Assembly (NCBI GenBank): GCA_003023725.1
Contig: PXYT01000047.1
Coordinates: 1-39,213 of the forward strand
Source of the DNA: Sulfobacillus benefaciens
GTDB lineage: Bacteria > Bacillota > Sulfobacillia > Sulfobacillales > Sulfobacillaceae
Direction of reading: 5' to 3'
DNA: 39,213 bases
Shown here: positions 1 through 39,213 of the stretch, piece after piece
Numbering within the stretch: position 1 is the stretch's first letter
Layout: the number at the start of each line of letters is the position of its first letter
The notes under the pieces: generated by a model
Told to the model about the DNA's origin: nothing
The model's input: only the letters and a program-made list of their open reading frames with translations
Database searches by the model: none
Position numbers and translations under genes: made by a program

Positions 1-302
1 CGCTCCTTTGTTAGAGTTGCCCAACGAAGCATAGCAAGACGCAGAGCCGTTGTCCAGCATAACCGTCCTATTCGTACGTTAAAATTTCAGGCCTCCTAAT
101 TCTGTGTCCGAGCCTAATCGCGGCTGTGTGACAACATCTCGCAGTCGGCTGCCAAAGATGGTCCAGCGGCTTTAATCAATGCCGTGGTCCTACATGGAGC
201 TGAACCAGATCCCCTATATAGTGGAAAAATTCGCTTATTGCTTATGTTGAAGAATATCTCACCTCAAATGTCGGAAGTGTCGCGATTGTGCCGCAACGGT
301 TT
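1..302. other. Left edge, no confident gene
   Basis: A plus-strand reading frame enters from the left edge and stops at a TAA at 97-99. Its visible 32 residues are basic (RSFVRVAQRSIARRRAVV...) and I do not recognise them; it could be the tail of a transposase or chance. From 100 to 302 I see no coding signal, RNA gene or clear terminator for the regulator gene that ends at 303. Confidence 0.2.
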
Positions 303-1085
303 TCAATATTTTGTGATCTTGTGCTGGTAGAGGCGTTGGAAGACCTGGCGGTAATCTCGGGGAGCTTGTCCCTCGATTCGGCGAAAAGCCGTGGCAAAAT
401 AGCTGCCGCTGCCAAAGCCCGTCTGTTGTGCAATAACTTCGATCGGAATATCTGTCGTTCGCAATAACTCCTTAGCGTGATCGAGACGAATTGTCGTGAC
501 GAATTCCACGAAAGTGACCCCGGTTTCCATTTTAAAGAGGCGGCTGAAATATGAAGGGCTGAGATAAACCCGGGCGGCGGCGCCGGAAACAGTCAGCGGT
601 TCTTGATAATGTTCTTTCACATAATTGAGCACATTCTCAATAGGGTGATCTATAGAGCGGGGACGGGTCTTATCATGAATCCCGGGCATCTTGGAGAATG
701 AATACAGACGAACATGGACCAAGCGTTCCATGAGAGAAAATAATTCGGAACGCAGCACCGGTTTTAACAGATATCCGCTTACTCCGCCGTTAATGGCTTC
801 ATAGACCAAATCGAACATTTTGAGCTGAGTGACGATGATGGCCAGGACGCCCGGCGCCACCCACAAGGCCTGACGCTGGAAATGGTTGCCGTGGTTGTCG
901 GGCAGAGAAGGGTCGAAGAAGAGAAAGGTCGGGCAATGCCGGCGCAGAGCCCTTATTCCCTGTTCGCCGCTATGACATTCCACGACTGAAAGCGGTCCCA
1001 AGGGACTGGATTCGAGCATGGCCCGCAATTCACTGCGGGCGTAAGGGTCATCGTCAACGATGACAACGTCGGACAGAATTATCAC
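303..1085 (-). CDS. Response regulator with receiver and AraC-type HTH domains
   Basis: Cytoplasmic two-component regulator of the YesN layout, 260 aa. The N-terminal receiver (about 5-125) has the acidic pocket D11-D13, phosphoacceptor D58 (LFFDPSLPD), T86 and K108 (LLKPV). The C-terminal AraC/XylS DNA-binding region (about 150-250) has two helix-turn-helix units and the signature GFGSGSYFATAFRR near the end. The first codon is GTG at 1085, where the SD-like AGAGGG runs into it; an internal CTG a few codons later has better spacing, so the exact start is uncertain. It lies 17 bp downstream of, and co-directional with, the acyl-CoA ligase, so it is probably in the same transcript. No sensor kinase is in the window. 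Role inferred: control of the neighbouring ligase or related catabolic genes. Confidence 0.9.
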   Translation of the reverse strand: MIILSDVVIVDDDPYARSELRAMLESSPLGPLSVVECHSGEQGIRALRRHCPTFLFFDPSLPDNHGNHFQRQALWVAPGVLAIIVTQLKMFDLVYEAINGGVSGYLLKPVLRSELFSLMERLVHVRLYSFSKMPGIHDKTRPRSIDHPIENVLNYVKEHYQEPLTVSGAAARVYLSPSYFSRLFKMETGVTFVEFVTTIRLDHAKELLRTTDIPIEVIAQQTGFGSGSYFATAFRRIEGQAPRDYRQVFQRLYQHKITKY

Positions 1086-1102
1086 CCTCTTTTCCCGTGT
1101 GT

Positions 1103-2623
1103 TCAGACGATTCCTTCCAGATTCTGCAGCTCCCGCCGAAGCACTTTGCCCACAGGTGTTTTGGGAATTCTACGCACAAACTGATACTTCCTTGGACGGG
1201 CCAAAAGAGCCAAGTCCGGCTCGGTTTTGCAAAATGAATCGAGTTCTTGTGCAGTGAGACCCGCCTTTGCCGGTACGATGTAAGCCACAACGATCTGTCC
1301 CCAGCGAGCGTCGGGTTCACCCGTAACTGCCGCTTCCAACACCTTCGGATGCCGAATCAGCACATCTTCGACTTGTGCCGGTATGATATGTTCCCCGCCG
1401 GAAATAATCATTTCGTCCACGCGTCCGACAACAAACAGATCCTCCTCTTGGTCCACATAGCCCAAGTCACCGGTATGATACCACCCGTCTTGCAGTACCG
1501 CCTCGGTTAAATCGGGCCGCTGCCAATAGCCCTGAAAAGCTTCGGGAGAGGTCTGCACCCAGATCTCACCAATTTCCCCGGCCCCAAGCTTTTCTTGGGG
1601 ATGGGAGAGGTTGACCAGTTTGATGTGCCTGTCCGGTCCTGGTTTCCCAGCGCAGCCGGGTTTACCTGACAAGATGTCGTGGACGGTGTGTGTGTAGATT
1701 TCGGTGCTGCCGTAATGATTGCCGAAGAGGTAAAGATGCGGGCCAAATATTTCCAGGCACTCCTGAATCAGTTCCTCACTCATCGCCGCTCCGGCATACC
1801 CGAGTTTATGAACAGAAGAAACGTCCATGCCTTGTGCATAAGCTCTCAAAAGAGCATGGTACATGGTCGGGATCATATACAGAGCATCCACCTTTTCCCG
1901 AGCAATCTGGGCCAAGGACAAATCGGCATTAAATTCCGGGCTTATCACATAACGGCCGTTTAACATAGTGACGGCCACAAGGGCATGAAGGCCCATCGTA
2001 TGGTAGAGCGGCATAGTACCCATGAGGCATTCATAACGGCTATAGCGATTTTGAGCAATGTGGGCGAGAGCGCCAGCGAGGACATTTTGATGGGACCGAG
2101 GTACCCCCTTAGGTCTGCCGGTGGTGCCGGAAGTGTAAAGGATCACGGCGGTGTCTTTTTCGGATATGGCGTGGGGATTGATGGGATCTCCATCTTTTGA
2201 AATTGAAACCAGTTCATGGTAGCTAATGTCGGCCCATGAATCATCCCGGGCGATGACGAGGGGGGATCGGTCGGCCGATAAGGATTTTATATCGAAAAAC
2301 GGCAACTTTTCATAGATCACCGCTCTGGGTTCCGCATCACGAAGACAGTGTCCGACATCCGCCGGAGACAAATGATAGTTAAGGGGAACGAATATGGCTC
2401 CGATTTTCTGGGTTGCCCATAATGAGACGATAGCTTCCTTCCTGTTTTTGAGGAGAATGGCCACACGGTCCTTCGCCTTAATGCCCATGATTTGAAAAGA
2501 AGCGGCGAGGTGCTGACTCTCGTTATCGATTTCTTGGTAGGTATACCGGGCATCGGGCTCTATCAGCGCCATACCGTGTGGATCCCTGGCCGCTGCATTC
2601 TCCCAAATGTGTCGCAGGTCCAA
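1103..2623 (-). CDS. AMP-dependent acyl-CoA synthetase (ligase)
   Basis: Member of the ANL adenylating superfamily: carboxylate + ATP + CoA gives acyl-CoA + AMP + PPi. Visible motifs in order are the P-loop-like YTSGTTGRPKG, the A5 motif YGSTE, GWYHTGDLGYVD, the hinge GRVDEMIISGGEHI, and the C-terminal catalytic lysine in PKTPVGKVLRREL. I place the start at a TTG at 2623, preceded 9 nt upstream by a strong AAAGGGGG; this gives 506 aa, normal for the family. The ATG at 2713 would add 30 residues unlike the family and lacks a ribosome site. The chain is full length, so it is probably active. The substrate (fatty, aromatic or dicarboxylic acid) cannot be told from sequence. It is co-transcribed with the receiver/AraC regulator and stands apart from the acyl-CoA block at 8-17 kb, which it could feed. 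Confidence 0.9.
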   Translation of the reverse strand: MDLRHIWENAAARDPHGMALIEPDARYTYQEIDNESQHLAASFQIMGIKAKDRVAILLKNRKEAIVSLWATQKIGAIFVPLNYHLSPADVGHCLRDAEPRAVIYEKLPFFDIKSLSADRSPLVIARDDSWADISYHELVSISKDGDPINPHAISEKDTAVILYTSGTTGRPKGVPRSHQNVLAGALAHIAQNRYSRYECLMGTMPLYHTMGLHALVAVTMLNGRYVISPEFNADLSLAQIAREKVDALYMIPTMYHALLRAYAQGMDVSSVHKLGYAGAAMSEELIQECLEIFGPHLYLFGNHYGSTEIYTHTVHDILSGKPGCAGKPGPDRHIKLVNLSHPQEKLGAGEIGEIWVQTSPEAFQGYWQRPDLTEAVLQDGWYHTGDLGYVDQEEDLFVVGRVDEMIISGGEHIIPAQVEDVLIRHPKVLEAAVTGEPDARWGQIVVAYIVPAKAGLTAQELDSFCKTEPDLALLARPRKYQFVRRIPKTPVGKVLRRELQNLEGIV

Positions 2624-2962
2624 TTTGTCCGACCCCCTTTTACCCCTTTCAATTGTTGTATACGCCACAAAAAATACGGATGTTGCATGCTTAGAAAGTT
2701 GATAGCCAAGCAATGTTCAGCCTGCGGCCATCAAAAACGAAGCCAAATTGACAAATTTTCGCGTAGATAGTTGCCGTTATTGTGATTACAATGTTCCGCC
2801 TAAAGCGGGTTCCGGTCAACATCCATTTTTATCGTTTCCCGTCCCTTCTTGATGCACTGACATCCGGCATATTTCTGTGAGACAGTCTTAAACGGAACCA
2901 TGCTTTCGGCTGGGCCTACACAAACCCTGTCTGTCTAGGCTCTACAATGGTAAAACATAGAC

Positions 2963-3565
2963 ATGGAGAAATACTTATCCATCGGCAAGGCGGTAAAGAT
3001 TCTGGCAGTCACGCCCAAGACCTTGCGACGATGGGAACTTGCCAAAGCCATTCAATCAAACAGAACGCACCCCCACGGGATGTCGTCGCAGTCGCTCCGC
3101 GGAGATTATCCATCCTCACCAAACACCCAGTGGGACTCGGACGGCGATGCGTGATCTATGCTTGGGTGTCGGCAAAACGATCCCCTGACGGCAACTTCGA
3201 TCGGCAGCGTAATCGGCTCCTCGATGAGGCGCAGAAACGTGACCATGATCCGGTCTTGGTTGTCACCGAGCAGGCTTCCGCATTAATGACAAGCGATCCG
3301 GTCTCTAACGCGTGTTGCGATTAGCAGAGAAAAGAGGGTTTGATGTCTTGCTCATCGATCGAATGTCCGGATCGGTTGGCCCGCTTTGGTTGCCGTTACC
3401 TTGCCGAATATCTGCGGGCCTTTGATGTGTGAGCGGAAATCGTTTAGACCTCTCACATCCTTTGAAGAAGAATTGACCCGCGACTCCTCACCATCCTGAC
3501 GGTGTTCTCCGGTAGGTTCTATGGTAGAAGGAGTAAGAGATTCCGCAAGAAATCACAGACCATTC
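2963..3565 (+). pseudogene. IS607-type serine recombinase (tnpA) relic
   Basis: Broken transposase of an IS607-family element. The MerR-like HTH begins at the ATG at 2963 (MEKYLSIGKAVKILAV...TLRRWE). The resolvase domain continues in another frame with CVIYAWVSAKRSPDGN, NFDRQRNRLLDEA and VVTEQAS (catalytic Ser region in AWVS). It then moves through RLAEKRGFDVLLI to PDRLARFGCRYLAEYLRAF and ends in LTILTVFSGRFYGRRSKRF near 3560. At least four frame changes and several stops separate these blocks, so it cannot be active. A tnpB partner normally follows; only a doubtful short reading frame (3604-3711) is seen, so the element is probably truncated. It lies directly upstream of the nif relic and may have helped break it. 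Confidence 0.8.
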
Positions 3566-3684
3566 ACAAGCACAACGACAGGAAAGAGTGTAAATTCTAT
3601 AGCCATGAAGACGATCACACTGGGCGTCGATAAGAACATCCACATGATCAAACCGGAAATCCATCCGAGAGACGCAAGTCCTAT

Positions 3685-4059
3685 ATGCGTCTGCGGTTTG
3701 AGTCAGCTGTAGACACCACTGAAGTGTTTGCCGTCTATGATGGTACCTCTGAAGACTTTTCTTTGTTGGAAGTGCAGGATGTTCCTAAACTTGAGAACAG
3801 ACGACAAGATATGCACCGGGCAGATATTATTCTCGATTGCTATATGTTGAACGTAGCCAACATCGGCGGGAGTGCTGAGGCAAAGGTAACCCGAGCCTGC
3901 GTTCACCCCGTAAAATCGCGAGGAGATCCCACTATCGTATCGGTGTTGGAGAAGTTGCAGTCAGTCGTGCAGGGCACAACACTTCCCTGGCTGCATAAGT
4001 TCCTCACGACAAGAGTGAAACCGCGTCGACTGGGAACTTTTAAACCAAACAGAGCGTAA
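3685..4059 (+). pseudogene. nifX: nifX-like FeMo-cofactor binding protein relic
   Basis: Dinitrogenase iron-molybdenum cofactor carrier (NifX/NafY family), which shuttles NifB-co or FeMo-co during nitrogenase maturation. The open frame of 124 aa shows FAVYDGTSEDFSLLEV, then VANIGGSAEAKVTRACVHPV, then VSVLEKLQSVVQGTTLPWL. These blocks run in the order and spacing typical of NifX, including the C-terminal VLEKLQ-x-V-x-G-x-x-x-PWL motif. The N-terminus is degenerate: the usual MKIAFA...D-x-HFG segment has shrunk to MRLRFESAVDT. That argues for a decayed gene even though the rest is open. It is followed by a possible DUF269 relic and by a nifW relic, which matches the usual nifX-DUF269 order. I am fairly sure of the family and less sure of inactivity. 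Confidence 0.72.
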
Positions 4060-4080
4060 AGAGATTAAGAGAGAATATTT

Positions 4081-4440
4081 ATGGACGAATCCCCCACCAC
4101 CCTGCCGTCCTTTACGGCCACCCTAATCTCCCAAATCTTCGCCGAGGATCCTTACGGCGAGCGACACGGCTCTATTGAAAAGTATCCGGAAGCAGCCAGA
4201 GACCGAACTCTCAAGGGCGCAAGGATCCTTCACCACCCAAAACCTGGCAGGGACCGGTGGACGAGAGAGGTCTTCCACACGCGAACGGGTCCAGGCTTTT
4301 CACAAACGCCCGTTAACTGGAAGTTCCGTGTATCACGCCATCCTCAGCAGTAGGGACCAGGGCCCAAATAACGTGGCAGAGCGTTTCGTCATCGTTTCAT
4401 CCTATCCCGGAGCACATGATGGAAGAACGGTTGTGGGAAC
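4081..4440 (+). pseudogene. Possible NifX-associated (DUF269) gene relic
   Basis: An ATG at 4081, 21 bp after the nifX relic, opens a frame beginning MDESPTTLPSFTATLISQIF followed by AEDPYGE. This resembles the N-terminus of DUF269 'NifX-associated nitrogen fixation' proteins (a short leader, then F-x-x-x-L-x-x-Q-x-x-A-E-D-x-YG). Downstream the similarity dissolves. Plausible coding pieces switch to another frame (GSSVYHAILSSRDQG, NNVAERFVIVSSYPG), and no domain is complete. The assignment leans on position between nifX and nifW and is tentative; it could be unrelated debris. Confidence 0.35.
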
Positions 4441-4526
4441 TTGGGAACTTTGATGCCTACCGGCACACCCAACAATGACAGGGCTCAGGTTAGTGAAAGA
4501 AAACGAATTTGGAAGGAAGTAGTAGA

Positions 4527-4884
4527 ATGTCCATGGCAAAGAGCTGGGAGACATTGTCCTTGCTAGAAGATTTTTGCAGTTTTTCGCTGTTCCCTATGGT
4601 TCCCGGGTGATCAACGTTAACCGTTTCCATACCATCTCAACCGTCTCCATAGCATGAAGAAGTTCTCGGTTCGGATGCAGGAGATAAATGAGTCAATGCT
4701 TAACGAAAGTGAGCGAATGCACGCCTAGCGAGATGCCGTAGTCAAGGTTTACGACAATTTTCTGACATTCTCCGCCATTGAGAAACGATTCTTCAAAGTC
4801 CAACAGCAGTATGGATCCAAACCGGTTCAGTTTCTCAGTATCCTTGCGCTCATTGGCGATGAGGAAGAAAATCAAGAGCAATAA
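4527..4884 (+). pseudogene. nifW: nifW (nitrogenase-stabilising protein) relic
   Basis: NifW is a small protein (about 100-120 aa) that protects or stabilises MoFe nitrogenase. Three frames are needed to read it. The first, from the ATG at 4527, is MSMAKSWETLSLLEDFCSF. The second contains FFAVPYGSRVINVNRFHTIS, the NifW hallmark F-F-x-V-x-Y/F-x-x-x-V-(V/I)-NVNR-x-H. The third, from the ATG at 4654, has an in-frame TAG at 4726-4728 and then RDAVVKVYDNFLTFSAIEKR, FFKVQQQ and QFLSILALIGDEEE. Total length, block order and C-terminal E-K-x-F-K-V match the family. The gene is dead from two frame changes plus an amber codon. With nifX upstream it marks a lost nitrogen-fixation cluster. Confidence 0.7.
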
Positions 4885-5424
4885 CTTTGTCCCGCACGAC
4901 GCCCGATATCACATTTTCGAAGAAGGATTGGCGAGCAAGTGGCGAGTCAAACGCGACTTCCCCGGTTTCTTGGGACCAAGAAATTCTTGGACCTCGTCGG
5001 GACCAGGATAATCTTTTGGCATAACAGCAGAGTTTTGACTTCGCCGATGCTGTATCTTCGGAGCAGAACGCCCGGGAAGTAAACGATGTCCTCCTTGCCG
5101 CCTCGGATGCAAAGTGACTCCTATCCACGCGGGATTCATTGAATACGCCATACCTGGCGTGCTCAATTCGCATGTACCCGCGACAAGAAGATGAGCGTCG
5201 ACACGTGCGCCATGGCGCACCATATCCATACCACATGGACCGATGGCGCAGGCCATATGGCTTGAGAGCTCTGCCATTAAGCCCCAGAGCGGGAATTCCA
5301 TTGTCCTGTCAAGATACTCCGTGTGGTCGCTGATTGTCTTAAACATTTGCACCATACTGGAATTGGTTCCACAGCTTCCATCACTTTCATGTTTTCCTTA
5401 TCCAAGAAGGGAAGCGGATCAATC
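4885..5424. other. Unassigned stretch with one unrecognised minus-strand ORF
   Basis: The longest open frame is on the minus strand at 4909-5355 (148 aa, no obvious SD). Its first half (HTEYLDRTMEFPLWGLMAEL, ACAIGPCGMDMVRHGA, LLVAGTCELSTPGMAYSMNP) reads like real protein, and its second half is basic and irregular. I do not recognise a family. It may be a relic, and the plus strand also has short open frames here. No RNA gene or repeat is evident. Confidence 0.2.
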
Positions 5425-6000
5425 ATGTTTATCGACTTTCTGGGCGTTATGCTGGTGAACTTGACGGCGGGGTTGGCTCTCTTAGCCCATTATCTCTATA
5501 TCAATCCGGAACCCGGAGCACGCCGAAGTTGGGCAGCAGGATTTTTTGCTGCCGGTCTCTTAGGGTTTGTCACCGCCTTCGTGATGGTGATCACCTGGCC
5601 TTTGCCCGGTTCTTACAACCTCGTGTTTGGCGAACCCGCCTTGTTTCTCAGTACGGCCTTTCTCGCTGCCGCCGTCACCTTAGCTTTCCAATGGGAACCC
5701 TTGATTCCCGCTTTATATGGTGTGTTTGGCGGCATCATGGCGATTGTCATCGGGCTGCGGATTTGGGATCTCGGATTAACCAAAGCCCCTCTTCTGGCGG
5801 GACTGGGTTACGTCCTGGTCGGTCTTGGCGGCGTCTTGACCGCTCCTGCTTTGCAGTGGCGCAAGATTCGCTGGCTGACCGTCGTCACTGCCGTGATTTT
5901 GGGTATTGCCGCTTTGATCTGGGCCGTTACTGGGTATGAGGCCGTGTGGGGTCATATTCTGGACTTTGCCAAATACCTGCCGGCGACCATGCACAAATAA
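5425..6000 (+). CDS. DUF981 family membrane protein
   Basis: Predicted integral membrane protein of about 191 aa with six or seven hydrophobic segments. It starts with FIDFLGVMLVNLTAGLALLA and contains a conserved-looking VITWPLPGSYNLVFGEPALF loop, as in the DUF981 proteins of acidophilic bacteria and archaea. I use the ATG at 5425, preceded by AAGAAGGGAAGCGGA; an upstream GTG frame at 5323 adds 34 unlike residues. DUF981 proteins have no proven function but are often found near respiratory genes in acidophiles (recalled, not checked). Here it sits alone between decayed regions, and its intact frame suggests it is still under selection. Confidence 0.8.
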   Translation: MFIDFLGVMLVNLTAGLALLAHYLYINPEPGARRSWAAGFFAAGLLGFVTAFVMVITWPLPGSYNLVFGEPALFLSTAFLAAAVTLAFQWEPLIPALYGVFGGIMAIVIGLRIWDLGLTKAPLLAGLGYVLVGLGGVLTAPALQWRKIRWLTVVTAVILGIAALIWAVTGYEAVWGHILDFAKYLPATMHK

Positions 6001-6139
6001 AATAAGAGCTCTTCGGCGGGACAAAAGAGCGAGGGTAGGCGTTCCTCTGTTAATTGGGAAATGAGGAGGTGGGATCCTGTGACGGATCGAAATAGGGCAG
6101 CCATTACACCCTTCGGCATCGCGATGCGGGCATCAAAAC

Positions 6140-6735
6140 GACATCGAGGACGTGGAAGTGCAGGCCAACTTCCGGAACACGCCGGATTTTGTTGTGCGCT
6201 GCCACGGGATGCTCACCCCCCTTCTCGTCCGTGTTTCTGTCCCGCCTGTTCGGTTCGTGGAATAATATTACGGTCGCCGCTATTCTAACTCCTCCCCGGT
6301 TGACTCTGGATGCGGCCCGAGCATGGCGGCAGGCGGCCATCCTCAACCATTGGTTCGGGTTCTGAATGATGGCGTTGAGAATGGACGCGTCTTAACCAGT
6401 CTGAAGCTGGGTGTCGTCGCCTCGTCGTTGTCCGCGCAAGATGCGGGGTTGGTTCATCTCCTGCATCTTGCAGGTTGCTGGGTTCGCGTCATGGATGTGT
6501 CCTAGAGCTATCAGGCACTTCACACGAAGGACAGCTGGCTGTCTCTGGGTCCTTTGGACTGGATGGTGTGGGATCTTTTGGCTCAACACGGCACCAATGC
6601 CCAAATTGCACGGCATCTAGGCATCGCCGAATCCCGTGCCAAACGCCGTGTGCGGGTGATCTGTCAGGCTCTTGGGCATCGTCGGGTTCAAGCCGGGAAA
6701 CACTGTCAATTCTTGATCCCTGGCGTAAACCGGAA
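6140..6735 (+). pseudogene. NarL/LuxR-type response regulator relic
   Basis: Scattered frames spell a broken two-component regulator. A receiver-like part reads DIEDVEVQANFRNTPDFVVR, followed in another frame by LTLDAARAWRQAAILNHW. A linker reads VVASSLSAQDAGLVHLLHLA, which resembles the receiver alpha4 area. The LuxR/GerE helix-turn-helix is the best-kept piece: MVWDLLAQHGTNAQIARHLG, then IAESRAKRRVRVICQALG, ending near QFLIPGVN. Several stops and frame changes lie between the blocks and no start codon or phosphoacceptor Asp can be assigned, so the gene is not functional. Confidence 0.6.
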
Positions 6736-6969
6736 GAACAGGGGGTCCATCCGTTCAGTGATGATCCGGAAGGGCCACGCCGACCCCGGGGAAGAGGATA
6801 AAGAGTTTTCGTCAGGTTCGCAGCGGTCGATCCCGCGACACCATCATTGTGGGAAAATCTCTTCCCTGTTCTGGCTGGGTAGGGGCTTTCCACGGGATCA
6901 GAAAGTCTCAAAAGTTCACCTCGTGGTGCGTCCGTTGTACTCAGGGATTAGGAAGAAGGTGAACCGTTC

Positions 6970-7260
6970 GTGAACAGAATCGAGATGTTGATATTTCTCT
7001 TGGGGTTATTCGTGTTGGGCATGGGGGTTCTGTGGGGCGTCCGCCGAACATTCCATGTGCACTGGGCATCCCGGCCCCGTTCGGCTGTCTCTCATCAATC
7101 CGCGCTATGCTTCGATACCCGCCGAATCCACTGGGTCTGGCGTTCCGGCCGAGGTCTATGGCGCGTGTTTCCCTCTCGCGGACGTCAGGGACCACGAAAG
7201 AGAGCTTCGAAAAGAGGGACTGAATCTCAGACTTCAGACTTCAGACACCGGATAAAATGA
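6970..7260 (+). CDS. Short unassigned ORF with N-terminal membrane segment
   Basis: An open frame of 96 aa begins with a plausible membrane helix (MLIFLLGLFVLGMGVLWGV) and continues into a very basic, compositionally odd tail. A second open frame in the same stretch (RLSLINPRYASIPAESTGSG, ending DHERELRKEGLNLRLQT) looks more protein-like after the helix. A frameshift near 7060-7100 could therefore join the helix to that tail. I recognise no family. It may be a relic. Confidence 0.25.
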   Translation: MNRIEMLIFLLGLFVLGMGVLWGVRRTFHVHWASRPRSAVSHQSALCFDTRRIHWVWRSGRGLWRVFPSRGRQGPRKRASKRGTESQTSDFRHRIK

Positions 7261-7261
7261 G

Positions 7262-7643
7262 ATGCCGTACACCCTCTACGAACGAGAAGGCTTACCGTGT
7301 GTGAGGCAATCCCCGGGAACAAGCGCTAAGTTCTCTTGCTGGCATCACACCGCCGTAAATGGTCTCGGCGAAGTGGCGACGATGGCGAGCACATTTTCCG
7401 ACCCATGTGACTCACGGGGAAAGCTTCGAGAAGGGGCTTGTGAGTGTCCGAACGGGCCTGGGCAAAGAGATTCGAGAGGATTAAGCGGCATAAGAATAGA
7501 ATTTGGCGGATCGCCGAGTCCAAACGGACTCACCCTGCCGGACTATCTGCCAACAATCACGGACCCCATGGACCTGGTACGCCGCCCTCATCGTGATAAC
7601 ATGATGATGACGGGATTCACCAATAAGAAGGGGTGTGAGATTC
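7262..7643. other. Decayed stretch, possible aldehyde-dehydrogenase N-terminal debris
   Basis: A long plus frame (7262-7804) overlaps the better-supported gene at 7644 and is probably not real. Pieces in two frames (TFSDPCDSRGKLREG; GLVSVRTGLGKEIRED) faintly resemble the N-terminal region of 1-pyrroline-5-carboxylate dehydrogenases (F-S-D-P...L-x-x-V-R-x-x-L-G). I treat this as a weak guess. Confidence 0.15.
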
Positions 7644-8102
7644 ATGAATACGCCACGGCTCGTAGATGCCACAAATGTCGGTACCGAGCGTATCCGCAGA
7701 ATTCAGAGGTTGCGGCTGTCCTTGGTGTTTTTTGCTCTCTTGGATGTGGCCGCGCACTTATTCGCCTCACCCGGCGCCACACCGATTGTGTCCTACTGGA
7801 TTGACATTGAAACAGCAACCTACGGGTTGATTGCCATCGTCTATCTCTTGGGCCTCCGCCGGTTTTACGGACCGCCGATTCTCTTCACGGCTTACAATCT
7901 GTTCATGTATTTCCTCTCGGGTTTGACGGCCTTGCCCTTCGGGATTAGTAAAGCTCCTTTAGCCGGTCATATCCAATTTCTCGCCTACTCCTTTGGCCGG
8001 GGATTTTCCTTAGTTCCGTGGCTCTATCTGCTGATTGTGGGCATCATCATGCTCAAAGCGGACAAAGGAAGCCAGTTAAATGATCTGCTGAAAAAGAGTT
8101 AA
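7644..8102 (+). CDS. Small four-helix membrane protein, unknown function
   Basis: 152 aa from the ATG at 7644, chosen because AAGAAGGGG lies 10 nt upstream; an in-frame GTG three codons earlier is less well placed. After a charged N-terminus (about 20 aa) there are four hydrophobic segments: LSLVFFALLDVAAHLFA, then around TATYGLIAIVYLLGL, around LFTAYNLFMYFLSGLTAL, and VPWLYLLIVGIIMLKA. A short basic tail ends KKS. No family is recognised. The frame is clean between two degraded regions, so it is probably expressed. It points towards the converging acyl-CoA dehydrogenase operon. Confidence 0.65.
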   Translation: MNTPRLVDATNVGTERIRRIQRLRLSLVFFALLDVAAHLFASPGATPIVSYWIDIETATYGLIAIVYLLGLRRFYGPPILFTAYNLFMYFLSGLTALPFGISKAPLAGHIQFLAYSFGRGFSLVPWLYLLIVGIIMLKADKGSQLNDLLKKS

Positions 8103-8264
8103 AAGGGAACGGGATCCTGGTGACACCGATCAGATGCGTGACCAAACGGTATAGGGTAGCGCATACCACGCGCTTCGTATATCGTTTGTTCTAAGAGATC
8201 TCCTTTTTACCGGCGGAATATTCAACAGCGTCCATCAAGCAGAAAAATAATCATCGGCTTTTCG

Positions 8265-9332
8265 TCAGTCCTGTGGCATCCGCAGCGAGCCTGGCATCCC
8301 GGTTACAAAATCCCACACATCCTGATCCCCCATGGCCTGAGCCATCTCTTGGGCCCAATAGCGTTCCGGCCCATAATCATGGCGGTAAGACCAAAGACGC
8401 CGGGTATAGTAGTGCAGGGGATATTCCTGGGTAAATCCCATGGCTCCATGAATTTGGTGTGCATGGGTGGTAACGGTCCAAACTGCTTGCGGCAGCCTTA
8501 CTTTTGCCACTCCCGCGTATTTTATGACTTCGTCCCAGGATTGTTCTTCGACGGCAGTAAGAGTCCGTGCGGCAATAGCCCGCAATGCGGCCGATTCACC
8601 CGCCATCTCGGCCAGCTTTTCCTGGATGGCCTGGAATCTGGCAAGAGGCCGTCCGAATTGCGTCCGCTCCTTGGCATAGGCTACCGTCATATCCAGCACC
8701 CGCTCTATCGCCCCTACGGCGGTCATGACGCACATCAAAGCCGCTTGCGCCTGAATCCACCGTAAATCATAGGGGGAAAGGGCAAAGGTTTTAATGCTCG
8801 CTTGTTGCAGTTGAACAGAATCCGCCGGTTCTCCGGCCAGATTCTCGTGAAACTCTACATGAAAGGCGTCGCGTGGTGTCTGCAATACCCACAGATCATT
8901 GCCATTCGGTAATGTGAACAATATCGTGTCGGCATGACGTGCCCAGGGAACACAGTGCCAAGTGCCGCTGACTGTCATCTGCTCTTGGCTTCTTGCCATA
9001 TGCACCGGGGCTTGGCATTGCAACCCTAGACTGACGACGCCTCCCGGCGATGTCAGTCCGGCATCGCCTAATATCTTAGTTGCCAGCAATGACTGGGCCC
9101 AGGGCAAAGGCACGCCCCAATACCCCGCCACTTCAAGTAATGCGACCGCATCCGGATAGGATAGACCCTCTTCTTCGACGGCTGCAAATCCGTTATCTTC
9201 CAGCAGCTTCCACAATTCGCCGAGAAATTTTCCGTCTTCGGCTTCTCTGCGCAGGGTATTCGTCATATGATCTTTCATCAGTCTGGTGGCCGTCTCCCGT
9301 ATCATGGCCCTCATATCGTTGTCCCGACTCAT
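8265..9332 (-). CDS. Acyl-CoA dehydrogenase, small/second subunit type
   Basis: FAD enzyme fold of the acyl-CoA dehydrogenase family, 355 aa. The C-terminal half carries ERVLDMTVAYAKERTQFGRP, FQAIQEKLAEMAGE and the helix HQIHGAMGFTQEYPLHYYTR. The usual N-terminal FAD/substrate motif (T-E-P-x-x-G-S-D) is absent and the middle domain is short. This is the pattern of the catalytically poorer partner in heteromeric enzymes such as actinobacterial FadE pairs. Its ATG overlaps the stop of the upstream dehydrogenase gene (ATGA), indicating translational coupling. Inferred role: one half of an alpha-beta dehydrogenase that introduces the 2,3-double bond into an acyl-CoA. It ends the minus-strand acyl-CoA block; no clear terminator follows in the 160 bp before 8102. 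Confidence 0.85.
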   Translation of the reverse strand: MSRDNDMRAMIRETATRLMKDHMTNTLRREAEDGKFLGELWKLLEDNGFAAVEEEGLSYPDAVALLEVAGYWGVPLPWAQSLLATKILGDAGLTSPGGVVSLGLQCQAPVHMARSQEQMTVSGTWHCVPWARHADTILFTLPNGNDLWVLQTPRDAFHVEFHENLAGEPADSVQLQQASIKTFALSPYDLRWIQAQAALMCVMTAVGAIERVLDMTVAYAKERTQFGRPLARFQAIQEKLAEMAGESAALRAIAARTLTAVEEQSWDEVIKYAGVAKVRLPQAVWTVTTHAHQIHGAMGFTQEYPLHYYTRRLWSYRHDYGPERYWAQEMAQAMGDQDVWDFVTGMPGSLRMPQD

Positions 9333-10465
9333 CGTGTTCCCAACCCCCTTGCAATGATGCCTTGAAGAATCTCGTTGGTACCCCCTCGAATGGTAAAACC
9401 TGGGCCATGCAATAGACTGTCCGTGACTAAGCGGGTGAAGTCGTCTTGGTCACATCCCGGGACTTGCGGGAGGATTCGCTCCGCCACTTCGGTGATTTTC
9501 CGTTCCAACTTTGTTCCCATGTCTTTGACTACCGCCGCCTCCACCACGGGATGTCCGCCCTGGCTTAAGATGACGGCAATGGCCAGGGACAACTCCCGGA
9601 TGGTTACCAATTCACTGATTAGTGGCATGATCTCACGAACAAACGCCACATGATCGTGGGAGCGGGCATAGGTGCTCAGCGACCGCAAGAGGGGCAGAGT
9701 ACTTAAAAAGCGTTCGGGTCCGCTGCGTTCGTGGGCCAGTTCTTCTGTGACCTGAGTCCAGCCGTCGCCGACAACACCCAGTACGGATTCCGGAGGAATA
9801 GAGACATCATGAAAGAAGACCTCGTTGAAGTGATGTTCACCGTTCAAGATCCGGATAGGACGGATAGCCACTGCCGGGTCGGCCAAGTCAACGATCACGT
9901 TGGTGAGGCCCTGATGACGATCGCTGCTCGTTTCGCCACTTCGGACCAGGGTCATCATGTAATGGCTTCTGTGGGCTCCACTTGTCCAGATTTTTTGGCC
10001 GGAAAGTCTGTATCCGGGGCCGTCGGGCACCAATTTCGCGGTAATGGCTGCCAGATCCGAACCGGCTCCCGGTTCGCTCATGCCAATGGCCCAATAGGAC
10101 TCTCCTTGCGCCATCTTTGGCAAATAGCGCTGTTTTTGTTCTTCTGTCCCATAACGCAGGATTAATGGTCCCATTTGCCTGTCAGCGACCCAGTGCAGGG
10201 AAACGGGGGCGGCCGCCGCCAGCAACTCTTCCAAAACTACATAGCGCTCCAGCTCGGAGCGCTCATGCCCGCCATACCGGCGAGGCCAGGTCATGCCAAT
10301 GTATCCTTGCTTGCCCAGCTTCCGGCTGAAGTCCGGGGAAAACGCGCCTAGCCAGGCATCAACCTGCGCTTTGCCGGGCGGCTGCTCGCTTTTGAGGAAC
10401 TCCCGAACTTCTTGCCGCAATTTTCTCGTGGATTCGGGCAAGCGTGCCGGTTCGAAAGTAAACAT
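9329..10465 (-). CDS. Acyl-CoA dehydrogenase, large subunit type
   Basis: 378 aa acyl-CoA dehydrogenase. Visible features are GYIGMTWPRRYGGHERS near the N-terminus, the FAD/substrate loop GMSEPGAGSDLAAITAK, the beta-domain GQKIWTSGAHRSHYM, and the C-terminal GFTIRGGTNEILQGIIARGL. That last motif, RGGTNEI, is typical of FadE-like large subunits. The ATG at 10465 has AAAGGGG 6 nt upstream. The stop overlaps the start of the next dehydrogenase by 4 bp. Known: actinobacterial FadE pairs coded in tandem form alpha2beta2 enzymes acting on bulky CoA thioesters. Inferred: this pair does the same. A separate, homomeric-looking dehydrogenase is at 15042-16205. Confidence 0.9.
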   Translation of the reverse strand: MFTFEPARLPESTRKLRQEVREFLKSEQPPGKAQVDAWLGAFSPDFSRKLGKQGYIGMTWPRRYGGHERSELERYVVLEELLAAAAPVSLHWVADRQMGPLILRYGTEEQKQRYLPKMAQGESYWAIGMSEPGAGSDLAAITAKLVPDGPGYRLSGQKIWTSGAHRSHYMMTLVRSGETSSDRHQGLTNVIVDLADPAVAIRPIRILNGEHHFNEVFFHDVSIPPESVLGVVGDGWTQVTEELAHERSGPERFLSTLPLLRSLSTYARSHDHVAFVREIMPLISELVTIRELSLAIAVILSQGGHPVVEAAVVKDMGTKLERKITEVAERILPQVPGCDQDDFTRLVTDSLLHGPGFTIRGGTNEILQGIIARGLGTR

Positions 10466-10526
10466 CGCAATCCCCTTTCTTAGTTTCTTCTGGTTTCCGA
10501 TTTGCTCTGGATGTACTTGGTCCGAT

Positions 10527-11333
10527 CTACTTCCCCTGAAAATGGGGCGTGCGCTTTTCCCGAAACGCTCCCAGCGCTTCTCGGGAATCCTCGGTCGACT
10601 GGATCACGGCCATGTGCGAAGAAATCAGGTCCAGCGCGGTCCTTAAATCGGTACGCTGACTTTGATAAACGGCACGTTTGATCATCTGAACGGCGAGAGG
10701 CGGCATGGCGGCGATTTTGCGAGCGAGGCCATAGGTAAAGTCCCTGAGTTCGTCGTCCGCCACGGCGTGATTGACCAGGCCAATTCTCTCCGCCGTTTCA
10801 CCGTCAATAAAGTCCGCGGTCCACAAAAGTTCCAACGCCTTGGCCGTGCCCACCAGACGCGGCAAGAAATAAGCTCCGCCGTCACCCGGAACCAGACCAA
10901 TGCGCACGTAGGCTTCGGACAAACTAGCCGATTTGGCCGCAATGCGCAAATCGCACATGAGCGCCATGTCCAATCCGGCTCCCACAGCTGATCCGTTAAT
11001 CATGGCGATGATGGGCTTATCAAGGCTTTCCAACAATAGCGGGATGCGGTGAATGTGTTGCCACAACATATTTTTTTGCTCGAGTGCACTGCCTCTCTCC
11101 GCTAAAATTTCCACTTCCGCTCCGCTGCAAAATCCCTTGCCGGCTCCCGTCACCACAATGACGCGAATGTCGGGATCTGCACGCAATTCTTCCAGCGCCT
11201 TCACCCACGCGTCGATCATTGCCAGGGTGAAGGCATTGTGGTGATGGGGCCGATTCAGAACAATGGTTCCAACTGGGGTTTCGCGCTGAATGAGGATACT
11301 CTCTTCGTGATGATCGGCTTCGGGAGTGCTCAT
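10527..11333 (-). CDS. Enoyl-CoA hydratase/isomerase family protein
   Basis: Crotonase-fold protein, 268 aa, expected to hydrate a 2-enoyl-CoA (or isomerise or cleave it). The N-terminal part has GTIVLNRPHHHNAFTLAM, and the oxyanion-hole region is GAGKGFCSGAEVEILAERG. The catalytic region is SAVGAGLDMALMCDLRIAA followed by LSEAYVRIGLVPGDGG. The second catalytic Glu (LSEA) is present, but the position of the first (GGGCE in classical hydratases) is Asp (GAGLD). That hints at altered chemistry, e.g. isomerase or other crotonase activity. The start ATG at 11333 follows GAGGAGG by 7 nt; a GTG two codons earlier is less likely. It sits between the frameshifted CoA synthetase and the dehydrogenase pair in one minus-strand transcript. 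Confidence 0.88.
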   Translation of the reverse strand: MSTPEADHHEESILIQRETPVGTIVLNRPHHHNAFTLAMIDAWVKALEELRADPDIRVIVVTGAGKGFCSGAEVEILAERGSALEQKNMLWQHIHRIPLLLESLDKPIIAMINGSAVGAGLDMALMCDLRIAAKSASLSEAYVRIGLVPGDGGAYFLPRLVGTAKALELLWTADFIDGETAERIGLVNHAVADDELRDFTYGLARKIAAMPPLAVQMIKRAVYQSQRTDLRTALDLISSHMAVIQSTEDSREALGAFREKRTPHFQGK

Positions 11334-11360
11334 GAGCACACCTCCTCTTTTGAATAGGAT

Positions 11361-12728
11361 TTAAAATGTATTGAGGCCCAACGTCCGGGCCAGCACGATT
11401 ACGGCGCGCCGGGGTGAAAGCGCCCACGGAACGGCTAAGGAGTCTAAAGCTGCCTGAGAGTCCAAAGCGGGAGGAGTATAGGAGAAGACCACGACCGGAG
11501 GGCGAGAGGGGTGTTCTAGGGCTGCTTGCCAATGCGAATCCTTTAAACAGCCTATGGCCATATCCGAGTGTCGCCACAACCAGCACGCCGTCATATTCAC
11601 CCGATTCCAGGACCAAGCTCACGGCCATGGCCATCGAACCCTCGAACAGAGACTGGGCCGTGACATCGGTCGGATGGCCTATGGAGGAAGAATGGACCGA
11701 AGACGGTTGGCGAGATCCTCCGAAGGCGGGGAGACGTCCAGTCCATAGCGGACGGCCAGATCCGCACACCAGATCCCCCCACCCCCCGACGCCGTGAGAA
11801 TAGCCACATGGTGCGTGTGCGCTCCCGATTTGGCGAATTGCGTCCCTCGAACGGCATCGATGAGAGTGTCCATGTCGTCCAACCGAGGAATCTGTTCGGT
11901 CTGGAAGAGGGCCGAAAACTCTTCATAGTGGACCGGGGATGTGCCGGTATGATGGGAAATAGCTTGCGCGGCCACGGGAGATTGTCCAATGGCAACAGCC
12001 CATACCGATTTTCCCCGTTGCCGGGCTTCATGCAATGCTTGGGACCATCGGCCGAGATCTTTGGCTCGCTCGAGAAACAAAACGATTTGACGTACATCGT
12101 CAACATTGGCGTAATATCGGATAAAATCGGGCAGATCGAGGTCGAGTTCATTGCCAGTGGTCATCACAGCGCGAATTCCCACCCCATGATTCGCCAACTG
12201 AGCACTGATGGCGAATCCGAGTCCGCCGCTTTGGGAGAGGACCACCGTGGATCCTTTCGGTAACGGTACCCGGCCGGGGATTGGGTCGATGATTGGGCTA
12301 AAGGACAGGGGGACGCCCGCTTGTAGATCGAAGAATCCTTCACTATTCGGTCCCAACACCCGGGTTCCGGACCCTTGGATGGAGGAGGCAATGTGTCGAG
12401 TCAAGGAAACCCCCTTGGTGCGGGTCTCGGCAAAGCCGGAAATAAAGATCACGACATAAGGCACGGCACACTGAACGGCTTGCTGCACCAGCGGAACTAC
12501 CGCGCTTCTGGGGACTAAAACAGCCGCTACCTCCGGCGCCTCGGGCAAATCCGCCAATCCGGGATAGCACGGATATTCGCCAATGGTTGGGTGCAAGGGA
12601 TTAACGGGATAGATCGGGCCTTGGTACCGATAATGGTCAAGGATAGGCAATAGTCGCCCGGCGATTTTCCCCGTGTCGGGTGACACGCCGACCAAGGCCA
12701 GAGAGCGGGGAGACAGTAGCTGATGCAT
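11361..12728 (-). pseudogene. CoA-binding (ADP-forming) acyl-CoA synthetase, frameshifted
   Basis: Resembles the alpha part of NDP-forming acyl-CoA synthetases. The N-terminal CoA-binding Rossmann domain reads LSPRSLALVGVSPDTGKIAG and GPIYPVNPLHPTIGEYPCYP, followed by the ligase domain (VVLSQSGGLGFAISAQLANH; MTTGNELDLDLPDFIRYYAN). The frame opened by the ATG at 12728 (GGAGG 8 nt upstream) meets a TAG at 11679-11681. Coding continues in the -1 frame (IGHPTDVTAQSLFEGSMAMA) to about 11535 and then returns to the original frame (DSHWQAALEHPSRPPVVVFS), ending at 11361. One missing and one extra base, about 145 bp apart, cancel out. Corrected, it would be 455 aa. It lacks the ATP-grasp beta domain of the longer fused forms. 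Either a recent pseudogene or two sequencing errors. Confidence 0.8.
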
Positions 12729-12770
12729 ATACCATACCTCCCTGGGGATGTGCCTTCGGAACCTCCGCCG

Positions 12771-13586
12771 TTATGGCCACGAATGTCTGTGTTGCGGTTT
12801 GCCTCCGGGAGCTCCGAGTTTTTGCGACAACCGGGCACTTTCGGTAAGCAATGTGTCTTTAATGGCTTCGATGTCGACATCCTCGACCCGTGCCGACGGA
12901 ATCAGGAGGGATAAGGCGGCTGCGACACTGCCTGTGTGGTCATAAATTGGGACGCTGAAAGCCTGTACGCCCTTAATCCGTTCCCCGGAAGTATGGGCAT
13001 AACCCCTTTCCCTTATTCGGCGAATGTCTTGCCACAACTTCTCCGTGTTGGTGGGGGTATTATCCGTGAGTTTAACCAACGGGGTCCGCTTTAAGTATCC
13101 TTCGATGGCACTGTCGGACAGACTCGTCAGGAGCACTTTGGCCGTGGCCCCCGCATACAGCGGTGAGCGGTGTCCTACCGGCATATTGACCTGCAGTGGC
13201 TGGGTACACGGCAAAGAGGCAATACACAGCCTTTCATCGCCACTGCGGATATTTAGATATACCGTTTCTCCGAACCGGGCCCAAATGGCTTCCATAACCG
13301 GACGGGCGAAGCGGGCTAGGGAACTGGAGTTAATGGCCATGGATCCCAACCGGAAGAGTTTTGGCGAGAGCGCATACCGTCCGGTCTCCCCGTCGTATTC
13401 CAAATACTCCAAGGCGACAAAAGTTTTGAGTGCCCGAAAGACAGTGGTTTTGGGCATCTTTGTTTGTGCCACAATGTCCTTTAACGTCGGCGTGTTGGCT
13501 GTGGCAAAACATTCCAGTACCTCCATCGCGCGATATAACGAACCGAGAATTTGTTTTTCCCCTTTGGGTTCCCGCGGCTGTGCCAC
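12771..13586 (-). CDS. IclR family transcriptional regulator
   Basis: 271 aa. The N-terminal winged HTH (about 10-70) reads ILGSLYRAMEVLECFATANT, LKDIVAQTKMPKTTVFRALK and LEYDGETGRYALSPKLFRLG. The C-terminal IclR effector domain (about 80-260) includes GETVYLNIRSGDERLCIASL, PLYAGATAKVLLTSLSD, RIRERGYAHTSGERIKGVQA and FSVPIYDHTGSVAAALSLLI. The GTG at 13586 follows GAGGAGGAAGC. It lies inside the acyl-CoA block, downstream of the CoA-transferase and 42 bp upstream of the CoA synthetase, all on the same strand. Inferred: local, acid-responsive regulator of this block, probably acting on the palindromes before the MFS gene. Confidence 0.93.
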   Translation of the reverse strand: MAQPREPKGEKQILGSLYRAMEVLECFATANTPTLKDIVAQTKMPKTTVFRALKTFVALEYLEYDGETGRYALSPKLFRLGSMAINSSSLARFARPVMEAIWARFGETVYLNIRSGDERLCIASLPCTQPLQVNMPVGHRSPLYAGATAKVLLTSLSDSAIEGYLKRTPLVKLTDNTPTNTEKLWQDIRRIRERGYAHTSGERIKGVQAFSVPIYDHTGSVAAALSLLIPSARVEDVDIEAIKDTLLTESARLSQKLGAPGGKPQHRHSWP

Positions 13587-13663
13587 TTGTGCTTCCTCCT
13601 CATTGTTGTGGATCTGTTTCTTCCCGGTTAGGACTTCTTTTGGTTTTATCCCTATTGATTGAT

Positions 13664-13717
13664 CGGTGTGATTGCCGGTGCCCCCTCCCCCGGCGGAAGA
13701 GACTCCGCATCACACCG
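13664..13717. terminator. Inverted repeat between CoA-transferase and IclR genes
   Basis: Nine-base arms CGGTGTGAT (13664-13672) and ATCACACCG (13709-13717) pair perfectly. An inner GCGGA/TCCGC stem and C-rich loop lie between them. It follows the stop of the CoA-transferase gene (13737) and precedes the IclR start. No T-run follows on the minus strand, so it may be an attenuator, a processing hairpin or a weak terminator. Confidence 0.35.
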
Positions 13718-13736
13718 GATGACTGGCTTCTTCGTG

Positions 13737-14921
13737 TCACAGTACTCCGGATTTGCGCAGATTCTCAATCTCATGGGGCTGATAACCCAAAGTTCTCAAC
13801 ACTTCGTCGGTATCGGCCCCCAGCAACGGCGGCGCACGGTGAATGACCGCCTCATCTTGTGAAAAATGGACGGGGAAGCCAATTTGGGGCAATGGGCCTG
13901 CTTCGGGGTGCTCTACCGTTTGCACAATCCCCAAGGCCTCGGTGTGAGGATCGTGGTAGATGTCCTCGAGTGTGGCGATGGGCCCCGAGGGGACGCCTGC
14001 ACGGTCCAGATCCCTACACCAGTCTTGGGTAGTGCGCGATGAAAAGACTCGGTTTAATTCCTGAGCTAATTCCGTGCGGTGAATTACGCGTTGGGCATTG
14101 GTTGTGAACCTTTCATCGACGCTTAAATCCTCCTCCCCTATCACTTGGCACAACTTCCGAAACAGTTCGTCATTGCCGCAGGCCACCACAAAATAGCCGT
14201 CGGACGAGGAAAACGCCTGATATGGAGCCAGGTTGGGATGCTGGGAGCCCATGCGGTGCGGAACGACTCCGGTGAGGAAGTAGTTCATGGCCCAGTTAAT
14301 GTGAAAAGCCAGTTGCGATTCATATAACGAGGTGTTGACGTGCAGTCCTTCGCCGGTTTGCGCACGGTGAAACAAAGCGCTCAAGACACCACTCAGACCA
14401 AAAACTCCCGTGGCCAGATCCGCCACGGGAAATCCTGCTTTGACCGGGGGCCCGCCTTCCTCTCCGGTCAAGGACATCAATCCGCCCATTGCCTGTGCCA
14501 GCAGATCATACCCCGGGCGGTCTTTGTAGGGCCCTTTGTCTCCAAAAGCACTAATGCTTAGCATGATCAAAGACGGATTATAACGAGTCAGAGTGTCATA
14601 ATCCATGCCCAGCTTGGTTCGGGTTTGCGCTTTGAAATTCTCTATCACCACATCGGCTTCTTTGACCAGGGCGTAAACAATGTCGCGTCCCTCTTTCCTT
14701 TTGAGATTCACCGTGACGGACCGTTTATTGCGGTTAATAGCGAGGAAATAGGCGCTGTCTTTCCCGGCAAAGGGTGGGCCCCATCCCCGGGTTTCGTCAC
14801 CTGTCCCGGGATTCTCGATTTTAATGACATCGGCTCCGAGATCGCCTAAACACATGGTGATATAGGGTCCTGCCAGGACCCGGGACAAGTCCAGCACTTT
14901 GATACCTGTTAAGAGTCCCAA
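13737..14921 (-). CDS. Family III CoA-transferase (CaiB/BaiF type)
   Basis: 394 aa CoA-transferase that moves CoA between an acyl-CoA and a free acid through an aspartyl-CoA intermediate. The N-terminus reads LLTGIKVLDLSRVLAGPYIT, followed by LGADVIKIENPGTGDETRGW and FLAINRNKRSVTVNLKRKEG. The catalytic Asp is in PVADLATGVFG; further blocks are GLHVNTSLYESQLAF and AGVPSGPIATLEDIYHDPHT. I prefer a TTG start at 14921, 7 nt after GGAGGA, because the ATG at 14936 lies on the Shine-Dalgarno itself and has none of its own. The resulting N-terminus (MGLLTGIKVLDLSRVLAGPY) matches the family norm. It works with the downstream dehydrogenases and hydratase, probably activating the imported acid. Confidence 0.92.
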   Translation of the reverse strand: MGLLTGIKVLDLSRVLAGPYITMCLGDLGADVIKIENPGTGDETRGWGPPFAGKDSAYFLAINRNKRSVTVNLKRKEGRDIVYALVKEADVVIENFKAQTRTKLGMDYDTLTRYNPSLIMLSISAFGDKGPYKDRPGYDLLAQAMGGLMSLTGEEGGPPVKAGFPVADLATGVFGLSGVLSALFHRAQTGEGLHVNTSLYESQLAFHINWAMNYFLTGVVPHRMGSQHPNLAPYQAFSSSDGYFVVACGNDELFRKLCQVIGEEDLSVDERFTTNAQRVIHRTELAQELNRVFSSRTTQDWCRDLDRAGVPSGPIATLEDIYHDPHTEALGIVQTVEHPEAGPLPQIGFPVHFSQDEAVIHRAPPLLGADTDEVLRTLGYQPHEIENLRKSGVL

Positions 14922-15041
14922 TGAAGGTTCCTCCATTCTGAGTCTTGCGTCGGTGTTATGTTACCCGAGGGCTTGATTCCCCCTGGTGTTCAGAATATCG
15001 CAATCACCCCGGCAAATACGGATCCCAAAATCCTCACCTTC

Positions 15042-16205
15042 CTAATATGACTTGGGCAGGTTGAGGGCTTTTTGGGACAAGAAGTTCAAGACCATTTCCT
15101 GGGAAATAGGGGCAATCTTGTACAGCCGTACTTCGCGCCAGAGTCTTTCCACATCAAATTCCTTGGCATATCCGAGACCCCCCAGAGTTTGTAGGGCGGC
15201 ATCGCAGGCATCGAATGCGGCCTCGGCGGCCAGATATTTGGCCGCATTCGCTGCCTTGGCGCAAGACTGCCCACTGTCGTATTGTGAGGCGGCCTTAAAG
15301 ACCATTAATTCCGTACTTTCCAAATGCGCCCAGGCTTTCGCCAGAGGATGGGCAATGGCTTGGTTGGCTCCAATCGGCCGCTCAAAGACAATCCGTTCAG
15401 CCGCATACCGAGTGGCCAACTGAAGTGCAGCCCGTCCGATTCCTATCGCTTCGGCAGCCAGAACAATCCGCTCCGGATTAAATCCGTCGAGCAGGTATTC
15501 GAATCCTTTTCCCAACTCTCCCACAATCTCATCGTCCCTGGCAGGGAGATTTTTGATAAAGACTTCATTGGAATCGACGGCGGCACGGCCCAGTTTATCG
15601 ATGCGCCGGATAGCGCAGTACCTCCGGTCCAAATCCGTAAAGAATAATGTCAGTCCAGCCAACGGCTTCGCTGGGTCTCGGGGGCTAGTGCGAGTCAGCA
15701 CGAGAATTTTTGGGGCGTTTTGGGCATTGGTTGTCCACAGCTTTTGACCGCTGATGAGCCAATGGTCCCCCTGTTTGACAGCCCGTGTTTCGATGCGGGA
15801 GGTGTCGGAACCGGCGTTAGGCTCGGTAATGCCAAATGCACTCAGCAGTTTGCCTGCGGCCACATCCGGCAAGAATCTCTTTTTCATGGACTCACTGCCA
15901 TGGCGAACAATGGGCATGGGCGGGAATATGTAGAAATGCAAGGCGGAGGCTCCGCTCATGCCGGCTCCCGAAGCCGCTACGCGGTTTAAGAACACCGCGG
16001 CCTCGGCAATCCCCAAGCCCATTCCTCCATACGTCTGGGGAATAATGAGTCCCAGCCATCCGCCCTCCGCAAAAGGTTTCACAAATTCCCAAGGGTACTC
16101 TTCTGTTCGATCTTTGGCCCGCCAGTATGACATCGGGAATGCGGCGGATATTTTTGTGGCCGCTTCGGCAATGTCTGTCTGAAGGGATGAAAGGCTAAAG
16201 TCCAC
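15042..16205 (-). CDS. Acyl-CoA dehydrogenase (stand-alone type)
   Basis: 387 aa FAD-dependent acyl-CoA dehydrogenase. Motifs are GWLGLIIPQTYGGMGLGIAE, the FAD loop GITEPNAGSDTSRIETRA, the middle-domain GQKLWTTNAQNAPKILVLT, RIVLAAEAIGIGRAALQLAT and ERIVFERPIGANQAIAHPLA. The C-terminus reads LQTLGGLGYAKEFDVERLWR and EVRLYKIAPISQEMVLNFL. A GTG start at 16205 lies 9 nt after AAAGGAG; the upstream GTG at 16319 would add 38 residues unlike the family. It is about 120 bp upstream of the CoA-transferase on the same strand and about 200 bp downstream of the MFS transporter. Likely first oxidation step for the imported, CoA-activated acid; substrate unknown. Confidence 0.92.
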   Translation of the reverse strand: MDFSLSSLQTDIAEAATKISAAFPMSYWRAKDRTEEYPWEFVKPFAEGGWLGLIIPQTYGGMGLGIAEAAVFLNRVAASGAGMSGASALHFYIFPPMPIVRHGSESMKKRFLPDVAAGKLLSAFGITEPNAGSDTSRIETRAVKQGDHWLISGQKLWTTNAQNAPKILVLTRTSPRDPAKPLAGLTLFFTDLDRRYCAIRRIDKLGRAAVDSNEVFIKNLPARDDEIVGELGKGFEYLLDGFNPERIVLAAEAIGIGRAALQLATRYAAERIVFERPIGANQAIAHPLAKAWAHLESTELMVFKAASQYDSGQSCAKAANAAKYLAAEAAFDACDAALQTLGGLGYAKEFDVERLWREVRLYKIAPISQEMVLNFLSQKALNLPKSY

Positions 16206-16410
16206 GCACCTATTCTCCTTTCCGTCATGCTGGGATAGACGTATGACCCAATGCATTCCGGTGCACTGGCTGTAAGCCGGAACTTCTTTTAGGCACAGCC
16301 CCCACAAGAGGTCGGGCAATGAATAAAGATTGGCTTCCGGTATTTCGGTTCAAGTACTAGGCGGATAGCACACAGGCATCGTAAAGAATCTTTTTGTTCT
16401 CCGCCCTGCG
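16206..16410. other. Intergenic gap upstream of acyl-CoA dehydrogenase
   Basis: About 205 bp between the MFS stop and the dehydrogenase GTG, with no gene. The only clear element is the AAAGGAG ribosome site next to 16205. I see no convincing terminator or sigma-A promoter. Confidence 0.3.
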
Positions 16411-17724
16411 TCACAATTCGTTGTGAATAGCCTCAAGAGTGTGACCGGGACGGATGTCCTGGCCGAACAACATGACCACTCCGGCCAGCACTTGTGCTCC
16501 GGCTACGATCCACAGCAGGTCTTGGGGACTGTGACGGGCAAAAAATAGCCCGGCCAAAAGAGGCAAGATCACAAACATGGTATCCACCGCCGCTTGTGCA
16601 AAGAATACGCCGCTGGCCCTTACCCGGGTGGGATAGGATTCGCTGGCGTAGCGGAAATTACAGCCGTAGAGGCCGTTGCCAAAAATGCCGTAGATGACCA
16701 TGGCCAAAACATCGATGCCATATGAGCCGTGAGCTTCAATAATGAGAACAGGTGTGAGGGCCGCGACTATGGCTCCCACCACCTGGATCCACTTGGGAGG
16801 AATGTAGTCTGAAAGAATACCGATAGACACCTGCGCAACTAAGGCAACCCAGTTGTTGATGGCCAACAACAGCGCCGCCATACCTACCGAGAAGTGCTGC
16901 ACATCCGTGGCGTAAAGGGTCACGAAGGTGGCGACCATAATGACCCCGGCCGGCGCCAGAAAATTGAATACCGTGACCACGATGGACTGACGCCTGACGT
17001 CTCGGTCCAGCATTTGGGAGACAATACTTCTTCTTGCCGCCTCGACATTGGAATGAATCCCTTCGGTGCCGACAAGACCATGTTTGCGTTCCTCCAATGC
17101 CTTGCGGAATTGGGGTGATTCGCGCAGGAAGGCTGAAGCCACCAAAGCCATGAGGACGGGGGCAAACGCTATCAGAAACAACGGACGCCAGTCGGGGAGG
17201 AATATGGCTGCCATGGTTCCGGCGATGGCGCTGCCCAAGGGAAATCCCGCCTGCATCACCCCCATCAGCATACCTCGCCGGCGTGCAGGCGCTTCTTCGG
17301 AAATCAGCGTGTTTACCGGCGATGTGGCATTTATGCCCACACCCGATAGCATTCGTACGACAGCCAAACTGGACACATTGCCCACGAATGCCGTAAGGCC
17401 GGAAAAAATCCCCGTCGCCGTTAAGATGATTTGAAATGTGGGTTTGCGTCCGACTCTGTCGGCGACAGGACCTAAGATGAAGCCGGTGATCGCTCCGAAG
17501 GCAAAGACACCCGCGACCAAGTAAGAAATCATGGAACTCGTCATGTGAAATGTTGCCGCGATGGACGGTAACGAGGCACCAAAGATGGCAACATCAAAGG
17601 TGGTAAATAAGTATCCGGCCAGCCCGATACCGGTCAGGATCCAGACATAGGTCGTTGGAGAAAAGTGTAGCCGGCCTACTTGCACCGGTTCCGCCGACAC
17701 CCCTGCGGAAATATCTTTCTTCAT
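16411..17724 (-). CDS. MFS transporter, aromatic/organic acid:H+ symporter type
   Basis: 437 aa, 12 hydrophobic segments, major facilitator superfamily. The first helices carry LFTTFDVAIFGASLPSIAAT, and the loop 2-3 signature is FILGPVADRVGRKPTFQ. The repeat in the second half is seen around IGILSDYIPPKWIQVVGAIV and NFRYASESYPTRVRASGVFF. The Asp in TM1 (FDVAIFGASLP) and the GPVADRVGRKP loop fit the AAHS/metabolite-H+ symporter group, so uptake of a carboxylic acid is likely. The ATG at 17724 has GGGAGG 7 nt upstream. It is the first gene of the acyl-CoA block and has a promoter with overlapping palindromes upstream, consistent with substrate-induced control. Confidence 0.9.
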   Translation of the reverse strand: MKKDISAGVSAEPVQVGRLHFSPTTYVWILTGIGLAGYLFTTFDVAIFGASLPSIAATFHMTSSMISYLVAGVFAFGAITGFILGPVADRVGRKPTFQIILTATGIFSGLTAFVGNVSSLAVVRMLSGVGINATSPVNTLISEEAPARRRGMLMGVMQAGFPLGSAIAGTMAAIFLPDWRPLFLIAFAPVLMALVASAFLRESPQFRKALEERKHGLVGTEGIHSNVEAARRSIVSQMLDRDVRRQSIVVTVFNFLAPAGVIMVATFVTLYATDVQHFSVGMAALLLAINNWVALVAQVSIGILSDYIPPKWIQVVGAIVAALTPVLIIEAHGSYGIDVLAMVIYGIFGNGLYGCNFRYASESYPTRVRASGVFFAQAAVDTMFVILPLLAGLFFARHSPQDLLWIVAGAQVLAGVVMLFGQDIRPGHTLEAIHNEL

Positions 17725-17759
17725 TAACTAACCTCCCATGGGTTGCGGTTAGGGGACAT

Positions 17760-17784
17760 ATTCCACACTGTGGAATCATGATTC
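17760..17784 (-). promoter_or_regulatory. Two overlapping palindromic operators before the MFS gene
   Basis: A perfect palindrome with 8-bp arms around one central base (ATTCCACA-C-TGTGGAAT, 17760-17776) overlaps a perfect 12-bp palindrome GAATCATGATTC (17773-17784). They lie 36-60 bp upstream of the MFS start and just downstream of the predicted -10, which is a position for repression. IclR-family operators are often such TGGAAT/ATTCCA dyads, so the IclR gene at 12771-13586 is the natural candidate. Confidence 0.6.
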
Positions 17785-17798
17785 TGAATCACTTGCAT

Positions 17799-17825
17799 GG
17801 TATATGTCTGATCTTTCTGTGTCAA
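17799..17825 (-). promoter_or_regulatory. Putative sigma-A promoter of the MFS/acyl-CoA block
   Basis: On the minus strand a perfect -35 TTGACA (17825-17820) is followed after 15 nt by TATACC (17804-17799); a 17-nt spacing would give the weaker TACCAT. The overlapping palindromes at 17760-17784 lie immediately downstream. No other good promoter is seen in the 280 bp before the MFS gene. Confidence 0.45.
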
Positions 17826-18264
17826 TATAATTTTGCGAAGAATGCGATAGTTTTAAACAATGCTCCTGCTGTGTTTGAAACTCCGGCGAGCCCGCAATTG
17901 CGTGACGTCCGGGTGTGCTATTGCCGGTCGTCAGAAGGCTGCTAGGGTGGCAATTAGACACTCCGAGCCCATCCAGAGTTGTGTGGGTAAAATGTGACAA
18001 AGGGATGAAAGAGCATGGTCCAGATCTCTCCTTATGCAGACACCAGGCTTGAGAAGTCCCGGGAAAATGGTGGCAGGTGTCTGACGTTAAACGTAATTGT
18101 TCGGTGGCAGTTCAACAAGTATCGTCTCGATTCACCCAACCATCGGCTCAAGAGGCCTGGGCGAGTATCCAAAGTGGAGAATTCACGAACCATGAGTGAA
18201 GGCATACTATGAAGAAAGAGTGGTTGCGCATTTCCCGGAAATTCACTAGAAAGTGGCGAGCCTC
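17826..18264. other. Intergenic region, nothing firm
   Basis: This separates the divergent MFS gene and the small coiled-coil gene. It contains spaced complementary octamers CAGACACC and GGTGTCTG around 18040-18085, about 35 bp apart, of unknown meaning. The open frame at 18015-18212 has no ribosome site and no protein-like composition, so I do not call it. Confidence 0.3.
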
Positions 18265-18516
18265 ATGGACCACGAAGTTCTCGAGCGTTTTGACCAACTC
18301 GAACGGCGTATTGAATCAAAAATTGATAAAGTATCCTCGCGTTTAGAAGAACACATGAGGATTGTAAAAACTGACTTAGAAAACCGCCTTGACGAAATGA
18401 AGTCAGGTCTGGATAAAAAACAAGTCCGCAGAACAAGTTGGTGGCAAACGGCCACTATTGCCGGCGTCGCGCTTCTGGGAATCATCATAACCGCGGTCAT
18501 TACCACCCATTCTTAA
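18265..18516 (+). CDS. Small coiled-coil protein with C-terminal membrane anchor
   Basis: 83 aa from the ATG at 18265 (87 aa if the GTG at 18253 is used; neither has a strong SD). Residues about 3-50 form a charged heptad-like helix (DHEVLERFDQLERRIESKID, RLEEHMRIVKTDLENRLDEM). A basic hinge KKQVRRTSWW and a single hydrophobic segment (TATIAGVALLGIIITAVITT) follow. The layout resembles XhlA-like phage/hemolysin-associated proteins, but no phage genes are nearby and the likeness may be structural only. Function unknown. Confidence 0.55.
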   Translation: MDHEVLERFDQLERRIESKIDKVSSRLEEHMRIVKTDLENRLDEMKSGLDKKQVRRTSWWQTATIAGVALLGIIITAVITTHS

Positions 18517-18796
18517 CCGGTGACGCTCATAACCGGGACGGTTCCCGGCAAATCGGTATTGAATGAAGTTGTGCAGCATCTCCAACATCAGCCCGACATG
18601 GGGTTTTGTGTGAGTTGAGAGAGACCCCATCCCGGTGCCAGATCTTCTTTCGGTTCCCTCTGCTGCCTCCCGAACGCATCTGGAAAGACCGGCTCGAAGA
18701 GACGGGAAAATGGGAATGAGACCGGCAACTCCCGGGGATTTGCTCCGGCATCTCTGCCCGGAAAATACGCTCTCTCCCAGGGGTCCAGTGCTGTGT
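18517..18796. other. Degenerate stretch downstream of an intron remnant
   Basis: On the minus strand this is the sequence just past the decayed group II intron 3' end, i.e. what would have been its 3' exon. A short frame there (KPHVGLMLEMLHNFIQYRFA) looks protein-like, but I do not recognise it. No intact gene. Confidence 0.2.
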
Positions 18797-19010
18797 CCCC
18801 TCATCCAACCGGACTTGTGGTTTTCACACCTTCGGTTCTGTAAGAGCCAGATGCCCCGAAGTTGGGGCGAGGACGTACGCTGAAACTTTCCGTCATATTG
18901 CGCGCAAGGGAGTGCAAGCCGAGCTTCCTTAAGCAGCGCCTGGGCCAGAAGTTTAATGCCGGCTTAGATTCCTGGTTAACCACAAACACCCGAGGGCGCT
19001 GCAGAATCTT
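18797..19010 (-). mobile_element. Decayed 3' end of a group II intron (RT tail plus domain V)
   Basis: At 18797-18838 (minus) a sequence matches domain V and the following bases of the intact intron at 31 kb. It shares GACTTGTGG and the CCCCTCATC-AACCGGACTTG core in plus orientation, with a few substitutions that spoil the stem. Just upstream (18840-19010) one frame reads VFVVNQESKPALNFW...KLGLHSLARN...VRPRP. This aligns by eye with the end of the intact reverse transcriptase (AFVAKRWNRSPALDAEW...HMGLPSLAMM...QLPRP). The CCTCGCCC...GGGCA element between RT stop and domain V is also shared. The rest of the intron is missing, so this is a dead fragment of a related intron. Confidence 0.65.
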
Positions 19011-19220
19011 GGATTCAGTCGATTCCGGTAAGTTGTTCCTCCCCCAGGCTCAATGAGTCGCTCACCCCCCTCACCGCCGTGAAATCTATCTCATCGCAGA
19101 TGAACCGTGGAGAATTTGCTCTGGGCGAGTCAATCCCTAGCTGGGGATCGCCAACAGTTGCAAATTGTCCCGGACCGTGAGTGCCGCGATGACGGCAAAA
19201 ATTGATACCGTCCCTGATTT
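19011..19220. other. Unassigned gap beyond truncated lipB
   Basis: About 210 bp between the intron remnant and the truncated lipB end. I see no convincing gene, RNA or repeat. The missing C-terminal codons of lipB are not found here. Confidence 0.3.
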
Positions 19221-19778
19221 TCACAACCGGTTCTGTGAACCGAAGGCGTCATGGGCAATGCCGCAAGGCACGATCCACTGGAACGATCGTAGGTCAGTGG
19301 TAACATTCAGCGCAAGCTCATGGTATGTGACGTTGTCCTGGCTAGCCATTCCGATGGCGGCAATCTTGTCTTGCCCCACCCAGACGCCGGGGTAGTCTCT
19401 ATCCCGTTGCTCCTGTATTCCCACTTTATCCAGTACCCGAATGGTGACTTCTTCGAGCTCCTCCACCACTTGGTGGAGATCCCGGGGATGCGAGCCTATG
19501 ATCGGATACACGACAAACTGCCCGGGACCATGATAGGTGGCTCGCCCACCCCGGTCGGTTTCAACCAGATCTACATCGCTCGCTTTGAGTGGGGAGGGGA
19601 ATACTTTCAGATCTTCCCATCCCCCTCCCCGGCCCAAGGTGATAGCGTCGGGATGTTCAACCCACAAAAGGATATCGCCGATTTGACCCGCCGCACGGCG
19701 GATACGATAGGCGTGTTGCAGAGTATAGGCTCGCCGATAGTCCAGTCTTCCCAAGCGAATCACGGCAAACGAGTTCAT
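19221..19778 (-). pseudogene. lipB: Octanoyl (lipoyl) transferase LipB, C-terminally truncated
   Basis: LipB moves octanoate from acyl-carrier protein to lipoyl domains. The frame shows HPDAITLGRGGGWEDL, the core RGGRATYHGPGQFVVYP, the catalytic lysine region GQDKIAAIGM, and the catalytic cysteine region WIVPCGI. Right after VPCGI the family sequence stops and an unrelated 12-residue tail (AHDAFGSQNRL) leads to a stop. About 30-45 residues of the usual C-terminus are lost, giving 185 aa. Core catalytic residues remain, so weak activity is not excluded. The ATG at 19778 overlaps the stop of the upstream lpd fragment (ATGA), showing a former lpd-lipB operon. Confidence 0.75.
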
Positions 19779-20026
19779 AATTGGCGGACCAGCTCCTGGG
19801 CTGCTTCGCTCAATGCTTCGGCAACGGTCGGATGACCGTGGACAATTGCGGCAAGATCTTCGGCCAAAGCTTCTAATCTGAGGGCTAATGTGGCCTCGGC
19901 AATGACTTCGGATGCCATGGGAGCAAGGATATGAACACCTAAAATTCTCCCTGTGGGCTTGGAGGCCACAATTTTGACCATCCCTTGCGCTTGTCCCGCA
20001 ATCACGGAACGGGCATTGAAGGACCT
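19775..20026 (-). pseudogene. lpd: Dihydrolipoamide dehydrogenase C-terminal fragment
   Basis: Only the dimerisation domain of an E3/Lpd flavoprotein remains. It reads RSVIAGQAQGMVKIVASKPT, then GRILGVHILAPMASEVIAEA, and ends with the active-site base motif IVHGHPTVAEALSEAAQEL (His-x-His-Pro-T). Everything before about 20026 on this strand is unrelated: the FAD- and NAD-binding domains and redox cysteines are absent. The open frame extends to 20242 only by running antisense through narJ sequence. The fragment meets the narJ tail in opposite orientation, marking a rearrangement junction. It is translationally coupled to lipB. Confidence 0.8.
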
Positions 20027-20097
20027 GGAGAGGCAGTTGGCACCCTTGCCCCTCGGATTGCCACAGTGGTTGGCCAAATACTGCAAACCCGGAGGAA

Positions 20098-20226
20098 CAT
20101 CACCCCTACCGCGCGCTGTTCGCGTTGCTAAGACGTGTCCTGGGTGTGGCGGAGAATCCAGTGGATTCCGGTGCCAAAGAACGGCCGGACCTGACGGAAT
20201 TACCCTATCCGATCGAATACTTCTAA
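20098..20226 (+). pseudogene. narJ: narJ C-terminal fragment
   Basis: Immediately before narI, a plus frame reads HHPYRALFALLRRVLGVAEN followed by PDLTELPYPIEYF and a TAA at 20224-20226. This looks like the tail of NarJ, the chaperone that inserts the molybdenum cofactor into NarG, and its place before narI fits. Possible further narJ sequence (LKDLERQLAPLPLGLPQWLA) lies in another frame at about 20015-20085, up to the junction with the lpd fragment. NarG, NarH and most of NarJ are absent. Confidence 0.55.
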
Positions 20227-20240
20227 CCGGGAGGCACGTC

Positions 20241-20933
20241 ATGAATCAATTTTGGTGGCTCATTTATCCCTATTTAAGCGTGACGGTATTGATCGTCGGA
20301 AGCCTATATCGGTATGCCTTCAACCCTATGAGTTGGGGCTCACGGTCCAGCGAATTACTCGAAAAACGACAGCTGCGATGGGGTAGCCAACTGTTTCATT
20401 GGGGTCTGCTCCTGGTTATTGTGGGTCATGTTATGGGGCTTCTCATACCGGTGTCAGTGTACCAGGCCATCGGCATATCGCACGACATGTATCATACCAA
20501 TGCCGACATTTTGGGTGGAATGGCAGGACTCATAACATGGATTGGATTACTCATCCTTCTCATTCGTCGGCTCGGAAATCGCCGCATTCGTACGAATTCG
20601 AGTGTGTCTGACATAGTCGCGCTCATTCTTTTGTTTATTGTCGTGAGTCTCGGGGACAGTATGACGCTTATTTACAACAATGTGGTCGGCCCCTATGGAT
20701 ATCGGCACACCATTGGTCCATGGGTGCGGGGGTTGTTAGTGCTACATCCTGATGTGGCACTCATGTCTCATGTTCCGGTGTTGTTTCAAATTCATATTAT
20801 TTTGGCCTTTTTGCTATTTGCTCTCTTGCCATTTACGCGCTTGGTCCATATTTGGAGCTTGCCGTTGGCGTATTTGCGGAGAACGCCTATTCAATACCGA
20901 TCGCGCCAACAGTACCGGCGCCACCCCTCATAA
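20241..20933 (+). CDS. narI: Respiratory nitrate reductase gamma subunit (cytochrome b)
   Basis: Membrane cytochrome b that takes electrons from quinol and passes them to NarH/NarG. 230 aa with about five membrane helices. Haem ligands are in place: H53 and H63 ten residues apart (LFHWGLLLVIVGH), and a second pair 18 residues apart near the C-terminus (FQIHIILAF...TRLVHIW). These match the ligand spacing of E. coli NarI. The ATG at 20241 follows GGGAGG. The gene is complete and clean although its partners narG and narH are not in the window and narJ is a fragment. Either it serves a reductase encoded elsewhere or it has only recently lost its operon. Confidence 0.9.
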   Translation: MNQFWWLIYPYLSVTVLIVGSLYRYAFNPMSWGSRSSELLEKRQLRWGSQLFHWGLLLVIVGHVMGLLIPVSVYQAIGISHDMYHTNADILGGMAGLITWIGLLILLIRRLGNRRIRTNSSVSDIVALILLFIVVSLGDSMTLIYNNVVGPYGYRHTIGPWVRGLLVLHPDVALMSHVPVLFQIHIILAFLLFALLPFTRLVHIWSLPLAYLRRTPIQYRSRQQYRRHPS

Positions 20934-21068
20934 AGAGTGGGGGCCGTGATGCTGGCGTTTCATCGAAATTCGGGTGTGTATATCATTGGAACCCAAAGTT
21001 GGAATACGAGCTCAGTCCCTTGGAATACGCTCACAGCTCGTCGGGCATTCGTGTTAGGTGAATCCTTT

Positions 21069-21505
21069 TGACCGGATACGCCGTTTACGACACGAGCCCC
21101 GGAACATCTTATGGAGAAGGATGTTAAATGGGTTTGGCGGCACGTCCTTTGCTTCGCCTCAGTGGGCAGGAATCACACTCACGATGGATTCTGCTCTGAA
21201 GAGTCAAATTGGGTTTCCTATCCCCTGTTTATGCGGTCTTTCAAAGTCCGCTAAATACGTTCTTCCCGGCTTTTCACCCCATTACCAAGGGCAACAATTG
21301 GTTCTACTATGACCACGCAGGTTACAGCCGTGTGAGTAGCTTGGGTAGTCCCAATGTCTCTAATCTGACAGGGGATACTCATTTCTTGACACCGCGGCTA
21401 TTGCGATTATCCTTCAGTCAAAACCGGCCTGGGGATGTTTCCTCAATCCGCTTGAAAGACTTCCGCCAGTACGGTCAACACTCATTTGCGAACAAGAACG
21501 GCTGA
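21069..21505 (+). pseudogene. S53 (sedolisin/kumamolisin) peptidase C-terminal relic
   Basis: Acid-active secreted serine-carboxyl peptidase family. One frame gives GYAVYDTSPGTSYGEG and stops. A neighbouring frame gives GFGGTSFASPQWAGITL, the nucleophile Ser region (GTS-x-(A/S)-x-P-x-WAG; the Ser codon is at 21145-21147). A third frame (from 21209) gives VYAVFQSPLNTFFPAFHPIT, KGNNWFYYDHAGYSRVSSLG and SPNVSNL, the calcium-binding C-terminal end (GNN...GYD-x-x-(T/S)-G-LG-x-PN). Catalytic Glu/Asp regions and the pro-domain are missing. This is a relic; such peptidases are typical of acidophiles. Confidence 0.65.
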
Positions 21506-22293
21506 TGATGGATCATTCGTGCGGAGAAAGACTTGGTGAACTATCGACCATCGACTTCAGGCCACAATCGTGAACTTATAATTAGGAAGGGCGATGTTCG
21601 TCTCGGACACGGGTATTCGTCGCCTACACAGCTCAGATGTCTGTCGGGGTCGGCAACAACGTTTTGTATTGCGAATTCCACCTCGAGGGGTTCGGCAAAA
21701 ACGTCCTTTATGACTCCTATTTGAACATTCTCTTCGAATGGAACCAGGAATTGGTCGGGTTGTCACTCAGTGAGTGGTCGTGACCACTCGCATGGACATT
21801 TCGGGGTTTTAGTCAAACTTATCCAAAAACACCTCCTAGAAAGAAAGCGAGGACGTATACACATTCAGATTCCTTTGGCCGTAGCCAGTGGTTTAAGCCT
21901 GTATCTGATACAGTGATTAAGGGGCATCTATAACAACGGAACGAAAATCGCAATAGATGGGTTGAGGGTTTATCAGCATTCTGAGAGAATTCCTTGATGC
22001 GTTAAGGGGCCGGTTAGTCCTTGATTTGCCTCTTAAAGTCCCTTACACACAAAATGCGTGGAGATCCGCCCTCTCAAGAGCGTAACGAAACGCTGAAATG
22101 TCTCTCTTAATGAGAGATTTGCACCGCTGCTATCTTGCATAATGGGAACATCACGGGACCTTGGCTGTATTGCACGAGTCTGCAATACACGATTATTGGG
22201 AGCATGACACAGGGTAACACAAGCTGTGAAATAAGTCTGGCGGAGGGCCTTGTTTTGTGTCGCCGGACGGAGGAAACAGGGGGAATAAGACTG
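21506..22293. other. Mostly unassigned; one possible coding relic
   Basis: A plus frame at about 21610-21780 reads VFVAYTAQMSVGVGNNVLYC, HLEGFGKNVLYDSYLNILFE and WNQELVGLSLSEWS and stops at TGA. It looks like real protein but I do not recognise it; it could be an extension of the degraded exported peptidase. At 21772-21789 is a small perfect inverted repeat (GAGTGGTC-GT-GACCACTC) straddling that stop. The rest shows no gene. In-frame sequence upstream of the cupin start (22135-22293) lacks a ribosome site. Confidence 0.3.
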
Positions 22294-22737
22294 ATGGCAC
22301 TGAAAGTTGAATCCGGACGACATTATTCGGCGGTGGATCTCGGGGATTGGAGCGCGCTTGGCCAGTATCACGTGGAACAGCCCATGCCCTTCCCGGGAAA
22401 GGTCTTCTTGTCGGAACTGCTGGGACTGACGGGCATGGAAGTCTCGCTCAACCGTCTTGCGGCTGGAGACAACATGCCTTTTACGCATCGACACCGTGAG
22501 CACGAAGAGCTTTACCTCTTTGTCGGTGGCCAGGGCCAGTTTCAAGTGGACGGTACGATCATATCAGTACGCGAAGGGACAGCAATTCGGGTCAGCCCTC
22601 AAGGGGATCGCACGTGGCGCAACAATTCCACGGAAGACTTATATTACATTGTGGTCCAAGCCAAGGCCGGAAGCCTTGCCGAGAGCACGTTTCACGACGG
22701 CGAACTGGGTTCCAGCACGGTGTCGTGGCCTGATTAA
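22294..22737 (+). CDS. Cupin domain protein
   Basis: 147 aa single-cupin beta-barrel, probably a small metal-dependent enzyme or sensor. The first cupin motif reads PFTHRHREHEELYLFVGGQG (H-x-H-x-x-x-E metal ligands). The second, VREGTAIRVSPQGDRTWRNN, lacks the usual late His (Arg is in its place), as in many uncharacterised cupins. Preceding blocks are VDLGDWSALGQYHVEQ and GMEVSLNRLAAGDNMPF. The ATG at 22294 follows AGGGGGA by 9 nt. It stands alone on the plus strand among relics and is followed by a stem-loop, so it is probably a monocistronic gene. Confidence 0.85.
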   Translation: MALKVESGRHYSAVDLGDWSALGQYHVEQPMPFPGKVFLSELLGLTGMEVSLNRLAAGDNMPFTHRHREHEELYLFVGGQGQFQVDGTIISVREGTAIRVSPQGDRTWRNNSTEDLYYIVVQAKAGSLAESTFHDGELGSSTVSWPD

Positions 22738-22870
22738 GCGTTTGACGGCAGCGGAGGTTAGTGACAGCCGGGTCAGGGGGTGGACTTGGAGCATGGTGGG
22801 GTGTGCCTTTATTCCGGCTCGTAGGGAAAACTTGGATCCCGGCCCCCTGGACATATTTACGGCACTCTAG

Positions 22871-22911
22871 GGGGAGTTAATAACGGCTCCCTCTTATGGC
22901 ATTAACTCCCC
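22871..22911 (+). terminator. Stem-loop downstream of cupin gene
   Basis: Perfect 11-bp arms GGGGAGTTAAT and ATTAACTCCCC with a 19-nt loop. No T-run follows on the plus strand (CTCAAAACATT), so it is a weak or bidirectional terminator. It lies 130 bp after the cupin stop. Confidence 0.5.
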
Positions 22912-22993
22912 TCAAAACATTCACGCAATCATCATGAATAGCATCCAGAAGGAGAACGCGGCACCCTCTCATAGCGGCTTAAAAGTGGGTATT

Positions 22994-23251
22994 CTATTCA
23001 AGATGTTGAACGTACTCCGAAACCTTGTCATCCGGATGTTGTACCGTAAGATTCGCGCCGGTCGGAACTCTCGTGCGTTCCCGAATGACTTGGCAACTTG
23101 AAGTCATTAGGTGGCCACAAAACTCTGTGTTGTCGACCTTGAACACCGCATTGGTCTGACGCAATGGATCCAACGCCGGATCCGATCCAGCCATAATCAA
23201 AATGTCGCCGACAGATGCCAACTCCAATCCTACCGCTTCATAATTTAAATC
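22994..23251 (-). pseudogene. VOC (glyoxalase-like) family fragment
   Basis: The C-terminal three quarters of a small vicinal-oxygen-chelate protein: VGLELASVGDILIMAGSDPA, DPLRQTNAVFKVDNTEF, VIRERTRVPTGANLTVQHPD and EYVQHLE. The metal-ligand Glu of the last strand (EYVQH) and the (R/N)-x-T-V-x-HPD signature are kept. The frame is open further up to 23353, but those residues (CAYFRHTYAFIHVIRTRP) do not resemble the first beta-alpha-beta unit. The N-terminus is therefore probably lost. Specificity unknown. Confidence 0.55.
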
Positions 23252-23440
23252 TAAAAGTTGAGTCCTCACCCAGCAGATTCTCCTAGAACGTAAGGGACGT
23301 GTCCGTATCACGTGTATAAATGCGTATGTATGTCTGAAGTAAGCGCACCGCACTTAATCTCTCTTTCTCGAACACAGTGTAAATCACATGCCCGCGGTTC
23401 CGGAATCAGCCATCAGCATCAGAATGTCGCTGGACGTGAG

Positions 23441-23987
23441 TTAGAGGTCGACGCTTTCACCGCACTTCAACCGCCGGACGTCGGGTGCCCAGTCATTCGG
23501 CTTCGGAGCGCAACACGCTCTCAAGCACCTGAATACCCCAATCATTAATGAAACCATCGTGAATAGCATACGCGCGCCGCGGCCTTATCCTTCCGAGGTA
23601 GGAGATCAGCTCAGGCACTGTCATCCACGGCGCCTGACCCGGCACTCACAGGGTCGGAGCGTCAAAGACATCGGTCAGCGCGTCACCGGGGTGGAAGATC
23701 TCTCCATCAATCAGAAACCCGACCCACATGCGCCCGGTCACTGAGTTGGGCCACGTGCCCGGCCACTCCGGGACAGGTGTAGATCGTCAGTTGCGGATCG
23801 TGGGCGGCGGCAGTGATGAAGCGGTGTCTTCCTCGAAGTGATGGAAGTGCTCGTGGGTGATGAGAACGGTCTTGGCACCGTCCAAGATGTTTTGATCCGG
23901 CGTCATCGCGCCTGGGTCAATTACGAGGCTCTGGGCATCCTTCTCCAGGCGCACGCAGGCGGGTGGGGCGAACTTCGCGAGTTTCAT
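23441..23987 (-). pseudogene. Metallo-beta-lactamase fold hydrolase relic
   Basis: Similar to small UPF0173-like MBL hydrolases. From the ATG at 23987: MKLAKFAPPACVRLEKD, LVIDPGAMTPDQNIL and then LITHEHFHHF. Here the metal-binding H-x-H-x-D-H has lost its Asp (HEHFHH). Later pieces are in other frames: AAHDPQLTIYTCPG; DGEIFHPGDALTD; ISYLGRIRPRRAYAIHDGFI; WAPDVRRLKCGESVDL before a TAA at 23441. At least two frame changes and the lost metal ligand show a pseudogene. Confidence 0.65.
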
Positions 23988-24335
23988 ATTACATATGGTC
24001 CCCATAGTGCATTGACGATTGGCTGATTGTTAGGCAAAACAACTTGTAAGATGTCGTGGATTCCCGGCCTCGATTCGGCTTTTTTCCAGGTCGGGTGCAA
24101 GAGGGAACGGGTTTCAGTCCCCTTCTTACACTCCAAGATGACAGGGGCGCGGATGGCCATGTGTGGTTGGATGCGTCCGTCCGCGCCTCAGGACAGCGAA
24201 GAGAGCACTTCCACCTGTTGCATTTTCGTTCCGTTAAACAAACCGCAAACACAAGGGGACGTTTGTTGCCTCTCCTGACTCCATCACCAGGAGTTGTCGC
24301 GCCATGACATCTGTGGCCATTTCGCCCCTCGGTAG
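23988..24335. other. Unassigned decayed stretch
   Basis: Open frames exist on both strands but have biased, basic composition and no ribosome sites. I recognise nothing. It separates the MBL relic from the stem-loop that ends the alcohol-dehydrogenase transcript. Confidence 0.25.
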
Positions 24336-24372
24336 GCCAAGCCCCTGTATTCCTATGATACAGGGGCTTGGC
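24336..24372 (-). terminator. Strong perfect stem-loop after the alcohol-dehydrogenase gene
   Basis: 15-bp perfect arms GCCAAGCCCCTGTAT and ATACAGGGGCTTGGC with a 7-nt loop, about 95 bp beyond the stop of the minus-strand dehydrogenase. No T-run flanks it on either side, so it may act as a transcript-end stabiliser or a terminator. Confidence 0.55.
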
Positions 24373-24466
24373 ACAGTGTGCGGTAAACGGGTTATCATTC
24401 GTATGCCCTTTACTTGAGAGGTTTCTTGGATCCGATGACTTATACGCTGGTATTGCTCGGTACCGG

Positions 24467-25765
24467 TTACGATCCAACAATCGCCTCGTCAAATAAGCGT
24501 TTTAATACGTCCTCAGTCACCTGGATGGGGGCCAGGCTGAGAAGGCGCTGCTGGGCCATAGTGCCTTCCACCAGTTTATCCACATCTTTGGGACTAAAAT
24601 CCAGCTCTTTCAGGGTCGTTGGGATGCCTAAAGTCGTCAGCAGCTCGATATAGTACTCGAAGAAATTGTCGCTCAACTGACGAATGCTCTCGCCACGCAG
24701 GGACAGGACATCCGCAATTTGCTCAAAGCGATCAAAGTCTATGTTTGCCAGATTGCGAAATACGTAGGCAGCGGGAATGGCTGTGCTGATCCCGTGTGGG
24801 CTTAAGGCGTAGCCATAAGCATAATCCTGAGGGGCCCAGGCACGGACCATTCCGGCGATGGGATAGCCCATCGCATGGGGAATGTGGACCCCGGCATGGC
24901 CGAAACCGATGCCGGCGATACTGGCCCCGAGCATCATGTAATATCGTGCCTCAACATCGTAAGGTTGAGCCACTGCACGGCGAATGAAATTATGCACCCA
25001 ACCTACCGCTTGAATGGCAAAGATATCGCCTATTGGTGTGGATCCGACATATACCGGGCGATTGGCCGGGTCCTGAACTTTGGCCCTTGCGGTATAGGGA
25101 TGGGCCGTAAAAGACTCAATGGCGTGATTGAGCACGTCCAATCCGGCGGAAGCTGTGACCATGGGCGGCAGGGAAAGTGTATTCAGTGGGTCGATGATGG
25201 CCACATCAGGGCGTAGGTATCGGTGACTGATACCACTTTTGACTTTGATGGCCGAAATGTCCAAAATGGCAACGCTGGTGCTTTCACTCCCTGTACCGGC
25301 GGTAGTGGGAATGGCAATATGGGGTTTCAAGGGCCCTGGCGGATTGATTCCTTGTCCAATGGGTTTGTTGACATAGTCCAACAGATCGCGCGGATAGCTG
25401 TACAACAAATTCAACATCTTTGCGGTGTCGATGGTGGAACCGCCTCCAACGGAAACGAATCCGTCGATGACCTTTCCGCAGATGGTATTAAAGGCTTCCA
25501 TCACCATGGTGTCTTCCGGTTCCACGCGCACCATGGCAGTGGTGGAGATTTCAATACCCTCTTCGTTCAAGGCTTTTTTCACTGTGTCGTAGACAGACGA
25601 TGTTTGCAAATGGGGGTCGACGACAATAAGCGCGTGATGCATTCCCAAGCGTTTGGCTTCATATCCTACGTCATGGGTGGCCTCCATCCCAAATTTCAAC
25701 GACGGGACATTTATGGCAAACACGCCATCGTTAAACGGCGTATGGACAATATCAGTGGGTCGCAT
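24467..25765 (-). CDS. Iron-containing alcohol dehydrogenase (HOT/ADHFe1-like)
   Basis: 432 aa group III (iron-type) alcohol dehydrogenase. The NAD region shows FVSVGGGSTIDTAKMLNLL and IAIPTTAGTGSESTSVAILD. Metal ligands are in ASAGLDVLNHAIESFTAHPY (Asp and His) and later in GVHIPHAMGYPI and GYALSPHGIS (His). The ADHFe1-like inserts and the ending LDFSPKDVDKLVEGTMAQQR fit hydroxyacid-oxoacid transhydrogenases or 4-hydroxybutyrate-type dehydrogenases. The exact substrate is unknown. The ATG at 25765 follows AGGAGGAG; an earlier in-frame start at 25798 adds 11 residues without a good site. It lies 45 bp downstream of a lactonase-like hydrolase on the same strand, suggesting conversion of a lactone to a hydroxyacid and then its oxidation (inference). 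Confidence 0.9.
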   Translation of the reverse strand: MRPTDIVHTPFNDGVFAINVPSLKFGMEATHDVGYEAKRLGMHHALIVVDPHLQTSSVYDTVKKALNEEGIEISTTAMVRVEPEDTMVMEAFNTICGKVIDGFVSVGGGSTIDTAKMLNLLYSYPRDLLDYVNKPIGQGINPPGPLKPHIAIPTTAGTGSESTSVAILDISAIKVKSGISHRYLRPDVAIIDPLNTLSLPPMVTASAGLDVLNHAIESFTAHPYTARAKVQDPANRPVYVGSTPIGDIFAIQAVGWVHNFIRRAVAQPYDVEARYYMMLGASIAGIGFGHAGVHIPHAMGYPIAGMVRAWAPQDYAYGYALSPHGISTAIPAAYVFRNLANIDFDRFEQIADVLSLRGESIRQLSDNFFEYYIELLTTLGIPTTLKELDFSPKDVDKLVEGTMAQQRLLSLAPIQVTEDVLKRLFDEAIVGS

Positions 25766-25810
25766 GATACTCCTCCTCTTCCAGGTGATTTGCCGCAATC
25801 GAGTGCGCAG

Positions 25811-26626
25811 TCATTTGAGCGGATCCGGGGCAGACGGATACTTATTCCATAAGTCAGGATCATGGCCCATCACCAACTGTCCTTTGCGAGCCTTCTGAAT
25901 GATTTTGAGTTTACGGATGTAGGTGTGCCATTCTTCGGCATCGCTCAATAACCATCCTTTGGTTTCGAGTGCATATTCCTCCGGTATATGTAAATAATCC
26001 CCGGTAAACGTGTAAAAACGGCCGCTTTGGGTCTTGACATGCATTACTTGATGACCGGCCGTGTGACCACCGGTCCACTCCAGGTTCACGCCATCCACCA
26101 GTTCAAACTGGTGGTCGTCGAGAGGGACCCAATTAGCGTTACGCAAGGGTTCGAGGTCTGAGAAATCATAGGCGCCGCCTTTGCCCTGCCACAACATAAA
26201 CAAAGCGGACTCCAGTTCGCGTTTTTGGACGAGGATGGGAGTCTTGTGCGCTAGGAAGACTCCCAATTGGCCAATGTGGTCGAGGTGAAGATGCGAAATG
26301 ACTATAAAGTCGATATCTTCTGGTTGCATGCCGATTTTTTGCAGCTGAACTTCAATGCGGTTGTCCTCAGACATTCTTACGATCGGGAAAACTTCCGTTA
26401 GGCCTTTTTCGTGGGTTTCCATCGCCTGAAGGGATATTCCGGTATCAAACAGAATATTGCCGTCAGGATGCTTGATGACTGCGGCGCTGACCGGGATCTC
26501 CACCCATTTTCTTTCCGGATTGCGGTTGCTGAACGTCATGGCGCACCCTGGTCCCCCTGGCAAAAACCAGCCAATATCACCGCCTAACCAACCCAGATCC
26601 AATAGAAATATTTGCTCCGACAACAT
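25811..26626 (-). CDS. Metallo-beta-lactamase fold lactonase-like hydrolase
   Basis: 271 aa, related to N-acyl-homoserine lactonases and other MBL lactonases. The metal site is H112-x-H114-x-D116-H117 (SHLHLDHIG). Further ligands are in GGHTAGHQVM (His) and FTGDYLHIPEEY (Asp), with a late His in VMGHDPDLW. The N-terminus has IPVSAAVIKHPDGNILFDTG, as in AHL lactonases. The ATG at 26626 has GGAGGGG upstream. Paired with an iron-type alcohol dehydrogenase, it is more likely metabolic (opening a lactone of a sugar or hydroxyacid) than a quorum-quenching enzyme, but either is possible. Confidence 0.88.
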   Translation of the reverse strand: MLSEQIFLLDLGWLGGDIGWFLPGGPGCAMTFSNRNPERKWVEIPVSAAVIKHPDGNILFDTGISLQAMETHEKGLTEVFPIVRMSEDNRIEVQLQKIGMQPEDIDFIVISHLHLDHIGQLGVFLAHKTPILVQKRELESALFMLWQGKGGAYDFSDLEPLRNANWVPLDDHQFELVDGVNLEWTGGHTAGHQVMHVKTQSGRFYTFTGDYLHIPEEYALETKGWLLSDAEEWHTYIRKLKIIQKARKGQLVMGHDPDLWNKYPSAPDPLK

Positions 26627-27002
26627 AAAATGTCATCCCCTCCCCGAATTTGTGGGTTTCACCATGAGCGACTTACCACCTTCGACGATAGGTGTCATCG
26701 AAGGCCGATATTATATGCAAAATTGAAAGTATTGGCATAATTATAGATCACATTTTCTATCTTTCCTCCGGATTGTTGTGAAATAGCCTATCCATGACCG
26801 ACGGGGTTCGAGTCGGTGTAGTGCAGGTGCATATGGCTCAAGGATCGTTGCGTGGTTGTGGAAGCCGGTGCTCTCCCCCGTTTTCTTTTGGCGTCGTGAG
26901 GAAGAGTCGATTTATTTTCATCACATCTTACAACCGGCCCAATAACCGGTATGTTCGGTGCTCGTGGTGCCGGTTCCCCAAAAATTGTCAGAATCTAAAA
27001 TG
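26627..27002. other. Divergent intergenic region
   Basis: Between the lactonase-like gene (minus) and the IclR gene (plus). A perfect minus-strand -10 hexamer TATAAT lies at 26715-26710, 84 bp before the lactonase ATG, with only a weak -35 (TGCCAA, 16-nt spacing). Nothing else is clear. A short plus frame at 26794-27006 has no ribosome site and is not called. Confidence 0.35.
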
Positions 27003-27055
27003 TTGACAAACTTTTCCTTGAAGTCTGTATAGTGAAAACTATAATGAAGTCAAGG
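27003..27055 (+). promoter_or_regulatory. Promoter overlapped by a 40-bp dyad operator
   Basis: TTGACA at 27003-27008 has an extended-type TGTATAGT downstream. A better pair is TTGAAG (27018-27023), 16 nt, TATAAT (27040-27045). Centred on 27035/27036 is a dyad: CCTTGA (27016-27021) pairs with TCAAGG (27050-27055), and TATAGT (27028-27033) pairs with ACTATA (27038-27043); 14 of 20 half-positions match. The dyad covers the -10 and spacer. It is a likely binding site of the IclR-type protein encoded just downstream, i.e. autoregulation and control of the divergent or downstream genes. Confidence 0.6.
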
Positions 27056-27112
27056 AGCACATTGAGCACCATTCCCAAAGGTAATACTGCTCTGGTTGTC
27101 GGAAGAGGAGCA

Positions 27113-27914
27113 ATGACTTTGTCAAACTCGTGGGCCATACCAAGCCTCTCTCGGGGATTAACGTTCCTGGATCTTCTGGGGGAACATCCTACAGGCGGTA
27201 CAGTGTTGTGGCTCAGTGCCGTCTCGGGGATTCCCTTGGGCACGGTTTACCATTTGATTAACACACGGATGGAGGCCCCATATGTGATCAAGGATCCGCC
27301 AGCCCCGGCTGACACTTTGTCCTATCAAATAGCCCACCTCAACAATCCACTGCAGTCCCGCCAGATTCTTCCCGACACGGCTATCCGCACGCGAACTCAT
27401 GGAGGGACTCCATGAAACAACCTACGCGGCCAAATGGGAAAACGGGGATGTGGTTAGACAATGCATCGTCGAGGGCAATCAGTCGGTCCGAGTCTGGTCA
27501 CTGTACACCGGGTATCCTGAGCACGCTTTGCTGCATGCCTTGGGCCGGGCGGTCTTGGCCGCTGTGCCGCCTTCTCAACTCACCACTTATGTCGGCTCTC
27601 ATGCCGTGGAACAGCGCACCCCACATGCTAAGCCCATCAACGCCATTATGCCCGCACTCGAAGAAATAAGAAACCAGGGATATGCCGTCGATGTCGGCGA
27701 ATGGGAAATCGGATTATGTTGTTTGGCTGCTCCAATCCTTCCATTCGACGAAACGCTTTGGGGCCCCATGGCGATCTCGGTGCCGACTCACCGCTTTAAT
27801 CCGGCGGACTATCATACGCTCAGCGGTCCGCTTCAAGACAAGGCGCTCGACATTTCACGCAGTATGGGATACCGCTCGATGTCTTTGGCCAAAGCATCCA
27901 CCCGGAACCCGTGA
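27113..27914 (+). pseudogene. IclR family regulator, one-base frameshift
   Basis: The first frame (ATG 27113, AGAGGAG just upstream) holds the winged HTH: SLSRGLTFLDLLGEHPTGGT, LSAVSGIPLGTVYHLINTRM and YVIKDPP. After IRT near 27385-27395 the reading must move +1. The effector domain then follows from GAACTCATGG: ELMEGLHETTYAAKWENGDV, GYPEHALLHALGRAVLAAV, RNQGYAVDVGEWEIGLCCLA and PILPFDETLWGPMAISVP, to a TGA at 27912-27914. Removing one base (an extra C in CGCACGCGAAC) gives a normal 266 aa IclR protein. Both halves are well conserved, so this is a very recent mutation or a sequence error. The operator upstream and the co-directional oxidoreductase genes suggest it regulated them. Confidence 0.8.
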
Positions 27915-28015
27915 GGATGAATGAGCCCCGGGCCGACTCACCTGATCCCGATCCCTGTTGCCCGGAAATGTCAAAGCCACGTATTTCAGTATCCATCCAA
28001 AGGAGGGAACATCTT

Positions 28016-28447
28016 ATGGAGTCCACGGAAACATTTCAAGCCTTGTTACCGGAGGAAGCTCAGACGCTTGTGGCCGTGATGAAGCGCATTGTGCCGCATA
28101 ATGACGCCACATTACAGGAATTAGTGTGGAAGACGGCCATGGCTTATGATGCTCAACTGGTTGCGCATGTCAGCACGCGTCAAGAAGTACGAAAGAATTT
28201 GCGTGAGCTTGACATGCAGGCACGCCAGACTCACGCCAAGCCGTTTGCGGAAATACCTCCGGACACCCAAGACGCCATGCTAAAAACCATTGAGGACACG
28301 AGCTTTTTCCAGAGCTTAGTCAACGCGACGATATCGGATTTTTATAATCGTTATGCCGTATGGACGGCTCTGGGCTATCCCGGCTTGGCTCAACGGGATG
28401 GGGCGGGATATCTCCATAAAGGTTACGATCACCTGTCATGGGACTGA
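28016..28447 (+). CDS. Gluconate 2-dehydrogenase subunit 3 family protein
   Basis: 143 aa, the small subunit that accompanies GMC-type membrane or periplasmic dehydrogenases. It has LLPEEAQTLVAVMKRIVPHN, a helical middle, and the end SFFQSLVNATISDFYNRYAV followed by WTALGYPGLAQRDGAGYLHK, typical of the family. The ATG at 28016 follows AAAGGAGG. Unlike many homologues it has no visible Tat or Sec signal, so the complex is probably cytoplasmic or membrane-associated from inside. It is 18 bp upstream of the flavoprotein gene and clearly co-transcribed with it. Confidence 0.85.
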   Translation: MESTETFQALLPEEAQTLVAVMKRIVPHNDATLQELVWKTAMAYDAQLVAHVSTRQEVRKNLRELDMQARQTHAKPFAEIPPDTQDAMLKTIEDTSFFQSLVNATISDFYNRYAVWTALGYPGLAQRDGAGYLHKGYDHLSWD

Positions 28448-28465
28448 ACGAGAGGAGGAGAATTT

Positions 28466-30061
28466 ATGGCTAGGCCGATGTTACGTGTTCCCTTAAATGA
28501 ACCGGCCGATGTTGTCGTGATTGGGACCGGTGCCGGTGGAGGCAACGTCATTCGCGAATTGTGTTTGAAAGGCGTGAAAGTGGTGGCATTGGAGGCGGGC
28601 CCGCGCTTGGATCCCGATAGGGACTTTGAAGAGGATGAATGGGTCATGTTTCACAAGTTGTCGTGGTTGGATCCGGTGATTGGTGAAGGGCCTGACATGA
28701 CGGGATTGCCCGCGTGGATTTGTCAAGCCGTGGGTGGCACGACGACACATTGGGCGGGAGCCGCCTTGAGATTTCAACCGCATGAATTCCAAGCGCGATC
28801 AACTTATGGGGAGATCCCGGGAGCCGATTTGGACGACTGGCCTCTGGACCTTGATTCGTTGGCTCCTTTCTATGAAGAAGCGGAACGCGCTTTAGGCGTT
28901 GCGGGGCGCGTGTTGCCACTGCCGCCCGGTAACACCAACTTCTTAGTCATGCAACGGGGGGCAGAGAAAACGGGATGGCATGCGAAACCGGGTTTTATGG
29001 CTATCAACACGGAAGAATATGACGGGCGCGCGGCATGCACGCAGAGAGGATATTGCTTCCAGGGGTGTCGGAATCAGGCTAAGTGGAGCAGCTTATATGA
29101 GGCTATCCCTAAGGCCGAAGCTACGGGTTTGCTGGATTTGCGGCCTAACTGTCAGGCTTTGCACATCAATGTGGACTCCCAAAACCGCGTCACAAGTGTG
29201 GTCTATGCCAGAGCGGATGGGCAATGGGAAGAACAGAAGGCGCGTGCGGTCGTCATAGCAGGCAATGCCATTCAAACCCCCCGGCTATTGTTACAGTCTG
29301 TCTCCGGGAAATATCCGCATGGCTTAGCCAACGGCAGTGGCATGGTTGGGCGATATTATATGAGACACGTGACGGCATCATCCTATGCGCTTTTCCCCCG
29401 CCCCGTCCACGCCTACAAAGGCATGACTATGATGGGGTTGGTCGACGACTTTGCCAACAACGACCCCGAAGTCCGTCATTTTGTTGGCGGCTTTCACTTG
29501 GAAACGATTATGTTGGGACCATCCTTTGCCTCGGTGTTTATCGAACCCGGTCCCGGGACCTCGACACCTAATCGCCGTGCCTTGTGGGGAAAGCCTTTAG
29601 TCGAATTAATGGAGAACTACACCCGCTTGGCCGGTCTATGGATTGTTGGCGAAGACATGCCTCAAGCGGGTAACCGGGTAACCTTGCACCCGTATCAAAA
29701 AGATCAGTACGGAATGCCGGTGCCCGTTGTCACATATCACGACCATCCGAATGATCGAGCCATGCGAGAGTATGCATGGAGTCGGGCCCGGGAGCTGTAC
29801 TTAGCCGCGGGGGCCACCAAGGTCTATGATACTCCGCCTTATCCGGCTACCCATAACCTGGGTACCTGCCGCATGGGCCATGATCCCTCCGCCTCGGTGG
29901 TCAATGAATTTGGACAAGCGCACGAAGTCAAGAATCTTTTCATTGCGGACGGCAGCATCTTTACGACCAGTGCCGCGGAAAACCCGACGCTCACCATCAG
30001 CGCGTTGGCGATTCGCCAAGCCCATTATCTTGTGGATTTAATGATGCGCGAAGAACTCTGA
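28466..30061 (+). CDS. GMC family FAD oxidoreductase (gluconate/choline dehydrogenase-like)
   Basis: 531 aa flavoprotein that oxidises an alcohol, polyol or sugar acid. The FAD Rossmann motif is ADVVVIGTGAGGGNVIRELC, ending VVALEAGPRL. Next come ICQAVGGTTTHWAGAALRFQ and AACTQRGYCFQGCRNQAKWS, a cysteine-rich loop common in the gluconate-dehydrogenase branch. ARAVVIAGNAIQTPRLLLQS and the C-terminal HNLGTCRMGHDPSASVVNEF follow. The end is LFIADGSIFTTSAAENPTLT, with the catalytic Asn of the GMC signature (NPTLTI). The ATG at 28466 follows GAGGAGGAG. Together with subunit 3 it forms the usual pair; the cytochrome c subunit of three-part enzymes is missing, so the electron acceptor is unknown. Confidence 0.93.
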   Translation: MARPMLRVPLNEPADVVVIGTGAGGGNVIRELCLKGVKVVALEAGPRLDPDRDFEEDEWVMFHKLSWLDPVIGEGPDMTGLPAWICQAVGGTTTHWAGAALRFQPHEFQARSTYGEIPGADLDDWPLDLDSLAPFYEEAERALGVAGRVLPLPPGNTNFLVMQRGAEKTGWHAKPGFMAINTEEYDGRAACTQRGYCFQGCRNQAKWSSLYEAIPKAEATGLLDLRPNCQALHINVDSQNRVTSVVYARADGQWEEQKARAVVIAGNAIQTPRLLLQSVSGKYPHGLANGSGMVGRYYMRHVTASSYALFPRPVHAYKGMTMMGLVDDFANNDPEVRHFVGGFHLETIMLGPSFASVFIEPGPGTSTPNRRALWGKPLVELMENYTRLAGLWIVGEDMPQAGNRVTLHPYQKDQYGMPVPVVTYHDHPNDRAMREYAWSRARELYLAAGATKVYDTPPYPATHNLGTCRMGHDPSASVVNEFGQAHEVKNLFIADGSIFTTSAAENPTLTISALAIRQAHYLVDLMMREEL

Positions 30062-30088
30062 GTGAATTCCACAAGGATCCGATGTTAC

Positions 30089-30544
30089 ATGAGTAAGATG
30101 CTGATCCTTAGGCGATGGCTCAGAAGCTCTCGAAGTCATGTATCCCTATGAGCGGTTACGGGAAGAAGGTGACGACGTCCAGATTGCGGCTTCCAGCCGA
30201 AAAATTCGTCAAATGGTGGTTCACGATTTTGAACCGGGATTCGATACGTACAAACAAAAAACTCAAATACCGCGTACAAGCGGATTTGTCCTTTAAGAAG
30301 TCCATCCGTAAGAGTGCGTAGCGGCCGTGATTCCCGGGAGGCCCACCATTGAAGACATTCGTAATGACGCCGATCTCCGTCGGCTCATTTTGGTACTTCT
30401 TTTCCCAAAATGTTCCGGTTGCGCCGTTGTGTCATACCCCACTGGCGCCGGCTGCCGCAGGCGTCTTATCCGGCCGAACTCTGGCGGGTTATCCCGCCTT
30501 AGCCAGATATCGTCCAAGCGGACGGCGGTGTCGAGGTTCCCTGA
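30089..30544 (+). pseudogene. DJ-1/PfpI family relic
   Basis: A broken glutamine-amidotransferase-like protein of the PfpI/protease-I group. Starting at the ATG at 30089 (MSKMLIL), frames must be changed to read SEALEVMYPYERLREEGDDV, QIAASSRKIRQMV and VHDFEPGFDTY. They continue with YRVQADLSFKKSI, then IEDIRNDADLRRLI, then FFSQNVPVAPLCHTPLA (nucleophile Cys-His), AAAGVLSGRTLAGYPAL and finally ADGGVEVP before TGA at 30542-30544. Four or more frame changes make it non-functional. It follows the GMC gene by 27 bp and was likely the last gene of that operon; the stem-loop right after it is intact. Confidence 0.72.
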
Positions 30545-30545
30545 G

Positions 30546-30588
30546 TGCGTAGGGAGGCCGTCACCGGGATGGTGGGCCTCCCTACGCA
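30546..30588 (+). terminator. Perfect stem-loop terminator of the GMC operon
   Basis: 14-bp perfect arms TGCGTAGGGAGGCC (30546-30559) and GGCCTCCCTACGCA (30575-30588), with a 15-nt loop, followed by GTTGTTTGACTTTT. It starts 1 bp after the stop of the PfpI relic. Intrinsic terminator, moderately strong. Confidence 0.75.
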
Positions 30589-30898
30589 GTTGTTTGACTT
30601 TTCGGATCTGGGGATGACGAACCCTTAGTAAGCTTTCCAGAGACGTTCCGAAGCAAGCACTCGATGCTTTTTTCTGCCGCCTCTATGGTAAGACCGGAAA
30701 GAATTGCAAAATCCACCGCCTATGATTTCGGTGAACGGCACATTTCGGCAAATTCCCACAGGTATGCCATCGCCATTCTTATCAGACAGCAAATTCGATA
30801 ACAGAAACCATTAACGTTGTTCTGTGCACTTTCATCACCGGGTGCCAAGGGCCGTGTTGTTGGTGATTCCCCGTGGGCGCGTCACGCAGACCGGCTTC
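30589..30898. other. Intergenic region, nothing recognised
   Basis: About 310 bp between the terminator and the end of the permease second exon. I see no gene, RNA or clear repeat, and no strong terminator for the minus-strand permease. Confidence 0.3.
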
Positions 30899-33800
30899 TT
30901 AGCGCATCACACTCGGCATCACAAAATAGTAGATCAGACCCACGATAATCAGCCAGACCAGCACCACCAGCGTCCACCCTAAGTTGTGGCGTATCACTTG
31001 TCCTTCACTGCGAACATACTTACTGGTAGAGTAGGAGGGGTTCTTACGAACCCCGTCCCCTCATCGAACCGGACTTGTGGTTTTTCCACATCCGGCTCTC
31101 CGACGATAGTTGCCCTAGCACTAAGGGCGAGGAAGTTGCGCCAGAACTTGGCGGCGCATCATAGCAAGAGAAGGTAAACCCATATGGGCTAGGCGGGTGT
31201 TGGTCCACTCAGCATCGAGAGCGGGACTGCGATTCCAGCGTTTGGCCACGAAGGCCCGACATCGCTCGCGGACCCAAGCATCCAGTTGGTAGTAATTGCC
31301 GTTGTGGCTTATGGTGAAATACTGCCCCCACCCCCGGATTACCGGTGCGAGGTCGTCAATCACCATCTGCAGATTCATCGGACGGGTTCGCCGTGTCAGC
31401 TCCCGAACGCGATTCTTGAAGCGCTCGGCGGCTGCCTGTTTTGGGCCAAAGAGAGGGCGGCCGGGGCCGCCCTTGGTCGGTGCCCAGAAGAACGTAAAGC
31501 CCAAGAAATCGAAGGCCGTTGCCCGCACGTTCACGATGCGGGTTTTCTCCGGGTGAAGCGTGAGCCGCAATTCACCGAGGACGATCTGGGCCATCCTGAG
31601 AGCGGCTTGGGCATCTTCTTGGGTCCGTGCCAGCGCACACCAATCATCTGCGTAGCGGATGAATTGAATGCCCGGTAGACGTGCCATGGCTTGGTCCAAT
31701 GCGTCGAGGTAGATGTTGGCCAACAGGGGACTAATCACCGACCCTTGGCTCGTTCCGCGAGAGGTCGGTTGCCATTGCCCGGCGTCCATGACGCCGGCCC
31801 GTAGCATATCACGCAACCACCCCAGTACAGTGCCATCCGAGATGCGTTCTGCCACCTTATCGATCAGGAGTTGTTGGTCGATAGAACCAAAATAGTCCCG
31901 AATGTCGGCATCCACCACCCAGTGATATCCGTCACTCAGATGGGCGAAAATGCGGTGGACCGCCTCATGGGCACTCCGGCCCGGTCGGAAGCCGTAGCTA
32001 TCGACACTAAAGGTGGGTTCCCAGATAGGCTCCATCACCCGCCGCATGGCTTCCTCCGCTACGCGGTCCCGGATAGCCGGAACCCCTAAGGGCCGTTGCT
32101 TCTTGGTGCCCGGCTTGGGTATCCAGACACGGCGAACCGGCAAGGGTTTATAGCGATGCTCCTGCATCGCACGCCCGAGTCGGTCGAGCTCGTCGCCCAG
32201 ATGCTCCGCAAATTGGTCACCACTCTGGTGGTCGACTCCTGCAGCCCCGCGGTTGGCTAAGACCGCCGCGGCGGCCATCGCTAGAATTCGCGGGGTTCCA
32301 GACTTTATCCGCCATACTATACCATTTTCTTTGCAGTGCCATCCTCGTCTCCTCCATTCGTGCCGCCAGACGCCCCCATGGGGCACGGCTGTCTTTAGGG
32401 CCGGAGCCCAATCTTGCCTTGCCAGCGGGCACGCTCATGTGAGAATCCTATCGAAGTGACCGCCCTTCCCATTCCCGCGGAGTTCTGTTGTCTCCTGCGG
32501 TACTTCGGTACTATGCCGGTCTCCGACTCCCTATCCCACCCAAGAGCGGGGGTTGGCGGTCATCGCATTGCCCACTTGTCGAACTCTTGGACCAGACAGG
32601 GTCTCGCCGGGTCAGTCACAGTTCTTTCCTTCGGTGCCATCCCTAACCACCCGACGGGGTACGCTATGGTGCTGCTCGTTCCGTACTCGCTACAGGTAGC
32701 GATACCATGCTAACCACGGCGTTAGGAGGCTTCGCCCGATCGACGAGGGCTCGCCACCACCGTCAGGCCACCACGGGTTCACAGTTCGTTACGGCCCCGA
32801 AATTTGGCTCAGGCCCACCAGATTCTGGGTTACCCCAGACACCCTGCCATTATTGCCTACCGCACTTGAACGAGGAAATTCGCACGGGTTAGACTTTCAC
32901 TAACAAGAACTGCAACCTGCCGGTCGCACGTCGACACACCGACACTCGCGGTCTGTGGAGCAATGGGTTTGCCAACCTCTGCGCCGACGGAGTTCAGCGA
33001 CGGTAACAATAGGAGAGGGAAACCCAGAATTTTCCCGACCAGCGTCTGCATCAAACCAAACATGGCATTGGTCGAGGTGTTGCTTCCGGAAAGAGCCACT
33101 CCAATCCAGCCCAAAATGGGCGCCAGTAAGATGAACATTGGACCAACACGACTAAAAGTGTAGGCCAAAGAAGCCGCCATTCCCGAAAAGTTGAAGACGT
33201 CGGCCAGCCCGAAGATGAAGAAGCCAACCAAAATGGCACCCCACATTTGATACAGGGATGTTCGAAATATCTGACCGATGGTCCGGATCTTAGGACGCAA
33301 CAACAACAAAATAATAAGCCATGATGCAAGAATCGAAGTTCCTCCGACAAAAGGAGCAAAATTAAAGTCCACACTGGTGGCTTGATGCGAGATGGAGGAA
33401 ATGCCTACGACCTTCAACAGCAACCAACTGATCTGAGGCAACGGAGACCAAGGGCCGGTCCATAATACGACGACGATAATTAACACAATAAAGGGCAGCC
33501 AGGACCGGAATATTTCCTTGGTGCTTAAATGTGTTTCTTCGTTGCGAGCCGCCGCCACCTCGTCCAATTCCACTCCACCGAATCCCAAGATGTGCCGGGG
33601 ACGCCACACTTTTAAAAACAGCAAGAGACAGATAAAGGACACCAATGACCCGGTGACGTCGGGTAAATAAGGGCCGACCCATTGCGACACGGGAAACTGG
33701 CCTAAAATATAGGAGAACGATCCCACCACGGCTAGCGGCCAACCATCTCTGAATCCCTTTTTCCCCGTGACCAAATAAATCAAGACCCATGGCGGCAACA

Positions 33801-34407
33801 GGGCCAGAAGAGCCACAACCTTTCCTACTGAAGCAGAGAGGCTCATCAAAGGCAACCCGGTCACCGCGGCCAAAGCGATAATGGGAACGCCGAGAGCGCC
33901 ATAGGAGACCGGGGCATTATTGGCAATCGCGGCGACTCGGATAGCGTCGATCTCGACGATACCAAAACCCACTAAAATCGGAGCCATAACAGCCCACGGA
34001 TAACCAAAACCCACGAGGCCTTCCAACAAGGCGCCTAAAGACCATGCCAGCAAAATGGCCTGAACTCTGACATCGGCCGTTGCCTGTCCTACAAGCCACG
34101 TTTTGAAAGTGTCAAATACCCCTGTCAGCATCAGAGTATTGAAAATCATAACACCCCAAAAGGTAATCCAGTCGATAAACCAAAAACCCGTCAAACTGCC
34201 CAGAATGTAGGCGTGAAGTCCGGTTACGATGGGCAGTTTCCATACGACGATAGCCATAAACAGCGTCACAATGGATCCGATAATGGTTGACAACCAAGCG
34301 GTTACGCGCATGCCGGCCAGTAAACCCAGGAGAATGACAAAAGGGATTAACGCAAAGATTGCCGTAAGTCCTAAATTATGCGCTGGATTTAAGATTTGGT
34401 GAAACAC
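30899..34407 (-). CDS. Lactate/glycolate permease, split by a group II intron
   Basis: LctP-family membrane permease importing lactate or glycolate. Exon 1 runs 34407-32930 (GTG start, GGGTGGGG upstream) and carries the many helices and family motifs LEGLVGFGYPWAVMAPILVG, APVSYGALGVPIIALAAVTG, SGSNTSTNAMFG and GKPIAPQTASVGVST. Exon 2 runs 31025-30899 and encodes KYVRSEGQVIRHNLGWTLVV plus a last helix (VLVWLIIVGLIYYFVMPSVM) and TAA. Joining the exons completes the codon AC|C (Thr) and gives 534 aa with a normal C-terminus. Without splicing, translation adds about 22 junk residues and stops at 32857, losing the last helix. Downstream of glycolate oxidase genes, glycolate is the likely substrate. 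Function depends on splicing. Confidence 0.85.
31037..31098 (-). ncRNA. Group II intron domains V and VI
   Basis: Domain V is 33 nt with perfectly pairing ends (GAGCCGGA with TCCGGTTC, allowing the AAG bulge) and an upper GTGG-AAAAA-CCAC hairpin, as in bacterial group II introns. Domain VI is the GGGGTTC-GTAA-GAACCCC hairpin, 11 nt before the 3' splice site. A single branch-point A cannot be placed with certainty. Confidence 0.8.
31121..32342 (-). CDS. Group II intron reverse transcriptase/maturase, apparent N-terminal frameshift
   Basis: Promotes intron splicing and retrohoming. Blocks in order are NRGAAGVDHQSGDQFAEHL, RRVWIPKPGTKKQRPLGVPA, DSYGFRPGRSAHEAVHRIF, VVDADIRDYFGSID, RGTSQGSVISPLLANIYL and the catalytic FIRYADDW. 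LTLHPEKTRIVNV, FDFLGFTF and a maturase X domain ending HMGLPSLAMMRRQVLAQLPR follow. No HNH endonuclease follows. The best start is the ATG at 32342, 6 nt after GGAGGAG, giving MALQRKWYSMADKVWNPAN. Near 32284 one extra base (AATTCTA for AATCTA) shifts the frame before LAMAAAAVLANRG. Corrected length is 406 aa. Uncorrected, a GTG at 32386 opens the main frame but with an unfamily-like N-terminus. Confidence 0.82.
32343..32929 (-). other. Intron 5' RNA domains (I-III)
   Basis: About 590 bp between the intron 5' end and the RT start code for no protein and correspond to ribozyme domains I-III and the start of IV. A stem around 32735-32753 presents the EBS1 loop. Long GC-rich complementary segments (e.g. 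CCACGGGTTCACAG against CTGTGAACCCGTGG reading on opposite strands) indicate structured RNA. Open frames seen here are chance. Confidence 0.6.
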
Positions 34408-34432
34408 GTTTTCCCCACCCTTCTTGAATTAC

Positions 34433-34457
34433 GTCTGACACTTCGGATATGTCAGAC
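34433..34457 (-). promoter_or_regulatory. Inverted repeat operator before the permease gene
   Basis: Perfect 8-bp arms GTCTGACA and TGTCAGAC separated by 9 bp, lying 26-50 bp upstream of the permease GTG. Each half (GTC-T-GAC) is itself nearly palindromic, the style of GntR/FadR-subfamily sites such as those of LldR and GlcC regulators of lactate and glycolate genes. No such regulator gene is in the window. Confidence 0.5.
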
Positions 34458-35379
34458 ACTTGGAATGACTCCCGCCATCGAACGACGACCAAGAATAGTT
34501 GAACTCGCTCTCTGCTACGAAGAATTTTGTCTTCTGCCATGCTCTTTTGCTTGCTGCACAAAATTTGTCGGCTTATCCAAAAATCCTGTTGCTTCGAATC
34601 GGAACACGCCACGAAAGTCTTTGTCTTCTGTCCCACCGATTACGACTCATTTTGTTCCTAAGATAAAGAGGATTAAGGTGAGTCTCTCAACACATGTTTC
34701 AGAACATGTTTCAGACTTTTTGTTCATGATCCCGGGAAGTTGAAAATTCGCCCGGGGGTTTCCCCCAACCCTTTCGCGTAATCGTTCCGTATTTCGCAGA
34801 GATTCTTTCACCGGCACCACGACCCTGGTGCCGAAGTCCAGAGACGAACCATTCCCTCTGGACAGAACGGAGCCAACCGAGGGTATGACCCGACTCACAC
34901 GACCCGCCATCACGGTTTTGTGATCACGCGTGATACCTTCTAACACCGTGACGACGACTGTGCCCAACAGACCTTGCGGATCGATCCGTCCTTGCCTTGT
35001 AATAACTCAGGTGCTGATCTCTATTCACTCAACTAGTCCGAGCCGCGCCGAGATGACACCGGCCCTCGCCACCAGGCTCCCTCCCACCGCCTAAATGGCC
35101 AATCCGAAACCTCCCACCGATCCCGTTCCCGCATCAGTGATCAAAGTGCGGGACCCTTGAAAAACACGCCCCTAATGTTTCATGGCCGCTTCGAATGGAC
35201 TTAGCATCTCAACAGATCCACCCATTTTGGGACCATTTCTCGCTCTTTCACCTCCATCAGCCAAGGAGCGCCAATCGACTTCGATGCCCTCACAACTCAA
35301 GAATATCTCGCCGAATCTTCGCCTGCCTCACGGGCATTGAGTGTCCTTGAGAAGGAATCCAGAGCCGAGAGAATGCTCC
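34458..35379. other. Decayed gap between glcD and the permease
   Basis: About 920 bp without a recognisable gene. A glcF iron-sulphur subunit, expected near glcD/glcE, is not found: no CxxCxxC motifs appear in any frame I read. A minus frame at 34647-34967 (MGTVVVTVLEGITRDHKTVM...) is open but unrecognised. A 12-bp direct repeat ACATGTTTCAGA occurs twice in tandem at 34692-34715. The rest shows nothing. Confidence 0.35.
34692..34715. repeat. Two tandem copies of a 12-bp direct repeat
   Basis: ACATGTTTCAGA is repeated twice head-to-tail, followed by CTTTTTG. Two copies only. It may be a regulator site pair or chance. Confidence 0.4.
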
Positions 35380-36825
35380 TCATTCGCCTGTGGATTCCCT
35401 ACCGGGATATGTCCCGATCACGGCATTTTCGTCGTGACAGGTCGATGCGGTGGGCAGCAACTTTCCGGGATTTAAAATGTCTATGGGATCAAACGCGTGC
35501 TTGAGGGCCCTTTGTGCCGCCAACTCGCTTTCGGTAAATTGCCGGCGCATATCCTCCCGCTTTTCGATTCCCACTCCATGTTCTCCGGTAATGCTCCCAC
35601 CCAGTTCCACACACACCGCCAATATTTCTGAACCCGCGTCCACAACGCGGCGCACCATCTCTTTGTCATGCTCGTCATACAGCAAAAGAGGGTGAAGATT
35701 GCCATCACCGGCATGAAACACATTGGCAATACGGACATCTCGCCTGCGGCCGATTTCGTTGATGCGCTCCAAAGCCTCCGGAAGCCGGCTACGCGGAATC
35801 ACGCCGTCTTGCACATAATATTGGGGGGAAATCAGCCCCATTGCCCCAAAAGCCGTTTTACGGTTGGCCCACCAAAGATTTTTTTCTTCGGGTGTGGCCG
35901 CAAGACGCACTTCGCGCACGAGATGCTTCTGCAGTATGACTTGCACCCGAGTGGCCATCGTATGGACTTCCCGGGATTCCCCATCCACCTCTATCAAGAG
36001 TACGGCGGCCAAATTTTCGGGATATCCCACCCGGTATGGCCCCTTTTCCACGGCATAAATTGCCAAACGGTCCATCATTTCCAAGGCCGCCGGAATAATT
36101 CCCGCCGCCACGACAGCGGAAACCGCCTGACTGGCTTCGTTAACATCGTCAAATAAGGCCAACACGGTTTGACTCTCGGAGGGCTTGTGCGTTATCCGCA
36201 GCCATAATTTGGTTGCAATGACCAGAGTTCCTTCGGAACCCACCGCCAAGCCCAGCCAGTCTATGGCATCAGGTTCGCCGGCCAGGTTCCCCAACACAAC
36301 CCTCTCACCTTCACTCGTGACGGTTTCCGCCATCACGATGTGGTTGACCGTGACACCATATTTCAAGCAATGGGGCCCTCCGGAATTTTCGGCAAAGTTT
36401 CCTCCGATTGTGCAGGCCTGTTGTGAAGAAGGATCAGGCGCATAAAAAAAACCCAAAGGCGCCAAGGCACGCGTTATGTCGGCATTGACAACCCCAGGTT
36501 CCACCACGACTACCTGATTTTCCGTATCGATATCGATAATCCGGTTCATGCGGGATAAATGGATAATGACGGTACCGTTTAGAGGAGTGGCTCCTCCCGA
36601 CAAACTGGTCCCGGCTCCTCTGGCCAAAAACGGCACGTGATGACTGCGCAACACACGGACAACATCTTGCACCTCGGCAGTATTCCCAGGCAGAACCACC
36701 GCCGCTGGCGCCTCTTGAGCCAATGTATAGGCATCACAAGAATAGGGCAACAGATCCATAGAATCCGTCAGCACAAAATCCGGACCGACGGCCTGCTTCA
36801 ATTCCTCAACCCCGGCTTCATTCAC
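35380..36825 (-). CDS. glcD: Glycolate oxidase FAD subunit GlcD
   Basis: 481 aa FAD-linked oxidase (VAO/PCMH fold) oxidising glycolate (or D-lactate) to the oxo-acid. The FAD-binding part reads VPFLARGAGTSLSGGATPLN, GVVNADITRALAPLGFFYAP and IGGNFAENSGGPHCLKYGVT. The C-terminal cap has NVFHAGDGNLHPLLLYDEHD and GGSITGEHGVGIEKREDM, and ends with LNPGKLLP. The GTG start at 36825 follows AGGGGGG by 8 nt, 12 bp after the glcE stop, so glcE and glcD are co-translated. Electrons normally go through GlcF to quinone; GlcF is not in the window, so another acceptor or a distant gene is implied. Confidence 0.93.
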   Translation of the reverse strand: MNEAGVEELKQAVGPDFVLTDSMDLLPYSCDAYTLAQEAPAAVVLPGNTAEVQDVVRVLRSHHVPFLARGAGTSLSGGATPLNGTVIIHLSRMNRIIDIDTENQVVVVEPGVVNADITRALAPLGFFYAPDPSSQQACTIGGNFAENSGGPHCLKYGVTVNHIVMAETVTSEGERVVLGNLAGEPDAIDWLGLAVGSEGTLVIATKLWLRITHKPSESQTVLALFDDVNEASQAVSAVVAAGIIPAALEMMDRLAIYAVEKGPYRVGYPENLAAVLLIEVDGESREVHTMATRVQVILQKHLVREVRLAATPEEKNLWWANRKTAFGAMGLISPQYYVQDGVIPRSRLPEALERINEIGRRRDVRIANVFHAGDGNLHPLLLYDEHDKEMVRRVVDAGSEILAVCVELGGSITGEHGVGIEKREDMRRQFTESELAAQRALKHAFDPIDILNPGKLLPTASTCHDENAVIGTYPGRESTGE

Positions 36826-36837
36826 AAAATCACCCCC

Positions 36838-37884
36838 CTATCCCAGAATGGCTTGCGGATCGTAGGCGTCTTTCAGCCGCTTCCATATTGGCATGAGAGC
36901 CGGCGGGACCGGCAGGTCCTCATGGAGCCCCGAGAGCACTGCAACTCCGCCTGAACGTTCCCGGATCCAGTTCTCCATTCTAGGTGCGTCCTCTTCGGAC
37001 AATGTTCCCAAAAATCCGCCGGACTGCCATTCCACGGCCAATAGCCCATTTTCCCATACGCCTATCACATCCTGAACAGTTTTGCGGGGAACAGCACCTT
37101 TGAGTGTCACGGCACCCGGTTTCCAGGGCCGGGTCATGAGCGGCAAATCAGGGGACCCGGGTTCTTTCGTCGCGGCGAGATAATCCACGGTCTCGGCGAC
37201 ACCATGCCAGGCCGCCCACAGCCGGGTTCCCTTCTGGCTGGGATCGGCAATGAATGCAATACCGGCCCATGGGGTTGCCCACCCCATCAAATCATTGGCC
37301 TTCGCCGACATTTCGCTTAAACTTCCCTCCCAGGCCCAATACCGTCGAGACTGTGGAAGAGGACTGACCTTCAATGTCACCTGAGTGATGATTCCCAAGG
37401 TCCCCCGGGATCCAAAAAAGAGACGGGAAAGATTATAGCCGGCCACGTTTTTCACCACTGCCGCCCCAACTTGAATAGCGCCAAACCCCGGAGTGAGAAC
37501 ACGAAGACCTAAAACCCGGTCGCGGAACGAACCATATCCTCCTCGCCAGATGCCATCAAGTCCGGCGCTCACGGCACCCCCCACCGTATCATCCTGCCCG
37601 TCCGCCACCGTCAAGGGGATCCATTGCCCATGTTCCGCCAAGATTCGATTGAGTGCCTTCACACTCATGCCGGCTTCCACCGTGACGACCAAGTCTGCCG
37701 GATGATAGGCGACGATATCGTTCCACCCCGTCAAAGAATAGCTCCGCGTGGCAGGTTCTCCTGCCGGTCTCTGGAGCCGGTGCCCCAATCCTTCGACTCT
37801 GAGGGTTTGATTGTCACGCCGGACTTCTGCAAAAACGGCTAACAGCTCCTGTTCTTGTGCCAGAATGTCGGCCTTCACTTTCAT
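36838..37884 (-). CDS. glcE: Glycolate oxidase subunit GlcE
   Basis: 348 aa FAD-binding protein, shorter relative of GlcD. Features are NQTLRVEGLGHRLQRPAGEP, LVVTVEAGMSVKALNRILAE, DDTVGGAVSAGLDGIWRGGY, FRDRVLGLRVLTPGFGAIQV and KNVAGYNLSRLFFGSRGTLG. The C-terminal domain ends AYDPQAIL. The ATG at 37884 follows GGAGGTGA by 8 nt, 20 bp after glxR. It forms the membrane-associated glycolate oxidase with GlcD (and normally GlcF). The presence of separate glcD and glcE matches the three-subunit enzyme rather than two-gene Bacillus-type versions. Confidence 0.92.
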   Translation of the reverse strand: MKVKADILAQEQELLAVFAEVRRDNQTLRVEGLGHRLQRPAGEPATRSYSLTGWNDIVAYHPADLVVTVEAGMSVKALNRILAEHGQWIPLTVADGQDDTVGGAVSAGLDGIWRGGYGSFRDRVLGLRVLTPGFGAIQVGAAVVKNVAGYNLSRLFFGSRGTLGIITQVTLKVSPLPQSRRYWAWEGSLSEMSAKANDLMGWATPWAGIAFIADPSQKGTRLWAAWHGVAETVDYLAATKEPGSPDLPLMTRPWKPGAVTLKGAVPRKTVQDVIGVWENGLLAVEWQSGGFLGTLSEEDAPRMENWIRERSGGVAVLSGLHEDLPVPPALMPIWKRLKDAYDPQAILG

Positions 37885-37904
37885 TTCCGTTCACCTCCGG
37901 AACC

Positions 37905-38811
37905 TTAATCCCACGCGACGTTGGCCCGCCGGGCAATTTCCGCCACAAGATATGAATGGTCCCGGTCGCCATACCCATGAGCCAAAAGTCCGTTCATCAT
38001 ATCATGCGCCAAGGCGGTGAGAGGCGTGGACACCCCTAGTTCTTGTGCCGTATTCAGCGCGATGGCCAAATCTTTGCGGTGCAGTTGCAGCCGGAATCCC
38101 GGGTCAAAGTGATGGTCCAAGGCTCGCTGTCCATGCACCTCCAGCACGCGGCTTTGGGCGAAGCCCCCCCAAGAGAGCTTCCCGCACTTTTGCCGGGTCG
38201 ACACCAGACTTTTGAGCCAACACCAAAGCCTCCCCTACAGCCTCAATGGTTAAAGCTACTACCACTTGGTTGCAGGCTTTGGCCACTTGGCCGGCTCCAC
38301 TTTCCCCGATGTGAACGATATTTTTCCCCATGGCTTGCAAGAGGGGAGAGGCACGTTCGAACGCGGAGCGGGTTCCTCCTACCATGATGGATAGCGTTCC
38401 CGCCTTGGCACCCACATCACCGCCGGATACGGGCGCATCCAAACTGTCGGCACCTTTTTCTTGTGCGGCCTGGTCAATCTTTCGGGCAATGGCAGGGGTT
38501 ACGGTGGACATGTCGATCAGCAAGTGTCCTTTCCGCACCCCGGTCATAATGCCTTGAGGGCCAAAGTACACAGCTTCCACATCGGGGGTATCGGGCAACA
38601 TGGTCATCACAATATCTGATTGTTCGGCCACCCGGCTCGCATTATCCGCCGTATCAGCCCCTTGGGCAGCCAACTGAGCCATCTTGCCGGGACTCCGATT
38701 GTAAACGACTAAAGGATAACCGCTGCGTAACAGATTTTCCGCCATAGGGCGGCCCATTATGCCCAGACCGATGAATCCCACCCGCGGTTTCGTCTCTTGC
38801 GTATCCTCCAT
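37905..38811 (-). pseudogene. glxR: Tartronate semialdehyde reductase, frameshift in a G7 tract
   Basis: Beta-hydroxyacid dehydrogenase reducing tartronate semialdehyde to glycerate. The first frame (ATG 38811, AAGGAG upstream) has the NAD motif VGFIGLGIMGRPMAENL, the substrate motif DAPVSGGDVGAKAGTLSIMV and the catalytic lysine GAGQVAKACNQ. After KVREALLGG the frame breaks at seven G's (38164-38170). The rest is read +1: FAQSRVLEVHGQRALDHHFD, PGFRLQLHRKDLAIALN and HDMMNGLLAHGYGDRDHSYL, ending at 37905. With six G's the product is a normal 301 aa. Homopolymer error, slippage or a fresh mutation are all possible. The uncorrected 235-aa product lacks the C-terminal dimer domain. Confidence 0.85.
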
Positions 38812-38882
38812 GGTGATCCCGCTCCTTGTACCGGATTTTCACCCTTGGTGATAGTGATGAATAATCTGTCGTGGTCTTGCCT

Positions 38883-39213
38883 TTACCCCATAGGCTGCCC
38901 CAGCTCATAGTGACGCCACCACTCCAGGCTGTCTTCCGTTGAACCCAGCGGAATATATTCCAATCCGATATAATCCGAATATTGGGCATCTTCCAGGGCT
39001 TGAAAAATCCGGCCATAATGCAATTCTCCCGTTCCCGGTTGATGCCGTCCGGGATTATCGGCTATTTGAATATGGCCAATGCGTGCTTTCAAGGCATTAA
39101 AGGTGTTAATAATGTCCCCTTGAGTACGCTGCATATGGTAAATGTCATATTGGATCTTTACGTTGGAATGAGAAGAGAGTCCCACTTCATTCAGTAATGA
39201 TATGACTTCCCGG
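38883..39213 (-). CDS. hyi: Hydroxypyruvate isomerase, C-terminal part (runs off window)
   Basis: The start lies beyond the right edge; 109 C-terminal residues are visible. They match the TIM-barrel hydroxypyruvate isomerase family: VKIQYDIYHMQRTQGDIINT, ARIGHIQIADNPGRHQPGTG and DYIGLEYIPLGSTEDSLEWW. The metal-binding and catalytic Asp, His and Glu of these motifs are present. It interconverts hydroxypyruvate and tartronate semialdehyde and so works with GlxR in glyoxylate use. It is 71 bp upstream of glxR on the same strand and probably in one operon with glcE-glcD. A glyoxylate carboligase might lie further right. Confidence 0.85.
   Translation of the reverse strand, partial: REVISLLNEVGLSSHSNVKIQYDIYHMQRTQGDIINTFNALKARIGHIQIADNPGRHQPGTGELHYGRIFQALEDAQYSDYIGLEYIPLGSTEDSLEWWRHYELGQPMG

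Follow-up and report, generated by a model that had tools for sequence, protein, structure and literature searches.

The window, by which we mean the whole 39,213-nucleotide stretch of DNA analysed here (bases 1-39213 of contig C98 of its genome, G000), very probably preserves the decayed 3' part of a Mo-nitrogenase cluster (nifX, DUF269 and nifW) that was shared with the ancestor of a relative in the same genus, G014, and was lost by deletion and then decay. A sequence-only reading of this DNA had proposed nifX, a possible DUF269 gene and nifW at 3685-4884; profile searches and comparison with G014 bear out the names, the order and the plus strand, with the relics spanning 3685-4842 (Table 1). 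Our analysis draws on six-frame profile searches of the whole G000 genome (a 4.56-Mb assembly in 155 contigs, 98% complete), on a family comparison of 34 genomes and a phylum sample of 398, and on frameshift-tolerant alignment of the window DNA to the proteins of G014, with the maxima reached by shuffled DNA as the control. Judged by gene content, the family is probably Sulfobacillaceae, and the bacterium is apparently a member of the acidophilic Sulfobacillus group. The relative, MAG Bacillota bacterium WH4.bin11 (JAKACM01), is a metagenome bin with 6% contamination.

Broken nif relics in one genome and a whole set in a relative of the same genus imply that the lineage once had nitrogenase genes and lost them, and place this metabolic loss inside a single, apparently acidophilic genus. 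A full-looking nif set is carried by at least one of its species, represented by G014, so that the intact counterpart of the relics is found within the genus, and the relics themselves reveal which parts of the cluster persist longest. Nitrogen supply is, moreover, a practical question in bioleaching.

Table 1. Relics and neighbouring genes at the nif locus of the window
Feature	Position	Strand	Basis
Putative IS607-family tnpA relic (MerR-type HTH and serine recombinase)	2963-3630	+	Pieces 2963-3151, 3148-3321, 3309-3422 and 3466-3630, in different frames
nifX relic	3685-4059	+	PF02579, TIGR02663, identity to G014 NifX, alignment, tree; homology 3718-4008
DUF269 (NifX-associated protein) relic, 5' end, 30 codons	4081-4170	+	Comparison with G014 DUF269
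DUF269 relic, 3' end	4175-4206	+	Last 32 nt of the G014 gene, 25/32 nt identical
nifW relic	4527-4842	+	PF03206, frameshift-tolerant alignment, codon comparison
DUF981 membrane-protein gene, intact	5323-6000	+	PF06168, E 6e-51
155-aa membrane-protein gene, intact, without Pfam family	7635-8102	+	Closest family match adjoins the nif operon on G014 contig C136, same orientation

The nif relics

The profiles for NifX (PF02579) and NifW (PF03206) both match the window, so that the lack of such matches, named beforehand as refuting the sequence-only reading, was not observed. In the frameshift-tolerant alignment nifX, the 5' end of DUF269 and nifW scored 280, 80 and 237, where shuffled DNA reached at most 39, 34 and 33, respectively. 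The frameshifts and amber codon that had been ascribed to these relics are only partly borne out: the amber codon is present, and frameshifts are found in nifW only, the nifX frame being open throughout. The expectation of an order usual for nif operons holds, since the succession nifX-DUF269-nifW and its strand are those of the intact G014 operon.

The nifX relic starts with the ATG at 3685 and is shortened. PF02579 matches 3718-3960 (+) with an E value of 3.4e-5 and 26.1-26.4 bits (cut-off 26.3) and TIGR02663 scores 60.8 bits (E 1.6e-16) against an equivalog cut-off of 112, profile scores by which we judge the relic to be homologous to NifX but degraded. It is 57% identical to G014 NifX over 100 aa (G014 residues 20-119), as opposed to at most 41% to plasmid-borne NifX among the matches listed. 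In a NifX tree the relic and G014 NifX are paired with 89% support, on branches of 1.27 and 0.10 substitutions per site, respectively; such a long branch, 13 times that of its partner, is what a loss of constraint in the relic would lead one to expect. The alignment further shows that the relic lacks about eight residues including the conserved HFG motif, plus three further residues. This motif, near the N-terminus, is present in NifX of G014, Methylococcus, Cupriavidus, Bradyrhizobium, Paraburkholderia and Rhizobium, and corresponds to a gap in the relic. An upstream frame beginning MKTITLGV at 3607 was considered as the lost NifX N-terminus and gained no support from the alignment; no similar frame was found among the loci compared, and it may belong to the mobile element upstream of nifX. 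We likewise rejected as a NifX the second PF02579 gene of G000 (C121; L007 11556-11894), an orphan small protein 18% identical to the relic; it is 112 aa long and lies beside a gene of the metallo-beta-lactamase fold, G000 having no nitrogenase.

The DUF269 relic is identified solely through its two ends, by comparison with the intact G014 gene. The 5' end is 57% identical to residues 1-30 of G014 DUF269 (E 1e-5), and in the 3' end the TGA stop of G014 is replaced by CGA; about 325 bp of the middle of the gene are gone, the two ends being joined by the deletion. The DUF269 profile (PF03270) misses the relic, because just the 30 N-terminal codons and the 3' end survive, and it matches no other place in G000; profile searches found no family in the stretch that follows, 4207-4526.

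All of nifW residues 1-99 are recognisable in 4527-4842. PF03206 matches the relic in two pieces, both above its cut-off of 23: 4633-4833, with one TAG inside, scores 41.4 bits (six-frame E value 6.6e-10), and 4541-4645 scores 23.4 bits (2.7e-4). The lesions of the gene comprise the loss of one base near 4575, an imperfect 20-bp tandem duplication (4620-4639 / 4640-4659) and the amber codon TAG at 4726-4728, after which the last frame is open to 4884. With two frame breaks, a TAG and a profile score reached in two pieces, we regard this gene as a pseudogene of nifW. Remnants of nifZ were sought in 4180-4530 and 4840-5330, where alignment scores were no better than those of shuffles.

The intact cluster of G014 and the flanks

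The counterpart of these relics lies on two contigs of G014. One of them, C136 (11.5 kb, L006), carries nifD, nifK, nifE, nifN, nifX, DUF269, nifW, a NifZ-domain gene, a pyridine-nucleotide reductase and a 155-aa gene; the other, C105, carries nifB, a NifS-like cysteine desulfurase, nifV and nifH. NifD, K, E, N, X and the NifX-associated protein score above their NCBIfam equivalog cut-offs, and NifW above its Pfam cut-off. The order nifX-DUF269-nifW, the strand and homologues of the neighbouring 155-aa and DUF981 genes on the nif contigs are common to G014 and the window; in contrast, the G014 cluster is intact, with nifH, D, K, E, N, Z, B, V and S, whereas the window holds three decayed accessory genes among rearranged neighbours. 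Several G014 contig ends lie within nifH (L006 7-123 and 11384-11500; the end of L072; the start of L073), and these breaks in the assembly probably reflect two nifH copies. Mis-binning of the nif contigs is conceivable in principle, yet they carry family genes close to those of the window.

The sequence-only reading had also proposed looking for nifHDK and nifB, as remnants or intact copies, in the rest of the genome and in sister strains: G000 proved to be without them, and intact copies were found in G014. In G000 we detected no protein of the PF00148 (NifD/K/E/N) type, no true NifH (NifH-profile matches have E values of 6.8e-8 or weaker, the level of genomes without nif) and no NifB, the two PF02579 places, the relic and C121, being neither of the NifB type. 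DNA of the G014 operon matches only the relics of the window, in which no remnants of nifD, K, E or N were found, nor any of the flavin reductase that adjoins nifW in G014. The gene set for a functional Mo-nitrogenase (nifH, D, K, E, N, B) is thus absent from the G000 assembly, and without structural genes this organism is very likely unable to fix nitrogen, with the reservation that further nif genes could lie on a contig missing from the 155-contig assembly.

On the 5' side of nifX, in the place that nifN takes in the G014 order, lie the pieces of a transposase gene, which we treat as a weakly supported relic of an IS607 element. The first piece matches the MerR profile PF00376 (E 6e-5), and the second and last weakly match the IS607 transposase profile NF033518 (E 0.037 and 0.0055; 13.6 and 16.3 bits against a cut-off of 110, short of a full-length recombinase), the last aligning to profile positions 167-185 of 187.

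The 3' flank links the window to G014. By blastn, the DUF981 gene and its upstream DNA (778 bp from 5226) are 83% identical in nucleotides to G014 C105:39109-39885, about 12 kb from nifB on the contig that also carries nifS, nifV and nifH. The 155-aa gene and its upstream DNA are 78% identical in nucleotides over 559 bp to C136, and its protein is 86% identical to the C136 copy versus 80% to the next best family copy, the further copies of G000 itself included. Most family members have this membrane-protein gene, with as many as three copies in a genome, and G000 has it also on C115 and C64; we rejected the other copies as syntenic anchors, there being no nif beside them at the 16 loci read. 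The order of neighbours differs, DUF981 lying beyond nifB in G014 and next to nifW in the window, which indicates that the region was rearranged. Between DUF981 and the 155-aa gene, 6000-7260 contains no convincing gene and no homology to the G014 nif contigs, and may be other decayed DNA.

Origin and loss

We propose that the cluster was present in the common ancestor of the window lineage and G014, that nifH, D, K, E, N and B were deleted or lost in the window lineage, and that the leftover accessory genes then lost their function and decayed in place. One ancestral cluster rather than two acquisitions would presumably lie behind both genomes, and we would guess that the IS607-type element took part in the deletion. 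The earlier suggestion that an ancestor fixed nitrogen, or gained nif by transfer and lost it, finds support in the intact G014 set, the shared neighbours and the absence of structural genes from G000; of its two parts, we infer ancestral N2 fixation because the G014 set is complete.

The distribution of nif bears on how the cluster arrived. NifW is found in two of the 34 family genomes, as a relic in G000 and in G014, and confident nitrogenase-type PF00148 proteins in G014 only (G007 has one weak match below the cut-off), a pattern more readily explained by acquisition inside the genus or by several losses. An RpoB tree places G000 as sister to G014 plus G015 with a support of 100. Since NifW and PF00148 searches found no nif in G015, to which G014 is most closely related, any history has to leave room for a second loss or a separate gain. 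In a comparison with 30 NifD loci of the phylum sample (398 genomes), G014 NifD is 63-69% identical to the closest set and about 40% to the rest. NifW is rare in this sample, with a single further match, a weak one; together with the patchy distribution, this rarity suggests that nif was transferred into the group at some point. The weak match (L126; G339:C1:1356812-1357036) scores 27.3 bits with one TAA inside, in a genome that also has NifD.

The same patchiness, the lack of nif in G015 and an identity of just 57% between the two NifX sequences would also fit a history in which the window lineage gained its own cluster, one unconnected with the G014 cluster, and later lost it; we consider this improbable, since the gene set and order are the same, neighbours are shared and the NifX tree joins both. 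Similarly little credence attaches to a transfer of nifX-DUF269-nifW without the structural genes, never functional in the window lineage. The missing nifHDKEN remnants in the G000 genome and the mobile-element relic at the 5' border are what such a transfer would leave, but the neighbours shared with the G014 nif contigs point to a cluster in place, and a truncated transfer would need to have landed beside the same genes.

Slightly less probable again is that nifX is still alive, its frame being expressed in a new role in the absence of nitrogenase, for instance as a carrier of metal clusters, of a cofactor or of iron-sulphur, amid dead neighbours in a lineage that lost N2 fixation. The open frame is in keeping with this, as is the distribution of differences from G014 nifX, which favour third codon positions (33/21/56 at positions 1/2/3 over 97 codons) and imply that part of the divergence accumulated under constraint; the time before the loss and the G014 branch can, however, explain this bias, the loss of the conserved HFG motif and the long branch speak of decay, and the genome holds no other nif partner. 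As for resemblance by chance, or intact genes misread in sequencing, poor sequence can indeed yield frameshifts and a stop, but a NifW E value of 6.6e-10 and alignment scores 2 to 7 times those of the best shuffles are far from chance, and faulty base calls do not create a 325-bp deletion, a 20-bp duplication or a genome lacking nifHDKENB; together these findings refute this reading and leave it scarcely credible.

Related cases and other loci in the window

Loss from a once shared cluster, the reading we prefer, has parallels. In the Bacillota genus Paenibacillus, a nif cluster was gained by an ancestor and lost in some members, as seen through homologous flanks (PMC3961195); the window resembles these non-fixing members in nif gain followed by loss and in its homologous flanks, and differs in that cluster loss is reported there, whereas three recognisable pseudogenes persist here. 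In many lineages, acidophiles among them, nif-related genes are described as undergoing net loss towards the tips of the diazotroph tree (PMC12903952). Nif gain and loss being so well documented, the relics represent an ordinary kind of gene loss. For Candidatus Hydrogenisulfobacillus filiaventi R50, nifCDEHKXZ are reported with no N2 use in batch culture (PMC10080006), a related thermoacidophile that, likened by description only, shares nif genes without growth on N2 but whose genes are reported as present, not decayed. Within Sulfobacillus, a genome comparison leaves nitrogenase unmentioned (PMC4378227) and the three species studied in another report are called unable to fix N2 (PMC5418355); in the open-licence literature we found no description of nif relics in this group.

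Elsewhere in the window, a narI-type gene (nitrate reductase gamma) at 20238-20918 (+) has no narG or narH beside it. Its homologue at G014 C105:36383-37063 is preceded by apparent narG, narH and narJ, and the locus is possibly a second decayed nitrogen-metabolism operon. A group II intron occupies 31026-32386 (-), with the Rfam family RF00029 matching 31026-31100 and a reverse transcriptase/maturase frame, intact, spanning 31121-32386.

Follow-up and report, generated by a model that had tools for sequence, protein, structure and literature searches.

A group IIC intron inside a glycolate permease gene of Sulfobacillus benefaciens

A contig of Sulfobacillus benefaciens (PXYT01000047.1), analysed here over its full 39,213 nt and referred to as the window, carries a GlcA/LctP-family permease gene that is split by a group IIC intron. 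In the reading that we favor, with a probability of roughly 0.62, this intron retrohomed at a hairpin within the gene, and the transcript is at least partly spliced to yield a 534-aa permease. The intron boundaries, the empty alleles of relatives, the normal protein restored by intron removal, a conserved ribozyme scaffold and the target rule of the intron family are all supported by the sequence.

A permease gene split in a glycolate operon

The gene and its surroundings comprise the following elements.

30899..31025, minus strand: permease 3′ exon, 127 nt, from the last base of Thr-493 to the TAA stop, encoding the conserved C-terminal segment
31026..32929, minus strand: group IIC intron, 1904 nt, GTGCG...CTCTAC, defined by RF00029, full-length relatives with the same ends and empty alleles
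32930..34407, minus strand: permease 5′ exon (GlcA/LctP family), 1478 nt, comprising codons 1-492 and the first two bases of Thr-493
35380..39185, minus strand: glcD, glcE, glxR (frameshifted) and hyi, upstream of the permease on the same strand, from family scans

The exons join in a 534-aa frame, and the junction splits a Thr codon after AC, its final C coming from exon 2. In the predicted ligated product, GTGTCGAC is joined directly to CAGTAAG. Both intron ends fit the group II rule, GUGYG at the 5′ end and AY at the 3′ end (here GTGCG...AC). The unspliced permease ORF matches PF02652 (E 2.4e-93) and also TIGR00795, with 310.1 bits over profile positions 6-497. With the exons joined, the TIGR00795 match reaches 324.3 bits and spans positions 6-528 of 530, slightly below the curated cut-off of 341; the joined permease therefore aligns with the GlcA/LctP family over its full length, C-terminus included.

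Intron-free orthologues were found in six related genomes (G006, G011, G003, G004, G031 and G029). They are 83-88% identical to the joined protein from first to last residue (533-534 aa), and across the junction they read ...ASVGVST-S-x-YVRSEG-x-VIRHNL..., the sequence obtained here by exact removal of the intron. A chance match is disfavored, since related introns elsewhere share the start and end bases and the joined protein is matched by six orthologues over its entire length. None of the homologues compared stops where the unspliced frame does, and the 3′-exon sequence is present in every close orthologue. The initial annotation had described a group II intron in the permease gene, with exons of 1478 and 127 nt flanking 1904 nt of intron, a 534-aa joined protein and a junction within a Thr codon. 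All of these values were reproduced, the same-ended relatives and the empty alleles bear out the intron itself, and the six-orthologue alignment agrees with its proposal that exact removal restores the family C-terminus. It had also named homologues ending at the unspliced stop as the observation that would speak against it, and the comparison above turned up no such protein.

The insertion is absent from the permease genes of all relatives compared, the host species being sampled by one genome. In genome G041, the permease gene (L065 4814-6656, same gene order) is interrupted near codon 131 by about 1.8 kb. We considered this segment as a second intron and rejected it: it holds serine-recombinase-like and TnpB-like genes and no domain V, and it resembles an IS607-like element, as judged by reading and not by a family scan.

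An assembly error that fused a repeated intron to the permease would produce a similar picture. In several draft genomes, contigs break off at related copies, which marks the intron as an assembly-breaking repeat. However, confusion between copies is unlikely, since the nearest copy in the host genome is only 74% identical; moreover, the junctions fall exactly between the halves of one gene, and the exon-binding sequence of the intron fits its own 5′ exon. We regard such an error as extremely improbable.

The permease and the genes upstream of it form a glycolate operon, of which the permease is the last gene shown. This follows from the presence on the same strand of glcD, glcE, a glxR-type gene for an NAD-binding protein and hyi for a xylose isomerase-like protein (all four assigned by family scans), together with gcl- and glcF-like ORFs that continue the operon just beyond the window and were named by reading the sequence alone. 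No second permease of the GlcA/LctP family was found in the host genome, and the gene split by the intron is the only detectable glycolate permease of this bacterium. The glxR-type gene (38811..37905, minus strand) falls into two frames, separated at seven consecutive G (38164-38170); this reflects a sequencing error or, alternatively, a second lesion of the operon. None of the stretches compared from relatives contains glxR.

Ribozyme, intron family and target site

The elements of the ribozyme and of its target are as follows.

31026..31100, minus strand: domains V and VI, Rfam RF00029, 50.6 bits against a cut-off of 40, E 3.4e-7
32360..32929, minus strand: 5′ ribozyme part (domain I and later domains before the IEP), RNAalifold consensus of 10 copies
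32739..32744, minus strand: EBS1 GTCGAT, located in a conserved hairpin loop of domain I in the consensus fold, pairing 6/6 with IBS1
32930..32935, minus strand: IBS1 GTCGAC, the final six bases of the 5′ exon
32934..32957, minus strand: imperfect exon-1 hairpin, CACA-ga-CCG...CGG-TGTG, ending 4-5 nt before the intron, DNA fold -5.1 kcal/mol

The consensus fold of the 5′ part (590 columns, 10 copies) contains 157 pairs, 64 of which show a compensatory change in at least one copy. The permease copy departs from otherwise invariant columns at only two private positions, among the fewest of the 10 copies. Together with domains V and VI, this fold gives the six-domain group II architecture, with domains II-IV not individually delimited. 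Only 8 of the 4096 possible hexamers can pair fully with EBS1. A search for EBS3-IBS3, the pairing with the +1 base of the 3′ exon, found one of 590 columns complementary in six of six copies. With eight copies and another alignment, no column was perfect, and the pairing is not claimed.

A DNA search recovered relatives of this intron from 25 of 61 related genomes, many with identical first and last bases. We read about 27 other 5′ junctions, all from the same taxonomic family. At almost every junction, a hairpin precedes the intron at a distance of 4-7 nt, and many of these hairpins are terminator-like. At 18 of the 19 sites tested, the permease site included, the hairpin ranks in the top 5% for stability among the 600 nt upstream. 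EBS1 and IBS1 covary across the family, with 90 of 114 pairs formed as compared to a mean of 56.9 and a maximum of 78 in shuffles (0 of 100,000 reach 90). The hairpin-led sites, this covariation and the GsI-IIC RT as best solved relative of the IEP assign the permease intron to group IIC (class C). The domain V/VI and the 6-bp EBS1-IBS1 pairing of the initial annotation are confirmed, the former by the RF00029 search, the latter by pairing at all six positions and by family-wide covariation. Its identification as group II likewise stands; it had overlooked the group IIC class, the maturase frameshift and the change in the domain V loop. The class matters, because it makes the position inside a gene unusual and at the same time explains the route of entry.

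Group IIC introns have been described as landing after intrinsic terminators and sparing coding sequence (PMC4424553, PMC8919778). Both articles cite Robart et al. 2007 for insertion after intrinsic terminators, and coding sequences are said to stay unbroken by class C introns (PMC8919778). At the permease site, the exon-1 hairpin is likely the target stem-loop, although a weak one and inside coding sequence. Its DNA fold energy places it 22nd among the 1449 positions of exon 1, and none of the 570 preceding positions is equally stable, so that it is the best within 600 nt. The orthologous empty sites score -1.5 to -4.3 kcal/mol, as compared to -5.1 kcal/mol here. The 37 kb of the window left without the intron contain 88 positions with 6/6 EBS1 pairing and a C at +1; a hairpin of -5 kcal/mol or below accompanies two of them, one being the permease site. 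The family preference for stem-loops explains the in-gene insertion and requires no special mechanism.

Other in-gene sites lie in repeated or mobile genes where these could be identified. One copy (L096) is inserted antisense within an IS110-family transposase. Another, on contig C30 of the host genome, sits in a short frame, of which an uninterrupted version with 90% identity (C136:11742-12134) represents an empty paralogous site in the same genome. Several sites known from their 5′ side only lie in open frames matched by no Pfam model. Among the genes that could be identified as interrupted in this sample, only the permease is non-mobile and metabolic.

Further traces of such introns were observed. 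At two sites (L098 around 634, L103 around 4164), family introns lie at the 3′ end of another copy in a twintron-like nesting, where the domain VI hairpin of the resident copy is the target stem-loop. Several draft contigs (C2, C64 and C185 of G002; C45, C64 and C87 of G024) stop within the first ~125 nt of the intron, which suggests collapsed recent copies. In the host genome (G000), the group II domain V model hits 12 places on 11 contigs at E <= 0.001, five of them above the cut-off; several apparently belong to other intron families, and two are about 170 nt apart on contig C15. In the window itself, a degenerate domain V-like match (18795-18839, minus strand; 87% over 45 nt) lies downstream of lipB (19778..19221). 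As a second in-gene intron it was rejected, because the alignment of lipB with relatives extends almost to the end of the gene and no 5′ end of an intron was detected; it is likely an intron remnant. A second lipB is present on contig C84 of the host genome. Our literature search found no published work on introns of Sulfobacillus.

A damaged maturase and the fate of the transcript

Two further elements describe the reading frame within the intron.

31121..32386, minus strand: RT/maturase frame as listed, 421 aa, native IEP only downstream of about 32284
32284..32342, minus strand: native start of the maturase/RT gene to the extra base, with ATG at 32342 behind the Shine-Dalgarno sequence GGAGG, from alignment of relatives

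The frame matches TIGR04416 (E 3.2e-117) and contains RVT_1 and GIIM domains. The IEP terminates shortly past the maturase domain and has no endonuclease domain; among solved structures, class C-type RTs are nearest, the GsI-IIC RT being the best match. A +1 insertion near 32284 (GAATTCTAGC), about 20 codons past the native ATG, is absent from every relative aligned there. Owing to this extra base, the native frame meets a stop after 41 codons, and upstream of about 32284 the 421-aa ORF is open by chance only. In addition, the domain V loop reads AAAAA here and GAAAA in relatives: of 17 other copies, 16 start this loop with G and one has a deletion. This G-to-A change could weaken the tertiary contact of the loop, and the two lesions together could lower splicing of this copy. 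With only two private changes in the 5′ ribozyme part, the scaffold is in good order, but the copy's own maturase supply is probably impaired. The C30 copy (L053, 3834..1925, minus strand) is full length and the nearest found in the host genome. Its IEP is intact and 75% identical to that of the permease intron.

According to the mechanism that we propose, a group IIC retroelement that spreads in this bacterial family behind DNA stem-loops would have retrohomed into the sense strand of the permease, at an in-gene hairpin next to a matching IBS1. When the operon is transcribed, the intron would fold and EBS1 would grip the exon end GTCGAC; splicing with maturase help would then ligate the exons into the message for the 534-aa permease. 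Translation of unspliced transcripts would instead stop within the intron after 516 aa, with ~24 intron-coded residues in place of the conserved C-terminal segment of ~41 residues. As maturase, the damaged IEP translated from an internal start would probably serve, or else a protein acting in trans from a related intron such as the C30 copy. Glycolate uptake may then depend on the ribozyme, as the initial annotation had proposed in the event of splicing. Sequence comparison supports this course as far as target recognition. Splicing, its efficiency and the source of the maturase are what we infer; some splicing, with the full-length permease as its product, appears reasonably probable from the sequence features described.

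The same lesions could mean that the insertion is decaying and defective in splicing, the permease being either a recent pseudogene or functional as the truncated 516-aa protein. The maturase frameshift, the private change in the domain V loop and the apparent glxR frameshift in the same operon, in its seven-G run, all point this way. On the other hand, both exons are intact: exon 2 is free of stops and indels, and its differences from relatives are mainly synonymous (17.5 synonymous and 7.5 nonsynonymous against G011), although synonymous sites are saturated against the nearest orthologues and codon statistics thus cannot separate a recent pseudogene. In its 5′ ribozyme part this copy is one of the least altered, the C-terminal segment is kept by all close homologues compared, and the glxR shift, lying in a homopolymer, may be a sequencing error. 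Exon conservation argues weakly against decay, since a very recent insertion could look identical. We consider decay possible, on the doubtful side.

If the spliced product is made, the intron might also have been kept as a control step, with splicing limited by a trans-acting maturase setting the permease level. Its own maturase is damaged while a related intact copy exists on C30, and its position in the last operon gene shown limits polar effects. However, the insertion is conserved in no relative, hence there is no sign of selection to keep it, and no observation supports regulated splicing. This role is highly unlikely. A narrower version of the splicing model is that this class C intron, settled in a metabolic gene away from any terminator and having lost the start of its own maturase, is spliced in trans by the maturase of a sister copy, glycolate uptake thereby depending on a two-locus ribozyme-maturase system. 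We put this forward tentatively and think it rather unlikely; if true, the intron would have begun to evolve in the direction of organellar introns, which only splice.

Relation to known group II introns

The literature (PMC4424553, PMC3522654) bears out the statement of the initial annotation that bacterial group II introns lie mostly outside genes. The multiplication of class C introns in bacteria is attributed to their landing behind terminators, which spares coding sequence. The permease copy shows that the same hairpin rule can place such an intron inside a metabolic gene. It can serve as a clear natural experiment on whether the splicing of such introns is good enough for the host to tolerate them, given empty orthologues, a large related family and, within one genome, a plausible donor of trans-acting maturase. 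It is also a warning that gene callers will annotate a shortened permease and, separately, an RT.

The permease intron shares with known group IIC introns the hairpin-directed insertion, the EBS1-IBS1 pairing, an IEP without endonuclease domain and a class C-type RT. Here, however, the target hairpin lies within metabolic coding sequence, whereas theirs lies behind a gene. In Geobacillus kaustophilus, recA contains a group II intron described as active and as leaving host survival unaltered (Chee and Takami 2005, as cited in PMC3522654 and PMC4424553). Like the permease intron, it resides in a conserved bacterial protein gene. In contrast, recA is an essential repair gene whose intron was examined experimentally, while the present case, known from its sequence, concerns a metabolic permease and a damaged maturase. 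In Clostridium tetani, the group II intron of a surface-layer protein gene is spliced in vivo in four alternative reactions (PMC3919590); that intron is also in a bacterial protein gene, as compared to the single 3′ exon found here. Ll.LtrB is likewise intragenic, within a relaxase gene whose expression depends on splicing (PMC6003770), but it belongs to another group II class and to a conjugative element, unlike the metabolic operon described here. Overall, conserved bacterial genes only rarely contain group II introns, but such cases are known; the permease, a well-documented new one, is unusual for class C and does not represent a new kind.
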